A DNA stretch of 64,000 nt, taken from assembly GCA_003278225.1 (NCBI GenBank), contig QCGC01000002.1, forward strand, positions 120,738 to 184,737. Reading direction: 5' to 3'. Source of the DNA: Prochlorococcus sp. AG-363-P01. GTDB lineage: Bacteria; Cyanobacteriota; Cyanobacteriia; PCC-6307; Cyanobiaceae. The notes beneath the pieces are model-generated. The model did not search any database. It was not told the origin of the DNA and saw only the letters and a program-made list of their open reading frames with translations. Below, one piece after another: positions 1 to 64,000 of this stretch (positions within the stretch are counted from its first letter, which is position 1; each line of letters starts with the position of its first letter). A program made the position numbers and the translations under genes.

Positions 1-1
1 T

Positions 2-622
2 ATTTTGGCTGTAAGAAGCCAAACAGCTGTTCTTTTCTTAGTTTTAGGAAGTTGTGCACTTGGGTATCTCTATCAAGGTCCCCCTTTTAGGCTGGGGTAC
101 CAAGGGTTAGGAGAGCCATTATGCTGGCTTGCCTTTGGTCCTTTTGCCACTGCTGCAGCACTATTAGTCCTTTCACCAAGTGGGGCAAACAACTCAGAAA
201 TACCTTGGGGTATTGCAACAAGACTGGGAGCAGGTCCTGCACTTGCAACAACTCTGGTACTTTTCTGTTCACATTTTCATCAAGTAGCTGAAGATGCTGC
301 ACACGGAAAACGATCACCTTTAGTCAGGCTAGGGACCAAGCGAGCAGCAGATCTCATACCATGGTTATTAGGCCTAATATTCGTCTTCGAATGGATACCA
401 ATACTTCAAGGGTATTGGCCAATAACAGCACTTCTTGGAGGCATTAGCTTGCCTTCAGGTATCACATTGATGCTTTTACTAAGAAAGCATCACAATCAAC
501 CTCAACAAATTAGAAATAGCAAATTCCTAGCAATCCGATTTCAGGCTTTAAATGGTTTGGGTTTAAGTCTTGGTCTTGCACTTGGACCAATGATTGGGGC
601 CAACTTAATTAACCAGATCTAA
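2..622 (+). CDS. menA: 1,4-dihydroxy-2-naphthoate phytyltransferase (MenA), 5' truncated by window
   Basis: This is the C-terminal two-thirds of a UbiA-type prenyltransferase. MenA attaches the phytyl chain to 1,4-dihydroxy-2-naphthoate in the membrane, a late step in making phylloquinone for photosystem I. The reading frame is open to the left edge, so the TTG that opens the track ORF is probably internal and the true start lies outside the window. Several hydrophobic helices are visible, and the motif HQVAEDAAHGKRSPLVRLG matches the second polyprenyl-diphosphate-binding region of the family. The stop lies 4 bases before menC, and menC overlaps menE, so the three look like one men operon. 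The family call is firm; only the N-terminus is missing. Confidence 0.9.
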   Translation: MLAVRSQTAVLFLVLGSCALGYLYQGPPFRLGYQGLGEPLCWLAFGPFATAAALLVLSPSGANNSEIPWGIATRLGAGPALATTLVLFCSHFHQVAEDAAHGKRSPLVRLGTKRAADLIPWLLGLIFVFEWIPILQGYWPITALLGGISLPSGITLMLLLRKHHNQPQQIRNSKFLAIRFQALNGLGLSLGLALGPMIGANLINQI

Positions 623-626
623 AGAA

Positions 627-1604
627 ATGAGCCTTAAATTAGTTATAAAACCATTCTCATTTCGATTAATTCAAGGACTCAAGACTTCAAAAGGAATTCT
701 TAAAGGGAAACAAGGGTGGTTACTTCGTCTTGAAGACTCAGCTGGTTTTTGTGGATGGGGAGAAGTGTCACCATTTGACAAGTCTGAGCTGGCTCTTTGT
801 GGCAAGTTACTACAAGAAATAAGCTCCAATACTTGTCATCAAGAATTAGAAGATGGTCTACCCACGTGGCCTGGATCTCTTGCCTTTGGAATTGGTGCTG
901 CTTTAGCAGAGCTCAAAGGACTCATTGGAGAAACAAGCAAAGGAGGTTGGGGAACAGCTCCTCAATCGGCAATTTTGTTAGCTAATAATTCATCACTTCT
1001 AAGAACAATTGATTGCTTAGCCAATAAGAAGAGAAGTAAAAAGCTAACTACACATCCAATGACTTTAAAATGGAAAATCGCCATTGAACCACAAGCAAAA
1101 GAAGAGAGTTTGCTTTCTCAAATTTTGGAGCGACTGCCTAATGATGCTCGGCTTAGGCTTGACGCAAACTCTGGACTCACTCGAGCAGAAGCTAAACAAT
1201 GGACTAGCCACTTCAAAAAAGATCCAAGATTGGAATGGTTAGAACAACCTCTGCCTTCAAATGATCTTGATGGTCTGCTGAAATTATCCCATCAAGTACC
1301 TATTGCACTTGATGAATCACTCTTAGACAGACCAAGCTTGCGAACAAGCTGGAAAGGTTGGCAAGTACGTCGACCTCTATTGGAAGGTGATCCAAGGCCC
1401 CTACTCAAAGAATTAGAACAAGGTGTTGGCTACAGAATGGTGAGTACTTCTTTTGAAACGGGTATAGGTCTCCGCTGGATCCACCATTTAGCGGCATTAC
1501 AACAATTAGGGGCAACACCAACTGCCCCAGGCCTTGCTCCTGGATGGTGTCCTGGTGGCCCACTATTTAGCAAAAATCCACAATTTGTCTGGCAGGCTGC
1601 ATGA
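627..1604 (+). CDS. menC: o-succinylbenzoate synthase (MenC)
   Basis: MenC is an enolase-superfamily enzyme that dehydrates SHCHC to o-succinylbenzoate in phylloquinone synthesis. The 325-residue length is normal. The expected active-site pieces are present in order: the KWK pair near residue 148, Asp in LRLDAN near 179, Glu in WLEQPL near 206 and Asp in ALDES near 229. The second catalytic lysine, usually in a V-x-K-P context, appears here as QVRRP near 249, so Arg seems to replace Lys; the barrel end GLAPGWCPGGPL is intact. The gene begins 4 bases after menA and overlaps menE by the ATGA arrangement, which supports cotranscription. Function is inferred from family plus operon. Confidence 0.88.
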   Translation: MSLKLVIKPFSFRLIQGLKTSKGILKGKQGWLLRLEDSAGFCGWGEVSPFDKSELALCGKLLQEISSNTCHQELEDGLPTWPGSLAFGIGAALAELKGLIGETSKGGWGTAPQSAILLANNSSLLRTIDCLANKKRSKKLTTHPMTLKWKIAIEPQAKEESLLSQILERLPNDARLRLDANSGLTRAEAKQWTSHFKKDPRLEWLEQPLPSNDLDGLLKLSHQVPIALDESLLDRPSLRTSWKGWQVRRPLLEGDPRPLLKELEQGVGYRMVSTSFETGIGLRWIHHLAALQQLGATPTAPGLAPGWCPGGPLFSKNPQFVWQAA

Positions 1605-2839
1605 AGAGGTTTTTAACATTGGAATGTATTCCAAAAGATATAAACAAATGCACTAAGCAACTAAGCAAAGCCATAAAAATTGGAGCTTGGATTCAGTTAA
1701 TTCCAAAACTGGGAGAAAGGATCGAAATTCCCGTCCACATGCTTCCAAAAGGGCCTGGATTAGTAATCTCAAGTGGGGGCAGCTCTTCTAGTCCAAATCA
1801 TTGCCTACTGACTTCTACTCATCTAGATCAATCAGCCACAGCAACAGCCTATTGGTTGCAAAAACAAGGAATAAAGGCCGAGCATTCGTTAATTTTCAAC
1901 CCATTACCACTACATCATCTAAGTGGTCTGATGCCTTGGTGGCGAAGCCATCTTTGGGGAGCTAAGCATATCTGGCTGTTGCCTCAATTAATGAGAGATC
2001 CCATTTCATTAGAACTATCTTCCAAGTCTAAGTTTGAAGAGAAAGTTGGTGCGCGACTGCTTTCTTTAGTGCCAACACAAATACAACGCTTACTTTCTCA
2101 TCCATCAGGTTTACGTTGGTTGCAATCTTTTGATGTTATCTGGGTAGGTGGAGCACCCCTACCAACAGATTTAGCGGCAAAAGCTAGGAGCAATCAAATT
2201 CGTTTAGCACCTTGCTATGGAGCAACTGAAACTTGTGCGATGGTAACTATCCTTTCTCCTGATGAGTTCCTTGCAGGTAAAACCGATTGTGGTCACCCTT
2301 TAATCGATGTTGAACTACGTCTCAATAAGAACAATGCCTTACAGATTAGAACCCCAAGACTAGCTTTAGGCAAATGGAACAATGGCCACCTAGAAGGTCT
2401 CCAAGATCAAGATGGCTGGTGGCAATCTGGAGATTCAGCATCCCTAACCAAAGATAAAAATTTGCACCGACTAAAAATTATCGGTCGAATAGATACTGCA
2501 ATTCACTCTGGTGGGGAGACAGTTTTCCCAGAAAAATTAGAAAGTAAATTGTTAAGCGCAATAAGAAAGAGTCAAATACCAGTTAAACATCTTATTTTTT
2601 TACCAATTTCCGACAAAATATGGGGGCAAAGACTAGTTGGTTTATTTAAATGGGAAGTAGAGCTAACTGAAAATGAACAGCAAAAACAATTAACTCATAT
2701 TGATAAGCTATTAAAAACTTGGTTGCCCTATGAACGTCCTCTCACTTGGTACAAATGTCCTGAGCTTTCACCTAATTCAGCAGGAAAATGGGAGCGCTCT
2801 AAATGGAAACAATGGCTCGAAATAAACATAAGGAAATAA
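1601..2839 (+). CDS. menE: o-succinylbenzoate-CoA ligase (MenE)
   Basis: This is an ANL-superfamily acyl-CoA synthetase that activates o-succinylbenzoate to its CoA thioester through an acyl-AMP. The Ser/Gly-rich phosphate loop SSGGSSSSPNH lies near residue 57, the adenine-binding motif GATETCAM near 210, and the hinge Asp region WWQSGDS near 270. The C-terminal lysine motif NSAGKWERS is at the end. At 412 residues it is a short ligase, as is usual for cyanobacterial MenE. Its start overlaps the menC stop (ATGA), consistent with translational coupling. Next on the right lies the opposite-strand thioesterase of the same pathway. Confidence 0.88.
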   Translation: MKRFLTLECIPKDINKCTKQLSKAIKIGAWIQLIPKLGERIEIPVHMLPKGPGLVISSGGSSSSPNHCLLTSTHLDQSATATAYWLQKQGIKAEHSLIFNPLPLHHLSGLMPWWRSHLWGAKHIWLLPQLMRDPISLELSSKSKFEEKVGARLLSLVPTQIQRLLSHPSGLRWLQSFDVIWVGGAPLPTDLAAKARSNQIRLAPCYGATETCAMVTILSPDEFLAGKTDCGHPLIDVELRLNKNNALQIRTPRLALGKWNNGHLEGLQDQDGWWQSGDSASLTKDKNLHRLKIIGRIDTAIHSGGETVFPEKLESKLLSAIRKSQIPVKHLIFLPISDKIWGQRLVGLFKWEVELTENEQQKQLTHIDKLLKTWLPYERPLTWYKCPELSPNSAGKWERSKWKQWLEINIRK

Positions 2840-2901
2840 TAATTGCTTATTTTTATAGGGCTAAAGAATGCGCAGTTAATCCAATAAATATTGTACTTCT
2901 T

Positions 2902-3369
2902 TTATAAAGGTCGTGGTCCCAAGTCTATTGAAGATGACTCTAACCAGCGACTAATTGGTGTAGGCAAAGGACAACGCTCCCTAGTTTTTGCATTTATTGC
3001 AACATGTCGAATTAGTCCTAAAGCAACGTTCTCACCTTCTCTCTGAAATTGAGTTTTTACTTGAAAACTCCACATATCAATTTTTTCTGGATAGAGTATT
3101 AAATCCAAATAATTACCAGTAATAATAGGCAAGCGAAAATCAGCCTGACAATGAACAATAGGCAGAGCAAACTCTAAATTCTCATCTTTTTCTATTCCAT
3201 TCGGAAAAATATCATTAACATTCATTCCATACCTTTCAAGACTCTCTTCCCATGCTTCATGGCACCAACGAAAGAGATTATGAAAATGCATTACTCCAGC
3301 AGCATCAGTTTCACCAAACCGAACAACACGCTTTACCACAAGCCAATCCCCAGGGTCTTTAGACATCAA
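2902..3369 (-). CDS. menI: 1,4-dihydroxy-2-naphthoyl-CoA hydrolase (hotdog thioesterase)
   Basis: A 155-residue 4HBT-type hotdog thioesterase. Cyanobacterial members of this group (Synechocystis slr0204 type) hydrolyse DHNA-CoA to DHNA, the step between MenB and MenA. The N-terminal motif RFGETDAAGVMHFHN carries the catalytic Asp followed by the hotdog helix. The call is strengthened because menA, menC and menE lie immediately opposite. The gene starts 8 bases after the ndhH stop on the same strand, so it is probably cotranscribed with ndhH. A generic acyl-CoA thioesterase is the alternative, but context favours MenI. Confidence 0.85.
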   Translation of the reverse strand: MMSKDPGDWLVVKRVVRFGETDAAGVMHFHNLFRWCHEAWEESLERYGMNVNDIFPNGIEKDENLEFALPIVHCQADFRLPIITGNYLDLILYPEKIDMWSFQVKTQFQREGENVALGLIRHVAINAKTRERCPLPTPISRWLESSSIDLGPRPL

Positions 3370-3377
3370 AATAAGAA

Positions 3378-4562
3378 TTAGCGATCTACAGAGCCCATAA
3401 TGACGTCAATTGATCCAAGAATCGCCATGATGTCGGCAACTTTGGTGCCTTTAAGAATATGAGGCAATATCTGTAGATTATTTAAATCCGCAGCACGAAT
3501 TTTGAATCTCCAAGGAGTTACATCATTATTGCCTTGAATAAAAACTCCTATTTCCCCCTTACCTGACTCCAATCGGGTATAAAGCTCTCCATTTGGAATT
3601 TTAAAAGTAGGTGCAACTTTTTTGGCAACATACTGATAGTCAAATCCTGTAAATGGACTCCCTTTACCATCAGACATCTTTTTGGCCTCAAGATTTTCTG
3701 TCGGGCCACCAGGAATCATTTCACAAGCCTGCCTAAGAATTTTCAAGGATTGACGCATTTCCTGTATTCGGACTCTATATCTTGCATAACAATCACCTTC
3801 TTTCTCCCAAGCAATGTCCCAATCAAAATCGTCGTAGCACTCATAATGATCGACTTTGCGTAAATCCCATGGAACACCTGAAGCGCGAAGCATAGGACCA
3901 GAAAGGCTCCAATTAATAGCCTCTTCACGAGCAATTGTGCCTAAACCTTCTATACGTCTACGAAAGATAGGATTGTTAGTAATTAATTTTTCATACTCAT
4001 CAATCTTTGGACCAAACCACTCACAAAAATCTCGACATTTCTCAAGCCATCCCCAAGGGAGATCGCAAGCAACTCCTCCTATTCGAAAATAATTATTGTT
4101 GATTAAACGTTGTCCAGTAGCTGCTTCCCAAAGGTCATAAATCATTTCTCTCTCTCTAAAAATATAAAAGAAAGGAGTCTGAGCTCCTACATCTGCCAAA
4201 AATGGGCCAAGCCACAAAAGGTGATTAGCAATACGATTAAGTTCAAGCATTAAAACCCTTATGTAACTTGCACGTCTAGGTACAGAAATGTTTGCCAGTC
4301 TTTCTGGAGCATTAACCACTATTGCTTCATAAAACATTCCAGCCGCATAATCCATACGACTTACATAAGGAACAAACATTACGTTTGTCCTATTTTCAGC
4401 AATTTTCTCCATCCCACGGTGGAGATAACCAATAACTGGTTCACAATCGACAACATCTTCACCATCCAATGTGACTACCAAACGCAGCACTCCATGCATA
4501 GAAGGATGATGAGGGCCAAAGTTGACCACCATTGGCTCCGTGCGCGTTTCCAATTGCGTCAT
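3378..4562 (-). CDS. ndhH: NAD(P)H-quinone oxidoreductase subunit H (NdhH)
   Basis: The 49-kDa-type subunit of cyanobacterial NDH-1, in the peripheral arm close to the plastoquinone site. NDH-1 moves electrons from reduced ferredoxin to plastoquinone in cyclic flow and respiration. The 394-residue length is typical. The N-terminal block [15 protein letters not shown] and the C-terminal [12 protein letters not shown] are hallmarks of the family. It is the first gene of a two-gene minus-strand unit with menI. A divergent promoter region of about 45 bases separates it from rsmH. No irregularity is seen. Confidence 0.97.
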
Positions 4563-4607
4563 GAGGCCAATAAAGAAAGTGAGTTAAATAGATCTTAGGA
4601 AGGAACT

Positions 4608-5519
4608 ATGCAAAACCCATCTCAGAGTAAATCTTTAAATTTTCTACATCTTCCTGTGATGGCTCATAGGGTCCTTGAGTCAATCAAAAATCTACCCACA
4701 GACCTGCTTCATGGCGGCTTAATGATTGATGCGACACTTGGAGCTGGTGGTCATTCTGCTCTCCTGTTAGAAAGCTATCCAAATCTAAAGGTAATTGGCA
4801 TAGATCAAGACCCCTTTGCTAGAGCTGCTGCGGCAAAGCGTCTGGCACATTTTGGGTCAAGAGTAAAAATTCTTGGAACAAATTTCGCAAATTTCATACC
4901 ACCAGACAAAGCAATTTTTGTTTTAGCCGATTTAGGTATAAGTAGCCCACAATTAGATAATGCAAATAGAGGATTTAGCTTTCGACTTGATGGCCCACTA
5001 GATATGAGAATGAACCCTAATGAAGGTATTACAGCAGGCGAACTAATTGCAAAATTAGAAGAAGCAGAGCTTGCAAATATTATTTATGTAAATGGTGAAG
5101 AAAAGTACTCCAGAAAAATTGCAAAGAGAATAAAAAAAGATTTATTGAAATATGGGCCTTATCAAAGTACTAGTACTTTGGCCTATGCAATAGCAGGTTG
5201 TTATCCACCTAAGCTACGTTATGGGCGAATACATCCTGCAACTCGAACATTTCAAGCACTGAGAATTGCAGTTAATAATGAGCTAGAAGTTCTTGATAGA
5301 CTTCTGGCTCAAGCACCAAGTTGGCTTCAAGCTGGAGGATTACTAAACATCATTAGCTTTCATTCCCTAGAAGATAGGCGTGTAAAATATACATTCTTAA
5401 ATGATGATCGATTAGAAAGAGTCACACGCAAACCATTTCAAGCAGAGTTATCAGAAATAACTAGAAACCCTAGAAGTAGAAGTGCAAAGTATCGAATTGC
5501 TCGACGCAAACCTTTTTGA
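4608..5519 (+). CDS. rsmH: 16S rRNA (cytosine1402-N4)-methyltransferase (RsmH/MraW)
   Basis: A SAM-dependent methyltransferase that modifies C1402 in the decoding centre of 16S rRNA. The N-terminal [12 protein letters not shown], the SAM loop [10 protein letters not shown] near residue 43, the motif [10 protein letters not shown] near 107 and the C-terminal [12 protein letters not shown] are all RsmH signatures. The 303-residue length is normal. In many bacteria mraW sits in the division and cell wall cluster, but here it stands alone between ndhH and a cysteine desulfurase, as in other picocyanobacteria. The ATG start is preceded by a purine-rich AGGAAGGA. Confidence 0.96.
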
Positions 5520-5591
5520 ATTTAAATATTGCTAATTTAAAAATCAAACAGGATATCAATTAAAACTACGAATTAAATTATTCTATCAATC

Positions 5592-6761
5592 TTATAAAGA
5601 TAATCTATCTTTTTTTAAGTCTTTAACAACTTTTACAATTATATTAATAGCACTTTTTACCTGAGATATTGTTGTCTCTTTCCCAAGACTAAGTCTTAAA
5701 GAAGCTTCGGATTCTTTAAGAGTTCTTCCTATCCCTCTTAAAACATGAGAAGGAGCGCCATTCGAACAAGCTGAAGCACTGCTGCAAATCAAATTAGAAC
5801 GTAATGAATGCTGCAATTGACTCCCTCTTACGCCTGGAACTGTAAAATTCAAGTTGTTAGGTAAGCGATATTCCATAGAACCATTCAAAATTAAATCTGG
5901 AATCTCACTTTTTAAATCAGTCCATAATTTATTTCGCAAAGAGCTAAGGTACTTCTGACGAGTGTTTAAAGTTTCAAGAGCCAGTTCTGCTGCTTTTCCC
6001 ATACCGATTGCCAAAGGAATAGGGACAGTTCCTGGCCTTAGACATTGTTCTTGTCCACCACCCCATTGTAAAGGATGAATTGGTATATTTTCTCTAATTA
6101 TTAGCGCTCCAATTCCTTTTGGACCGTAAATTTTATGCCCACTTAAAGTTAAAAGATCTATACCTATTTCATCTATATCAAAATCTATTTGTCCAAAAGC
6201 TTGCGCAGCATCAGTATGGAAAATAACACCTTTTTGCCTGCATAGGCTCGATAACTCAGCTAACGGTTGCAAAACACCTATCTCATTATTGGCCATCATA
6301 ATGCTGACCAAAAAAGTATCATTTTGGAAAGACTGAATAAGCTTTTCAGCAGAAAGAATACCTTCAGAATCAGGTTGTAATTCTGTGAGAGAAAAACCTT
6401 CTCTTGTCAATTGCCGCAGAGGATCAAGCACCGAATTATGTTCAGTGGAGACAGTGATTAAATGTCCTGGTTTCCCAAATTCAATAGCTTTTGCACGAGC
6501 ATGACCTAATAAGGCTAAATTGTTAGCCTCGGTAGCCCCACTTGTAAAAATCAATCTCTCTGGTTTTACCTTTAAAATTGATGCCAATTTTTCTCTCGTC
6601 ACGCTTAAGGCTGCAGAGGCATACAGACCAGCAGTATTTTGACGGCTAGAGGCATTCCCCCAAAAGTCTTTCCAATAGGGTGCCATGGCCTCTAAAACCT
6701 CAGGGTCACAAGGAGTAGTGGCTTGATAATCGAAATTCAGAGGAGCTTGTTGATGAATCAC
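5592..6761 (-). CDS. cysteine desulfurase (NifS/IscS family)
   Basis: A PLP-dependent class V aminotransferase-fold enzyme that removes sulfur from cysteine for Fe-S clusters and thio-modifications. The PLP lysine lies in SGHKIYGPKG near residue 208, the aspartate/His PLP-binding block is HTDAAQ, and the catalytic cysteine loop is SSASACSNGAPSH near 330, which is the group I (IscS/NifS-like) form. The 389-residue length fits. It is monocistronic by context, flanked by 3'-facing rsmH and the divergent response regulator. Prochlorococcus also carries a SufS elsewhere, so which pool of sulfur this one serves is not decided by sequence. Confidence 0.9.
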   Translation of the reverse strand: MIHQQAPLNFDYQATTPCDPEVLEAMAPYWKDFWGNASSRQNTAGLYASAALSVTREKLASILKVKPERLIFTSGATEANNLALLGHARAKAIEFGKPGHLITVSTEHNSVLDPLRQLTREGFSLTELQPDSEGILSAEKLIQSFQNDTFLVSIMMANNEIGVLQPLAELSSLCRQKGVIFHTDAAQAFGQIDFDIDEIGIDLLTLSGHKIYGPKGIGALIIRENIPIHPLQWGGGQEQCLRPGTVPIPLAIGMGKAAELALETLNTRQKYLSSLRNKLWTDLKSEIPDLILNGSMEYRLPNNLNFTVPGVRGSQLQHSLRSNLICSSASACSNGAPSHVLRGIGRTLKESEASLRLSLGKETTISQVKSAINIIVKVVKDLKKDRLSL

Positions 6762-6927
6762 GCTAGTAAAAGGTGGCTTTTCTCGCGCATAAGCAATTTT
6801 TCTGCTTACATGAATTGCCCAAGAGAAAGCAGCGTAGAGGACAAAATCTTCTTAGGCTGGTTTCCATAAGCATCAACAAATGAATGCTTAAAGTCTTCAA
6901 ATTTCAATCAGTCTTCTTCATTGCTTA

Positions 6928-7653
6928 ATGAGTGAACCTCCAACCCCCATTAATGAAGTTGTGAACCAAGCACGAGTGCTGTTGGTTGACGACGAGCCAG
7001 GTATCAGAACAGCTGTTCAGGCATATCTTCAAGATGAAGGATTTGATGTCACTACAGCAGTAGATGGTGAAGAAGGTTGGCAAAAAGCCAAACAATTATT
7101 TCCAGACGTTGTAATTAGTGATGTCATGATGCCTAGATCCGATGGCTATGCCCTTTTACAGCGCCTGAGAGAAGACGAGAGGCTAGGAGGAACACCAGTG
7201 ATATTCCTTACTGCAAAAGGAATGACAGTTGATCGAACTCAGGGCTACCTTGCTGGTGTTGATGATTACATTTCCAAACCATTTGACCCAGATGAACTCA
7301 TTGCAAGAGTACGCAATGTCGTCAAGCGACAAGAAAGATTATTAGCTGAAGCAGCGAGATTTGCTGATGCAGATGTAGGACAAATGGCCAGGCAAATTAC
7401 AGAAATACGTTCAATGCTTACCCAAGGAGAAGCTTCTCCATCTAGAGATATCTCACTGCCAGACTTTACGCCAAGAGAAGCAAGTGTTCTGCAACTAGTA
7501 GCAGAAGGACTAATGAATAAAGAAATTGCCAGGAAGTTAGAAACATCAATTCGCAACGTGGAAAAGTATGTCAGCAGACTATTTATCAAAACAGAAACAT
7601 CTAGTCGCACTGAACTAGTAAGATATGCTCTTGAAAATCATTTAGTTACTTGA
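6928..7653 (+). CDS. NarL/LuxR-type response regulator (Rre1/Ycf29-like)
   Basis: A two-domain response regulator. The receiver domain covers about residues 16-130, with acidic pair DDE at 21-23, phosphoacceptor Asp near 65 in VVISDVMMPRSDG, and the conserved Lys near 117 in DDYISKPFD. A linker follows, then a LuxR-type helix-turn-helix at about 175-236 (TPREASVLQLVAEGLMNKEI). This architecture, in a genome with so few regulators, matches cyanobacterial Rre1/Ycf29 (Synechocystis Slr1783), a stress regulator paired with Hik34 or Hik2. No histidine kinase lies nearby. The assignment within NarL regulators is by architecture and lineage, not by exact match. Confidence 0.85.
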   Translation: MSEPPTPINEVVNQARVLLVDDEPGIRTAVQAYLQDEGFDVTTAVDGEEGWQKAKQLFPDVVISDVMMPRSDGYALLQRLREDERLGGTPVIFLTAKGMTVDRTQGYLAGVDDYISKPFDPDELIARVRNVVKRQERLLAEAARFADADVGQMARQITEIRSMLTQGEASPSRDISLPDFTPREASVLQLVAEGLMNKEIARKLETSIRNVEKYVSRLFIKTETSSRTELVRYALENHLVT

Positions 7654-7750
7654 GTCATTGAGCCCAAGCTAGATAGCTCAAATAATAATCTCAATAATAC
7701 TTGAGCAAAAAATCTTTAAAGGTTCAAGAATCAATTGTAAAGTTAATTGT

Positions 7751-8464
7751 TCACGACTTTCTAAATTCCATTAACTGTGAAAAGTAAAAAGGAGCTTTAT
7801 TTAGTTTACTTTTTATTAGTTTAAACCCACATTCATTTGCGGCCCTAACTATCCCTTCGGCACGCAAAGTATATGCGCGAGTCGTTTTACTTGAACCAGG
7901 AAAGAATTGACCAATTCGTTTCAACAATGCCAATAAAGGAGTATAAGGGGCAAAACTAACTATTAATCTTTCTGCAGACAAGCTACAAAGATGACGAACC
8001 ATTCCTTCAGCTGGTTCTTGTGGGTAATGAATAAATACATCTAAACAAATCACTGTGTCAAATAAGCCACTAACACTTTCTAAATCTGAAGTGGTCAATG
8101 CAAGTCGAGTTAAATCAAGATCTAAGGCCTTTGCTCGTTTTTTTGTTTCGTCCACCATTGCCTGTGAAATATCACTCGCTGAAATTGACCCAACACCCAT
8201 TGCAACCAAAGGCAAACAAAGACTTCCTACTCCGCAACCAGCATCACAAAAACTCATCTCACTCAAGTCTCCAAACTCTTTCACCCAAGCAAGGACATCA
8301 TCCACAGTCTTTTGATGACCTAAGCGGATATTCCGTTGAACGTTACTAACGTCATCACTTTCGCTATAGATTCGATTCCATCGATCAAATCCCATTCCAT
8401 TGAAATAGCTTTCAACCTCTGCTTTTTCTGCCTGTTTAAGTTTTTCCAATGGTTCAAGAGACAT
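7751..8464 (-). CDS. chlM: Mg-protoporphyrin IX methyltransferase (ChlM)
   Basis: ChlM transfers a methyl group from SAM to the C13 propionate of Mg-protoporphyrin IX, the step after Mg-chelatase in chlorophyll synthesis. The N-terminal block VESYFNGMGFDRWNRIY is characteristic, and the SAM loop CDAGCGVGSLCLP is near residue 75. The 237-residue length is right. It converges with the response regulator on its left and is followed upstream by nagA on the same strand with a 26-base gap, so the two may be cotranscribed. Confidence 0.95.
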   Translation of the reverse strand: MSLEPLEKLKQAEKAEVESYFNGMGFDRWNRIYSESDDVSNVQRNIRLGHQKTVDDVLAWVKEFGDLSEMSFCDAGCGVGSLCLPLVAMGVGSISASDISQAMVDETKKRAKALDLDLTRLALTTSDLESVSGLFDTVICLDVFIHYPQEPAEGMVRHLCSLSAERLIVSFAPYTPLLALLKRIGQFFPGSSKTTRAYTLRAEGIVRAANECGFKLIKSKLNKAPFYFSQLMEFRKS

Positions 8465-8490
8465 TAATTAAAATTCGTTCCGTCGGAATC

Positions 8491-9645
8491 TTAATCAGCT
8501 CTCTGCCAACAAAAAGCATCACGTTCAAAATTTATATGCCATCGAAGCAGTTTTCGTAAGGGTTTCCCTATTAAAAAATCAACTAATTTCTGTTCTTTTC
8601 CTAGGACCAAGCGAGGAGAAACGGTAGCTGCCCAAATTGCAGAAGCAGGATCTCGACCCCATTTCATAAGATTCTGAGATGCTTGCAAAAGAGGAACAGT
8701 TGTCCCTACAAGGGTTCCATTCTGAAGCCTGCAGGAGCCTTTCTCGGACAGAATCAAACGATGATCCCACTCAAATTGACCATCCTGAAGGCCATAAGGC
8801 GAAATTGCATCGCTTACCAAAACCAATTGCTTTGAAGCCAGCTTTTGCAATAGCACAGCAAGATCTGGATGAACATGGACCCCATCAGCTATTAATCCAA
8901 TCGAGATATCACTATTTTTCAGTGCCTCTCCTATAGGACCAGGTGAGCGATGTTGCAAACCAGGCATAGCATTAAATGCATGAGTAAGCATAGTCACACC
9001 ATTTTCAAAAGCACGGTGACAAATGGGTGCATCAGCAGAAGAATGACCTAACGAGACAACTATCCCAAGACTCTTAAGCCTCCTGATCACTTCTAAAGAG
9101 CCACTCAATTCTGGCGCTAATGTCACAATATCAATCTCATTTTCGAATCCCTGAATACGTTCTTCTAAAGCAGACAAACTTGGCAAACATAAATGCTCAA
9201 GAGCATGCGCACCATTTCTATTTTTAGATAAGAATGGACCTTCCAGATGGGCGCCAAGAAGTTGGCAACTTGTAGAGCTATGTTTTCTTCGTGCCTCGCG
9301 CAGGACCTCTAATCCCAAATGTAAAGAAGAGACAGCACAACTAATAAAGGTTGGACAAATTGCTTCCACACCATCGATCCAAAGTTGATCTAATAAATGA
9401 AATAATTTAGGAAGCTCATCAAAAGTCAACTCAGAAAAAGACAGACCAAAACCTCCATTAATTTGCAGGTCTATTCCCATTGGACTCAGCCAATCTCCTT
9501 GCCAATTATCACCAGCCATCGCTGACCCATGCTCCATTAGTTGAACCGATTGGATGATGTCCTGAGCATCTAAAAAAACACACCAACAATTTGGATCAAC
9601 ATTATTTTTTGGCTTTGGCAAGCGAACATGAGTAAGCCGACGCAT
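8491..9645 (-). CDS. nagA: N-acetylglucosamine-6-phosphate deacetylase (NagA)
   Basis: A metal-dependent amidohydrolase-superfamily deacetylase converting GlcNAc-6-P to GlcN-6-P, used in amino-sugar and peptidoglycan recycling. The metal-site motifs are visible in order: HLEGPF, SLGHSSAD, THAFNAM, ADGVHVHPD and the late Asp in VLVSDAISPYG. The 384-residue length is normal. The same window carries a GH3 hydrolase with a NagZ-like motif at 61.7-63.3 kb, which would supply GlcNAc from muropeptides, so the two may act in one recycling route even though they are far apart. Confidence 0.9.
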   Translation of the reverse strand: MRRLTHVRLPKPKNNVDPNCWCVFLDAQDIIQSVQLMEHGSAMAGDNWQGDWLSPMGIDLQINGGFGLSFSELTFDELPKLFHLLDQLWIDGVEAICPTFISCAVSSLHLGLEVLREARRKHSSTSCQLLGAHLEGPFLSKNRNGAHALEHLCLPSLSALEERIQGFENEIDIVTLAPELSGSLEVIRRLKSLGIVVSLGHSSADAPICHRAFENGVTMLTHAFNAMPGLQHRSPGPIGEALKNSDISIGLIADGVHVHPDLAVLLQKLASKQLVLVSDAISPYGLQDGQFEWDHRLILSEKGSCRLQNGTLVGTTVPLLQASQNLMKWGRDPASAIWAATVSPRLVLGKEQKLVDFLIGKPLRKLLRWHINFERDAFCWQRAD

Positions 9646-9703
9646 TTAATTTTCTTGCAATGTTGACAAATAAGAGACAATGAATTCCTATTCATCCTGA
9701 AAA

Positions 9704-10276
9704 GTGGACTCTGCATCAAGCCCATTACATTCAGCAAAAGCTGAACTCAAACCTCTAGTGGCAGTAGTCATGGGTAGTGACTCTGATCTTGAAACACTGA
9801 AGCCAGCAATAGATATTTTGCAAGAGTTTGGCTTAAAAGTCCAAGTGCGCATTCTTTCTGCCCATCGCACACCCCTTGAAATGGTTAACTTTGCTAAAGC
9901 AGCCGAAACACAAGGACTGAAAGTAATCATTGCCGGTGCTGGAGGAGCTGCCCACTTGCCAGGAATGATTGCATCACTTACATCAATACCTGTTGTTGGT
10001 GTTCCAATTCAAAGTAAATATCTTTCTGGTATCGACTCAATGTATTCAATTCTACAAATGCCAAGTGGTATACCAGTGGCAACTGTAGCCATAGGGGGCG
10101 GTCTGAATGCAGGGCTATTAGCCGCACAAATTTTAGGAGCTTTCAACAATAAAGTTAAGCAAAGAGTGTCTGATTATCGAAAATCTCTTCATGATCAAGT
10201 AATTAATAAAGATAAAAGCCTAGTAGACATAGGCACTAACGAGTTTTTATTACAAAAAAAAGCAAATAATCTCTAA
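9704..10276 (+). CDS. purE: N5-carboxyaminoimidazole ribonucleotide mutase (PurE)
   Basis: Class I PurE, which moves the carboxyl group of N5-CAIR to C4 to give CAIR in purine synthesis. The nucleotide-binding start VVMGSDSDLETL is near residue 21 and the catalytic loop SAHRTP near 51, followed by AGAGGAAHLPGM. The 190-residue protein has about 17 extra N-terminal residues and a short basic tail compared with the minimal fold. It is divergent from nagA with a 58-base shared promoter region and stands alone. Confidence 0.94.
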   Translation: MDSASSPLHSAKAELKPLVAVVMGSDSDLETLKPAIDILQEFGLKVQVRILSAHRTPLEMVNFAKAAETQGLKVIIAGAGGAAHLPGMIASLTSIPVVGVPIQSKYLSGIDSMYSILQMPSGIPVATVAIGGGLNAGLLAAQILGAFNNKVKQRVSDYRKSLHDQVINKDKSLVDIGTNEFLLQKKANNL

Positions 10277-10345
10277 ATTTACTATTCATCCTCTCTGGAA
10301 ACTGTAAATTAGATAAATAGATTTAGATATTAATGAGTTCACCAA

Positions 10346-10981
10346 TCAACCATCAGAAATTATATTTAATTCGACTAGCTTATTAATAACAATTTCCACG
10401 CAAATATCTAAATTTTCTCTACCAGTATCAATTTTTAATTCTGGGTTTTGAGGCTCTTCATATGGGCTTGATATACCTGTGAAATCCTTAATTTCTCCAG
10501 CTCTTGCTTTTGCATACAGTCCTTTAGTATCTCTTTGCTCACACATTTTTAAATTCGCTGCACAATAAATCTCTAAAAAATCCCCTTTTTCCACTAAAGA
10601 TCTAGCTTTTTCTCGATCCAAAAGAAATGGAGACACAAATGCTGTGAGAACGATTACACCTGCATCAAGAAAAAGTTTGGCGACTTCACCAATACGTCGA
10701 ATATTCTCTTCTCTATCAACATCAGAAAAGCCCAAGTCTTTACAAAGGCCATGACGAACATTGTCACCGTCAAGAACATATGTCGATAGACCACGTTCAA
10801 AAAGAACAGTATTCACAGCGTTTGCCAAAGTGCTCTTCCCTGAGCCAGATAACCCCGTAAACCAAAGGATTGCACTTTTATGACCTCTTTTCTTTGCTAT
10901 TGCTTTCCTATTAACCGAAGCTTCATGCCAAACAATATTTTCAGCCTTCGGTGTTCCCCCTGCTTCTGATTGGTCACCCAT
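10346..10981 (-). CDS. cysC: adenylylsulfate kinase (CysC)
   Basis: APS kinase phosphorylates adenylylsulfate to PAPS during sulfate assimilation. The P-loop GLSGSGKST is near residue 43, the DGDNVRHGL block near 72, and the lid motif GLYAKARAGEIKDFTGI near 154. The 211-residue length fits a stand-alone kinase, not a CysN fusion. The upstream neighbour on the same strand is the SUI1-type gene, 60 bases away. cysK, another sulfur gene, is far off at 53.5 kb. Confidence 0.95.
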   Translation of the reverse strand: MGDQSEAGGTPKAENIVWHEASVNRKAIAKKRGHKSAILWFTGLSGSGKSTLANAVNTVLFERGLSTYVLDGDNVRHGLCKDLGFSDVDREENIRRIGEVAKLFLDAGVIVLTAFVSPFLLDREKARSLVEKGDFLEIYCAANLKMCEQRDTKGLYAKARAGEIKDFTGISSPYEEPQNPELKIDTGRENLDICVEIVINKLVELNIISDG

Positions 10982-11041
10982 TTTCGAAGAGTTAATTCAA
11001 CACCTATTGTCCACAAGAATGGAACCAAAAGCTCATGGACC

Positions 11042-11362
11042 TTATCCTCCAGACTGTTTAGGACGATATCCTTCTTGTTTCAAAAGGTCTAACAAAGCAT
11101 CAACATGATCGCCTTGCAGCTCCAAACAGCCGTCCTTCACTGTTCCTCCAGTACCACAGTCAGCCTTAAATCTTTTCAAAAGAGTCTTTGCTTCTGAATC
11201 ATGAAGTTGAAGCCCTTTTATGACAGTGACAGTCTTCCCACCTTTTCCACCTCTTAACCTATGCACTCGAACATTAAGTTCTCTTTTAGCTAAAACAGTT
11301 TTAGGCTTATAAGGTCTAGACATTGAAGAATCATCAAATTCATGCCAGCCACCCTTAGACAT
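11042..11362 (-). CDS. SUI1/eIF1-like translation factor family protein (YciH type)
   Basis: A 106-residue protein of the SUI1/eIF1 family, which in bacteria is YciH-like and is thought to influence start-site choice on ribosomes. The C-terminal half holds the SUI1 fold, with the basic block RLRGGKGGKTVTVIKGL near residue 36 and LLKRFKADCGTGGTVKDG near 62, followed by QGDHVDALLDLL. The family is certain; the physiological role in cyanobacteria is not established. It is divergent from trpB with a 42-base gap. Confidence 0.9.
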   Translation of the reverse strand: MSKGGWHEFDDSSMSRPYKPKTVLAKRELNVRVHRLRGGKGGKTVTVIKGLQLHDSEAKTLLKRFKADCGTGGTVKDGCLELQGDHVDALLDLLKQEGYRPKQSGG

Positions 11363-11404
11363 TGATCTAGTTCTTAGGCTGGTATATATCTTCCACTAAT
11401 TACG

Positions 11405-12655
11405 TTGACAAGCACAATTCCCCCTCAGCCAAAAGATGTGGATTTGGCTATCAGTGCACGTCCATCCCCTATGGGTCGTTTTGGGCGTTATGGCGGTCAA
11501 TATGTTCCAGAGACACTAATGCCAGCACTTCGTGAGCTTGAAACAGCTGCTAAAAAAGCCTGGGAAGATAAAGCTTTTACAGAAGAACTCAATGGACTAT
11601 TACGTACATATGTAGGGCGTGCTACTCCTCTTTATGAAGCAAAACGTCTGTCTAATTATTATCGCAGGGCCAACGGAGGACCGCGCATTTGGTTGAAGCG
11701 CGAAGATCTCAATCACACAGGAGCCCACAAAATCAATAATGCTCTAGGGCAAGCACTTCTTGCTTTGAGAATGGGCAAAAATCGAATTATTGCTGAAACT
11801 GGGGCTGGCCAACATGGTGTTGCCACAGCAACTGTATGTGCCCGATTTGGACTTGATTGTGTGATTTATATGGGCAAAGAAGACATGCAAAGACAAGCAC
11901 TCAATGTTTTTCGCATGAGACTTCTTGGGGCCAAAGTAGAGCCTGTCATCTCTGGCACAGCAACGCTAAAAGATGCAACTAGCGAAGCCATCCGTGATTG
12001 GGTAACCAACGTTGAAAACACTCATTACATTCTTGGTTCTGTAGCAGGGCCACACCCTTATCCAATGCTAGTGAGAGATTTTCATGCAGTTATTGGTGAG
12101 GAAACGCGTCAGCAATGTGCTGAGGCCTTCGGTGGGCTTCCAAATGTGCTTTTAGCTTGTGTAGGGGGAGGTTCTAACGCAATGGGTCTTTTTCATCCAT
12201 TTGTTCAAGACACCTCAGTAAGGATGATTGGAGTCGAAGCGGCTGGAGATGGTATTCATACCAATCGTCATGCAGCAACAATTACTGAAGGAAGAGTTGG
12301 AGTTCTGCATGGGGCAATGAGCCTTCTATTACAAGATAAAAATGGACAAGTTCAAGAAGCCCATTCGATTAGTGCTGGATTGGATTACCCAGGGGTAGGT
12401 CCAGAGCATAGTTACTTACGAGACATAGGCCGCGCAGAATATGTAGCAGTAACTGATCAAGAAGCTTTAAATGCACTCAAGTTAACAAGTCAATTGGAAG
12501 GTATCATTCCCGCCCTTGAAACTGCCCATGCCTTTGCATGGCTTGAAAAGCTATGTCCTGAGCTTCAGTCAGGTACTGAAATAGTTATTAATTGCTCCGG
12601 GAGAGGGGATAAAGATGTAAATACAGTTGCAGAAAGGCTCGGAGAAGAGTTCTGA
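11405..12655 (+). CDS. trpB: tryptophan synthase beta chain (TrpB)
   Basis: PLP-dependent beta subunit that condenses indole with serine. The start block [19 protein letters not shown], the PLP lysine in [13 protein letters not shown], the Glu block [10 protein letters not shown] and the phosphate-binding glycines [10 protein letters not shown] are all present, and the 416-residue length is normal. The track start is TTG; no in-frame ATG precedes the conserved block, so TTG is accepted. trpA is not adjacent, as usual in picocyanobacteria. Confidence 0.97.
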
Positions 12656-12777
12656 GAATAAACTTTAAGACAAAATCAAATAAGATTTCCGTTTAAAGAT
12701 TTTTCTAGAGAAGTTAATCAATTTAAAAGAATTGATTATTGCTATATATCTTGTCTAGTAGTTTTCCAAGTCAATAA

Positions 12778-13776
12778 TTAGCATAAGACTCGATTTAAAT
12801 GGTTCGCGACACTACTTACTGCAGCCATCGCTGTGGCGTAGGCCATGCGCATTGGACCAACCAAAGCAACATGACCAATTCCTTCATTCGAACTTTTATA
12901 TGGTGCGTGAACTACTGCACATTTAAGTAAAGCTTCATGAGGATGTTCAGATCCAATCAACACCCCACCCTGATGACTTTGAAACATTGGAACCACTGCT
13001 GCTGGCTGGCTATCCATAAGCTCTAAAAGTGGACGTAAACTATTGCTTTGACTGAATTCTGGTTGAGCTACTAATCGAGACATCCCATGGAATACAGCGC
13101 CAGCCTCAACAGTGGAATGTGAGTTTCTATGACTATCAATAGCATCTTTAACAATCGTGCCACTCATATGGAGCTGAGTAGGCAGACTTGTCCAATCCAA
13201 ACTGCCATTGACTGATTGGGCAAGTTGATCCCTCAGCCAAATTTCCATCGCTTCAAGCTCATTAGCAGCTTGTAATGGCAAGCGAATATTCAAATGACTT
13301 GCATGATTTGAATTTTCAACAAGCATCACCAACAATCTTTCTCCGCTCTGAACTAAACGAACTTCTTCAAGAGCACTTTTTTTGCGCGCGGGTCTAATGA
13401 TTACACTCATTAAGCCTGTGAAATCAGTAAGTCGCTTGGCTAATTGCCATAACAGATCATCTAATGACGCCAAGCTGAGACTTATATGCGTTAATTCTCT
13501 CTCCAAATGTTGAACTGCTACACCAGGAGGAGGAAGCAAGCAATTCACATAATGCCTATAACCATCAGGACTAGGAATTCTGCCAGAAGATGGATGAGGC
13601 TGAATCAGCAACCCTCTATTCTCAAGCACTCCCATCTCTGAACGAACAGTAGAGGAGCTTGCTTGAAGTCGAAAACGACGAACAAGAGCTTTACTCCCTA
13701 CAGGCTCCATGGTGTCCACATAATGATTCACCGTGGCACGAAGAACCTGCTGTTGACGTGCTGGCAGAGTCTCCAA
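12778..13776 (-). CDS. hrcA: heat-inducible transcription repressor (HrcA)
   Basis: HrcA represses chaperone operons by binding CIRCE inverted repeats. The N-terminal winged helix (about 1-75) contains LPARQQQVLRATVNHYVDT and EPVGSKALVRRF, and the C-terminal end SSVANHLNRVL is typical. At 332 residues it is slightly short for the family. The start codon is TTG. No chaperone gene lies beside it and I find no CIRCE repeat in the 80 bases upstream. The next gene upstream on the same strand is a rhodanese, 78 bases away. Confidence 0.9.
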   Translation of the reverse strand: METLPARQQQVLRATVNHYVDTMEPVGSKALVRRFRLQASSSTVRSEMGVLENRGLLIQPHPSSGRIPSPDGYRHYVNCLLPPPGVAVQHLERELTHISLSLASLDDLLWQLAKRLTDFTGLMSVIIRPARKKSALEEVRLVQSGERLLVMLVENSNHASHLNIRLPLQAANELEAMEIWLRDQLAQSVNGSLDWTSLPTQLHMSGTIVKDAIDSHRNSHSTVEAGAVFHGMSRLVAQPEFSQSNSLRPLLELMDSQPAAVVPMFQSHQGGVLIGSEHPHEALLKCAVVHAPYKSSNEGIGHVALVGPMRMAYATAMAAVSSVANHLNRVLC

Positions 13777-13854
13777 TTGAATAAATTAATCAATATGATC
13801 GTACGTTGATTTATAAAAAACTCTCAACACTATGAAGAAGTTTGGAAGAACTTT

Positions 13855-14208
13855 TCAATAACGAGCAACTGATGAATCAACTTGTTCACTCCAAGCGGCT
13901 ATCCCTCCTTCAAGATTCCAAACTTCTAATTGCCAATCTTGCTGTATTAACCAATTTGCAAAATTCCAACTACGAACCCCTAAATGACAAATCACTACAA
14001 CTGGTTGATCCTTGACTAATTTCTCAGGAAGTTCTTCTTTCCAAGCAAAAGCCTGGCTTAGGGGCAAATGGATAACTGGAGAAGGAAAGGGTGCAATAAC
14101 CAATTCATCATCTTCACGCACATCAATCAAGGTTGGTTTTGAAGACTCATCCATCAACCATTGATTTAACGCCTTTGGAGAAAGATTTTTAGGGATTGGC
14201 TCGCTCAT
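13855..14208 (-). CDS. single-domain rhodanese-like protein
   Basis: A 117-residue single rhodanese domain, likely a sulfurtransferase. The substrate loop CHLGVRSWNFANWL near residue 76 contains the active-site Cys and the typical CxxGxRS pattern; the N-terminal LIDVREDDEL strand and the C-terminal NLEGGIAAW are also standard. Sulfur donor and acceptor are unknown. It lies upstream of hrcA on the same strand and is divergent from the DUF3352 gene with about 77 bases between. Confidence 0.9.
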   Translation of the reverse strand: MSEPIPKNLSPKALNQWLMDESSKPTLIDVREDDELVIAPFPSPVIHLPLSQAFAWKEELPEKLVKDQPVVVICHLGVRSWNFANWLIQQDWQLEVWNLEGGIAAWSEQVDSSVARY

Positions 14209-14285
14209 TTCACCATTTTTATGCGAATTATAGGAATCCGGTCACTAATGAATAAAGATAATCTGCAGTCTCACGCTACGAATCC

Positions 14286-15881
14286 ATGAAGGTTTATTCC
14301 TTCCTTGTTTCTTTAGTGATCTCATTAACCTTTTTAGGTTTACTTGCTATGGGTGCCACCTCTGCCAGTGCCATCCAAGCTCCAATAACTACTCACAAAC
14401 CTTCTGTTGAACTACCAAATGCAGCCAAGTTTTTCCCAAAGGACGCATCCTTCACCATCCATTGGATGCCAGATAACGAAAATGGAGAAGAATTTAACTA
14501 TTTGACTCACTCTTCTAAAGCAATAAAAGGCATTGATCAGGCTCGAAGGCTTATGTCAGGGCTATTTGCACTGACAGGGTTAGATTTTGATGCTGAACTT
14601 GCTGGTTGGATTGGGAGTAACGTAAGTTTAGCTTTCTTCGAAACTAATGAAATTGATAAGCCTTTAGATTGGATAATTGCACTTTCAAGTATTAACAAAG
14701 ATGGTGCAAAAGATTTCTTGCATCGCTACTGGGGTAAGGAAGCATTAGCAGGAGTAAATGTAGAAGTCGAGAATTACAGAGGGATTGGGATAATTGGGAG
14801 CAACGCTATCTTAGGAGAAGATATATCCCCTCAAAAAGCAACAACATTAATTAATAATAATCTTTTGCTAATAGCCTCTAACAAAAGAATATTAAAAAAA
14901 TCATTAGACCTCTCTCAAAAGTATGAGCTAAATCAGTTAGGAGATAAAAGACTAAAGGAGTCAATGCTAAGTATTGAGAGTGGGAATGCATTAATTACAA
15001 TTTCACAACACGGTCTGAACTCATTATTTTCAATGCCAATAAAATTCAGTCAAAGAACAGACTTTAATGGTTTCACAGGCTCAGTTAAATTCAACAAATC
15101 CAATATCACTTTAGATGGTATTTTTCAATCAAAGACTCAATTGAAAGGAATCGAAGCTGAACAAGAAGAGTCTTTGTCTCTTTTACAAGGCACATCAGGA
15201 CCTGCCGAGGCTGTAATAATAATAAAGTCATCTTCAGAGTTACTTAGAGAGAACAATCAAGAACCTCTACATCAATTAGTTAGGCCATTAATTCGGAAGG
15301 AATTGCAGAAAGTAAAAGGATTAACACCAAAAGCTATTACTAGTTTAAATAAAGGACCACTAATCTGGATTCAAGAACCTGCAGGATGGGTTTTAGGCAC
15401 ACAAAAAGATAAACCAACCTTTGAAGTGATTGATGAATTTCTTAAGCAGCAAGGAGAAAATCCATCGGAGCTTATGATAAATAAAAAAACTTTCAAAGTA
15501 TGGTCAAAATTAGTTCCCAAAAATAACCAAAATAACTACACTTTAGAAACCGAATTAGGAGCAATCTTATCTGAAGACTCTGACAATAACTGGTGGGCTG
15601 AAACACTTGAAGCCATGCAGCAGCGCGAAGAAACTGGAGCAGAGGTACTACAAGCGCAATTGAAAGATATCATCATAAACAATAAGCAATTTCCAGAAAT
15701 TGCCTTATTATTAAATTCAAATCAAGCGGAAAACTATTTAAACAAATGGGATCCTTGGCTTCTTCTTCAGACAGTTTCAGATAGTTCTTTAAAAAGCAAT
15801 ATCCAAGGTTTGGCGTTAACTATAAATCCTGATGAGAATCAGACAGGGATAGCATTACGCACAAGCCTTGATATTTCTTAG
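14286..15881 (+). CDS. DUF3352 family exported protein
   Basis: A 531-residue protein that I place in the cyanobacterial DUF3352 family, of unknown function. Residues 1-29 look like a Sec signal peptide (hydrophobic LVISLTFLGLLAMGAT, then a SASA cleavage site). The body has no membrane segment, is Lys/Asn/Ser rich, and includes blocks such as LPNAAKFFPKDASF and the phrase LDFDAELAGWIGSNVSLAFF. A periplasmic or lumenal role is inferred. It precedes gltA with a 362-base gap, so cotranscription is not obvious. Confidence 0.8.
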   Translation: MKVYSFLVSLVISLTFLGLLAMGATSASAIQAPITTHKPSVELPNAAKFFPKDASFTIHWMPDNENGEEFNYLTHSSKAIKGIDQARRLMSGLFALTGLDFDAELAGWIGSNVSLAFFETNEIDKPLDWIIALSSINKDGAKDFLHRYWGKEALAGVNVEVENYRGIGIIGSNAILGEDISPQKATTLINNNLLLIASNKRILKKSLDLSQKYELNQLGDKRLKESMLSIESGNALITISQHGLNSLFSMPIKFSQRTDFNGFTGSVKFNKSNITLDGIFQSKTQLKGIEAEQEESLSLLQGTSGPAEAVIIIKSSSELLRENNQEPLHQLVRPLIRKELQKVKGLTPKAITSLNKGPLIWIQEPAGWVLGTQKDKPTFEVIDEFLKQQGENPSELMINKKTFKVWSKLVPKNNQNNYTLETELGAILSEDSDNNWWAETLEAMQQREETGAEVLQAQLKDIIINNKQFPEIALLLNSNQAENYLNKWDPWLLLQTVSDSSLKSNIQGLALTINPDENQTGIALRTSLDIS

Positions 15882-16243
15882 TATCATATCTACAGAAAAT
15901 AGACAGTTGATTTTAGGAGAAAATATATGGCAAAATAATTACAATTCAAACAAATAATAGCTTCGGTTTTATCAGGAAAACAATCCAAGCTAAACTTTGA
16001 AAGTAGACAAAATTTCATCTCAAGATTGTCCTTTATTATTCAAATCCACATGAAGCTCAGATGACTAATCTTAAACCTCTTCCAATTGAGGGCATCAAAG
16101 CGTCACTTAAATAATTTTCAAGATTGACACATCAGATGGAAGAATAAAGTTCAAGACTAGTTGGTCTAAGCAGAGCTAATGGCACCACTCAAGCCAAACT
16201 GCATCTTGCTCCTGAATTTCAATAACCTATTCAATTTGAACAG
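15882..16243 (+). other. 362-base intergenic stretch before gltA
   Basis: No gene is supported here. A 17-codon ORF runs from 16061 to 16114 (MTNLKPLPIEGIKASLK). Short open pieces in other frames follow directly (FKIDTSDGRIKFKTSWSKQS, then a piece ending KLHLAPEFQ before 16225). The run of protein-like pieces in shifting frames could be a decayed small gene, but codon evidence is thin. The last 50 bases presumably hold the gltA leader. Confidence 0.35.
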
Positions 16244-17428
16244 ATGGTTGTAGAGCAGCAAAAAACAGAAAAGACTCTCAACCCAACAGCGATTGGATTA
16301 CGTCCTGGTCTGGAAGGAGTGCCAGTTAGCCAATCTTCCATTTGCGACATCGATGGCATCAAAGGAGAACTGACATATAGAGGTTATCCAATTGCAGAGC
16401 TTGCGGCTCAAAGTAGCTTTCTTGAAACCACTTACCTACTGATATGGGGAGAGTTACCTAGTACCCAACAATTAAGAGATTTTGAAAGAGAAGTGCAAAT
16501 GCATAGGAGAGTTAGTTTTCGAGTAAGAGACATGATGAAATGCTTTCCAGCTACTGGTCACCCAATGGATGCACTGCAATCAAGTGCCGCATCACTTGGT
16601 CTGTTTTATTCACGTAGAGCAATAGATGATCCGCAATATATATATGACGCTGTAGTGAGGCTTATCGCAAAAATTCCAACAATGGTGGCTGCTTTTCAAC
16701 TAATCCGCAAAGGGCAAGACCCAATCCAACCTCGAGATGATCTTGCCTATTCAGCAAATTTCCTTTATATGCTCACAGAACGAGAACCAGACCCTTTATC
16801 AGCAAGAATCTTTGATCGCTGTCTCATACTTCATGCAGAACACAGCCTTAATGCAAGCACTTTTAGCGCAAGAGTGACTGCAAGCACCCTTACAGATCCT
16901 TATGCAGTCATAGCCTCTGCTGTAGGAACCCTTGCTGGGCCTCTTCATGGAGGAGCAAATGAAGATGTCATCAAAATGCTGGAAGAGATAGGAACACCAG
17001 AAAACGCAAGCTCCTACTTAAATGAAGCAATATCTAATAAGCGAAAGATCATGGGCTTTGGTCATCGAGAATACAAAGTTAAAGATCCTCGTGCATCCAT
17101 TCTTCAAAGTCTTGCCGAAGAGCTTTTTGCAAGGTTCGGGAAAGACAATATGTATGAAGTAGCACTAGCTCTAGAGGAAGCAGCCGAAAGCCACTTAGGC
17201 AAGAAAGGAATATTCCCAAACGTGGACTTTTATTCAGGTCTTGTCTATCGCAAACTTGGGATTCCTAAAGATCTTTTCACACCGGTTTTCGCGATATCTC
17301 GAGTTACAGGCTGGTTAGCTCATTGGCGTGAACAGCTTGGCGCAAATCGAATCTTTAGACCTTCGCAAGTTTATACAGGTGAGAAACCAAGACAATGGAA
17401 GCCCGCTGAAGAACGGTCTTCTACCTAA
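16244..17428 (+). CDS. gltA: citrate synthase (GltA)
   Basis: Citrate synthase condenses oxaloacetate and acetyl-CoA, the entry to the oxidative branch that makes 2-oxoglutarate for nitrogen assimilation in cyanobacteria. The catalytic residues are in GPLHGGANEDVI (His), GFGHREYK (His) and NVDFYSGLVY (Asp). The 394-residue length matches the type II-like short bacterial form. It is upstream of the ndhA cluster with a 66-base gap to the preferred ndhA start. Confidence 0.96.
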   Translation: MVVEQQKTEKTLNPTAIGLRPGLEGVPVSQSSICDIDGIKGELTYRGYPIAELAAQSSFLETTYLLIWGELPSTQQLRDFEREVQMHRRVSFRVRDMMKCFPATGHPMDALQSSAASLGLFYSRRAIDDPQYIYDAVVRLIAKIPTMVAAFQLIRKGQDPIQPRDDLAYSANFLYMLTEREPDPLSARIFDRCLILHAEHSLNASTFSARVTASTLTDPYAVIASAVGTLAGPLHGGANEDVIKMLEEIGTPENASSYLNEAISNKRKIMGFGHREYKVKDPRASILQSLAEELFARFGKDNMYEVALALEEAAESHLGKKGIFPNVDFYSGLVYRKLGIPKDLFTPVFAISRVTGWLAHWREQLGANRIFRPSQVYTGEKPRQWKPAEERSST

Positions 17429-17494
17429 AGCCTCTAACTTGCAAATATCTCATCTCCACAAATGGTGATTATTACTGGGACAACCCCACAAGCC

Positions 17495-18616
17495 ATGACA
17501 AGTCAAGGCATAGATCTCGAACTTGGCTTCAGCCAAGTTGTTCAGGGCCTAGGGATCCGCCCCGATATCGCACATTTACTCTGGCTACCACTCCCAATGC
17601 TGCTTGTTTTAGTGGCAGCTCTTATTGGTGTTCTAGTGACCGTATGGCTTGAACGAAAAGTTTCTGCTGCTGCACAACAACGAATTGGTCCTGAATATGC
17701 AGGTGCTTTAGGTGTACTTCAACCCTTAGCCGATGGACTCAAACTACTTGTAAAAGAAGATGTGATCCCTAAACGAGCTGATGGACTGCTATTTACGTTG
17801 GGACCTGTTTTGGTCTTAATACCCGTCATTCTTTCTTGGCTAATAATTCCATTTGGGCAAAATCTTCTTATTAGCAATGTAGGAATAGGAATATTTCTTT
17901 GGATAGCACTTAGCAGCATTCAACCTATTGGACTACTAATGAGTGGATATGCATCAAACAACAAATACTCACTTCTTGGTGGATTACGAGCAGCAGCACA
18001 ATCCATAAGTTATGAAATTCCCTTGGCCCTAGCTGTGCTTGCGGTTGTGATGATGAGCAATTCTCTAAGTACGGTTGATATTGTCCAGCAACAAAATGGT
18101 TTTGGCCTACTAAGTTGGAATGTATGGCGGCAACCTATAGGGTTTTTAATCTTCTGGATTTGTGCACTAGCAGAATGTGAGAGGCTTCCTTTCGACCTTC
18201 CAGAAGCTGAAGAAGAATTAGTTGCTGGATATCAAACGGAATACGCAGGAATGAAATTTGCCTTGTTTTATCTAGGTAGCTATATAAATCTTGTTCTTTC
18301 TTCCCTACTTGTATCAGTCCTTTACTTAGGTGGTTGGGGTTTTCCTATACCTGTTGAATGGCTTGCAGGGTGGCTAAATCAATCAGTTGATACACCTTTA
18401 GTACAAGTGATTACTGGATCTGTAGGAATTGTGATGACTGTTATGAAAACCTATCTACTGGTTTTCTTAGCAATATTGCTTCGTTGGACGACCCCTAGAG
18501 TCCGAATTGATCAATTGCTCGACCTTGGCTGGAAATTTCTACTCCCCATTTCTTTAGCAAATCTGCTTATCACAGCTTCATTAAAATTGGCATTTCCCTT
18601 GGCTTTTGGGGGATGA
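17495..18616 (+). CDS. ndhA: NAD(P)H-quinone oxidoreductase subunit 1 (NdhA)
   Basis: Membrane subunit linking the peripheral and proton-pumping arms of NDH-1 and forming part of the quinone pocket. The blocks [20 protein letters not shown] and [22 protein letters not shown] are diagnostic. About eight transmembrane helices are visible. The track ORF starts at 17462, but the in-frame ATG at 17495 ([10 protein letters not shown]) gives a 373-residue protein that matches family length better, so I prefer it. ndhA heads the ndhA-I-G-E cluster. Confidence 0.95.
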
Positions 18617-18729
18617 CAACACAAAAGGGTCAGTACAACAGGCCAACTATGAATACTTCTCCTTACAAAGTTTAAAAGGCTTGTAAAATTTATAAGGTCA
18701 ACAAAGTCTCCCCCGAAAGTTCCATTCGA

Positions 18730-19380
18730 ATGCTGGGTTTTCTTAAAAAAGTTACTGATTACACAAAGGAGGCAGTTGGTTCAGCCAACTATCTCCTGCA
18801 AGGGTTGAGCGTTACTTTTGACCATATGCGACGTAGACCAATAACCATCCAATATCCATATGAGAAATTAATCCCTTCTGAGCGTTACCGAGGTCGAATT
18901 CATTACGAATTCGATAAGTGCATAGCCTGTGAAGTATGTGTAAGAGTTTGCCCTATAAATCTTCCAGTTGTGGACTGGGTTATGAATAAAGAAACCAAGA
19001 AGAAAGAACTACGCAACTATTCAATTGATTTTGGGGTATGTATCTTTTGTGGAAATTGCGTTGAATACTGCCCAACCAACTGTCTTTCCATGACAGAAGA
19101 ATATGAATTAGCCGCTTTCGATAGGCATAGCTTGAATTACGACAATGTCGCTTTAGGTCGTTTACCGACAAGCGTTACAACAGACCCATCAGTAAGACCA
19201 TTGCGTGAACTTGGTTACTTGCCTCAAGGAGTAATGGACCCACATGATTTACCTTCAGATAAACCAAGAGCAGGAAAATTACCTTCAGAAGTTCTGGAGG
19301 CCATCACTACAGATGCTTCAAGCAAGGGTTCTGAGAAATCAAGTGAAAATCTTGTCCAATTAGAAAAAGAAGCAGAATGA
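18730..19380 (+). CDS. ndhI: NAD(P)H-quinone oxidoreductase subunit I (NdhI)
   Basis: Peripheral-arm iron-sulfur subunit carrying two [4Fe-4S] clusters that pass electrons towards the quinone. Both cluster motifs are intact: [13 protein letters not shown] near residue 64 and [13 protein letters not shown] near 105. The 216-residue length includes an acidic, Ser-rich tail of about 40 residues, which is the variable part of the family. It follows ndhA by 113 bases and its stop overlaps the ndhG start (ATGA). Confidence 0.97.
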
Positions 19381-19979
19381 ATATTGCAACTTCAACAGAA
19401 GTAATTTGCTTTGCGGTTCTTGCAACTGTTGTTGTAATTGGCGGACTGGGAGTCATATTACTAGATAATATTGTTTACTCAGCATTTTTATTAGGTGGAG
19501 TATTTTTAGCTGTGGCAGGTCTATATCTACTTTTAAATGCAAGTTTTGTCGCTGCAGCTCAGGTTTTAGTTTATGTAGGAGCCGTAAATGTACTTATTCT
19601 CTTCGCTATTATGCTCGTCAACAAAAAGGAAGATCTAAAGCCCATTAAAAGCTTAAGAACAAGAAAAATACTGTCAGCAGGTGTATGTGCAGGACTACTA
19701 GGATTACTGATTAGAGTGAATTTAACTACTCCCTGGTCATTACCAGGGCCTAATGGAATAGGAGAGCAAGCAACTATTCGAATTGGAGAACACCTATTCA
19801 CTGATTACCTTTTACCATTCGAACTTGCTTCTGTCCTTTTACTAATGGCAATGATTGGAGCAATAGTATTAGCTCGCAGAGACGTTTTAGTTAGTGATGT
19901 AGGTACAGGAAAGTCTGTCAACCAAAGTCTTATAGAAAAAACACAACCTCCTCTCTTAATAGACAAGTCATCAAAGTAA
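19377..19979 (+). CDS. ndhG: NAD(P)H-quinone oxidoreductase subunit 6 (NdhG)
   Basis: Small membrane subunit of the NDH-1 proton-pumping arm with five predicted helices. The block [22 protein letters not shown] near residue 58 is the family signature, and the DVGTGK region follows the last helix. Length 200 residues is normal. It overlaps ndhI by 4 bases, which suggests translational coupling, and precedes ndhE by 44 bases. Confidence 0.96.
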
Positions 19980-20023
19980 TTTACTTGTCTTAATAATCCT
20001 GCTTAAATCCACCTAGTATTTCA

Positions 20024-20353
20024 ATGATCGAAATTTTTACAGGTCCAGTTCCACTTCAAGCTTATCTCTTACTTGCTTCATTTCTATTCTGTATTGGAGT
20101 TTGGGGACTAATTAATAGTCGAAATGCAGTACGTGTATTGATGAGTATTGAATTGATGCTTAACTCAGTTAATATAAATTTAATAGCATTTTCTTCTTAT
20201 CTAGATGGAGCTTTAATAAGAGGGCAAGTTTTTACTATATTTGTAATAACAGTTGCAGCTGCGGAAGCTGCCGTTGGATTAGCTATTCTTCTTTCTCTAT
20301 ATAGAAATAGAGTAACAATCGATATGGAAAATTTCAATTTACTGCGCTGGTAG
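20024..20353 (+). CDS. ndhE: NAD(P)H-quinone oxidoreductase subunit 4L (NdhE)
   Basis: Three-helix membrane subunit of NDH-1, the NuoK counterpart. The blocks [19 protein letters not shown] and [20 protein letters not shown] contain the two conserved membrane glutamates of the proton pathway. Length 109 residues is typical. nadK begins 10 bases after its stop, so NAD kinase appears to be part of the ndh operon. Confidence 0.97.
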
Positions 20354-20363
20354 AGCAAAGAAG

Positions 20364-21263
20364 ATGTTCCTCGATCTGGTCTGGTTGATCTGTCGAGCAA
20401 ATAGCAAAGCTGCTAAAATAACTAGCTCTTATGTAAGTAAAGAGCTAAAGGATAATTGCATTGAAGTTATAACAACAATAAGCAATTCATCAGATAATTC
20501 ATTAGTACAACTATTGGAATCAACAAAGCAATTACCAAGCCTAGCTATTGTTCTTGGTGGTGATGGCACTGTACTGCATGCTGCACAACAACTTGCAAAA
20601 CACAACATACCCATTCTAAGTTTTAACGTTGGTGGGAACTTAGGCTTTCTAACTCATGATGGTAATTTGCTAAATGATTCGACAATTTGGAAAACAATAA
20701 TTGAAAATAAATTCTCAATACATCAAAGGATGATGCTAGAAGCAAGAATAGAAAGAAATGGCTTAAAAAATAATTCAACTCCAAATGCATTAAATGATTT
20801 CTATATTCGCTCATCTCATGAAGACAATTCTCCAACTTGTACCTTAGAGCTTGAAATTGATGGAGAAGTTGTTGACCAATACAGAGGTGATGGGCTTATA
20901 GTTTCTACCCCAACAGGCTCCACAGCTTATTCGATGGCAAGCGGTGGTCCAATTCTACATCCTGAAATAGAAGCGATAATTGTTAGTCCAATCTGTCCAA
21001 TGAGTCTATCAAGCAGACCTATAATTGTTCCATCAAGCTCAAGATTAGTAGTTAAGGTTAAGCCTCTATGCAATCAAACTCAAAGAGTTAAACTATGGCA
21101 AGATGGGGCTGGAGGGGATTTAATTGAACCTGGAGAACGATGCATCATTAATCGGGCAAGTAACAACGTGAAAATGATGATTCTGGAACAAAGTACTTCT
21201 TATTACAGAACTCTTACTCAAAAATTACACTGGGCGGGAAGTATCAATAGAAAAAAAAATTGA
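20364..21263 (+). CDS. nadK: NAD kinase (NadK/PpnK)
   Basis: Phosphorylates NAD+ to NADP+. The family motifs are GGDGTVLHAAQ near residue 60, NDFYIR (usually NE-x-x-I) near 138, and the long signature containing GDGLIVSTPTGSTAYSMASGGP near 175. The 299-residue length is normal. It is one of two NAD kinases usual in cyanobacteria. Position directly after ndhE suggests coexpression with NDH-1, tying the NADP pool to cyclic electron flow, which is inference. Confidence 0.94.
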   Translation: MFLDLVWLICRANSKAAKITSSYVSKELKDNCIEVITTISNSSDNSLVQLLESTKQLPSLAIVLGGDGTVLHAAQQLAKHNIPILSFNVGGNLGFLTHDGNLLNDSTIWKTIIENKFSIHQRMMLEARIERNGLKNNSTPNALNDFYIRSSHEDNSPTCTLELEIDGEVVDQYRGDGLIVSTPTGSTAYSMASGGPILHPEIEAIIVSPICPMSLSSRPIIVPSSSRLVVKVKPLCNQTQRVKLWQDGAGGDLIEPGERCIINRASNNVKMMILEQSTSYYRTLTQKLHWAGSINRKKN

Positions 21264-21277
21264 CGAAAGTAAGCTCA

Positions 21278-21775
21278 ATGGCTATTGAAATTGAAAGAAG
21301 ATTCCTGGTTCAAGGAAAGGAATGGAAAGAAATCGCACATAATCCTCAATATTTACGCCAAGGATACTTAGCAACAAGTCGTGAATATTGGACAATAAGA
21401 ATAAGAATACTTGAGAATAAGGAAGCCTGGATCACATTAAAATCACCTGCAGAAGGTATTTCAATGAATGAGTTTGAGTACTCAATCCCATTAGATGATG
21501 CTGAATCAATATGGAATCTAGTAACACACAAAATAACAAAGACACGTTATCAGTTAAATCTCAATTGTGGAGAGTGGGTAATTGATTGCTTTCAAAAGGA
21601 TAATTCACCCTTGGTCATAGCAGAAGTCGAATTAGCTTCAAGCAATGAGAAAATTCAGATACCGAATTGGTGTTATCAAGAAATTACATCCAATAAGAAA
21701 TTGAGCAATGCAGCTTTAGCTTTAAACCCAATCTCTACTTGGTCAAAAGGAAGTCGTCGTGCAATAGATCTCTAA
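21278..21775 (+). CDS. CYTH-domain protein (triphosphate tunnel metalloenzyme family)
   Basis: A single CYTH/TTM domain. The hallmark ExExR/K pattern is at the very start (AIEIERRFLV), followed by acidic and basic strands that line the tunnel (IRIRILENKEAWITLKS, KITKTRYQLN, EVELAS). Bacterial TTMs hydrolyse tripolyphosphate, ATP or other triphosphates; the substrate here is unknown. The track ORF uses a TTG at 21260, but ATG at 21278 puts ExExR in its usual place, so I chose it. It nearly abuts nadK, so it is probably the last gene of the ndh operon. Confidence 0.85.
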   Translation: MAIEIERRFLVQGKEWKEIAHNPQYLRQGYLATSREYWTIRIRILENKEAWITLKSPAEGISMNEFEYSIPLDDAESIWNLVTHKITKTRYQLNLNCGEWVIDCFQKDNSPLVIAEVELASSNEKIQIPNWCYQEITSNKKLSNAALALNPISTWSKGSRRAIDL

Positions 21776-21804
21776 AAAGGGAATAGAGCCCCTCTTCCTT
21801 TAGA

Positions 21805-22068
21805 TTGTCTTTATATTCCTCGGCGGAATGGCGTTGCCTTCGGCATGAGGTAATCAAGGCTATAGGAGGTCAAATTTTGTATGGCTTGTACGACATTCAA
21901 GGAATTCTCCGATACGTAGGTAGAGAGCGAGAGGATTGCTTGGCCTATGCAGAGCTCTTTGACCTCAAATCAGTTGAGGTTTGCTTGCTCGCCCAAACAG
22001 AATTTAATGAGAAGAGTTCAGGGTTTACGGGTCGGGTGAAGGTTCATCAGGTAATGAGCAACAATTAA
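21805..22068 (+). CDS. small conserved-looking hypothetical protein (87 aa)
   Basis: I do not recognise a named family. The 87-residue product reads as a real globular protein (QILYGLYDIQGILRYVGRE, then CLAYAELFDLKSVEVCLL) with balanced composition and three cysteines. The start is TTG; no in-frame ATG exists in the first third. Its last 44 bases overlap the 3' end of the convergent PedR-like gene. A partner of that regulator or a photosynthesis accessory role are possible but unsupported. Confidence 0.6.
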   Translation: MSLYSSAEWRCLRHEVIKAIGGQILYGLYDIQGILRYVGREREDCLAYAELFDLKSVEVCLLAQTEFNEKSSGFTGRVKVHQVMSNN

Positions 22069-22309
22069 AGCCATCGCGACAGATTTTCCCATGATCCATA
22101 GCCCAATTCAAAAGGGCTACCCGATTCTTCGAACCAGTTTTTGTGAACATGTTGCTGACATGGTTGTCCACAGTTCGCTTACTGATGGTTAATCGTTCAG
22201 CAATTTCCTGATTTGTCAGACCATCCGCAACCAACTCAATAATCTCCATTTCCCTCGCTGAGAGGGTATGAGCTGAATTGGAAACTTCGCTTGTAGCCAT
22301 AAGCTCCAT
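22025..22309 (-). CDS. small LuxR-type DNA-binding regulator (PedR-like)
   Basis: A 94-residue protein that is essentially one LuxR/GerE helix-turn-helix (about residues 15-75; SAREMEIIELVADGLTNQEI, then RTVDNHVSNMFTKTG) with no receiver domain. This size and layout match cyanobacterial PedR (Synechocystis Ssl0564), a regulator that senses photosynthetic electron transport through thioredoxin and a C-terminal cysteine. Here Cys77, Cys83 and Cys84 sit just after the HTH, at the expected place. It is divergent from metF and overlaps the 87-residue gene at its 3' end. The PedR name is inferred. Confidence 0.8.
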   Translation of the reverse strand: MELMATSEVSNSAHTLSAREMEIIELVADGLTNQEIAERLTISKRTVDNHVSNMFTKTGSKNRVALLNWAMDHGKICRDGFNCCSLPDEPSPDP

Positions 22310-22329
22310 CTCAACTCCTAGTCTTCATA

Positions 22330-23280
22330 ATGTGCAGACTAAAGGTACATCGATATTCCATAGTTAGTAGTGTACGAGAAAAAGATTTGAGGTCAGCTCT
22401 TCAACTCTCTCTTGAATCAGAAGGAGTAACAATTACTGCTGAGATTATGCCTCCAAGAGGGGCTGATCCCTCTCAAGCCATAAGCAAGGCTCAAAAGCTT
22501 GCAAATTATGTCCATGCAATCAATGTTACAGATGGCAGCAGAGCAGTAATGAAAATGAGCAGCCTGGCTCTCTGCAAATTGCTATCAGATGCAAATCTGG
22601 AGCCTGTCTTGCAAATGGCTTGTAGAGACCGCAACCGTATTGCTCTTCAGGCTGATCTGCTAGGAGCAAGTGCACTTGGTATCAAAAATATTCTGTGTCT
22701 AACAGGAGATCCAGTACAAGCAGGTGATCAGCCAAAAGCTAGGCAAGTAAGTGACTTTGAGTCTGTAAGGTTACTTGAACAAATTTCCGCATTTAACAAC
22801 GGAATAGATCCGGTTTCAAATCAGCTAAAGGATGGTGCAACACAATTATTTCCTGGGGCTGCAGCAGATCCAAATAATAAGAATTTTCGAGGGTTACTTA
22901 AGCGATTAGAAAGAAAAAGAGATGCCGGTGCACGTTTTCTTCAAACGCAAATGGTTATGGACCCAAAAGTCTTAGAAAATTTTTGCAATGAAGTCGCCAC
23001 GCCACTTGAATTACCAGTTCTTGCAGGAGTGTTCTTATTAAAATCTGCGAAAAATGCAATGTTCATTAATCGAGTTGTGCCAGGTGCATGCATTCCTAAT
23101 TCAATTTTGACTCGGCTAGAAGATTCTAAAAACCCAACTAGAGAAGGTATTGCAATAGCCGCTGAACAAGTAAAGAGCTTCTTAGGATTAACTAAAGGTG
23201 TTCATATAATGGCAATCAAAGCCGAAGAAAAAATCCCAGAAATACTTCAACACGCTGAAATTAGTTTGCAGCAGAAGTGA
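22330..23280 (+). CDS. metF: methylenetetrahydrofolate reductase (MetF)
   Basis: Reduces 5,10-methylene-THF to 5-methyl-THF for methionine synthesis. The TIM-barrel blocks ITAEIMPPRG near residue 37, HAINVTDGSRAVMKMS and the flavin/folate-site phrase ERKRDAGARFLQTQMVMD are typical. The track start (ATG 22330) leaves only 20 bases from the divergent PedR-like start. A TTG at 22387 (RSALQLSL) would give about 297 residues, the usual length, so the first 19 codons may not be translated. The 3' end overlaps the next convergent gene by 20 bases. Confidence 0.9.
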   Translation: MCRLKVHRYSIVSSVREKDLRSALQLSLESEGVTITAEIMPPRGADPSQAISKAQKLANYVHAINVTDGSRAVMKMSSLALCKLLSDANLEPVLQMACRDRNRIALQADLLGASALGIKNILCLTGDPVQAGDQPKARQVSDFESVRLLEQISAFNNGIDPVSNQLKDGATQLFPGAAADPNNKNFRGLLKRLERKRDAGARFLQTQMVMDPKVLENFCNEVATPLELPVLAGVFLLKSAKNAMFINRVVPGACIPNSILTRLEDSKNPTREGIAIAAEQVKSFLGLTKGVHIMAIKAEEKIPEILQHAEISLQQK

Positions 23281-24439
23281 TATCAGTACCTAACAATTCA
23301 GCCATAGCTTTTTGTTGCGGCGAAGGTTCTCCCAAATCTTGTCTTCGAGCATCAGTAATCAACCAATCAAGAGCAGCTTCTTGAAGGTCAAAGTGATTAC
23401 CACTTTTACCAACACAGTAAGTGCCAAAAACCAACTTCTCTACCAGTTGAACACCCGGACCAATCCTAGAATAATCAAAAATAATTGAATTATCTATAGT
23501 TGCACCCTCACAAATACAACAACTCGGACCAATCATTGAAGGCCCTATGATAGTTGCACCATCCTCAATACGAGTCATTCCTCCAACATAAATAGGACCT
23601 TTAACATTTATTTTTTCCCAGTTTGCTGCAACATTTAAGCCTGTATAAATACCTGGTCTAACTTCTTTTCCTGGAATACCAACTTGACGGACCTCTCCTT
23701 GAAGTACACTGCGAATAGCTCTCCAATAATCAGGAACCTTTCCAATATCTACCCACTCAAAATCCATTTGAAGTCCATAAAATGGTGCTCCCATTTCTAC
23801 TAGTCTAGGAAAGAGATCTGAGCCAATATCAAAAGGTTTCCCTGAAGGGATATGTTCGAAAATATCAGGTTCAAAAAGATATATTCCTGTGTTGATATTA
23901 TCACTTAAAGCATTATCTATTGAAGGCTTTTCTTGGAATGCAATGATTCTCTCGTTTTCATCAGTTACTACTACTCCATAACTACTTACTTGACTCTTAG
24001 AAACTCTTTTAGTGATCAAGCTAGCTAACGCACCTTTTTCTCTATGACGCCTAACAGCTTCACTCAGGTCAACATCAATCAATGCATCCCCGCAAAGAAC
24101 AACAAAAGTGTCATCAAAGAATTCTTGAAAATCTTGAATTTTTTTCAAGCCACCTGCAGAGCCAAGCGCATCACCAATTAATTCACCATCTTCAATTCGA
24201 CCCTCAAAGCTATAAGCAATTTCCACTCCGAAACGTTGACCATCTCGGAAATAATTCTCAATTTCCTCAGCCAAATGAGAAACATTCACCATTACTTCAG
24301 TGAATTGATGCTCTTTCAACAATTCCAATAGAAACTCCATAACGGGTTTCTGAAGAATTGGAATCATTGGCTTGGGGATCACATGGGTAATCGGCTGGAC
24401 ACGGGTCCCCTTACCAGCAGCCAGGATCATCGCCTTCAT
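23261..24439 (-). CDS. sugar-phosphate nucleotidyltransferase with beta-helix tail
   Basis: An NDP-sugar pyrophosphorylase. The N-terminal Rossmann-like domain starts with MILAAGKGTRVQPITHVIPKP, the nucleotide-binding signature, and holds CGDALIDVD for the metal. After about residue 250 there are hexapeptide-type repeats (TRIEDGATIIGPSMIGPS) forming a left-handed beta-helix. It resembles mannose-1-phosphate guanylyltransferase or glucose-1-phosphate transferases; the sugar cannot be told. The track begins at a GTG (24457), but ATG 24439 gives a 392-residue protein starting directly at the signature, so I prefer it. Confidence 0.85.
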   Translation of the reverse strand: MKAMILAAGKGTRVQPITHVIPKPMIPILQKPVMEFLLELLKEHQFTEVMVNVSHLAEEIENYFRDGQRFGVEIAYSFEGRIEDGELIGDALGSAGGLKKIQDFQEFFDDTFVVLCGDALIDVDLSEAVRRHREKGALASLITKRVSKSQVSSYGVVVTDENERIIAFQEKPSIDNALSDNINTGIYLFEPDIFEHIPSGKPFDIGSDLFPRLVEMGAPFYGLQMDFEWVDIGKVPDYWRAIRSVLQGEVRQVGIPGKEVRPGIYTGLNVAANWEKINVKGPIYVGGMTRIEDGATIIGPSMIGPSCCICEGATIDNSIIFDYSRIGPGVQLVEKLVFGTYCVGKSGNHFDLQEAALDWLITDARRQDLGEPSPQQKAMAELLGTDITSAAN

Positions 24440-24495
24440 TGGCGTTGCAAGCCTCACCTAATCCAGACAACATAAACGTACATTGACGTCAGAAG

Positions 24496-25368
24496 CTAAG
24501 CAGCGGCCGGCAAAGCATCTGGCACGTTCAGAATCTTTAATGGAAGTTGAGCAATACTCCCTGGAGAAAGGGTTCGCTTAAGAAGCAATGAAGAGTAGAG
24601 AGTGCCATTTTGTTGTAGTTCCACCTTTCCTTGAGAACAAAGGAAAAGCAAAGCCCAAAAAACTCCTACTCGGTCTGTATCTAAATCAGTACTAGCAAAA
24701 TCAGCCCAGTGACTTACCAATAATTCAAAATCAAGCCAGTTCAGTGCTGGCTCCCAAGTGTTTAAAAAAACTCCTAACGCTGCAGTCGTTTCTGGAAGTT
24801 TTTCTCGATGAGCCAAGGCTGAAACCTGATTAATAGCCTCCTTATCAGTAAATCTTTTACGTCTCGGATTACTTCGTTTCTGAAATCCCTCTGATTCAAT
24901 TTCTTCAGCAATGGTTTCCAGCTGTTCTATAAGTTCTCCAAGAGTCACTGGGCGACGTAAAGGTGGTTGAGCCACTGGTCGCCTATAAAGATGCCTCTCA
25001 GGACGAGCAGGCATCACAAAGCTCGAGTCAAGCCAACCTTGTTCGGGAAAGAACATTTCAGATCCTTCTTCAAAGGAAGGCTCACTAGGAAACGTGTCTG
25101 ATTCAAGAACTTCTGCTTTAAGGCCAACTAAAACAGATGCCGCAAGAAATGCCTCACTACTATCAGCAAGGTCTCTTTCGAAAGTACCGCCATGGCATTT
25201 CAATTCTTCGGAAACCTTTCTAGGAATCTCAATACGCTGTCGAAGTTGATCTAAGAATCCATCAATAACAGGAATTACATCAACATCCCAAGGATCTAGC
25301 TCGCCTCTCTCAGCAGCATCTTGTAAAAGACGGATGGCCAAGCGAGCGCCACTTGAATCAACCCCCAT
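24496..25368 (-). CDS. scpA: segregation and condensation protein A (ScpA)
   Basis: Kleisin subunit that links SMC heads with ScpB in chromosome condensation. The N-terminal LAIRLLQDAAERGELDPWDVDVIPVIDGFLDQ block binds the SMC neck region, followed by an acidic linker, and the C-terminal winged helix (about 235-285) has VGVFWALLFLCSQGKVELQQNG. Length 290 residues fits. It is upstream of the nucleotidyltransferase on the same strand, with about 56 bases between them. Confidence 0.88.
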   Translation of the reverse strand: MGVDSSGARLAIRLLQDAAERGELDPWDVDVIPVIDGFLDQLRQRIEIPRKVSEELKCHGGTFERDLADSSEAFLAASVLVGLKAEVLESDTFPSEPSFEEGSEMFFPEQGWLDSSFVMPARPERHLYRRPVAQPPLRRPVTLGELIEQLETIAEEIESEGFQKRSNPRRKRFTDKEAINQVSALAHREKLPETTAALGVFLNTWEPALNWLDFELLVSHWADFASTDLDTDRVGVFWALLFLCSQGKVELQQNGTLYSSLLLKRTLSPGSIAQLPLKILNVPDALPAAA

Positions 25369-25518
25369 GGTTAAAGGGTGTCATGCAATTGTGAATATGA
25401 TTCTTCTAGCAAGTTATCAATGGTAAGGAAAGTATGCCAGTGGGTTGAAAACGTTCCTAATTAATCCCACACATATTCAAAAAGTCAATTTTTTTCAAAT
25501 GCAAAATTTGTGATGCAT

Positions 25519-27132
25519 TCAGCTTTTAAGTATTGGGAATGTATATTTTGGATTTGAAGCAAATGCAGGAATTAATTTTGTATTATTTACAGGAGAATTT
25601 GAAACTCTATTTAATCTGTTTATCGAATTCAGATCTCTTTCAACTAATGCTTCTATAGATGCTTTGTAACTATCAGTCATCAGTCTAGGGTATAAACCGA
25701 TGCCAATTATCGGGACTAATAAGCAGCTAATGATATAGACCTCACGAGGTTCTGCATCAATAAGATTAGTTTCTGCACTTAACTTAGAGTTTTCCTTACC
25801 AAAAAAGATTTCTCGCAACATTGAAAGCAAATAAATTGGGGTCAAGATCACTCCAATAGCAGCAAATCCAGCCATCACAATTCTAAAGGGTAATGTATAT
25901 ACCTCATCAGTTACAAACCCTGCAAAAACCATTAATTCTGATACGAATCCACTCATTCCTGGCAATGCAAGTGATGCCAAAGCACAGACAGTCCAAAGTG
26001 CAAACATAATGCGCATTTTTTGTCCAACCCCGCCCATCTCATCAAGTTGAAGAGTATGTGTTCTGTCGTAAGTTGCTCCTACTAAGAAAAATAAACTCGC
26101 CCCAATTAAGCCATGACTAATCATTTGAAGCATCGCTCCACTGGTACCAAGAGCACTAAAACTTCCAATGCCAATTAGCACGAATCCCATATGACTTATA
26201 GAGCTATATGCAATCTTCCTCTTAAGATTTCGCTGAGCAAACGATGTAAGCGCAGCATAGATAATGTTTACTACTCCAAGAACAATTAACAAAGGTGCAA
26301 ATTGAGCATGTGCCTCAGGCAACAGTTGAGCATTAAAACGCAAAAGGGCATAGCCGCCCATTTTTAATAATATTCCAGCTAATAACATGTGAACCGGGGC
26401 GGTTGCTTCTCCATGTGCATCTGGCAGCCAGGTATGTAAAGGAACAATCGGTAACTTGACCCCAAATGCGATCAAAAGGCCTGTATAGCAGAGAACCTGG
26501 AAACCTGTACCAAAGTTTTGTTGAGCAAGATGCGTATATTCAAAATTAGGAGGTCCTTCGCCAAAGAAACCCATCGCAAGGGCTGCGAGAAGGATAAATA
26601 TTGAGCTTCCAGCGGTATAAATAATGAATTTAGTCGCAGCATATTGACGTTTTTTACCGCCCCAAATAGCCAGCAATAAGTAGACAGGTAAAAGCTCAAG
26701 TTCCCAGGCTAAAAAGAAAAGGAGCATGTCTTGAACAGCAAAAACTGCAATCTGCCCTCCATCCATAGCTAAAAGCAAAAAGAAGAAAAGCTTCGGTTTA
26801 AAAGAAACTGGCCATGCTGCAAGTACTGCCAATGCAGTGATAAAACTAGTTAAAAGAATAAGAGGCATAGACAGACCATCTGCCCCTACAGCCCAAGAAA
26901 GACCTAGATCTGGCAGCCAGTTAAGACGCTCTGATAACTGAAGTCCCTCTTGGCTTGGGTCATAGCCCTTCAAATAGGCAGCAACTGTGATTAAAAACGT
27001 CACCAATGCAATGCCAAGAGCAAACCATCGAACTTGTTTGCCTTCGCCCTTATCAGGAATAAATGGCACCACAAGTGAGCCTGCTATTGGGAACAGAATC
27101 GATACACTTAACCAAGGGAAAGTTTCACTCAC
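25519..27132 (-). CDS. ndhD: NAD(P)H-quinone oxidoreductase chain 4 (NdhD)
   Basis: Antiporter-like proton-pumping subunit of NDH-1 with about 14 membrane helices in 537 residues. Diagnostic blocks are [13 protein letters not shown] near residue 147 with the conserved Glu, [17 protein letters not shown] near 225, and [14 protein letters not shown] near 305. It lies downstream of ndhF on the same strand, so with NdhF it is the NDH-1L-type pair (NdhD1/F1) rather than the CO2-uptake pair, by context. The final 30 residues are Asn/Ser-rich and variable. Confidence 0.95.
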
Positions 27133-27284
27133 CTGTTAAATCCCCATCCCGAAAGAAGAGTAAAAGGCTGCATTGCAAGCAAACTCCAGCACCAACAGGG
27201 CTTATAACCACTTTTGGAGTGTAGAAATCCTGAGGCAGATGGCATCCTCTCTATAGGCGTTAACACACAAGAAAAAACAAAAAA

Positions 27285-29303
27285 TCAAGCTGGTGGGGTT
27301 GCTCCAAGGACTCCAAAAAGAACCACTAAAGCAATTACACCCCCAAAAACTATCAATGCATAAAACTGGGCACGACCAGTTTCGAAATATTTAAGACCCT
27401 CTCCACTCCCAAGTGTTAGCAAGCCAGTCAGGTTAACTACACCGTCCACAACCTTTGCATCAACTTCAAGTACTTCACGTGCCAATTTTCGACTTCCTTG
27501 AACAAAAAGCTTTTCATTAATGTCATCCAAATACCATTTATTTATTAAGAATGAATTAATTGTAGGAAACCTAGCTGCAATTGATTTCCCAAGGTCAATT
27601 CTATTTAAGTAATAAGCCATCACTGCCAAAGTAATACCCGCACTAGAAATAGCGACAGAAGCACCAGCAAGAGTTAAAAACTCAGACCAGTTAAATATTT
27701 CTATCATTTCTTTTGCTTCGTCAGGATTCAAGAAGTTTACGAATTTGCTATTCCAGGGAGTCCCTAATAAACCAATTAATACAGAAGGCAAGGCAAGAAC
27801 CGCTAAAGGGAAAGTCATTGACCATGGAGACTCATGCAAAACACCTGAGTCATGATGATGTAGATCTTCATCGGTCAATTTTCCAGCTGAGGCAAGTAAT
27901 TGAGCCTGTATTTCCTGATCTTCTCCTCGAAAATTACCTTCAAATGTAAGAAAATAAAGGCGGAACATATAAAAGGCAGTCATGCCTGCTGTCATAAATC
28001 CGATCAACCAAAGGAAAGGGAAAGTATTAAATGCCTGGCCAAGAATTTCATCTTTACTCCAAAAGCCTGCTAATGGGGGGATCCCGCTAATAGCTATACA
28101 ACCAATAAAAAAAGTAACTGCAGTAATAGGCATTTTCTTTCGCAACCCACCCATTAACCTCATATCTTGAGCAAGAATTGGCTCATGGCCAACAACATCT
28201 TCCATCGCATGAATCACAGATCCTGAGCCGAGAAAAAGCATCGCCTTAAAAAAAGCATGAGTAACTAAATGGAACATTCCAGCAACAGGAGCGCCGCAAC
28301 CCATTGCCAGCATCATGTAACCAAGTTGTGAAACAGTGCTATAAGCCAAGCCTTTCTTTAAATCCATTTGTGTCAAGGCAATTGATGCGCCAAGAAAACA
28401 AGTAATTGTGCCAACAACAGCGATCACAAAACCCACAATGGGGAATTGGCTATATAGCGGTTCAAGTCTTGCTACTAGGAACACTCCAGCAGCAACCATA
28501 GTGGCTGCATGAATTAATGCTGAAATTGGAGTGGGACCTTCCATGGCGTCTGGAAGCCAGACATGAAGAGGGAATTGGGCCGACTTGGCCATAGGCCCCA
28601 TAAAAACCAAAAGACACAATGTTAGGGCAGCCCAAATAGGAATTGTGCCTGCAGAAATTGCGCTAGCTAATCCTTCTGCAATTCCCTGGAAATCAAAGCT
28701 CTGTGTTGCCCAAAACAGTCCAAGGATCCCCAGCAAAAGACCAAAGTCCCCAACCCTATTGACAACAAATGCTTTCTGAGCGGCATGAGCAGCACCTTCT
28801 CTGTCGTACCAAAAGCCAACTAATAAATAAGAGCACATGCCCACCAGTTCCCAAAAAACATATATCTCAAGCAAATTGGGGCTAATAATTAATCCCAACA
28901 TTGAGCTACTAAACAAAGCCAGATAAGTAAAGAAACGAACATATCCCTTGTCATGGGCCATATAGCCATGCGAATAGATCATCACTAATAGTGCAATCGT
29001 TGTAACCAAAGCCAACATCACAGCCCCAAGAGGATCAATTAAATAACCCATTGGCAAAGTGAAGTCCCCTGCACTTGCCCAAATAAAAAGATGCTCTACG
29101 GGAGGGCTGCCTGACAATTGCTCAGCCAAGACTGCATAGCTCAAAACCGCTGAAATGCCTAAGCAGGTTATAAGTGTTATTGCTACTGGCTTTCTTAAAC
29201 GATTGATAGTTCGATTAAAACTGATCAAACCCAAACCAGTTACAACAGCTCCTAAGAGAGGGAGAACTGGTATTAACCAGGCAATTTCAGCAGACGCAAT
29301 CAT
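27285..29303 (-). CDS. ndhF: NAD(P)H-quinone oxidoreductase chain 5 (NdhF)
   Basis: The distal, largest antiporter-like subunit of NDH-1, 672 residues, with 16 or so helices and the long lateral helix near the C-terminus. Family blocks include FFTYLALFSSSMLGLIISPN, EGPTPISALIHAATMVAAG and KKGLAYSTVSQLGYM. It is followed by ndhD about 150 bases away and preceded by the NnrU-like gene 34 bases upstream, all on the minus strand. RbcR, whose relatives regulate ndhF-type genes in cyanobacteria and plastid rbc genes, is divergent just beyond. Confidence 0.96.
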   Translation of the reverse strand: MIASAEIAWLIPVLPLLGAVVTGLGLISFNRTINRLRKPVAITLITCLGISAVLSYAVLAEQLSGSPPVEHLFIWASAGDFTLPMGYLIDPLGAVMLALVTTIALLVMIYSHGYMAHDKGYVRFFTYLALFSSSMLGLIISPNLLEIYVFWELVGMCSYLLVGFWYDREGAAHAAQKAFVVNRVGDFGLLLGILGLFWATQSFDFQGIAEGLASAISAGTIPIWAALTLCLLVFMGPMAKSAQFPLHVWLPDAMEGPTPISALIHAATMVAAGVFLVARLEPLYSQFPIVGFVIAVVGTITCFLGASIALTQMDLKKGLAYSTVSQLGYMMLAMGCGAPVAGMFHLVTHAFFKAMLFLGSGSVIHAMEDVVGHEPILAQDMRLMGGLRKKMPITAVTFFIGCIAISGIPPLAGFWSKDEILGQAFNTFPFLWLIGFMTAGMTAFYMFRLYFLTFEGNFRGEDQEIQAQLLASAGKLTDEDLHHHDSGVLHESPWSMTFPLAVLALPSVLIGLLGTPWNSKFVNFLNPDEAKEMIEIFNWSEFLTLAGASVAISSAGITLAVMAYYLNRIDLGKSIAARFPTINSFLINKWYLDDINEKLFVQGSRKLAREVLEVDAKVVDGVVNLTGLLTLGSGEGLKYFETGRAQFYALIVFGGVIALVVLFGVLGATPPA

Positions 29304-29337
29304 CCATTGATATCAGGTTCTTGAGAGTGTAGGCATT

Positions 29338-30075
29338 TCATCTGATCAGTTCAGGTAAACGCAGAGACAAAAATCCTTCACTTGCGACAGAAATGAAGCG
29401 ATGTGCCCACCAAAAAACACCTATTGCAATACAAATCCCCAGTTGTGACGGCCTTAAAAATTCTTTCCATTGCAATTTTTGACGTCCATCGAAAACTGCT
29501 AAAAAAGGTAAAACGGATGTAGATCTTCGCAATTCAAGAAAAGAATCCCCAAATCTGGCCTGAAGCCTTCTATCTCCATGCCACACCGCAAATAAATGAT
29601 GGCCAATCAAACCAATGGAAGTAGCCAAGGTAAAGCTAGTCCCAATCCATACGGTATGGGTAACACACCAAAGGATTTGACCAATAGCCTGAGGATGGCG
29701 ACTAATACGAATAATTCCCGTGGCATATAGCTTTACTTCTGGTTTGGCCAAGGCTGGTATTTCTAAAAGGTTGTACGTAGCCGGATAAAGAAAGAAAAAA
29801 CTAATAGTTGTAAGAAAAAAAACTATTGGAATGAGTCCTGGAACGCCTTGAACATTCCAAAGGCGAATACCGTCATAACGATGAACAAGAAAATATCCAA
29901 TTAAAACAACTGCAGAAGGAATGCTCGCTGCTGCAAAGATCAATCTCCAAGCCCTAGCTCCAATTAGCTTTTCTGCACGAGTTCTCAGTGCTGCTCCACC
30001 ACTGTGAATAACTGCAAAGATAAGAAGTAATCCGAGCATTACAAATGTGCTCTGAAAAGAAGTGTCTAGCGACAT
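29338..30075 (-). CDS. NnrU-family membrane protein, candidate 15-cis-zeta-carotene isomerase (Z-ISO)
   Basis: A 245-residue integral membrane protein with about seven hydrophobic helices. It belongs to the NnrU family, to which plant Z-ISO and its cyanobacterial counterpart (Synechocystis slr1599) belong. Conserved pieces include the heme-ligand type histidines in ISRHPQAIGQILWCVTHTVW near residue 125 and LIGHHLFAVWHGDRRL near 157. Z-ISO isomerises 15-cis-zeta-carotene between the CrtP and CrtQ steps, and both of those genes lie in this window. Its placement 34 bases upstream of ndhF suggests cotranscription. Family is fairly firm; the enzymatic role is inferred. Confidence 0.72.
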   Translation of the reverse strand: MSLDTSFQSTFVMLGLLLIFAVIHSGGAALRTRAEKLIGARAWRLIFAAASIPSAVVLIGYFLVHRYDGIRLWNVQGVPGLIPIVFFLTTISFFFLYPATYNLLEIPALAKPEVKLYATGIIRISRHPQAIGQILWCVTHTVWIGTSFTLATSIGLIGHHLFAVWHGDRRLQARFGDSFLELRRSTSVLPFLAVFDGRQKLQWKEFLRPSQLGICIAIGVFWWAHRFISVASEGFLSLRLPELIR

Positions 30076-30100
30076 TTGTTCCGTCTAATTACCTCAATAT

Positions 30101-30115
30101 TTATTAGACCTTAAT
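30101..30115 (+). promoter_or_regulatory. candidate LysR-type (RbcR) operator
   Basis: The 100-base gap between the divergent NnrU-like gene and rbcR contains TTATTAGACCTTAAT. It fits the TTA-N8-TAA pattern used by CbbR/RbcR-like LysR regulators and the ATTA/TAAT symmetry is partial. LysR proteins often autoregulate from the shared divergent region, so the position is right. Such a short AT-rich motif can arise by chance. Confidence 0.3.
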
Positions 30116-30175
30116 CTCTAGCTTTTTACAGCTTAGAGTTTTTGCATCTCATAGCTGTCAGGTCGACACATCCGC

Positions 30176-31159
30176 ATGGCCGATCTGCCTTTCACACTTG
30201 ATCAATTAAGAATCCTTCGTGCAATAGTCCGCGAAGGAAGCTTCAAAAAGGCCGCAGACAGTCTCTTCGTCACACAACCGGCAGTAAGCCTGCAAATTCA
30301 AAATCTTGAAAAGCAGTTAGAAGTCTGCCTTTTTGATAGAGGTGGAAGAAAAGCACAACTAACGGAAGCAGGTGAAGTTCTAATTAGTTATTGCGACAGC
30401 ATTCTTAATCAATGTCAAGAGGCTTGTCGCGCAATTGATGACCTCCATAACCTCAAAGGAGGCTCTCTCGTGATAGGTGCCAGTCAAACTACTGGCACAT
30501 ACTTAATGCCTAGAATGATAGGGGTTTTCCGACAGCAATTCCCAGATGTATCTGTGCAATTACAAGTTCATAGCACTAGACGAACTGGCTGGAGTGTTGC
30601 AAATGGTCAAATTGACCTGGCAATTATTGGAGGCGAGCTACCTACGGAACTAAATGAAATTCTTGAGGTTATCCCTTATGCAACAGATGAACTAGCACTT
30701 GTACTTCCAATCAATCACCCATTAGCAAAACTACCTGAACTAACCAAAGAAGATCTATACAGGATTAAGTTTGTCAGCCTTGATACACAATCAACAACTA
30801 GAAAAGTTCTTGACCAGCTTTTATCAAATTCAGGATTAGATGTACAACGACTACGAATTGAAATGGAGCTCAATTCTCTTGAAGCAATAAAAAATGCTGT
30901 GCAATCTGGCTTAGGAGCTGCATTACTTCCTGTCGTATCAATAGAGCGAGAGATATCTGCCAAAACATTGCACAAACCAATCGTTGCAGACCTGAAAGTT
31001 CAAAGAGAGCTAAAGGTTATAAGGCATCCAGCTCGTTATTGTTCAAAAGCCGCAGAAGCTTTTTTAAATGATATTTTACCGATCTTCGCTAGTGAAAATA
31101 GCAAATTCAAACAAAGGGAATGGGTAAAAAAGACAAATAACAATTCAACAATAAATTAA
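30176..31159 (+). CDS. rbcR: LysR-family transcriptional regulator (RbcR/Ycf30-like)
   Basis: A standard LysR regulator. The N-terminal winged HTH (about 7-66) has [20 protein letters not shown] and the recognition helix [16 protein letters not shown]. The effector domain (about 95-300) starts with [17 protein letters not shown]. Its sequence and position next to ndhF point to RbcR (plastid Ycf30), a regulator of Rubisco and carbon-concentrating genes; NdhR/CmpR-type is the alternative. Length 327 residues, with a basic C-terminal tail. It converges on the DUF3172 gene with a 4-base overlap of stop codons. Confidence 0.88.
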
Positions 31160-31764
31160 AACTGAATAGCTTCTTGACTTATACCACTAGCATCTTCAGA
31201 GTTGCCTTTCATTATAAATTTATTTTCACTTACATCTGTTTGATATACACATCTAACAATAGGATTATCTCTAATTGAACCAATATAAGCGAATGTATTC
31301 ATACGCTGTTTACATTCTCGAACATCTTCATTAGTAATTGCACCCTGCTTTTGCAAAACCGACCAGTTTTCTCTTCGAACAACGCAACCAGGCTGAAGAG
31401 CAGGCTGTGTAACAAAGCTAGTGGATGGATTCAGAGTGGTATACATTTCAACATCAATAACAAAAGCACTAGCGCCCCACTGCCTACAAAACTCTGGATC
31501 AGGAACTGCCATATCTAATTGCTGTTGACTGGCAATATTGCCTTGACCACCTTGAGTGGTACTAGTGATCGCACTACCAATGCCAACTCCTACAACAAGA
31601 ACCCCTGCAAGAATGGCAAGCGTTCCAGTGTTCATGCGAATACCACCGCCTCCAGGAGGCGGTGGTAAAGATCGTGAACTCCTTTGGTAGCCAGCTCTTG
31701 GATCCTGGCTCCTATTTTGAGAGTTTCTAGGGCCTGGTGGTCGGTTGTAAGGAGAACGGGTCAC
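31156..31764 (-). CDS. DUF3172 family membrane-anchored protein
   Basis: A 202-residue protein that I place in cyanobacterial DUF3172, function unknown. Residues 1-42 are Pro/Arg/Gly-rich and basic, then one transmembrane segment ([18 protein letters not shown], about 48-66), then a soluble domain with conserved cysteines ([36 protein letters not shown]). This is N-in, C-out topology by charge. The start codon is GTG and overlaps the ndhM stop by 4 bases, so it is translationally linked to an NDH-1 subunit. Confidence 0.8.
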
Positions 31765-32114
31765 AGAGTCTCAGTTGTTCGTGGAAGCCCCATGGAATAA
31801 TTCAAAACCCGACATTCTTGGTTATAGCTGAGTTCTCCAGCTTGAAGCAGCTGGCGAATTCTTCCTTCAAGCTCTGAACCAATCTTACGAAGGTTGTAAT
31901 CATTAAGATCCTGACCCATATGTAACTCAATCAATTCTTGAAATCTACTTTGAACTTTTTTTATAGCTTCTTCATTCCACAAAAACTCATTATCCGGGTC
32001 AAGATCCAAAGTCAAATGCTCTGGATCCGGGATCAAAGCATTGTTTTCTACCCTAGCCGTAAAAAGACGCACATGACGAGTTGTTGACTTAAGCAAGGTC
32101 TCGGTCATAACCAT
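31761..32114 (-). CDS. ndhM: NAD(P)H-quinone oxidoreductase subunit M (NdhM)
   Basis: An oxygenic-photosynthesis-specific soluble subunit of NDH-1, located in the peripheral arm near NdhI and NdhH. The 117-residue length and blocks [29 protein letters not shown] and [14 protein letters not shown] are characteristic. It is divergent from crtP with 100 bases between. It is coupled to the DUF3172 gene downstream, a pairing worth noting for the latter's function. Confidence 0.93.
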
Positions 32115-32202
32115 TAACCCTTCTGACCAGATGAATATTGACCAGATTAAAGAACAGTTAGAAAAGATGGGGCATGGTTAATCATTAAAGTTGACTTCTT
32201 GA

Positions 32203-33624
<1,422 letters not shown>

Positions 33625-33635
33625 CCTACTGAAAC

Positions 33636-34577
33636 ATGAGCCTTGGATTATCAAATTCACCCATGATCAGACCAAAGGCTTTGATGAGCCTTGATGATGC
33701 TTATGAAATCTGCCGGCAAGAAACAGCTCAATGGGCAAAGACATTTTATTTAGGGACCCTCCTACTCCCTCCTAGTAAAAGAAGGGCAATTTGGGCGATT
33801 TATGTCTGGTGCAGAAGAACAGATGAATTAATGGATAGTCCAGAAGCAATGAAACGTTCAACAAATGAACTTTCAGATCGCTTGGATGAATGGGAAAGTC
33901 GCACTAAAGCGATGTTCTCTGGACAAATTAAAGATGAGCTGGATGTAGTGATGACAGACACTTTTCAACGCTTCCCACAATCAATCCAACCATATCTAGA
34001 CATGATTGAAGGGCAACGAATGGACTTAACCAAAACTCGATACGAGACATTTGAAGAACTAGAGCTCTACTGCTACAGAGTGGCAGGGACTGTGGGCTTA
34101 ATGACACAAACAGTAATGGGCATTGACCCTGCTTACACAACCGCTCCATGGAGCGAGGCTCCTGACCCTTCAGAAGCAGCAGTTGCGCTTGGTATAGCCA
34201 ATCAACTAACTAATATTCTTAGAGATGTTGGAGAAGATCGAGGCCGAGGACGAATTTATCTGCCTCAAGAAGATTTAAAAAGGTTTAACTATCCAGAATC
34301 TGATCTAATGGCCGGAGTTGTGAACAATAAATGGAAAAATTTGATGGCTTTTCAACTCCATAGGGCAAGAGAATGGTTTTCCAAATCAGAAGCTGGCGTT
34401 CGTTGGCTCTCTAGAGATGCTCGTTGGCCAGTTTGGACCTCTTTAAGGCTATACAGGGGGATTCTCAACGCCATAGAAAGACTTGACTATGACGTTTTCA
34501 ATAATCGAGCTTATGTAAACCGATGGACAAAGCTAGCCGAGATTCCATTGTCTTACTTAATCTCTCAAACCCGTTGA
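33636..34577 (+). CDS. crtB: phytoene synthase (CrtB)
   Basis: Condenses two geranylgeranyl diphosphates to phytoene, the first committed carotenoid step. The two aspartate-rich motifs are RRTDELMDSP near residue 70 and NILRDVGEDRGRGRIYLP near 195. Length 313 residues is normal. The gene is 11 bases after crtP, so a single transcript is expected. A second ATG at codon 10 (MIRPKAL) is an alternative start. Confidence 0.96.
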   Translation: MSLGLSNSPMIRPKALMSLDDAYEICRQETAQWAKTFYLGTLLLPPSKRRAIWAIYVWCRRTDELMDSPEAMKRSTNELSDRLDEWESRTKAMFSGQIKDELDVVMTDTFQRFPQSIQPYLDMIEGQRMDLTKTRYETFEELELYCYRVAGTVGLMTQTVMGIDPAYTTAPWSEAPDPSEAAVALGIANQLTNILRDVGEDRGRGRIYLPQEDLKRFNYPESDLMAGVVNNKWKNLMAFQLHRAREWFSKSEAGVRWLSRDARWPVWTSLRLYRGILNAIERLDYDVFNNRAYVNRWTKLAEIPLSYLISQTR

Positions 34578-34623
34578 AAGCTTAAGAAGGATCAGAAAAA
34601 ACAATTTTCAATTGTGTCTTATC

Positions 34624-35058
34624 TCAAACTGGTGTCTTTTGACTTGCTAGAAGATCTTTTAATTTTGCAAGCTCACCAGCCCAGCGTGGATCAGGAGCTT
34701 CTGAATTTGGCGCATCACTATGAACAACCTTTTTAGTTTGCTTGCGCTTAGCACTCTGATTATTTCCATTAGAGGAGTTGTTATTTCGACGTCCTCCACT
34801 GTTACTAGAATCACGTTTTTCTGAACGTTCTACACGTAAATTGTTCCCTTTAAATTCACGTCCATTGAGTTGTTCGATAACACTATTTGCTAATTTTTCA
34901 CTTTCCACATTCGCAAAGCCAAAACCTCTACATCCACCTGAATCTCTATCAAAAACAGGCTTGAAGCGAATCCCTTTCCCTACCGATGCAAAGAGTTCAT
35001 CCAACTCCTTGCTATCAAAAGTTTGGGGCAAATTACCGATGTAAAGGCGAACACTCAT
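34624..35058 (-). CDS. RNA-binding protein with one RRM domain
   Basis: Cyanobacterial Rbp-type protein. The RRM covers about residues 2-82 with RNP2 LYIGNL and RNP1 GCRGFGFANV both intact. The rest is an Asn/Ser-rich then Lys-rich tail, with a C-terminal segment PDPRWAGELAKLKDLL. Such proteins are cold- and light-responsive RNA binders, and some guide thylakoid mRNA localisation. The specific role is not shown. It stands between crtB and the tRNA nucleotidyltransferase, with convergent 3' ends to crtB. Confidence 0.9.
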   Translation of the reverse strand: MSVRLYIGNLPQTFDSKELDELFASVGKGIRFKPVFDRDSGGCRGFGFANVESEKLANSVIEQLNGREFKGNNLRVERSEKRDSSNSGGRRNNNSSNGNNQSAKRKQTKKVVHSDAPNSEAPDPRWAGELAKLKDLLASQKTPV

Positions 35059-35125
35059 GAAAAAGAGGGGGTAATAAAGAAGGGTCCGGTCAGGATGATG
35101 AAAGTTCTCACTGCAATGCAGTTAA

Positions 35126-36313
35126 TCACAGCAAGGTCGAATTATGTTTCCACCAGTACCGAGCCTCTTGAATAGTTTGATCTAGATTAGATAACCTACC
35201 AAATGCTCTTTCATGGGAAAGATGATGTATCAATGCACCCAGTTTAGGACCTTCAGGTAAATCAAGGATCTCTCGCAAAGTATTTCCATCCACAGGAGAA
35301 GAAGGGTGAAAAAGAGGATCGCTAAGGTCGCGCCAACGATTAATCCAAACTTCTTGATCTTCAGCAGGAAGCTGACAAATCAAGGCGGGAAGGAAATCCT
35401 CTAATTCTGAATGCATTTGAAAACGATCTACCTCATTCATTCCTTTAAAACCATTGTTTTCAATATGCTTTTGCCATTTCCTAAGGGATTGACAGCGTTG
35501 GCATTGTTTGCGACTAAATCTTAATTTAACTAATCCAGAATCACTCAATAAATAAGTCAAACGAGCCAAAGGTAAGGCCAATAACAATTCCTGCGAGTTC
35601 AAAATCGTCTGATTATTTAAATAAAGATTGATCTTCTCAGAAGCTACATCTTTATTACACCAGAACTGTAAAAGACCAATATCCCTTAGAAGTTCTACAA
35701 CTTTATCCGCATCCTTTAAACATACGATTCGTTGCAATTCTGATTGAATTCTTTCAGGTGAAACTCTTTGGAGAAGATTGGAATGAGTGTTTATAAAAGT
35801 TCTTGTTTGAGGGTCAAAAGAAAAGTCTAATTCAGCCATGAGCCTTAAACCACGAAGAGACCTCAATGGGTCTTCAATCAAGTTCCTCTCACGAACAGCA
35901 ACAAGACATTTTCGCTTTAGATCTTCAATCCCTCCAGTTGGATCAACAATTTTTGGAGAAGAGCCCAGCATCAGAGCAATTGAATTAAGACGAAAATCAC
36001 GACGCCAAAGGTCTTCCTCTAAATCGCATCCAATCTGCCTTGCAAAATCAATAGTCCACCCTTTAAAAACCAATCGAGCCATATCTCTTTCAACATCAAG
36101 AGCAACAAATGTTGCTCCTAGATTTTTGGCAAAATTTTGAGAGATTTTTATTGCATCATTTGGAACAACTAAATCCAAATCTGGTTGAGCGGGCAACCTA
36201 TTCAACAAACCATCTCGAACCGCACCTCCAACCACAGCAGTACCAACTGGCAATTGATCGATAGGCAAAGGCCAATTATCAGGATTTAATCTTTCCCAAA
36301 GTGCTTTAGCCAT
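35126..36313 (-). CDS. CCA tRNA nucleotidyltransferase/poly(A) polymerase family protein
   Basis: A class II nucleotidyltransferase that adds or repairs tRNA 3' CCA ends (some cyanobacterial members add only part of CCA or poly(A)). The head motif GTAVVGGAVRDGLL and the metal pair in PDLDLVV are present, then DFRLNSIAL and DPLRSLRGLRLMAELDF. The track ORF begins at 36403, but its first 30 residues overlap the divergent ycf34 start; ATG 36313 (MAKALWERL) gives a 395-residue protein with the usual N-terminus and leaves about 50 bases of promoter. The nucleotide specificity is not decided here. Confidence 0.88.
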   Translation of the reverse strand: MAKALWERLNPDNWPLPIDQLPVGTAVVGGAVRDGLLNRLPAQPDLDLVVPNDAIKISQNFAKNLGATFVALDVERDMARLVFKGWTIDFARQIGCDLEEDLWRRDFRLNSIALMLGSSPKIVDPTGGIEDLKRKCLVAVRERNLIEDPLRSLRGLRLMAELDFSFDPQTRTFINTHSNLLQRVSPERIQSELQRIVCLKDADKVVELLRDIGLLQFWCNKDVASEKINLYLNNQTILNSQELLLALPLARLTYLLSDSGLVKLRFSRKQCQRCQSLRKWQKHIENNGFKGMNEVDRFQMHSELEDFLPALICQLPAEDQEVWINRWRDLSDPLFHPSSPVDGNTLREILDLPEGPKLGALIHHLSHERAFGRLSNLDQTIQEARYWWKHNSTLL

Positions 36314-36362
36314 AAAACGCTTATCAGCGTTCAGAATGGAGTTTTCAGCCAAGGTGGAGGAA

Positions 36363-36611
36363 ATGTGTATATGCGTGGACTGCCATTGGGTCGATCGTTG
36401 CAAGACCTATCATGCAGTAGAGACTCAACATGGAGTGGATCATCTAAACGCAACTCCTGATATCCAACCTAAAGAACCTAAAATTCATATCAATCTGAAT
36501 ATCTCCAATAGTGACGCAGAAGTGGAGTGGGATGTTAGATCTTGCAAAAGTTTCCTAAAAGATCAGGGTCGTTGGATGAAGTTATGTCCTGGGAAAGAAG
36601 TCCCAACATGA
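36363..36611 (+). CDS. ycf34: Ycf34 iron-sulfur protein
   Basis: A small cyanobacterial and plastid protein carrying a [4Fe-4S] or similar cluster and implicated in photosystem I or photosynthetic electron transport. The signature CICVDCHWVDRC is at the N-terminus, followed by TYHAVETQHG. The track ORF starts upstream at 36336, but ATG 36363 places the Cys motif at residue 2 as in the family. Length 82 residues. Its stop overlaps the tsaB start (ATGA). Confidence 0.88.
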   Translation: MCICVDCHWVDRCKTYHAVETQHGVDHLNATPDIQPKEPKIHINLNISNSDAEVEWDVRSCKSFLKDQGRWMKLCPGKEVPT

Positions 36612-37276
36612 ATCATAAAAGAATAGAAAAAGGTATTAATAGCAAGCGTCCTTATCTAATCGCTTTTCATAGTTGCACCACTACTCTTGGAGTAGCAATA
36701 ATTGATTCAAGATCCCCTGAAACAAGCTTAACTAGCTCTACATTCTCAATTGGGCGAGATCTATCAAACAAAATCATTAGCTGTGTAGAAGAACTATTAC
36801 CATCTACCAACTGGCAACAGCTAGACCGTATTGCAGTGTCTATTGGTCCAGGAGGGTTCACAAGCACACGAGTTACTGTTGTCATGGCTCGCATTCTTGC
36901 CCAACAACTTAATTGTGATCTTGATGGAATAAGTAGCTTTGCTCTAATGGCTCCCAGATTAGAAAATTCACTGGAAGCTAATCAAAAAGGGAAACCATTT
37001 TGGATTAAAAAGACTTTACCTAGAAGAGGAATAGTTGCAGGTAAATATCAAGTAGAAAAGAATTCAAGTATAAATAATTTTAAAATAGGTATAGAATTAG
37101 AGAGGCCACATCTACTGCCTTCTTCAGTAAGAGTTAATCCTTCTATAAATGCATCAGAGGATGTGAATCTTGATGTTTTGCAACTTTTAAGAATTTCCTT
37201 CTTAGCAAAAATTAAAAAGGAGAATAGTCACTGGAGGGGAATTACACCAATATATCCAACTTCACCAGTTGATTAA
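36608..37276 (+). CDS. tsaB: tRNA threonylcarbamoyladenosine biosynthesis protein TsaB
   Basis: TsaB is the Kae1-like, catalytically inactive partner of TsaD in making t6A37 on ANN-decoding tRNAs. Blocks are LIAFHSCTTTLGVAIID, the VSIGPGGFTSTRVTVVMARI loop and LDGISSFALMAP. ATG 36608 overlaps the ycf34 stop (ATGA) and gives 222 residues, close to family length; the track ORF at 36542 starts inside ycf34. The C-terminal domain after about residue 110 is less conserved, as usual. Confidence 0.85.
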   Translation: MNHKRIEKGINSKRPYLIAFHSCTTTLGVAIIDSRSPETSLTSSTFSIGRDLSNKIISCVEELLPSTNWQQLDRIAVSIGPGGFTSTRVTVVMARILAQQLNCDLDGISSFALMAPRLENSLEANQKGKPFWIKKTLPRRGIVAGKYQVEKNSSINNFKIGIELERPHLLPSSVRVNPSINASEDVNLDVLQLLRISFLAKIKKENSHWRGITPIYPTSPVD

Positions 37277-37395
37277 ATTCCAAGTCTCCAATTTTTTTTA
37301 AACAATTAAGTTTTAAATACTACCAAGCTTTCCTGAGTAATTACCAAGAAAAACCCATAAATCATAAATCCAAATTTTCAACTCGTAAGTTCTTT

Positions 37396-38058
37396 TTATT
37401 GATCCAGCATGAAATTAATGCTTTGTTGAAGCTGATTCGTTGTTTGCTCCAAATCTATTTTACGCCTACTAACAGGAGGTGATATTGGAACACCGATACG
37501 CAAACTTATCGGGACTAAACGAAGAAAAAAAGAACTTCTTCCAAGAGCTCTATGACTATTAACAATTGCTACTGGTAACAAATATGCTCCACTACGAGCC
37601 GCTAACAATGCAGCCCCTGACAAAGGCTGATTAACTCGGCCATTGGCTTGTCTCTTCCCATCAAGAAAAACCCCTACTGCCCAACCTTTATTGAGAAGTG
37701 ATGTTGCATTTCTAATAGCCCCTCGATCACTTGCACCTCTCTTTACGGGATATGCGCCACACATAGTAATGATTCTCCCTAATACAGGGATTCCAAAAAG
37801 CTCTGCTTTGGCCATAAAAGCAACTGGGCGGCCCAAAGCATGGCCTAGTAGAGGAGGGTCTAAATGAGAACCGTGATTAGCAACTACCACTACAGGGCCA
37901 TTCAGAGGAACATTTTCTGTCCCCGATGTATCACCCCTAAAAAGAATTCTAAAAATAGGGAAAACCAAGCAATAGCTGACTAATTGATAAACGACACTTG
38001 CTCTTGGAGGTATTAATTTTGAAAGATCCCGATCAATAGTAGGAGTGATATTTTCCAA
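37396..38058 (-). CDS. plsC: 1-acyl-sn-glycerol-3-phosphate acyltransferase (PlsC)
   Basis: Membrane acyltransferase that adds the second acyl chain to lysophosphatidate. The catalytic HX4D is in VANHGSHLDPP near residue 60, and the substrate-binding motif FLDGKRQANGRVNQP near 133. One or two hydrophobic segments at the N-terminus anchor it. Length 220 residues is normal. It is the last gene of the plsX-fabH-fabD-plsC unit, starting 3 bases after the fabD stop. Confidence 0.92.
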   Translation of the reverse strand: MENITPTIDRDLSKLIPPRASVVYQLVSYCLVFPIFRILFRGDTSGTENVPLNGPVVVVANHGSHLDPPLLGHALGRPVAFMAKAELFGIPVLGRIITMCGAYPVKRGASDRGAIRNATSLLNKGWAVGVFLDGKRQANGRVNQPLSGAALLAARSGAYLLPVAIVNSHRALGRSSFFLRLVPISLRIGVPISPPVSRRKIDLEQTTNQLQQSINFMLDQ

Positions 38059-38061
38059 TGT

Positions 38062-38955
38062 TCAATGTCCCAAGTCACTCGCACTGGATATCTGACTAGT
38101 CGTAATACCCTTAAGAGAACGTTTAGCAAGTCCGCTAAGCACATTCCCAGGACCAATTTCCACCACAGTATTTATCCCCTGCTGAGCCATAACGTCCATA
38201 GTCTTTCTCCATTTAACACCTGTTATCATCTGCTTCTTTAATTTCTGCTTCAAAAGTTCGCCTTCAATACATGGCGTTGGATCAACATTACTCAAGACAG
38301 GAAAACGAGCATTTTGAAAATTCACCTCATCCAGTTCAGCAACAAAGGACTTTGAGGCTTCTTCCATAAATGGAGAGTGAAATGCTCCCGAAACCTGCAA
38401 GGGTATCGCTCTTTTACATTTCACTGAAGCACTAACTTTTTGCACAGCCTCAGGGTTTCCTGATAAGACCACTTGTGCAGAACTATTGTCATTTGCAATA
38501 ACAACCCCTTCAGAGTTGTTGACTACATCCTCCAATTGTTGTCTATCAAATCCAATTAAAGCAGTCATTGCTCCACCTCTTGCAGCAGACATGAGCTCAG
38601 AGCGTTTCTTCAACAATCGCAAAGCAATTTTCGCATCAAATACTTGAGCTGCATATAAAGCCACAATCTCTCCCAAACTGTGACCAGCAATTAAAGAAGG
38701 ATTGCGACCCTGCCTAATCAGATCATCGACTAATAAAGACTCAACTATGAATAAAGCCGGCTGGGTATTCCTTGTGTCATTCAAGTCACTAAGCTCATCA
38801 ACATTTTTACCAACACGGCATATCTCTAAAAGATCACGACCCAATAATTCAGAGGCATAATCAAAACGTTCTTGAGCTCCTTGCAAAGAAAGCAAATCAT
38901 CAGCCATGCCCAGTTTCTGAGAGCCTTGACCAGGAAAAACCCACGCAATAGACAT
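38062..38955 (-). CDS. fabD: malonyl-CoA:ACP transacylase (FabD)
   Basis: Loads malonyl groups onto acyl carrier protein for fatty acid synthesis. The start WVFPGQGSQKLGM, the catalytic Ser in GHSLGEIVALYAA near residue 91, and the His in SGAFHSPFME near 194 are intact. The 297-residue length is normal. It is sandwiched between fabH (29-base gap) and plsC (3-base gap) in one run. Confidence 0.96.
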   Translation of the reverse strand: MSIAWVFPGQGSQKLGMADDLLSLQGAQERFDYASELLGRDLLEICRVGKNVDELSDLNDTRNTQPALFIVESLLVDDLIRQGRNPSLIAGHSLGEIVALYAAQVFDAKIALRLLKKRSELMSAARGGAMTALIGFDRQQLEDVVNNSEGVVIANDNSSAQVVLSGNPEAVQKVSASVKCKRAIPLQVSGAFHSPFMEEASKSFVAELDEVNFQNARFPVLSNVDPTPCIEGELLKQKLKKQMITGVKWRKTMDVMAQQGINTVVEIGPGNVLSGLAKRSLKGITTSQISSASDLGH

Positions 38956-38984
38956 AAAAACTTTTCAACCAAATAAAGCCCAGG

Positions 38985-40004
38985 TTAAAGGCGGCCCTGC
39001 CATCGAAACAATGCCGCACCCCAACTCAATCCCGCACCAAAACCACTACACGCAATTAAGTTACTAGGCTTAACACGTCCATCTCGAACAGCCTCATCCA
39101 ACATTAAAGGGATAGTCGCAGCAGAGGTATTGCCATAATTGGCAAGATTGCTTAAAACCTTCTCATGTGGAATGGAAAAGCGATCCGCAACTGCATCTAA
39201 AATCCGCTTATTAGCTTGATGAAGAAGCAACCAATCTAATGAGTCTGGAGAAATCTTATTTACTAGTAAAAGCTCATCAAGAATAGAAGGGACTTCTCGA
39301 ACTGCGAATTTATAAACCTCCTGTCCATTCATTTGAATAGGTAAAAAGCCTCCTTTCTGATGACTTATCCCAGGCACTAAAGGAAGGGAATTTTCAATCT
39401 GATTCAAATTTAAACAATCTCCTCGACTACCATCGGATTTCAACTTGTATCCAATTAATCCATCATTCTCCAAGTCAGTGCCTTCAAGAGCAACTGCTCC
39501 AGCACCATCACCAAAAAGGACACAACTTTTTCGATCATCCCAATCAACCCAACGAGTTAATTGATCAGCACCTATCACTAATACACGCTTCATTGAGCCA
39601 TTTCGCAAATATTGCGCAGCAGTAATAAAAGCGAATAAAAAGCCACTACAAGCCGCTGTCAAATCAAAAGCTGCAGCATTTAAAGCGCCAAGTCTTGCTT
39701 GAACTTGAGGAGCCGATCCAAATAAATCATCCGGAGTAGATGTCGCCAATACAATCAAATCCAGACTATTTGGGTCCCACCCAGCCATATTGAGGGCAGA
39801 ATCTGCTGCCCGGTAACTGAGAACAGAAAGTTTTTCTGCAGGTGAACTCACTCTCCGTTCAGAAATTCCTGTCCGACTTTGAATCCATGAATCATTTGTC
39901 TCAACCCTGAGGCCAAGTTGATCATTAGTAAGTTTTTGGCTAGGTGTGGCGCTACCACTACCTACCAAAGCTATTCCTCGAGGCATGGGAGGCAGTTGAA
40001 CCAA
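38985..40004 (-). CDS. fabH: 3-oxoacyl-ACP synthase III (FabH)
   Basis: Initiates fatty acid synthesis by condensing acetyl-CoA with malonyl-ACP. The Cys-His-Asn triad is found in DLTAACSGFLFAF, LLHQANKRI and NYGNTSAATIP. Length 339 residues is normal for cyanobacteria. It is preceded by plsX and followed by fabD on the same strand, the usual bacterial fatty acid and phospholipid order. Confidence 0.97.
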   Translation of the reverse strand: MVQLPPMPRGIALVGSGSATPSQKLTNDQLGLRVETNDSWIQSRTGISERRVSSPAEKLSVLSYRAADSALNMAGWDPNSLDLIVLATSTPDDLFGSAPQVQARLGALNAAAFDLTAACSGFLFAFITAAQYLRNGSMKRVLVIGADQLTRWVDWDDRKSCVLFGDGAGAVALEGTDLENDGLIGYKLKSDGSRGDCLNLNQIENSLPLVPGISHQKGGFLPIQMNGQEVYKFAVREVPSILDELLLVNKISPDSLDWLLLHQANKRILDAVADRFSIPHEKVLSNLANYGNTSAATIPLMLDEAVRDGRVKPSNLIACSGFGAGLSWGAALFRWQGRL

Positions 40005-40059
40005 AATCTATAAAATCTGCACGAGAAATAGTCAACCACAACCTATGACAATTAAAAAT

Positions 40060-41415
40060 TCAAACTGCCCTAACAGAAGAATTCTGAAGCTGAGCCAAAT
40101 CATCCATAACCCCATGATTGGCAGCCGAATGGGCTAAGCGTAAGGCACTCACAACTGAAAGTGCCTTACTACTTCCATGCCCAATTACACAAATTCCATT
40201 AACACCAAGCAAAAGAGCACCTCCATGCTCGGCATGATCGAGACGTTTTTTAATTCTTCTGAGGTTTGTCCTAAGGAATGCAGATCCAACCTTACCTCTC
40301 CTTCCTCTTGGTAATTCTGCACGCAAAACATCTAACAAAACACTACCTACAGATTCAAGAAATTTAAGTAACACATTACCCGTAAAACCATCACAAACGA
40401 CAACATCAAACTCCCCAGAAAGAACATCTCTTCCTTCACAATTACCAGCGAATTTGAAGCGTTCTTCTTTACTTAATAACTCATAAGTTTGTAGTGCAAG
40501 CTCATTACCTTTACATGATTCTTCTCCAATATTTAATAAGCCTATTCGAGGCTCATGTATCTGAAGAACATCTCTTGAATAAATATTCCCAAGTAAAGAA
40601 AATTGATGCAAATAGGTTGGCTTACAATCCATATTCGCTCCAACATCAAGGACTAAAACAGGTTGTCCAGGATCCTTGGTGGGAAAAAGTGCACCAATCG
40701 CAGGTCGATCAATCCCTTGGAGCCGACCTAAACGAAAAATCGCAGCAGCCATTAATGCGCCAGAGTTACCGGCGGAATACACCGCCATGGCTTTCCCCTT
40801 TTTCACTAAATCCATGGCAACGTTAATACTTGCATCACGCTTTCTTCTCACAGCAGTAGCTTCTTCATTCATCTCTACAGATGGACCACTACTAATTAGC
40901 TCAAGATGGCCTGTTTGGATCGCTTCCTCTAGCAATTCATCAAGGCCCATTTCCTTTGCTGCATTAAGGACCTTGTGAGATTCACCTACAAATTTAATGC
41001 GTATTGAAAGCCTCTGTATCGCCTGCAGACAACCATCAAGAATCTGTCCGGGAGCATTATCACCCCCCATGCCGTCAACCGCTATCCAAAGCCTCTCAGA
41101 ATCATCAATGTCAATTTTCTCAGCATTATTATCTCCGCCTTGCAATCTTCTTAAGGGATCAAACACAAGTGGTTGAAGAACGCTTCCTGCCATAGAACCA
41201 GCACTTGTAACCACTGATCCAGCACTAGAAACGACAGTACCAGCCACATTCCCAGCTGCCGAAGCAGAGTTAGCAGCAGTATCAACAATTGTTGTTACTG
41301 CTGTATTACGTCGGTACCAAATCACCAAGCGCCTAATAGCTCTTGAACGATTACCTTTCTGACGCAACCCAAAGGCTGCGTTTGTATCAGTGTCCTTCGG
41401 AGCCAATTGAATCAA
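40060..41415 (-). CDS. plsX: phosphate acyltransferase (PlsX) with long N-terminal extension
   Basis: PlsX makes acyl-phosphate from acyl-ACP for phospholipid synthesis. The catalytic domain begins near residue 109 (IAVDGMGGDNAPGQIL) and contains GNSGALMAAAI and VVCDGFTGNVLLK. The protein is 451 residues against about 330-350 for most PlsX. The extra 108 residues hold a basic stretch (RSRAIRRLVIWYRR) and a repetitive Ala/Ser/Gly/Val segment (residues 45-80). The start overlaps the rpaB coding end by 29 bases. The extension may be an amphipathic membrane anchor, which is inference. Confidence 0.92.
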   Translation of the reverse strand: MIQLAPKDTDTNAAFGLRQKGNRSRAIRRLVIWYRRNTAVTTIVDTAANSASAAGNVAGTVVSSAGSVVTSAGSMAGSVLQPLVFDPLRRLQGGDNNAEKIDIDDSERLWIAVDGMGGDNAPGQILDGCLQAIQRLSIRIKFVGESHKVLNAAKEMGLDELLEEAIQTGHLELISSGPSVEMNEEATAVRRKRDASINVAMDLVKKGKAMAVYSAGNSGALMAAAIFRLGRLQGIDRPAIGALFPTKDPGQPVLVLDVGANMDCKPTYLHQFSLLGNIYSRDVLQIHEPRIGLLNIGEESCKGNELALQTYELLSKEERFKFAGNCEGRDVLSGEFDVVVCDGFTGNVLLKFLESVGSVLLDVLRAELPRGRRGKVGSAFLRTNLRRIKKRLDHAEHGGALLLGVNGICVIGHGSSKALSVVSALRLAHSAANHGVMDDLAQLQNSSVRAV

Positions 41416-42136
41416 CTATGCGCTGGAACAAATAACCCGTTCCCCTGGCTGTGAGAATGAGCTCAGGGTTCGCAGGGTCATCCTCTAGTTTGGAACGCAA
41501 TCGAGAAATATGTACATCTACAACACGAGTATCAACATGTCGCTCAGGTGTATATCCCCAAACCTCTTTTAAGATTTCACCCCTACTAAAAGGTTCTCCT
41601 GATCTACTAACTAACAATTCCAATAAACTAAATTCCATACCTGTAAGGCGAATCCGCTCATCGTTACGAAAAACTTTGCGTTTATTTGTATCTATGCGCA
41701 AATTAGTAACTTGAATAACTCCAGAGTTGGGGATGCCAGCTATATGTTCTTTCTCAACTCGGCGAAGAACACAACGAATCCTGGCTTCCAATTCCTTTGG
41801 GCTAAAAGGCTTAACTACATAATCATCTGCACCTAATTCAAGCCCCGTAATTCTGTCTGCCACATCACCCAATGCAGTCAGCATAACGATTGGGACATCA
41901 GATTCCTTGCGCAATTCCTGACAGACACCATACCCATCAAGTTTTGGCATCATTACATCTAGAACTACTAGATCAGGATCAAAATTCCTGAAAAGTTCAA
42001 GCGCCTCATTTCCATCACATGCTGTGACTACTTGATACCCGATCATTGATAATCGCGTTTCAAGGATCCTTCGGATGCTGGCCTCATCGTCAGCTACGAG
42101 GATTGTTTCCTTAGATGCTGGACTAGTGGCCGTCAT
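41387..42136 (-). CDS. rpaB: OmpR-type response regulator RpaB
   Basis: A receiver plus winged-helix regulator. The receiver has DDE near residue 16, phosphoacceptor Asp near 60 (LVVLDVMMPKLDGYG) and Lys in DDYVVKPFSPKELEA. The output domain has [27 protein letters not shown]. These match RpaB, the essential cyanobacterial regulator of light stress, PSI genes and phycobilisome-PSI coupling, which works with the NblS kinase. No kinase lies nearby. It is immediately upstream of plsX with overlapping reading frames, so the lipid genes may follow it on one transcript. Confidence 0.92.
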   Translation of the reverse strand: MTATSPASKETILVADDEASIRRILETRLSMIGYQVVTACDGNEALELFRNFDPDLVVLDVMMPKLDGYGVCQELRKESDVPIVMLTALGDVADRITGLELGADDYVVKPFSPKELEARIRCVLRRVEKEHIAGIPNSGVIQVTNLRIDTNKRKVFRNDERIRLTGMEFSLLELLVSRSGEPFSRGEILKEVWGYTPERHVDTRVVDVHISRLRSKLEDDPANPELILTARGTGYLFQRIVDSIGSEGH

Positions 42137-42248
42137 TTCTTCTATGGATGTGGCGGCATAAGAGACTCGATCTTAGATAACCCCCTAGAAGCCCCCCTCT
42201 TAAAAGGTCATCTTTCATTCAAGTAAAGCCAACTTTCACTACTTTAAA

Positions 42249-43628
42249 GTGTCCCGCCTTTCCTCCACCTATATCTGTCAAAGCTGTGGGGCCCAAACCC
42301 GTCAGTTTTTTGGGCGCTGCTCAAATTGTGGAGATTGGAATTCCATCGTTGAACAAGTCACAAGCGCATCAAAAAACAGGCTCAAAAATAAAAATCCCAA
42401 CCATCCCAAAGGCAATGCTACAAAGCGATCTGAATCAATAGAGTCTCTCAAAGAAAATTCATTAAGTCGTCTAACAAGCGGCTATAGCGAGTTTGATCGG
42501 GTTTTAGGGGGAGGAATAGTACCTGGCTCACTGGTCCTCGTTGGAGGAGATCCAGGAATCGGGAAAAGCACACTTCTTTTGCAGAGCGCAACAGCAATAG
42601 CGCTAAATGAATCTGTTCTATATGTAAGTGCGGAAGAGTCTGCCCAACAAGTCAGGTTGCGATGGAAGCGATTAACAGAATCAAAATCCCGTCTTCAATT
42701 ACTTGCAGAGACTGATTTAGAGCTCATTCTTCAAGAACTGGAATCACTCAAACCTTCAGTAGCAATAATTGACAGTATTCAGGCACTGCATGATGACAAC
42801 CTCTCGGGAGCACCTGGTTCAGTAGGGCAAGTCAGAGAGTGTTCATCTGCATTACAACGACTTGCAAAGCAACAAAATACTGCTCTTTTTATTGTTGGCC
42901 ATGTAACCAAAGAAGGGATGATTGCAGGTCCAAAAGTCCTAGAACATCTGGTTGATGTTGTCCTAACCTTTGAAGGAGATCGGCATGCAAATCATCGGTT
43001 GTTACGGGCCGTAAAGAATCGTTACGGAGCAACTCATGAACTAGGGATTTTTGAAATGCAAGGCTCAGGGCTAACCGAAGTCAAAAACCCTAGTGAAATA
43101 TTTCTCAACAAAAAACCCTCTGCAGGCGTGGCTACCATCGTTGCTTGTGAAGGGAATAGATCACTGGCGGTCGATCTACAAGCCCTGATTAGTGCAACTA
43201 CTTTTGCAAGTCCTAGACGAACTGCTACGGGGGTAGAAACAAACAGACTGCATCAAATCCTGGCAGTACTTGAAAAGCACATGGGATTACCTTTATCCCG
43301 ACATGACTGCTATTTAGCAGTCGCAGGTGGTCTTGAAGTAGAAGAACCTGCTGCAGATTTAGGCATAGCAGCCGCAATAGTTTCCAGCTATAGAGATTTA
43401 ATACTGCCTAAAAGAACCGTACTAATTGGCGAACTCGGACTAGGGGGACAACTAAGAGCTGTAGGTCAAATGCCTCAGCGACTATTAGAAGCAGAGCGTC
43501 TAGGGTTTCAAAGAGCTGTTTTTCCTGAAGGCAGTGGACTTGATAAAACAAAAATGGCAATAAAAATGGAATTATTAGAGGCATCAAACATCAATGACGC
43601 ATTAATATTGGCCCTAGGAAATATTTAA
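42249..43628 (+). CDS. radA: DNA repair protein RadA (Sms)
   Basis: RadA helps process recombination intermediates. The N-terminal zinc finger CQSCGAQTRQFFGRCSNC is complete, then Walker A GGDPGIGKST near residue 98, the RadA-specific KNRYG motif (AVKNRYGATHELGIF) near 255, and a C-terminal Lon-like domain (DLGIAAAIVSSYR). Length 459 residues is normal. The start codon is GTG. It is divergent from rpaB with about 110 bases between. Confidence 0.96.
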   Translation: MSRLSSTYICQSCGAQTRQFFGRCSNCGDWNSIVEQVTSASKNRLKNKNPNHPKGNATKRSESIESLKENSLSRLTSGYSEFDRVLGGGIVPGSLVLVGGDPGIGKSTLLLQSATAIALNESVLYVSAEESAQQVRLRWKRLTESKSRLQLLAETDLELILQELESLKPSVAIIDSIQALHDDNLSGAPGSVGQVRECSSALQRLAKQQNTALFIVGHVTKEGMIAGPKVLEHLVDVVLTFEGDRHANHRLLRAVKNRYGATHELGIFEMQGSGLTEVKNPSEIFLNKKPSAGVATIVACEGNRSLAVDLQALISATTFASPRRTATGVETNRLHQILAVLEKHMGLPLSRHDCYLAVAGGLEVEEPAADLGIAAAIVSSYRDLILPKRTVLIGELGLGGQLRAVGQMPQRLLEAERLGFQRAVFPEGSGLDKTKMAIKMELLEASNINDALILALGNI

Positions 43629-43655
43629 AATCTAATCAATTCTTAGTTATGAAAT

Positions 43656-44174
43656 TTATATTATGTCAATTTTGCTACGGCCAGTTGTTTTAAGCCAATT
43701 TTCAATCTCTAAATAGCCACCGGGATAAAGCCTTACAGCCTTAGTCCAAACTTCTGCAGCTCGATCAAACCAAATATCAGATTCATCTTGATTTCCTGCT
43801 TCCTGGGCTATACGACCACGTTTTTCATATATCAGACCCATATTCTTCAAACAAGAAGGTTGTTTGGGGTTGCCATCTAAAGCCTTCATATAAGTCTCTA
43901 AAGCCTTATCTTCATCACCATTGCTCATATAAATAATTGCCATATTCTTAAGAGTTTCACTCCTATCAATTGGATTCTCCTCTAAACGCAGACTCTCTTC
44001 ATAGTTTTCAAGAGCCTCTGAGTAATCTCCATCATTTTGAGCTGCGAGACCATCTCGGTAATAAACATATGCTTTTTTCTGTTGAGAATCGATTGGCATC
44101 ATCTTGACAATCATTTCTGCCATTACCGTGAAGGCCTTATCGATAGGATTGTCATTTTCTCTACTACGAGGCAT
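43656..44174 (-). CDS. ycf3: photosystem I assembly protein Ycf3
   Basis: A TPR protein needed to assemble photosystem I. Three tetratricopeptide repeats are visible between about residues 35 and 140 (for example [21 protein letters not shown] and [21 protein letters not shown]), and the tail [18 protein letters not shown] is diagnostic. The track ORF begins at 44210, but ATG 44174 ([15 protein letters not shown]) gives the family's usual 173 residues, so it is chosen. It converges with radA. Confidence 0.95.
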
Positions 44175-44310
44175 GAGAAAGGTTGTTGCATAGACAAATT
44201 GTCTACCCATCCTGCCTTCATTTGAAGCTAGATGCTTAAGCAGTCTTCATTTGTTGATGATGGTATTTCTCCCAAAGAATTCACTAACTTGTGAAAGGAC
44301 CTAGAAATCC

Positions 44311-46629
44311 GTGAGCACTAAAGCCAAAACAACTAGTCAAAAATCCGTCTTACTCGATATTGATGGGATGAAATGTGGTGGGTGTGTGCTTTCAGTAGAA
44401 AAAATTTTACTTTCACAGCCAATTATTGAAAAAGCCAGTGTGAATTTAGTGGCACGTACTGCTTGGATTCAACTCACAAATGCTGAGCAATCAATAGATC
44501 CGGTATTAATTGCACTTGCTGATCGAGGGTTTCCTTCAAAGCTCAGATCAGCTGCATCTCATAAAAACACCTCCCAATCAAATGTAAATGCCACTAGTCA
44601 GTGGTGGCGTCAATGGCGTGAATTAGTAATTGCCATATTTCTCCTACTGTTATCAGTCCTTGGGCACCTGGTTGAGGGAGGCAAGTTTGCTCTCCCAATC
44701 CTCGGAACCTTAACCTTCCATGCAGGTCTTGCCACTTTTTCCCTACTAGGACCAGGCTTTTCGATACTTAAAAATGGAGCTAAAGCTGCAATTGCCTCTG
44801 CTCCCAGTATGGATACGCTTATTGGCCTAGGTGTAAGCAGTGCTTACTTAGCAAGTCTTGTTGCATTGATTTGGCCCCAGGTGGGATGGCCTTGTTTTTT
44901 TAATGAACCTGTGATGCTTCTTGGGTTCGTTTTGCTAGGCCGTTTTTTAGAAGAACGTGCCCGTTTCCGAACAGGGCATGCAATTAAAGAATTAGCTGAA
45001 CTACAACCACAAACAGCACGTCTGGTTGTAGCCCCCAACGAAATTCGTGAAGTTAGAGTGGGTTCCCTTCGACCTGGAGAAAAGCTTCAATTGCTCGCAG
45101 GAGATCGCATACCTGTTGATGGAATTGTAATTGAAGGTAATTCTGCAGTAGATATTTCGAGTCTTACTGGAGAACCTCTGCCATTAGAGGCCTCACCAGG
45201 AACAGAACTTGTATCTGGCAGCCTAAATCTTGAAGCCAATTTAGTTCTTGAAGTAAAACGGGTTGGTGCTGAAACAGCATTAGCACGCATTATTGGCCTA
45301 GTCGAAGAAGCACAAGCTCGCAAAGCCCCTATTCAAGGACTAGCTGATCGTGTGGCAGGAAGATTTTGTTATGGAGTAGTTGGTCTTTCAGTAGCAACAT
45401 TTCTTTTTTGGTGGCAATTAGGTACCCGATTCTGGCCAGAAGTGCTTTATGCCTCTGGACAAGGTTTGTTAACAGGGCATCAACATGGGTTGCACGCTCC
45501 ACTTGGAAGTAATGCAGAAACTCCATTAGGCCTAGCTATTCAGCTAGCAATAGCTGTCCTTGTTGTAGCTTGCCCTTGTGCCTTAGGCCTAGCAACACCA
45601 ACAGTAATTACAGTTGCATCAGGGAAAGCTGCCCGTCAAGGCTGGCTGTTCAGAGGTGGTGATGTAATTGAGATGGCAGCATCCCTAAAGCAAATTGTTT
45701 TTGACAAGACAGGGACACTCACACTTGGGAGACCTTTAGTTGTTGGATATGCAGGAACAAATAATCAAGAGCAAATTTTAAAAATTGCTGCCAGTCTTGA
45801 AGAAAATAGCCGGCATCCTCTAGCTCATGCAATCCTTCAAGAAGCTCAACGTAAGAACTTAAATCTAATTACCGCAACAAATACGCGTACATTTCCTGGA
45901 AAAGGTCTGGCTGGGAAGCTTGAAGGATTTGATAAAATTGTTCGTGTAGGTACTCCAGAATGGTTAAAAGAAGAGGGTATTGAGCATAACTTTGACTTAG
46001 CAACAACAGCTTTTAATGGAGAAACAATCGTCGCAGTAGCTCAAGGTAAAGAACTTTTAGGTCTAATCCTTATTGATGACAAAGCCAGAACAAATGTTGA
46101 AATTGCTCTAGAAAAGCTGCGCAAAAATGGATTTTCATTGCATATGTTGAGTGGAGATAGACGTCACGCTGTCCAAAAATTGGGAGAAAAGCTTGGCTTT
46201 GATTCAGATCAACTTGCCTGGCAACTTCTTCCAGATCAAAAGCTCAGAAAGTTAAAAGCTCTAAAAAAGAATGGTCCTGTTGCAATGGTCGGGGACGGCA
46301 TCAATGATGCACCTGCTCTTGCAGCCTCTGATCTAGGAATTGCGATAGGTACAGGAACTCAAATAGCTCAAGATTCTGCCGATCTTGTTTTACTAGGGGA
46401 TCGTATCGAAAGTTTACCGGAAACCTTTTTACTTGCACGTAAAGCTATGGCCAAAATAAAGCAAAATCTCTTTTGGGCATTTGGCTATAACTTAATCGCA
46501 TTACCAATAGCAGCTGGCGCACTATTACCTAGTAATGGATTACTTCTATCGCCTCCAATTGCAGCTCTTTTGATGGCTTTAAGTTCAATCACAGTCGTCC
46601 TAAATGCTTTAGCTTTACGAACAACATGA
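44311..46629 (+). CDS. copper-translocating P1B-type ATPase
   Basis: A heavy-metal ATPase that moves Cu+ across a membrane, feeding plastocyanin and oxidase (PacS or CtaA type in cyanobacteria). The N-terminal metal-binding motif GMKCGGC is at residues 19-25, the TGEPLP actuator motif near 287, CPCALGLATP in the membrane near 423, the phosphorylation site DKTGTLTLG near 466, HP in SRHPLAHA and GDGINDAPAL late. A His-bearing loop (GHQHGLHAPLG) sits just before the CPC helix. The start is GTG. The stop overlaps tmk (ATGA). Which membrane it uses is unknown. Confidence 0.93.
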   Translation: MSTKAKTTSQKSVLLDIDGMKCGGCVLSVEKILLSQPIIEKASVNLVARTAWIQLTNAEQSIDPVLIALADRGFPSKLRSAASHKNTSQSNVNATSQWWRQWRELVIAIFLLLLSVLGHLVEGGKFALPILGTLTFHAGLATFSLLGPGFSILKNGAKAAIASAPSMDTLIGLGVSSAYLASLVALIWPQVGWPCFFNEPVMLLGFVLLGRFLEERARFRTGHAIKELAELQPQTARLVVAPNEIREVRVGSLRPGEKLQLLAGDRIPVDGIVIEGNSAVDISSLTGEPLPLEASPGTELVSGSLNLEANLVLEVKRVGAETALARIIGLVEEAQARKAPIQGLADRVAGRFCYGVVGLSVATFLFWWQLGTRFWPEVLYASGQGLLTGHQHGLHAPLGSNAETPLGLAIQLAIAVLVVACPCALGLATPTVITVASGKAARQGWLFRGGDVIEMAASLKQIVFDKTGTLTLGRPLVVGYAGTNNQEQILKIAASLEENSRHPLAHAILQEAQRKNLNLITATNTRTFPGKGLAGKLEGFDKIVRVGTPEWLKEEGIEHNFDLATTAFNGETIVAVAQGKELLGLILIDDKARTNVEIALEKLRKNGFSLHMLSGDRRHAVQKLGEKLGFDSDQLAWQLLPDQKLRKLKALKKNGPVAMVGDGINDAPALAASDLGIAIGTGTQIAQDSADLVLLGDRIESLPETFLLARKAMAKIKQNLFWAFGYNLIALPIAAGALLPSNGLLLSPPIAALLMALSSITVVLNALALRTT

Positions 46630-47267
46630 AAGGGCACTTCTTCGTTTTTGAAGGCATAGATGGGTGTGGAAAAACCACCCAAATCAATGAGTTAAAAAAC
46701 TGGTTACCTAAAAGCGGATTAATGCCAAAAGGCACAAACTTGCATATCACACGTGAACCAGGAGGCACATCCCTAGGAGATGAGCTGAGAGAACTATTAC
46801 TTCATCCACCCGCAGATACTTCTCCTGAACCAATAACTGAATTGCTTATGTATGCTGCCGATCGGGCACAACATGTCTCAGAAATCATAAAGCCAGCGCT
46901 TCAAAAAGGGGACTGGGTAATTAGTGACCGTTTTAGTGGGTCCACCATCGCCTACCAAGGTTATGGAAGGGGTCTTAATATGCAATTAATTCATCAACTC
47001 GAAGTAATCGCTACCCAAGAAGTTGTTCCAGATATAACTTTTTGGTTAGATATATCAGTACAAAAAAGTTATACTAGAAGGGAAGAAACAATTCAAGACC
47101 GTATAGAAGCAGAGGGTGCCGACTTTTTAAGGAGAGTATCTAAAGGTTTTGAGGAAACTGCTAAAGTACGTAATTGGATAAGAGTCTCAGCAGAATTTAA
47201 AAAAGATTTAATTCACAAAAATATCCAGGAAACACTCTTTAAATATCTCACCATTACAAAGAAATAG
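46626..47267 (+). CDS. tmk: thymidylate kinase (Tmk)
   Basis: Phosphorylates dTMP to dTDP. The P-loop FEGIDGCGKTTQ is at the start, DRFSGSTIAYQGYGRG near residue 97 is the dTMP-binding DR motif, and the LID region (SYTRREETIQDRIE) follows. Length 213 residues is normal. It overlaps the copper ATPase by 4 bases and is followed without gap by holB, a common tmk-holB pairing. Confidence 0.96.
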   Translation: MKGHFFVFEGIDGCGKTTQINELKNWLPKSGLMPKGTNLHITREPGGTSLGDELRELLLHPPADTSPEPITELLMYAADRAQHVSEIIKPALQKGDWVISDRFSGSTIAYQGYGRGLNMQLIHQLEVIATQEVVPDITFWLDISVQKSYTRREETIQDRIEAEGADFLRRVSKGFEETAKVRNWIRVSAEFKKDLIHKNIQETLFKYLTITKK

Positions 47268-48248
47268 ATGTTGGAAATAGAATCCAATGAAGTCTTTAAG
47301 GATGTAATAGGGCAGGAATTAGCAATTTCACTGTTAAGTGCAACACTAAAACACAAAAGAATTGCGCCTGCTTATCTGTTCACGGGATCTGATGGTGTTG
47401 GACGACGACTTACGACAAAACGATTTCTTGAAGCCCTAATTACAGGAGGGTTTTCAGTATCACGCGAACGCCAGCGAATAGAGGGATTGAATCATCCAGA
47501 TCTGACGTGGGTTGAACCAACTTATATACACCAAGGGAAATTAATTCCACAATCAATAGCAGACCAAGCAGTAATTAATAAAAAAGTTTCTCCTCAAATT
47601 AGATTAGATCAAATCAAGGAATTAACATCATTTCTTATCAACCAACCGATTGAAGCAAGCTTAAGTATGGCAGTAATTGAAGATGCAGAAAAAATGAATG
47701 AAGCTGCTGCAAATGCTCTACTAAAAACACTTGAAGAGCCAAAAAGTGGATTATTAATTTTAATTAGTAAAAGGCCTGAAAGGTTAATTCCAACAATTCT
47801 TTCACGGTGTCAAGTAATCCCTTTCAAGACACTTAAATCAGATGATATAAAAAAAATATTTTCTAAAATCCAATCAACTCAAAAGATAGATTTATCTATT
47901 GGATTTGATCAGAAAGAATTATTCATGCTTTCCAATGGTTCGCCTGGAGCATTAATAGAGAATATAAATACTTGGAAAGAACTTCCCGACAAACTTTTGT
48001 CTCGGATGCAAAAACTCCCTAAGCAATCTATAGATGCTTTAGCACTGGCAAAGGATTTAACAGAAACTATTGATGGAGAACAACAGATATGGTTAATCAG
48101 CTGGCTTGAGATTAACCTATGGAATAAATCTCATAATTCAAAAGAGATTAAAATACTAGAGAATCTTCACTCACAACTAATATCTTTCGTACAGCCTCGG
48201 CTTGCATGGGAAATTGCTTTACTAAAGCTTTCTGAACTTCAAAATTAG
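47268..48248 (+). CDS. holB: DNA polymerase III delta-prime-type subunit (HolB)
   Basis: A clamp-loader subunit of the AAA+ family. The Walker A region is degenerate ([15 protein letters not shown]: Arg instead of Lys), as in delta-prime, which does not hydrolyse ATP. The arginine-finger block [14 protein letters not shown] and [14 protein letters not shown] are typical. Length 326 residues fits. It starts one base after the tmk stop and its 3' end overlaps the convergent rpaA by 4 bases. Confidence 0.9.
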
Positions 48249-49048
48249 GCACTCGCTCGCTCAGGTTCTTCATGATTGACTTCTACGTGGCGTTCTTCCC
48301 TCGCTTGAGCAAGTACATCTTGAAGAATTTCAATCTGACCACCAGTAGGAAGCTCAAGACAATATCCCGCACCATAAACAGTTTTAATAAAACGAGGCTT
48401 ACGAGGATCAGGCTCTAACTTTGTACGCAAATGCCGAACATGAACGCGAATTGTTTCAATGTCATCATCAGGCTCATATCCCCAAACCTCTTTCAATATC
48501 AATGAAGGAGCTACCGTTTGACCATGTCTTTGTAACAAGCAATGGAGTAATTCAAATTCCAGGTGCGTTAGCCGTACAGGACGTTCAAACCAAATTGCTT
48601 CAAATCTTTCGGGAACAAGAGTCAAGGGACCATAACTCAAGATTTCTTGTTGACTACTAGTTCCAATAGGAGCTCGATCCGTTCTGCGTAATAGAGCTTT
48701 TATTCTGATCTGCAGTTCTTCAAGATCAAAAGGCTTGGTCAAATAATCATCAGCCCCAGAATTAAATCCACTTACTTTATCTTTAGTGCCACCCAAGGCA
48801 GTCAACATCAGAATTGGAATCCCAGCTGTTCTTTCATCTCTTCGCAGACGTTGGCAAAGAGTTAGTCCATCCACCTTAGGAAGCATCAAATCAAGAACAA
48901 TCAAATCGGGGGAATACTGCAGTGCCAGCGCTTGTCCTTTAATCCCATCCTCCGCTCGCTGCACATCAAACCCACTATGCTGTAGATGACCTGTTACCAG
49001 ATCACGCATGTCTTGGTCATCTTCAATAAGTAAGATGCAAGGCTTCAT
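48245..49048 (-). CDS. rpaA: OmpR-type response regulator RpaA
   Basis: Output regulator of the circadian clock and light acclimation in cyanobacteria, phosphorylated by SasA. The receiver has acidic pair DD near residue 10, phosphoacceptor Asp53 in [10 protein letters not shown], and Lys in DDYLTKPFD. The winged helix (about 150-245) contains [34 protein letters not shown], the RpaA-type recognition region. The 267-residue length has a charged tail ([17 protein letters not shown]). The kinase is not adjacent. A 632-base gene-free stretch lies upstream. Confidence 0.9.
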
Positions 49049-49680
49049 TAGATTGGAGTAGAAGCGAGGTAAGTAGCCAGACGAATGCTATCACTAGCCC
49101 TTTTAACAGATTCTCTCAAGATTTGTGTTGCAATGCATAATTAGCTTTAATTGCATTACTTTCACAAGATCGGCGATAAAGTGCTCTGTGGCTGGGTTTT
49201 AATGATCTTGACTAGCCAATTCATCATACTCTCTCTTTAGAAAGTCTTCCAAATGAATCCATGGTCTGTTATGGATTGAGTGATTTAATCAATAACAAAA
49301 AACTTGGTAGGAATCAAAAGAAACAAATATTTCTCCTGCTGAAAGAATCGAATTGAGAATCAACCAAATAAAAAGCCAACCAAAGTCCCAAACCCTTTAC
49401 TTAAAAAACTCCCAAACAGATCCCAAATGCTTCTCTTGCCATTTCCAAAACCCAATTCAAAAATACATATTTCTTTGATGTCTTAGTCCTTGCATAAAAT
49501 TACACTATTTCTCTTTGCAGAGGACTGCTACTAAAAAGAAACTCCATATATCAAAAGATTTTGCCAGCATTAAAAATTTAAAATTATTGCTCAATCATTA
49601 GCTTTCGGTTTTCTCTGCCTTCTCTTAATCACACAAACTGCACATATTCAATAGCCTGATCTTCACTGACTCAAAAATCA
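49049..49680 (+). other. 632-base gene-free stretch between rpaA and a small membrane protein gene
   Basis: No ORF of credible length is seen on either strand. It must hold the rpaA promoter on the minus strand and the promoter of the four-cysteine small gene on the plus strand. The sequence is AT-rich with poly-A and poly-T runs. A partial inverted repeat sits at 49133-49156. I see no tRNA cloverleaf and no strong terminator. Its length is unusual for such a compact genome, so an unannotated RNA is possible. Confidence 0.5.
49133..49156. promoter_or_regulatory. inverted repeat in the rpaA upstream region
   Basis: ATGCATAATTA is followed after 3 bases by TTAATTGCAT, which is its near reverse complement with one extra base. 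It lies about 85-108 bases upstream of the rpaA start. Such a dyad could be a regulator site or just AT-rich chance. Confidence 0.3.
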
Positions 49681-49917
49681 ATGTCCGAAAAAAACAACAC
49701 TGAGAACAACCCTTGTAGCCGCAAGAAAGGAGCAATGCTTGCTTACGGGGTGATCCAATTGAGTACAAGCGTTGTTTCTGCACTATCCCTTGCAGCAATA
49801 GCATTAGGTTTTTGCTCCATGAAGCAAGAAGCCAAGGTCTTCGCCGAATGCGTTGAAGAAATTAGAGAAGGTGGCAAAAGTGCCGCTAATGCAGTTCGTT
49901 TCTGCAATGGCGGTTAA
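49681..49917 (+). CDS. small single-pass membrane protein with four cysteines (78 aa), unknown function
   Basis: I do not recognise the family. The product has a hydrophilic Asn/Glu/Lys-rich N-terminus (1-17), one hydrophobic segment (about 18-45, AYGVIQLSTSVVSALSLAAIA), and a short amphipathic C-terminus. Cysteines lie at 12, 45, 57 and 75, one before and three after the helix. The ATG start is followed by codon use like its neighbours. Two strong hairpins follow the stop, and long gene-free stretches flank it, so it looks like an independent transcript. A membrane-bound metal or redox accessory role is possible but not shown. Confidence 0.6.
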   Translation: MSEKNNTENNPCSRKKGAMLAYGVIQLSTSVVSALSLAAIALGFCSMKQEAKVFAECVEEIREGGKSAANAVRFCNGG

Positions 49918-49972
49918 TTTGAGCAATTTTGCTTAATGACTATTAGGTCACGGCGTTCCTAGAACAAAAAAT

Positions 49973-50005
49973 GTCAGGGCTCTACTCATAAAAATTTGTC
50001 CTGAC
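49973..50005 (+). other. hairpin downstream of the small membrane protein gene
   Basis: GTCAGG at 49973 pairs with CCTGAC at 50000, with a loop of about 21 bases. It lies 55 bases after the stop codon and just before a stronger hairpin. It could be a 3'-end stabiliser. Confidence 0.35.
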
Positions 50006-50013
50006 CCATAGAG

Positions 50014-50055
50014 AAAGGCACCTTATGTCCCCCCCATTAAAAAGGTGCCTTTCTT
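50014..50055 (+). terminator. Rho-independent-like terminator after the small membrane protein gene
   Basis: AAAGGCACCTT pairs with AAGGTGCCTTT across a loop containing a run of seven C; the 3' side runs into TTTCTT. The stem is 11 bp and perfect. The T tract is short, so it may act more as an mRNA end than a fully efficient terminator. Confidence 0.7.
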
Positions 50056-50264
50056 AATGCAAAAAACTTCCAATCACTCCTTATAGGAACAAGGAGACTA
50101 GGCAAAAGGACTAAGCCGAAAAGTACTTAAACTGACCGATAACCTCGTCCACCTAGAGAGTGATATTAAAAAAACCACTTTTTAAACTAAGAAGAACTAA
50201 CTAAAAAATCAGGTATTCAAAAGCCTGGGAATAAATTGCTTATTCCCTGAATTAGTCATAACAA

Positions 50265-50292
50265 AAAAGAAGACCCTTGAATTATTCAAAGG
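50265..50292 (-). terminator. probable terminator of tRNA-Asn
   Basis: On the minus strand CCTTTGAATAATTCAAGG forms a short stem with one bulged A, followed by CTTCTTTTTTG. It lies 20 bases after the tRNA 3' end. The stem is modest, so confidence is moderate. Confidence 0.45.
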
Positions 50293-50311
50293 CCTTATGG
50301 TGTTTCAAAAA

Positions 50312-50383
50312 CTCCCCGGGCGGGATTCGAACCTGCGACCAATCGATTAACAGTCGACCGCTCTACCGCTGAGCTACCGAGGA
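50312..50383 (-). tRNA. tRNA-Asn (GUU)
   Basis: The minus strand reads as a full cloverleaf: acceptor arm TCCTCGG paired with CCGGGGA (one G-T pair), D-arm with AGCTCAGCGGTAGAGC, anticodon loop CTGTTAA with GTT anticodon (Asn), and T-arm GGTTCGAATCC. Discriminator base G follows. No CCA is encoded, which is usual in cyanobacteria and fits with the tRNA nucleotidyltransferase at 35-36 kb. Length 72 nt. It lies about 20 bases after the ABC ATPase gene on the same strand. Confidence 0.95.
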
Positions 50384-50405
50384 TTGAACCGGTTGAACCT
50401 AGCCC

Positions 50406-51131
50406 TCACACCCTCCGACCTGCAAGTGCTCTTAAACCTTGCATTAGTAAATCACCAGAAAGCCATGGACCAACTTTGCCATTCTCCATCCTGGCAGCAC
50501 CATCACAATATTTAAGTTCCTCAAGTCTATGAGTAATCCAGAGTGCCGTTACTAGGCGTTTCGGATCCTTACAAAGCCTTTGCACAATTTGTAAAACAGA
50601 CTTTTGACTAAGAGGGTCCAGTAAAGCTGTGGGCTCATCCAATAAAAGTAAGTTGGCATCGCTCACCAAAGCCCCTGCTAAGGCCAAACGTTGTTTCTGC
50701 CCGCCACTTAGTGTATGAATTTGCCTGGTTTCAATACCTTGTAGATCAACCTGCTGAAGAACTTTCTTAATACGTTTCTCTCGCTCATTAAAAGACAGTC
50801 CGCTTGGCAGGCTCAAAGACAAATCACTTCTGCAAGTGGGCAAAAGTAGTTGATGATCAGGGTTTTGAAATACGAGTGAAGGCTTCAATCTGCAATGAAT
50901 TTTGCCACTGTCAGGCTGCAGCATCTTATTAATCAAGCGAAATAAGGTACTTTTGCCACTGCCATTGGATCCAACTATCATCCAAAGGCCTGGACCAGGT
51001 ATAAAAAAACTACAGTGATCGAGAGCCTTTTCACCAGAAGGCCATGTAAAACAGACTTTTTCTAAAATCAGGGCAGAAAATTCTTCCTTATCAAAATCAA
51101 CAAACTTTGAGTCTTGGTTTGAGCCTTGCAT
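50406..51131 (-). CDS. ECF/CbiO-type ABC transporter ATP-binding protein
   Basis: A 241-residue ABC ATPase. Walker A GSNGSGKST near residue 53, Q-loop VFQNPDHQLLLP, signature LSGGQKQRLALA near 142, Walker B LLLLDEPTALLD near 162 and the H-loop WITHRLEE near 197 are all intact. The Q-loop phrase FQNPDHQ is typical of energy-coupling-factor (vitamin or cobalt uptake) ATPases and their plastid relatives. No permease or S-component lies nearby, so the substrate is unknown. It begins 3 bases after the UPF0367 gene stop, suggesting cotranscription. Confidence 0.85.
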   Translation of the reverse strand: MQGSNQDSKFVDFDKEEFSALILEKVCFTWPSGEKALDHCSFFIPGPGLWMIVGSNGSGKSTLFRLINKMLQPDSGKIHCRLKPSLVFQNPDHQLLLPTCRSDLSLSLPSGLSFNEREKRIKKVLQQVDLQGIETRQIHTLSGGQKQRLALAGALVSDANLLLLDEPTALLDPLSQKSVLQIVQRLCKDPKRLVTALWITHRLEELKYCDGAARMENGKVGPWLSGDLLMQGLRALAGRRV

Positions 51132-51134
51132 AAA

Positions 51135-51398
51135 TCAGGCTTCAAAGGAAAATCCAGGACGTTTTGCTCCGCCTGTTGCAGCTGTTTTCTCATAAATCTG
51201 GACAGCCAAAATCTCTTCGACCAAAACTGTCATTTTTTTATCTTCTACTTTTTCACAAGTCAGTTCTAGAAGTCTTGGCTGGCCTCGCTCCATGCACTGA
51301 CGTACTTTGTTGTAAAGAGCATTGGCATCGGCAACCTCTTTGCGCTCTACCGACAAAGGCAACGGGCTGAACTTCAAGGCAAGCTCAATTATGTACAC
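51135..51398 (-). CDS. UPF0367 family protein
   Basis: An 87-residue cyanobacterial protein of the UPF0367 family, unknown function. The N-terminal [28 protein letters not shown] is the family core, followed by [29 protein letters not shown] and a short Gly/Ala tail. It sits directly upstream of the ABC ATPase with 3 bases between. Soluble and small, with no obvious catalytic residues. Confidence 0.87.
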
Positions 51399-51613
51399 AA
51401 AAATTTCTTAAAATCAGATCCTAACTAATTGGTTCTAAGAAAGTAGGAGCCATTTCTCTTCTTTTAAAACTCTTTGTGCATACCCCTCAAACTAGTTGAA
51501 TCTCAGCTAATATTTTGATGCTTTGGCAATAGTGATGTGACAAGGTTGGATTAATCATCAAACTTTGTCGAATGCATCATGAGTTGTCTGTATCCAAAAA
51601 GGAGGAGGTGTTC

Positions 51614-51667
51614 ATGATCGAAGGTTGTATGCAAAAGGGTCTACTCATCAAGGAGAATGCCGACTGA
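51614..51667 (+). CDS. candidate 17-residue small ORF with strong Shine-Dalgarno
   Basis: The ORF MIEGCMQKGLLIKENAD is too short for the ORF track. It is preceded by AAAAAGGAGGAGGTG, a near-perfect Shine-Dalgarno 5-6 bases from the ATG, which is rare in this window. A TGCCGA/TCGGCA hairpin spans its stop codon and a strong terminator follows 55 bases later. Either a real micropeptide or a regulatory leader-type RNA is possible. No family is known to me. Confidence 0.4.
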   Translation: MIEGCMQKGLLIKENAD

Positions 51668-51675
51668 TTTCGGCA
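51658..51675 (+). other. hairpin over the small ORF stop codon
   Basis: TGCCGA pairs with TCGGCA across the six-base loop CTGATT, a perfect 6-bp stem that includes the sORF stop. It suggests a folded RNA. The next stem in the same unit is the terminator. Confidence 0.45.
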
Positions 51676-51719
51676 CCTAATTGCTTGATCTAACGGTTCC
51701 GAGACACAGTGGACCCGGC

Positions 51720-51758
51720 AAAAGCCCCAGATCTTATTGAAGATCTGGGGCTTTTGTT
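51720..51758 (+). terminator. strong Rho-independent terminator
   Basis: AAAAGCCCCAGATCTT pairs perfectly with AAGATCTGGGGCTTTT across an ATTG loop, giving a 16-bp stem with a T-rich end (CTTTTGTT). It is one of the two strongest terminators in the window, about 255 bases before the porin start. It must end a transcript that begins upstream on the plus strand, where the only candidate content is the short unit described above; the symmetrical A run could also serve the minus strand. Confidence 0.85.
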
Positions 51759-51980
51759 ATTTAGGGAAATTGCAAACTGACAACAAATAATGCCTATCTA
51801 ACTTCAAAAATATTCTTGGCTGAATTTCTTTGTTCAACATTTAATTAGAATTAAAAATAAAGCTTTCTTCACTCATAATAGACCTGAAAAAACTTTGCTA
51901 ATCTCTCAGTGATACAGTCATTAGAATTTCTGTCACAGCTGATTGTATAAATTGATTCAAAATAGATAAAAATATAGTGT

Positions 51981-51994
51981 GCGCAATTTTGCGC
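51981..51994 (+). promoter_or_regulatory. hairpin in the porin leader
   Basis: GCGCA and TGCGC flank an ATTT loop, followed by TTTCTT and then the GTGAGGA ribosome-binding region before ATG 52014. TATAGT at 51973-51978 is a plausible -10, with TTGATT about 15 bases upstream as a weak -35, so the hairpin could lie at the extreme 5' end of the mRNA and stabilise it. Confidence 0.35.
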
Positions 51995-52013
51995 TTTCTT
52001 ATGTGAGGATTTC

Positions 52014-53219
52014 ATGAAACTATTCCAGCGCCTGCTGGTTGCTCCTGCTGCTTTGGGCCTAATGGTTCCAATGGCTGCAAATGCTTCCGAGCAAATCAAC
52101 GACTTCAATAGCAACGTAGACTCCATCGAGCAAAGCGTTGACTCTCTCGAAGCCGGAGTTTTTTCAAACCAGCAAACCAAGCTTTCTGGTTCTACTGTCT
52201 TCAACGTTGGTGGTGTTGATGGTGGTTCAGGAAGTGACAAGTCCACAGACGATGAAGCAGTTGTTTTCAACTACGACACAATCATCAATCTGGACAGCAG
52301 CTTCTCAGGAAGTGACCTTCTGAGAACCACACTCCGCGCATCTAACTTCAGTGCAGATGCTCCTTTCGGAAACAACGTTGCTGCTCAAGAAAGAGGATTC
52401 ACTGGTTCAGGGGATAATGTTGTTGTCGACAGAGCTTTCTATCAGTTCCCAATAGGCGAAGATTTCACCGCAACATTCGGTGCAAAGGTTCGTCAGGACG
52501 ACATCCTTGGTGTATGGCCTTCTGATTACCCAAGTGACAGCATCCTTGATGTATTGACATATGCTGGCGCAAATAAAGCCTACCCTCTTACCGTAGGCGC
52601 TGGCGTTGGCATTAGCTACCTGTCAGACAGCGGACGCTGGTCTGCAACTGCATTGGCTATTTCTGAAGAGGGTGACCAAGTTGATGAAGGTATTTGGAAA
52701 GAGAATGCCGATGACGTTTTAACTACACAAGTCGCTTACCTCGGTGACCGTTGGAGAATTGCTCTTGCTAACACTGTTGCTGACGATGGCCAAAACTGGG
52801 GCGAAGGAAGTTCTAATGATCAGTACAACGCCTGGGGCTTAAGTGGTGTTTATCAAATCGATGCAGGTCGTAGACCTACCGATGACATCACCCTGATCCC
52901 ATCTTCCATCAGTGGTGGTATTGGCTGGTCAAACGTTATCGATGAAGATGACAGCCGCGACATCGAAGATTCACGTACCTACTCATTAGGTGTGGTTTGG
53001 ACCGATGCTTTCAGTGAAGGTAATGATTTCGGTATTGCCTGGGGCACTGCTGAAGATCAAATCAACGATGGTGGCTATGACGACCCACATGCATGGGAGA
53101 TCTACTATGCAATGGGTATTAATGACAACATCACCGTAACTCCTGCGTTCTTCCAAGTTCAGAAGGATAGTGAAGACGATCTAAATGGTGTAGTTGTAAA
53201 AACAACCTTCACCTTCTGA
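52014..53219 (+). CDS. som: Som-type outer-membrane porin lacking an SLH domain
   Basis: An outer-membrane beta-barrel protein. Residues 1-24 are a signal peptide (LLVAPAALGLMVPMAANA). A short coiled segment (NDFNSNVDSIEQSVDSLEAG) follows, then alternating beta-strand sequence rich in Gly, Asp and Ser to the C-terminal Phe (VVKTTFTF), as expected for BAM targeting. The family matches cyanobacterial Som/iron-uptake-type porins, but the usual SLH domain that binds peptidoglycan is absent. Length 401 residues. Codon use is clearly more GC-rich and biased than neighbours, as in highly expressed genes. Two hairpins follow it. Confidence 0.85.
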   Translation: MKLFQRLLVAPAALGLMVPMAANASEQINDFNSNVDSIEQSVDSLEAGVFSNQQTKLSGSTVFNVGGVDGGSGSDKSTDDEAVVFNYDTIINLDSSFSGSDLLRTTLRASNFSADAPFGNNVAAQERGFTGSGDNVVVDRAFYQFPIGEDFTATFGAKVRQDDILGVWPSDYPSDSILDVLTYAGANKAYPLTVGAGVGISYLSDSGRWSATALAISEEGDQVDEGIWKENADDVLTTQVAYLGDRWRIALANTVADDGQNWGEGSSNDQYNAWGLSGVYQIDAGRRPTDDITLIPSSISGGIGWSNVIDEDDSRDIEDSRTYSLGVVWTDAFSEGNDFGIAWGTAEDQINDGGYDDPHAWEIYYAMGINDNITVTPAFFQVQKDSEDDLNGVVVKTTFTF

Positions 53220-53234
53220 TCAAAATCTTGATCC

Positions 53235-53251
53235 GTTCAGATTCTCTGAAC
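53235..53251 (+). other. short hairpin after the porin stop
   Basis: GTTCAGA pairs with TCTGAAC over a TTC loop, 7 bp and perfect, starting 16 bases after the porin stop and just before the main terminator. It could protect the mRNA 3' end. Confidence 0.45.
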
Positions 53252-53255
53252 AGGG

Positions 53256-53286
53256 AAACACCCACCAATATGGTGGGTGTTTTTTT
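53256..53286 (+). terminator. strong Rho-independent terminator of the porin gene
   Basis: AAACACCCACCA pairs perfectly with TGGTGGGTGTTT over an ATA loop, a 12-bp stem running into TTTTTT. It ends the porin transcript. With the preceding small hairpin it forms a tandem 3' structure. Confidence 0.92.
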
Positions 53287-53443
53287 ATGAATAATCCCTA
53301 AATGCCCTAATTCTTTGAAAATAAATAGAAATCATTCGAATCTTTCTAAATTTGCAAGCTTCTAGTAGAAAAATGAGATTAAGCATGTCTTGCAAAGCTA
53401 AATCATTGATTTGTCTATCAGTCCTACTTTTGTTTGGATAGTT

Positions 53444-53477
53444 CTATGGTCATATATCTGCCATAGTCCATGACCAT
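53444..53477 (+). promoter_or_regulatory. competing hairpins over the cysK start codon
   Basis: Two inverted repeats overlap. CTATGG (53444-53449) pairs with CCATAG (53461-53466). ATGGTCAT (53446-53453) pairs with ATGACCAT (53470-53477), which contains the cysK ATG. They share bases 53446-53449, so only one can form at a time, and the second would hide the start codon. No Shine-Dalgarno is seen before the ATG. This looks like a possible translation switch. Confidence 0.35.
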
Positions 53478-54438
53478 TGCTTCTGATATAACAACTCTGG
53501 TTGGCAAGACCCCTTTGGTGCGGCTTAATCGTTTACCTCAGTCGTTTGGTTGTCATGCGGAATTATTAGCCAAACTAGAAAGTTTTAATCCAACAGCCTC
53601 AGTGAAAGATCGTATAGCTAGATCAATGATCGCATCAGCAGAAGCTGAAGGCACCATTTCCCCAGGGCTGACTGTATTAGTGGAACCTACTAGCGGCAAC
53701 ACAGGCATTGCTCTTGCCATGGTTGCTGCAGCAAAAGGGTATCGCCTAATCCTGACGATGCCAGACACAATGAGTCAAGAAAGACGTTCTATTCTCCGTG
53801 CATATGGAGCGGAGCTACAGCTCACTCCAGGCAAAGAAGGAATACAAGGAGCAATCGACTTGGCCAAAGAATTAGTTGAATCAACACCTAATGCTTATCT
53901 ATTACAACAGTTCGACAATCCTTCAAACCCAGAGATTCATGAAATAACGACTGCAGAAGAAATCTGGCATGACTGTGAAGAAAAAGTCGATGGGTTAATT
54001 GCTGGAGTTGGAACTGGTGGAACTATTACTGGCTGCGCAAGGTTGCTAAAAAAAAGAAATCCAAACCTCACTGTAATTGCAGTAGAACCTGCCGCTAGTC
54101 CAGTACTTACAGGTGGTTTACCTGGACCACATCAAATTCAGGGAATAGGAGCTGGATTTATTCCAGGGGTTCTTGATCAAACATTAATAGATGAAATTCT
54201 GCCAATCAGTGACCATGAAGCAATGGAAATGGGTAGAAGACTTGCAAAAGAAGAAGGCCTTTTGAGTGGTGTTAGTAGCGGCGCAGCCATTGCAGCAGCT
54301 ATCAAAATTGGAATGCGTAAAGAAATGAAGAAAAAACGCCTGGTTGTTATTCTGCCAAGCTTTGGTGAACGTTATCTATCTACACCTATGTTCAGTGGTT
54401 TCGCCTCACTACCGGTCGACAAAGATGGCCTCCTTTGA
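53470..54438 (+). CDS. cysK: cysteine synthase (CysK, O-acetylserine sulfhydrylase)
   Basis: PLP enzyme that makes cysteine from O-acetylserine and sulfide. The PLP lysine is in [14 protein letters not shown] near residue 42, the substrate loop [15 protein letters not shown] near 70, and the phosphate-binding [15 protein letters not shown] near 176. Length 322 residues is normal. The ATG lies inside the inverted repeat described separately. A DnaJ-domain gene follows 24 bases later on the same strand. Confidence 0.96.
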
Positions 54439-54462
54439 AATATCTCTGACAAAATTTCTTAG

Positions 54463-55161
54463 ATGAGACTAGACCCTTACGCAATTCTCGGAGTGAACTC
54501 AAAAGCTAGCTCTGAACAAATCAAGGCAGCGTATCGAGAATTAGTGAAGAAACACCATCCTGACGCTGGAGGTGATAAGCAAAAAATCCTCTCACTAAAT
54601 GCAGCCTGGGAAGTTTTAGGTGATAAAGAACATCGACTTGCCTATGACAGAGAGTACCAATCTCAGAATGCTCTTGGAAAGGAGGCTCAAGAACGTGAAA
54701 TTCGCAATGCCCGTGCTAGTTCAGCTGCACAAAAGGCCCAAGGTCAATCTGCAGCAGCTGAAGAAGCACTAATAAGGTGGCTAGAAGAGGTTTATACCCC
54801 TATCGACAAATTGCTTGGCCAAGTCATTAATCCATTTCCTGCACAACTGCAAGATCTCTCAGCCGATCCATATGATGACGCTCTAATGCAAGCGTTCTGC
54901 CACTACTTAAGTCAAAGTCAAAAAAAACTTGAGAAAGTAAACAAAATCTATCAATCGCTACCAACTCCAAAATCGATCCAAGATTTTGGTCTAAGTCTGT
55001 ATCACTGTTTTTCTCAAGTTCAAGATGCATTTAATGAAATTGAGCGCTATACAACAGGTTATGTGGATAATTATCTACATGATGGAAATGAAATGTTGTT
55101 AGAAGCAAAGCAAATGCGTTCACATCTAAAAAAAGAACGTCTTCGTTTAAAATATTCTTAA
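54463..55161 (+). CDS. J-domain (DnaJ-type) co-chaperone protein
   Basis: A 232-residue protein with an N-terminal J domain (about 3-65: DPYAILGVNSKASSEQIKAAY, then HPD in KKHHPDAGG), which would stimulate a DnaK ATPase. There is no Gly/Phe region and no zinc finger, so it is not a canonical DnaJ. The rest is helical and charged (QSQKKLEKVNKIYQSL), like cyanobacterial type III J proteins. It follows cysK by 24 bases. The client is unknown. Confidence 0.88.
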   Translation: MRLDPYAILGVNSKASSEQIKAAYRELVKKHHPDAGGDKQKILSLNAAWEVLGDKEHRLAYDREYQSQNALGKEAQEREIRNARASSAAQKAQGQSAAAEEALIRWLEEVYTPIDKLLGQVINPFPAQLQDLSADPYDDALMQAFCHYLSQSQKKLEKVNKIYQSLPTPKSIQDFGLSLYHCFSQVQDAFNEIERYTTGYVDNYLHDGNEMLLEAKQMRSHLKKERLRLKYS

Positions 55162-55193
55162 AAGATAAATGTAAACAATCTTTCAATATCAAA

Positions 55194-55439
55194 TCAAGAC
55201 CAGGCTTCTAATTGATCAATTCTCAACCATATATCTGGAACAGGCATTCTCCAACGTATTTGTCCGTAGGCTCCTTTAACAACTAATACCTCCCCAGGAC
55301 CTTTAAAAATATAATCAGGCAAAACTTGATCACTTGCCTTTGATTCCAGACTATTTTGATATGCCTGACGATTAACTTTCACTAAAGCTCCTTTTCTAAA
55401 GCTTGTCGCAGGTTTTGGGGCATCTGTTTTTTCTGTCAT
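55194..55439 (-). CDS. ndhO: NAD(P)H-quinone oxidoreductase subunit O (NdhO)
   Basis: A small soluble NDH-1 subunit found only in oxygenic phototrophs, in the peripheral arm and reported to restrain complex activity. The 81-residue sequence carries the family pattern: FRKGALVKVNRQAYQNSLE, then ASDQVLPDYIFKGPGEVLVV, then PDIWLRIDQLE. It converges with the J-domain gene. The 208 bases upstream to the next gene hold no ORF. Confidence 0.88.
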   Translation of the reverse strand: MTEKTDAPKPATSFRKGALVKVNRQAYQNSLESKASDQVLPDYIFKGPGEVLVVKGAYGQIRWRMPVPDIWLRIDQLEAWS

Positions 55440-55647
55440 TAGTCTTTTCCTTGTACCCTAAAGCTATATGAATGGACTAAACCACGGCATGGAATTTGAA
55501 AATTATTATTCTTCTAATTTGTCTAAGTGCAATCCACTCCCCAGGTTGCTGAATCTGATGCAATCATCAGAGTATTTTTTTTCTATTAAGAGAGAGCTGA
55601 ATTAAAAAAATTGACCTTAGTCTCCACTTCAATACATCTTTTGATCA

Positions 55648-56589
55648 ATGCGCCTACTCCTGATTGGCTGTACAGGTTTTGTAGGTCGTGAATTAGTACC
55701 TCAACTTTTAAAAAAAGGTCATCATTTAACAATAGTCAGTCGAAAAAATATTCAGCAATTGTCTAATATTCTTCCAGACGATTGCTTAGCAAACCTGATA
55801 GAACTCAATCCTGCCAATTTGCAAAATTGGAAAAAAGAACAACTTTTAATTCCCCTTTCTAAAGCAGATGGTGTCATCAATCTTGCAGGAGAACCTATTG
55901 CAGAAAGGCGTTGGACATCAAAGCATCGCGAAAAGCTTCAGACAAGTCGGCTGAATACAACCCAAGGATTGGTAAATGCAATGAGTGGTCTCAAAAGACC
56001 ACCCAAAGTTTTAATCAATGGATCAGCTATTGGTTTTTATGGAACAAGCCTAAAAGACAAATTCAACGAGGACAGTAGAGCTGGAGAAGACTTCTTAGCA
56101 AGACTTTGCCAGCAATGGGAAGCTACTGCCCTCCAAAAACCAAGATCAACAAGGCTAATAATTTTTCGCATTGGAATTGTACTTGGGCCAAATGGCGGAG
56201 CTCTAGGAAAAATGGTCCCTATTTTTAAAACTGGGTTGGGAGGGCCAATAGGAGATGGAAATCAATGGATGAGTTGGATCCATCGCAGCGATCTATGTCA
56301 AATGATCGAACAAGCTCTAACTAATAAATCCTGGTCAGGTGTAATTAACGCTGTTGCTCCACAACCAAGCTCTATGAAGGATTTTGCAACCGATCTGGGC
56401 AAGTCCCTTGGCAAAAGAAGCCTTTTTCAAGTACCAGCAGCAATTTTAAAATTACTCCTTGGTGATGGTGCTCGTGTAGTAATAGAAGGACAGCAAGTCG
56501 AATCTATAAAATTACATAGACTCGGGTTTGAATTTAACCATTCCAATCTTAAGGAAGCATTCGCTAATATTAACCATCAAACAAATTGA
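55648..56589 (+). CDS. SDR-type epimerase family protein (YfcH/TIGR01777-like)
   Basis: An atypical NAD(P)-binding short-chain dehydrogenase. The N-terminal GCTGFVGRELVPQLLKKGHH is the Rossmann glycine motif; INLAGEPIAERRWTSKHREKL near residue 75 and the C-terminal DUF1731-like tail (VIEGQQVESIKLHRLGFEF) are typical of this family. Related plant and cyanobacterial proteins have been linked to cell division (SulA-like) or plastid division (GC1). The substrate is not known. Length 313 residues is normal. Convergent with the LpxB-related gene. Confidence 0.9.
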   Translation: MRLLLIGCTGFVGRELVPQLLKKGHHLTIVSRKNIQQLSNILPDDCLANLIELNPANLQNWKKEQLLIPLSKADGVINLAGEPIAERRWTSKHREKLQTSRLNTTQGLVNAMSGLKRPPKVLINGSAIGFYGTSLKDKFNEDSRAGEDFLARLCQQWEATALQKPRSTRLIIFRIGIVLGPNGGALGKMVPIFKTGLGGPIGDGNQWMSWIHRSDLCQMIEQALTNKSWSGVINAVAPQPSSMKDFATDLGKSLGKRSLFQVPAAILKLLLGDGARVVIEGQQVESIKLHRLGFEFNHSNLKEAFANINHQTN

Positions 56590-56604
56590 CTCTAAAAGTT
56601 AAGC

Positions 56605-57801
56605 TCAAATTAAATCTGATATTGCTTTAGCCATAAGTTCAGAGCCTCCTCCTGTGCCTACTCTTTGCAAGGCATTCCGCTGAATTTCTTTTTTAAACTC
56701 TAAATCACTCTTAACCCTGTTAAGTAAATCAATAATCAAATATGCTGTTTCTATAAATGTATTTTTCTCGCCAACTATTCCCTCAATACAAAATACCATT
56801 GGGCCTAATAATCTACGTTGAGCCTCTGCAAAAGAAGCAGTAAATTGAGGGCCTTTCCCTACAAGTTGGACAACAGGTCTACCAAGGCCAACAGCTTGTT
56901 CAGTAGCAGTACCAGACATAGAAAGCACAACATCACTACTCTGAAGAACTTGAGAGAACGAATCTCGATGAACATTGACTATTAACTGATTACGTACTAA
57001 CTGACTTCCTAACTTATTGTGGTTGGAATCAATAAATTCCCAACCTCTAGAAACAACCAACTTTCTCAAAGCTGCATCACTCAAAACAGATACCAAAGGA
57101 ATGTCAAAACTGATCTCCTTACGGGTTATTTCCACTGAGGGGAAGTTCTCAAGCAAACGAAGAATTAATAGGAGATTCTCATCTAATTCAGGTCTGCGAG
57201 TACCTGGCAGCAGGCATAAACGATTCTGAATCCTTGGTAAAGCTGGTTGATTATCCAAAACTTGATCTAGAAAAGGGTTACCTAAGAAAATGGCCTTTCT
57301 CCAAAGTTGAGCAGTCAGGTCATCAGCGGTCAGCCAATCTCGGGTATAAATACTCAAAAATCTTTTACTAGATAAACAATGCTTGCATGGCCAAGGCATT
57401 TTCAATTTACCTTCATAGTGACTTGAATAAGCAACTAAATAGGTTGCGACTGGCAAACCTGTTAACCATGCAGCACAAACACAAATCACATCTCCTATCA
57501 CGACAATTAAGTCATAGCTCCCTGCAATTGAATACAAATGATTCAACCGGCGCAAAAGATAAAACAATTGACCCTGACAAAGTTCAGTTAAGCGCGCATA
57601 GAAACTTGTATAACCAAGACCTCCTGTGCTGAAAACTTTTGTTTTACCAAGTACTCTTATACCTTTTGCTAAATATGAATTACCATCTCCAACCAAAGGA
57701 AAAGCATCGACATGATGATCAATTCTTTGGAGAGCCTTCCCTATCAAGGCCCCTGAAAGATCTTCTCCATGACCATTACTTAAAAGTAAAATTTTGGGCA
57801 C
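56605..57801 (-). CDS. LpxB-related glycosyltransferase family protein (TIGR03492)
   Basis: A conserved cyanobacterial protein related to lipid-A-disaccharide synthase. The N-terminal LLLSNGHGEDLSGALIGKALQ and C-terminal MSGTATEQAVGLGRPVVQL are glycosyltransferase GT-B features, and FPLVGDGNSYLAKGI is family-specific. Length 398 residues. It lacks the full LpxB signature, so an unknown sugar-lipid transfer is likely rather than lipid A itself. The TPR gene is just upstream on the same strand, its stop 1 base before this start. Confidence 0.85.
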   Translation of the reverse strand: MPKILLLSNGHGEDLSGALIGKALQRIDHHVDAFPLVGDGNSYLAKGIRVLGKTKVFSTGGLGYTSFYARLTELCQGQLFYLLRRLNHLYSIAGSYDLIVVIGDVICVCAAWLTGLPVATYLVAYSSHYEGKLKMPWPCKHCLSSKRFLSIYTRDWLTADDLTAQLWRKAIFLGNPFLDQVLDNQPALPRIQNRLCLLPGTRRPELDENLLLILRLLENFPSVEITRKEISFDIPLVSVLSDAALRKLVVSRGWEFIDSNHNKLGSQLVRNQLIVNVHRDSFSQVLQSSDVVLSMSGTATEQAVGLGRPVVQLVGKGPQFTASFAEAQRRLLGPMVFCIEGIVGEKNTFIETAYLIIDLLNRVKSDLEFKKEIQRNALQRVGTGGGSELMAKAISDLI

Positions 57802-57802
57802 A

Positions 57803-58222
57803 TTACAAAGCTAGCCAGGTTTTGATTTTTTCTAAAGCATGCCAATCAGGCTTACGAGTCAAGCCATCTTCTATTGATTTTTTTAATTCTTTTTGTAGAT
57901 CGGGCACAGATATTAAAACCCTTTGCAAATATTCAATATGATCCCTAACTCCTTTAGATTTTGTTTCTAGCAAAGCCAAGCAAAGATTAATTCTTGATTG
58001 AGGGTCTTGTTTGTTAAGTTTGACTGCTCTCCGAGCAGAGCGAAGGGCTGCCTCATTCTGATTACAAAGAAGTTGAAGCCAGGCAAGACAAGTCCAACCA
58101 GCTGACTGATTAGGGGCTGATATTGTAATTGCTTCAAAGTCTGGAATCAAATCAGCTGCTTTTTCACCAGACTCATATCGAGCCATAGCCTGATTAAAAA
58201 GACTTTCTTCTTTGGTTTCCAT
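57803..58222 (-). CDS. TPR-repeat protein
   Basis: A 139-residue helical protein with at least two TPR-like repeats (FNQAMARYESGEKAADLIPDF and SAGWTCLAWLQLLCNQNEAALRSARRAVKLN). It has no signal peptide or membrane segment. It is likely cotranscribed with the LpxB-related gene that starts 1 base after its stop. The partner is unknown; a scaffolding role is inferred only from TPR family behaviour. Confidence 0.85.
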   Translation of the reverse strand: METKEESLFNQAMARYESGEKAADLIPDFEAITISAPNQSAGWTCLAWLQLLCNQNEAALRSARRAVKLNKQDPQSRINLCLALLETKSKGVRDHIEYLQRVLISVPDLQKELKKSIEDGLTRKPDWHALEKIKTWLAL

Positions 58223-58279
58223 TACAAGGTAATGAGAAAATGCAGTTCAGAGTGAAAAAATAAAAAAATTTTTAGCATC

Positions 58280-58672
58280 TCATACAGCAAATGAACTTCC
58301 GCAACCACATGTTTGGGTTGCGTTTGGGTTGGTGAAATTAAAACCTCCACCTATTAGTTCTGAACTGAAATCTAATTGCATCCCATAAATATAAAGAAGA
58401 CTTTTCGGATCACAAACCACCTTAAAAACATCACCCTCAGTGGAAGTGTAATCATAAAGTTCGTCATCCTGCTGAATATCTGTAGACGAAACAAAATCCA
58501 TGGTGTAACTCATTCCACTACAACCACCAGAACGAACTCCAACCCTTAACAACCTATCTGCACCTTGATCTCTACAAAGTCGAGCCAGTTGTTGCATTGC
58601 TATATCAGTAATCAAAATACCCTTACCATCATTGGCTGTATGCATCACATCTGTTGTATTTGGTCTGCTCAT
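58280..58672 (-). CDS. A-type iron-sulfur cluster assembly protein (IscA/SufA family)
   Basis: A 130-residue HesB/IscA fold protein that carries or transfers Fe-S clusters. Three cluster cysteines are in place: RSGGCSGMSYTMDF near residue 50 and CGCGSSF at the C-terminus. An N-terminal extension of about 18 residues precedes the fold. It is divergent from crtQ with a 114-base gap. Whether it serves Suf-pathway clusters, PSI or other targets is not shown. Confidence 0.92.
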   Translation of the reverse strand: MSRPNTTDVMHTANDGKGILITDIAMQQLARLCRDQGADRLLRVGVRSGGCSGMSYTMDFVSSTDIQQDDELYDYTSTEGDVFKVVCDPKSLLYIYGMQLDFSSELIGGGFNFTNPNATQTCGCGSSFAV

Positions 58673-58786
58673 AGGTAACTGGTTGCCTCATGATCACTTT
58701 ATAAAAGGATTTTCAATTGTGTTTAATGGAAGTCCTTACTCCTTACGTAATATTCATAGAGTCAATAAATTCTTTTCTTTAAGCGG

Positions 58787-60226
58787 GTGCGAGTTGCGAT
58801 AGTTGGTGCTGGTCTTGCAGGGCTCACAGCTGCTGTGGATCTTGTAGATGCCGGCCACACAGTCAACCTCTATGAAGCAAGACCCTTCGTAGGAGGCAAG
58901 GTTGCTAGCTGGGAAGATCCCAATGGGAACCATATAGAAATGGGACTACATGTTTTCTTTTTTAACTACAGCAATCTTTTTGCACTTATGCAAAAAGTCG
59001 GTGCAATAAACAATCTGCTTCCAAAAGAACACACACATTTATTTGTAAATAAAGGAGGAGATGTAAAAGCCCTTGATTTTCGTTTTGGACTTGGTGCACC
59101 ATTCAATGGTCTAAAGGCCTTTTTTACTACCCCACAACTCAATTGGATTGACAAATTACGAAATGCACTTGCATTAGGAACCAGCCCAATAGTGAGAGGC
59201 CTTATCGATTACGAGGGGGCCATGAAAATCATTCGAAGCCTTGATTCAATAAGTTTTCAGGACTGGTTTCTGCGTCACGGGGGCAATCAGCAAAGTATTA
59301 ATCGCATGTGGAACCCAATTGCATATGCCTTAGGTTTTATTGATTGTGAGGCAATTTCAGCACGGTGCATGCTGACTATCTTCATCATGTTTGCTACCAG
59401 GACGGAAGCTTCCAAACTCAATCTGCTTAAAGGATCACCACATCGCTGGCTAACAAAGCCAATCCTCGACTATATAGAAGCTAAAGGAGGCAAACTACAT
59501 CTCAACCATCGTGTGCGTAATGTTTCTTTTGCAGATGGTGACTCCCCCAAAGTGACTGGTCTAAATCTAAATACACCTAATGGAGAAGTTTTTGTTGAGG
59601 CAGATCAATATCTGGCCGCTTGCGACGTTCCAGGAATTCAGAGGCTAGTTCCTTCAGAATGGCGTCGGTTCCCCCAGTTTGCTGCAATCGACAAATTGCA
59701 GGCAGTGCCAGTAGCTACAGTTCAACTGCGGTATAACGGTTGGGTCACAGAACTGAAAGATGATAAAGCAATTATGAATCTACAGACAGCAAGTGGATTA
59801 GATAATTTGTTATATACCGCTGATGCTGACTTCAGCTGCTTTACAGACTTAGCGCTAAGTAGTCCGGAAGACTATCGATTAGAAGGAATGGGCTCTTTAC
59901 TTCAATGTGTTCTCACACCGGGTGATCCATGGATTTCAAAATCAGTTGACAAAATTGTTGAACATACTGATGCTCAAGTCAAACAACTTTTCCCATCTTC
60001 TCGTAATCTAAAACTAATTTGGAGCAACGTCGTCAAACTTTCTCACTCTCTCTATCGAGAAGCCCCAGGGATGGAGCCATATCGACCTGCTCAGAAAACA
60101 CCAATAAAAAATTTCTTTTTAGCTGGCAGTTACACACGTCAGGATTACATCGACTCTATGGAAGGTGCAACAATGAGCGGGCATTTGGCAGCTTCAGAAA
60201 TACTTCGCAATAGTCAGTTGAACTGA
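58787..60226 (+). CDS. crtQ: zeta-carotene desaturase (CrtQ/ZDS)
   Basis: Plant-type desaturase acting after CrtP, converting zeta-carotene to lycopene isomers. The N-terminal [22 protein letters not shown] and C-terminal [26 protein letters not shown] motifs are complete. The middle segment and length (479) match ZDS rather than PDS. The start is GTG. An SRPBCC gene follows by 25 bases, as in many cyanobacteria, and may be cotranscribed. The paralogue crtP is at 32.2 kb. Confidence 0.96.
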
Positions 60227-60251
60227 CAAAATACATCCTTGATAAAACACT

Positions 60252-60722
60252 ATGGGACGCTGGTTAGAACACACTGTTAGTTGCGAGATCCAGGCTTCTG
60301 TTTCAGATGCATGGGGAGTATGGAACGATTTAGAAGCAATGCCTCTTTGGATGAGCTGGATTGAATCAGTAAAAACAATTGATGGAACAACAAGTACCCT
60401 CCCTGACCTGACCGAATGGACACTGGCTGCCAATGGGTTTCGCTTTAAATGGCAAGCAAAAATCACTGAGCGTATAGAAGAGGAGAAAATTCAATGGGAA
60501 TCAATAGGAGGTCTCCCCACAAAAGGCAATGTAAGATTTTTTTCAGAAACAAAGAAAAAAACAATTGTCAGACTTTCAGTTACTTATGAACTACCAAAAG
60601 CAATAGCACCACTAATGAATCCAAGTATTTTAGGAGGTATGGTAACCAATGAGCTTCAAGGAAATCTAGACAGATTTAAAGATTTAGTTGAAAGTGGCTA
60701 TAGGAAAAAAACAACGTTATAA
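60252..60722 (+). CDS. SRPBCC/cyclase-dehydrase family protein
   Basis: A 156-residue START-like (SRPBCC, polyketide-cyclase type) protein with a hydrophobic ligand cavity. The opening EHTVSCEIQASVSDAWGVWNDLEAMPLWMSWIESV is typical and the last helix (LQGNLDRFKDLVE) closes the cavity. The position directly after crtQ is conserved in cyanobacteria and suggests a carotenoid- or lipid-related role, which is inference. Confidence 0.87.
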   Translation: MGRWLEHTVSCEIQASVSDAWGVWNDLEAMPLWMSWIESVKTIDGTTSTLPDLTEWTLAANGFRFKWQAKITERIEEEKIQWESIGGLPTKGNVRFFSETKKKTIVRLSVTYELPKAIAPLMNPSILGGMVTNELQGNLDRFKDLVESGYRKKTTL

Positions 60723-60791
60723 AAAGTAAGTTACCCTAATCAGATAAAGGCTATACAAATATCAATATCTATTAGAAAGCTAATTCTTTTT

Positions 60792-61619
60792 TCAATCAAC
60801 ATTCTCTTTTTGATTGAAAGAAAGAATACATGCATTAACTAAACCTTCAAGGTCATGAGGCTCTGCTTCTTGATCAACTCGAGAAAAATATTTTTTACAA
60901 CTAAGACTTGTTTGAGGCCCAATTGAAATCAAATTAATTTCATCTAAATTTTTTTGCCAATCATTTCCAAACCTCTGGAACAATAACTGCGCTGTGTGAA
61001 CTACTGTTTTTCCACTAGTGAAGATAATTGCATCTACTTCTCTATTTAGAAGAGCCTTAACTGTTCGTTCTGGAATTTGCTTAGGGCAAGAAGATTCATA
61101 GGCTGCAACTTCAACAACCTTCATGCCTGCCTCTCCAAACGACTCTGCAAGAATTGTCCTCCCACCAGATTGAACTCTTGGTATCAACATTTTTAATTCT
61201 TCTCCTATAAAAGGAAAATGCTCTATCAAGCTATCAGCTACAAACTTTGGAGGCACAAAATCTGGAATAACCCCCATCTTTTTCAAGCTAATAGCTGTTT
61301 TCCTTCCAACTGCTGCAATCTTTAATCTATTTGAGTTATTTACTAAGCTAAGACTCATCGTTTGCAGCCTTTCCTCAACTGCTTTTACACCATTACTACT
61401 AGAAAAAACAATCCAATCAAAGGTCTCCAATGCGTTCAAAGCCTTATCGAGATCATCCCATTTTTTTGGAGGGCCAATAACAAGTGCAGGTAAATCCAAT
61501 ACCTTTGCTCCCTTTAACTTGAAAAGGGAATGCGCTTCACCCTGTTGCTCTAAAGCCCTTGTTAGGACAATGGTTTTTTGATTCAAAGGCAAATCAGAAC
61601 TAGGCATTCGTCTAGACAA
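60792..61619 (-). CDS. hemD: uroporphyrinogen-III synthase (HemD)
   Basis: Closes and inverts hydroxymethylbilane to uroporphyrinogen III, common to heme and chlorophyll. HemD is poorly conserved, but the two-domain outline and blocks WIVFSSSNGVKAVEE near residue 69 and AIIFTSGKTVVHTAQLLF near 198 fit well, as does the 275-residue length. No strict catalytic residues are expected. It follows the GH3 gene on the minus strand with 57 bases between them. Confidence 0.88.
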   Translation of the reverse strand: MSRRMPSSDLPLNQKTIVLTRALEQQGEAHSLFKLKGAKVLDLPALVIGPPKKWDDLDKALNALETFDWIVFSSSNGVKAVEERLQTMSLSLVNNSNRLKIAAVGRKTAISLKKMGVIPDFVPPKFVADSLIEHFPFIGEELKMLIPRVQSGGRTILAESFGEAGMKVVEVAAYESSCPKQIPERTVKALLNREVDAIIFTSGKTVVHTAQLLFQRFGNDWQKNLDEINLISIGPQTSLSCKKYFSRVDQEAEPHDLEGLVNACILSFNQKENVD

Positions 61620-61676
61620 GAAAATTTATTACAAGGAAGCAACTAATTATCTCCTTGTTTGCAATCCATATAATGA

Positions 61677-63293
61677 TCAATCTGTGAACTCAAAAACTTT
61701 TTTATTTTTCAAGTCTTTATTTTTTTCATTTAATTGAAAGAAATAAGAAAGTGCATGCTTTTGAGCATCGGGCATTTGCCCAGGACTGTATGCAGATGGG
61801 ATTGAAGGATCAAGCACTTTAATCAACTCATCCCACAAATATGGGCTCCCATAAACAACCAAACCAGACAAACGATTATGTCTTTGAAGTTGAGAAATCA
61901 CTTCAGGCCAAGGTTCTTGATGCTTTAACCCACCTTGAAAAGGATTGCCTCTAATAAAAAGTTGAAGGAAAAATGATCCTTCACCAAAGATGTCTAACGC
62001 CAATGGCTCATTCAAGTCTTCTCGCCAAGGGTTAATTCCATGTTTATGACAAATAATAGGTTGATACCCAGCTCTCTCAGGAAGGCACAAAGCTGGAGAT
62101 AAAGTATTTAAAAAGGGACAAGGAAGTACTCCATCAACTCTCAATAAATTAATACCACCTTTATTTACACCCGAAGCTACATAATTATGAGTTTCGATCG
62201 AATTGCAAATTAGTTCTTTAGCTAAATTTCGATCAATATCAAACTCTATTTGATGTGATTGATTATTATCTAATCTCTCGCCAATTGTTAAATCGAAGGC
62301 TTCTATTTTAGCAACTACTTTTCTCTTTCTAATCAATGCTTCTTCAAGCCTTTTCATTGGAAGCAGTCCATTCATCAAGGCTTCACAAATTGCCCGAATG
62401 GCCTCATCAGGATCCTTGGGCATCAATAACAAATCAGCTCCAGCAGCGAATGCCATGACTGCAGCCTCACAACTACCAAAAGAATTAGATATGGCATTCA
62501 TAATCAAAGCATCAGTCACTAAAACACCATCAAAACCAATCTTGTGGCGTAAGATATTCAAGATCGTTGATGAAAGTGTCGCTGGATAATTAGGATCAAT
62601 TTTAGGTAGCAAGACATGTCCTGACATAACACTGTCTATTCCACTAGCAATTGCAGCCTTAAAAGGCAAGAGCTCCTCTTCTTCCAATCTTTTTAGATCA
62701 TGACTCAAGATTGGAAGTTCCAAATGAGAATCCACCAAACTATCGCCATGTCCTGGAAAATGTTTTGCACACGTCAACACACCTTGAGAAGAAATACCAC
62801 GAATAAATGCGCTAATTAAAACTGCAACTTGGACTGGATCTTCACCCCAAGCACGCATGTTAATAACTGGATTTTTAGGATTGCTGTTGATATCGCAAAC
62901 AGGTGCAAGCACCCAATTCAATCCACATCGACGAGCTTGAGAACCTGTACTGGCTCCATACCTCTCTGCAAGCTCAATAGCCTTCTCCGGAAACCTCTTA
63001 TAAATCTTTCCCACAGCCAAAGGAGGCATCAACCAAGACCCACCTTGGAAGCGTTGTCCTACTCCTTCTTCGACATCAGCACATAATAAAAGAGGACCCT
63101 TTGCCCACGACTTAAGAGTTTTGCAACGTTCTTGTAATTCAGTCGTGCAACCTCCAAATAAAATAACTCCACCAACACCTTCAGCAAGCAACCTCTCTAG
63201 GTCTCGATTTTCCATTTCCCATTCAGGGTATTGACGTTGAGAGTCAAGAAGATGCCCACTAGCGCGGACAACTAATAATTCCGCTACACACAC
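61677..63293 (-). CDS. glycoside hydrolase family 3 (NagZ-like beta-N-acetylglucosaminidase) with long C-terminus
   Basis: GH3 hydrolase. The NagZ-type signature CAKHFPGHGDSLVDSH (Lys-His and the acid/base His loop) is near residue 185, and the nucleophile Asp region FDGVLVTDALIMNAIS near 255. Residues after about 345 form an extra domain of roughly 190 residues that NagZ (about 340 residues) does not have. Action on GlcNAc in muropeptides is inferred; NagA elsewhere in the window would handle the product once phosphorylated. There is no clear signal peptide. A plant-like beta-glucosidase is the alternative. Confidence 0.85.
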   Translation of the reverse strand: MCVAELLVVRASGHLLDSQRQYPEWEMENRDLERLLAEGVGGVILFGGCTTELQERCKTLKSWAKGPLLLCADVEEGVGQRFQGGSWLMPPLAVGKIYKRFPEKAIELAERYGASTGSQARRCGLNWVLAPVCDINSNPKNPVINMRAWGEDPVQVAVLISAFIRGISSQGVLTCAKHFPGHGDSLVDSHLELPILSHDLKRLEEEELLPFKAAIASGIDSVMSGHVLLPKIDPNYPATLSSTILNILRHKIGFDGVLVTDALIMNAISNSFGSCEAAVMAFAAGADLLLMPKDPDEAIRAICEALMNGLLPMKRLEEALIRKRKVVAKIEAFDLTIGERLDNNQSHQIEFDIDRNLAKELICNSIETHNYVASGVNKGGINLLRVDGVLPCPFLNTLSPALCLPERAGYQPIICHKHGINPWREDLNEPLALDIFGEGSFFLQLFIRGNPFQGGLKHQEPWPEVISQLQRHNRLSGLVVYGSPYLWDELIKVLDPSIPSAYSPGQMPDAQKHALSYFFQLNEKNKDLKNKKVFEFTD

Positions 63294-63327
63294 TTACGTA
63301 AATCACTTTCTTTCAAAGCAATCACAA

Positions 63328-63720
63328 TTACTTAGTTATTTCACTAGATCCTTCTTCATTGGCTCGCCTTTCTTTATTCAAACGGTCCAAAATATTCAAG
63401 ACAGAAGCGCCCTTTTCCATTCCTCTATCCAAAAGAAAAACAATCTCCGGAGCACGCCTTAATTGCAAGTTTCTTCCTAATTCACCTCTAAGAAATCCAC
63501 TAGCAGTCTGTAAGCAAGTCATAACAGTATTCTTATGATTTTCTTCACCGTAAATACTCACAAATACTTTGCAGTGTTGCAAATCACCAGATACTTCTAC
63601 GTTTGTAATAGTGACCATCCCTAAATGAATGCGTTCATCTCGAATTCCATTAACTAATAATTGGCTCATTTCGCGACGAATGAGTGCAGCAACTCTTTCT
63701 ACTCTTCGTCCATTTGTCAT
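63328..63720 (-). CDS. rbfA: 30S ribosome-binding factor A (RbfA)
   Basis: RbfA binds the 30S subunit late in maturation and is needed for cold growth. The KH-type fold opens with [18 protein letters not shown] and continues with [18 protein letters not shown] and [16 protein letters not shown]. Length 130 residues with a charged tail. Its ATG overlaps the stop of the Ycf33-like gene (ATGA), so the two are likely translated together. Confidence 0.94.
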
Positions 63721-63929
63721 GGCTGATTCAAAGGTATTGGATAAACCATGGCTCTAACGATAAAGAATAGAGTTAGGAAGCCACTAATAAAAGCACAAAT
63801 TAGAGATACTGCTGTTACTGGATTGCGACCACGCTGTATTAAAGGTTCAAAAAATGCGGCAAAAATACCAAGAATAATTGTTATCAGGTATTTAGGGTAC
63901 CTTAGAACATTAGTAAAAAATTCACCCAT
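63717..63929 (-). CDS. DUF751/Ycf33-like small membrane protein
   Basis: A 70-residue protein with two hydrophobic segments (about 14-30 [16 protein letters not shown] and 40-60 [17 protein letters not shown]) and a start [12 protein letters not shown] that fits the DUF751/Ycf33 family of cyanobacteria and plastids, function unknown. Its stop overlaps the rbfA start. The remaining 71 bases to the window edge have stops in all frames and no supported gene. Confidence 0.8.
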
Positions 63930-64000
63930 TAAACTGGCTCGTTAAGGACTTTGTAAGGCAATCTGCCTCTAATAGAGAGAAGTGCAAAAGCTAGAAGTCA

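Follow-up and report, generated by a model that had tools for sequence, protein, structure and literature searches.

A widespread cyanobacterial RNA whose micro-ORF may be kept for its translation rather than for its product

The described RNA closest to the one reported here is ncl0160, a predicted sRNA that was first mapped in Synechocystis PCC 6803 and has homologs in 83 strains, including Nostoc PCC 7120 (Brenes-Alvarez et al., PMC4734099). According to the passages of that paper that deal with ncl0160, the homologs contain a conserved ORF for 23-25 amino acids after a ribosome site, which starts with ATG or sometimes GTG and stops with TAA, TAG or TGA, and the RNA was read as probably translated into a small peptide. 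Prochlorococcus and marine Synechococcus were not among the strains surveyed, and the same passages report no analysis of codon constraint or of pairing between the ORF and the 3' UTR (PMC4734099). No reported function was found in the literature for ncl0160 or for the present RNA family.

The RNA studied here lies at positions 51500-51760 of the window, the whole 64,000-nucleotide stretch of Prochlorococcus sp. AG-363-P01 DNA that was analysed. As far as the consulted description of ncl0160 goes, distant relatives of this RNA share with it the wide cyanobacterial distribution, their ORF of 23-24 codons, with its ribosome site and ATG or GTG start, would agree with that of ncl0160, and all three stop codons also occur in the RNA family, TAA and TAG being common in its distant branch, whereas the window form differs in having 17 codons and another ORF end. 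Matched by description only, the distant form is very probably ncl0160, and the window RNA is very probably a previously unreported picocyanobacterial branch of it; the RNA, which the first-pass annotation matched to no cyanobacterial sRNA, very probably corresponds to one that was described but uncharacterised. Rfam gave no credible match for the window and twelve relatives at gathering or relaxed thresholds, and a two-piece tmRNA was rejected because ARAGORN finds a tRNA-Asn only.

Anatomy of the RNA

With a predicted promoter and a terminator of its own (Table 1), the locus is supported by sequence comparison as a stand-alone transcription unit, in agreement with the first-pass annotation, and we infer that the RNA is expressed. 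In most relatives a TANNNT box and the conserved 5' end are separated by the same distance, and transcription is accordingly predicted to start near 51520, which lengthens the RNA from the roughly 200 nt first proposed to about 239 nt. The terminator, first taken for a perfect 16-bp stem, is perfect over 17 bp, and its symmetric stem may also serve convergent genes on the minus strand. At its base lies an internal loop (GA/A) whose closing pairs are CGA/UCG in most near-branch relatives and CUA/UAG in the distant branch, where 19 of 44 sequences fitted the search pattern and all 19 were alike. For the 240-nt strand the predicted folding energy is -90.7 kcal/mol (z = -6.5), and none of 200 shuffles was as stable. 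The Shine-Dalgarno sequence noticed earlier before the 17-codon ORF is present, and in an alignment with 10 relatives it is invariant or nearly so, as are the start, the stop and most of the second half of the ORF. The comparison with related strains, in which loss of both the ORF and the stems had been named beforehand as a refutation, did not refute the RNA.

Table 1. Features of the RNA locus and the adjoining porin gene in window coordinates. R1 is the covariance model of the RNA core.
Feature	Position	Strand	Basis
-10 promoter element TAATAT	51508-51513	+	TANNNT just before the conserved 5' end aligns across most relatives
Predicted whole RNA, ~239 nt	51520-51758	+	-10 box, terminator, contiguous R1 and R2 matches
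5' hairpin with conserved bulge GNAN (here GAAT, 51570-51573)	51525-51588	+	Covariation
Shine-Dalgarno sequence GGAGGAGGTG	51601-51610	+	Invariant in the core alignment
17-codon micro-ORF MIEGCMQKGLLIKENAD (start ATG 51614, stop TGA 51665-51667)	51614-51667	+	Start, frame and stop kept in 106 of 106 distinct ORFs
Helix P1, 5' arm, within the ORF (partner 51708-51716)	51637-51645	+	87-100% canonical per pair
Helix P2, 5' arm, within the ORF (partner 51698-51703)	51649-51654	+	92-100% canonical in relatives
Bulge GAAT separating P2 and P3	51655-51658	+	GAAN in 115 of 117 relatives
Helix P3, 5' arm GCCG (partner 51694-51697)	51659-51662	+	96-100% canonical
3' UTR strand closing P3, P2 and P1	51694-51716	+	Helix pairing
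Terminator hairpin (arms 51719-51735 and 51740-51756, 100% complementary)	51719-51756	+	17-bp perfect inverted repeat; covarying stem pairs
SomB-type iron-uptake porin	52014-53219	+	NCBIfam NF033921, E 6e-27, just below the family cut-off

Distribution and the distant form

With BLASTN the RNA was detected in 11 genomes of a set of 40 relatives, a count that includes the genome of the window itself. Within the family R1 matches 203 of 400 genomes, which almost without exception have a single copy. Named carriers are Synechococcus WH7803 and WH5701, Prochlorococcus MIT0701, Cyanobium, Vulcanococcus and Ca. Synechococcus spongiarum. The RNA is also carried by genome G092, which we take to be MIT9313, while R1 has no match in genome G017, presumably SS120, or in group g18, a set of small genomes that we take to be high-light Prochlorococcus; the presence in the first and absence from the second resemble the distribution of cluster 229. 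That putative ncRNA of 161 nt was described in MIT9313 and WH8102 and not in MED4 or SS120 (Axmann et al. 2005, PMC1242208). Judging by strain distribution, our guess is that cluster 229 and the present RNA are the same. Yfr6, the Downstream-peptide RNA (RF01704), is likewise a picocyanobacterial RNA of about 240 nt and has a short ORF in its middle, but its ORF and fold are different, and it occurs in MED4 and SS120, whereas the window RNA was not found in the lineages presumed to be these; it was rejected, as neither the gathering nor a relaxed threshold gave a match. Yfr103 was rejected because it is multi-copy (seven paralogs in CC9605) and 290-328 nt long, whereas the present RNA usually has one copy per genome. 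Viral contigs and phages gave no match to the RNA, and carriage by phages or viruses was rejected on this ground. Genome G056 bears a second, decayed copy some 5 kb away from its intact counterpart (L046, 9349-9477, minus strand), in which the Shine-Dalgarno sequence and the ORF are gone and the 3' domain is kept in part. A metagenome bin labelled Bifidobacterium breve (L094) also bears the RNA, on a contig that is evidently cyanobacterial contamination.

Across the class (242 genomes), R1 matches three genomes in two other families with E-values of 4e-5 to 1.4e-4 per genome. BLASTN from these outside matches recovered relatives in 37 of 40 and in 35 of 38 genomes belonging to many families, and a simple pattern search matched 171 of the 242 genomes, a few of them by chance because up to two mismatches were tolerated. 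The RNA was not found by BLASTN from the distant relatives in two genomes of 1.4-1.5 Mb, which we take to be UCYN-A. Its apparent absence from these and from the presumed high-light Prochlorococcus would make it useful as a marker for what can be dispensed with when genomes are reduced.

Outside picocyanobacteria the ORF has 23-24 codons (e.g. MTDSSKIMGLLVEVSRLSAGAVL), compared with 17 in the window branch, and it stops with TAA in 28 cases and TAG in 16, with one TGA relative (L246). The order of parts is common to both branches: Shine-Dalgarno sequence, start, AGT repeat, GGGTC, stop, GACCCG and terminator. The gene order RNA-porin-cysK-DnaJ is also shared, since in genome G457 an OprB/SLH porin comes after the RNA, with cysK and a DnaJ-like gene next to it, and in the window the porin at 52014 is followed by a PALP/cysK gene at 53470 and a DnaJ-like gene at 54463. 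The sequence evidence taken alone is modest, given the above E-values over 242 genomes, but together with the shared gene order it makes a convincing case that the near and distant forms belong to one family.

Fold of the RNA and maintenance of the micro-ORF

The 5' hairpin has 14 of its 19 pairs altered on both sides, with 93.6% of cells paired, and its covariation score, which lies far above shuffles and slid controls, was matched by none of 500 shuffles. Covariation was also tested against a tree-based null purpose-written for this analysis; the top of that ranking is taken by pairs of the 5' hairpin (18-58 and 23-49) and of the terminator, and these two elements alone reach significance. 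P1 itself shows little covariation, owing to its very strong conservation. In a search of 61 genomes the model of the 5' hairpin gave strong matches at this locus only, and an aptamer shared with other loci was rejected for this reason. In the Cyanobium-like genomes of group g6 (L048, L113, L144 and others), the first hairpin has diverged in its 5' half, and matches to the model of the 5' hairpin are marginal or missing.

Codons 9-17 of the ORF pair with the 3' UTR as helices P1 (GGGUCUGCU/AGCGGACCC), P2 (CGCGGA/UCCGCG) and P3 (GCCG/CGGU), for which the canonical fractions in Table 1 refer to 117 sequences. Among relatives, P2 changes from C-G to U-A, the window copy of P2 having two mismatches, and reading of the sequences finds P3 as GCCUC/GAGGU in the spongiarum group and GCCA/UGGU in the L057 group. 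The first-pass annotation had placed a hairpin TGCCGA/TCGGCA across the stop codon; it is present in the window (51658-51663/51670-51675), but three of its four pairs are canonical in no more than 77-82% of relatives, while the same GCCG is paired with the CGGT of the 3' UTR (51694-51697) in 96-100%. At the level of sequence comparison, the conserved 3' fold is thus shown to be formed by the second half of the ORF and the 3' UTR rather than by the stop-codon hairpin. The 5' hairpin and the 3' domain share a bulge motif, GNAN followed by GC and opposite GU, and we know of no named motif of this kind; its repetition in both domains suggests a binding protein. Outside the helices, the AGUU after the start and the linker after P1 are conserved unpaired stretches.

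The ORF is at full length in 140 of 141 distinct loci. A copy in genome G019 (L011, 1499-1626, minus strand) has a 1-base deletion in the ORF and an altered local hairpin after it, and looks as though it were losing frame and fold at the same time. None of the 106 distinct ORFs contains an internal stop, whereas shuffling of the columns yields 6.6 +/- 2.0 that do. Of these ORFs 59 begin with ATG and 47 with GTG, and 97 end with TGA, 5 with TAA and 4 with TAG. On the tree of the element, all five stop changes inferred in the near branch lead from stop to stop, as do all nine in the 23-codon branch, and all five inferred start changes in the near branch fall on position 1 and exchange ATG and GTG. 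The changes inside the frame are distributed differently from those of a protein gene. By parsimony counts, which are rough and involve no likelihood test, changes in the near-branch ORF fall on codon positions 1:2:3 as 82:125:122, with 217 non-synonymous and 61 synonymous, and in the distant branch as 61:74:79, with 129 and 52; the control, an adjoining gene for an 87-aa protein in the 17 genomes where it was readable, gave 89:35:188, with 109 and 162. The comparison of these counts shows, at sequence level, that start, frame and stop are kept while the amino acids drift as in non-coding sequence.

These counts bear directly on the reading of the RNA as a micropeptide mRNA, in which the 17-aa peptide (23-24 aa elsewhere) would act on a protein or membrane and the fold would merely tune translation or stability. 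The strong ribosome site and the preserved frame and stop agree with such a peptide, a consensus MxxS[CS]xx[QK]GLLIAE[NK]A is visible among the ORFs, and the consulted account of ncl0160 takes that RNA as probably translated into a small peptide (PMC4734099). However, third-position changes are not in excess, non-synonymous changes outnumber synonymous ones, and the most conserved codons are those in P1-P3, whose changes follow the pairing. Because strong constraint on the RNA also lowers synonymous changes, the counts would still be compatible with a functional peptide that depends on few particular residues, and we regard this explanation as unlikely though worth keeping in view. Of the micropeptide first proposed for this ORF, what stands is a ribosome site under selection and a real and maintained micro-ORF; the peptide sequence does not appear to be selected, as its amino acids change as they would without coding constraint.

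Neighbouring genes and the proposed role of translation

The porin gene is an ancestral neighbour of the RNA and lies outside the transcript: it starts 256 nt past the RNA end in the window and in other cyanobacterial families, too, a porin gene often follows the RNA. The window porin has no Pfam SLH match, and its alignment skips residues ~50-110 of the L057 relative, the stretch with the S-layer homology domain; without this stretch it may lack the usual peptidoglycan anchor. Upstream of the RNA, several picocyanobacteria have psbD, a gene that is multi-copy in many cyanobacteria. Draft contigs (L018, L039, L079, L089 and others) often start 200-500 bases upstream of the RNA, and psbD may be the cause of these assembly breaks.

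The old neighbourhood with the porin gene, the stand-alone sRNA anatomy and the conserved unpaired AGUU and linker would suit an SgrS-like dual-function or trans-acting base-pairing sRNA, perhaps acting on the porin mRNA, in which translation modulates access to the pairing region. A crude duplex test against porin 5' regions of four genomes, which is weak on long strands, gave no signal of pairing (z -1.2 to +1.5), and the codon-change counts of both branches argue against the conserved functional peptide of a dual-function sRNA; we give this reading a small chance. A cis-acting leader-peptide attenuator of the downstream gene, in the window the porin, is considerably harder to sustain. The order of ribosome site, short ORF, overlapping hairpins, terminator and a porin 256 nt on is leader-like, but at the loci read in detail the next gene is often a convergent DUF2079 membrane protein on the opposite strand, sometimes a porin and elsewhere a pterin dehydratase; a downstream gene that is so often on the opposite strand, together with the terminator, argues that the RNA is not a leader. 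Moreover, P1-P3 do not overlap the terminator arms, so no choice between terminator and anti-terminator is visible, and we consider an attenuator very improbable. A purely structural RNA with an accidental ORF would agree with a nucleotide-level constraint that exceeds the amino-acid constraint, but is equally improbable in view of 14 of 14 inferred stop changes (both branches) that remain stops, starts that switch only between AUG and GUG, the lack of in-frame stops and the perfect Shine-Dalgarno sequence.

The reading that we prefer, with confidence just short of even, is that of a stand-alone, translated and structured sRNA, the picocyanobacterial branch of an ncl0160-like family that occurs in most cyanobacterial families, for which reading of the ORF by the ribosome would matter. 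A translation-gated RNA accords with the fixed length of the ORF, the retention of its start and stop, the freedom of its amino acids and the constraint on pairing, and what counts would be the ribosome's passage through the ORF more than its product. Since the stop codon lies in the loop of the P1-P3 hairpin, the ribosome would have to melt that hairpin before arriving at it, and the fold of the 3' domain would consequently report how well the RNA is translated. In the most speculative step, the 5' hairpin and the 3' domain, which carry the same bulge motif, could, at low levels of translation, act on a partner or be bound jointly by a protein, and translation could open one of the two bulge sites. 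The full proposal, in which a widespread RNA keeps being translated rather than keeping its product, with a sequence-indifferent ORF, a ribosome-opened hairpin and translation sensing through paired GNAN-bulge sites, is possible but doubtful as a whole. The analysis offers a sharp claim, namely that translation is kept, the peptide is free and the ORF is part of the fold. It also establishes a connection between the ocean's dominant picocyanobacteria and an overlooked cyanobacterial RNA of very wide conservation, and provides a fold model and an alignment that are missing from Rfam.

Compared with known systems, the window RNA resembles trpL-type leader-peptide attenuators in that translation of a short ORF would compete with RNA folding, and differs from them in having no conserved co-directional downstream gene. 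With SgrS/SgrT and other dual-function sRNAs it shares a short ORF within a small RNA, but its amino acids are not conserved, and the ORF itself is a strand of the RNA fold.
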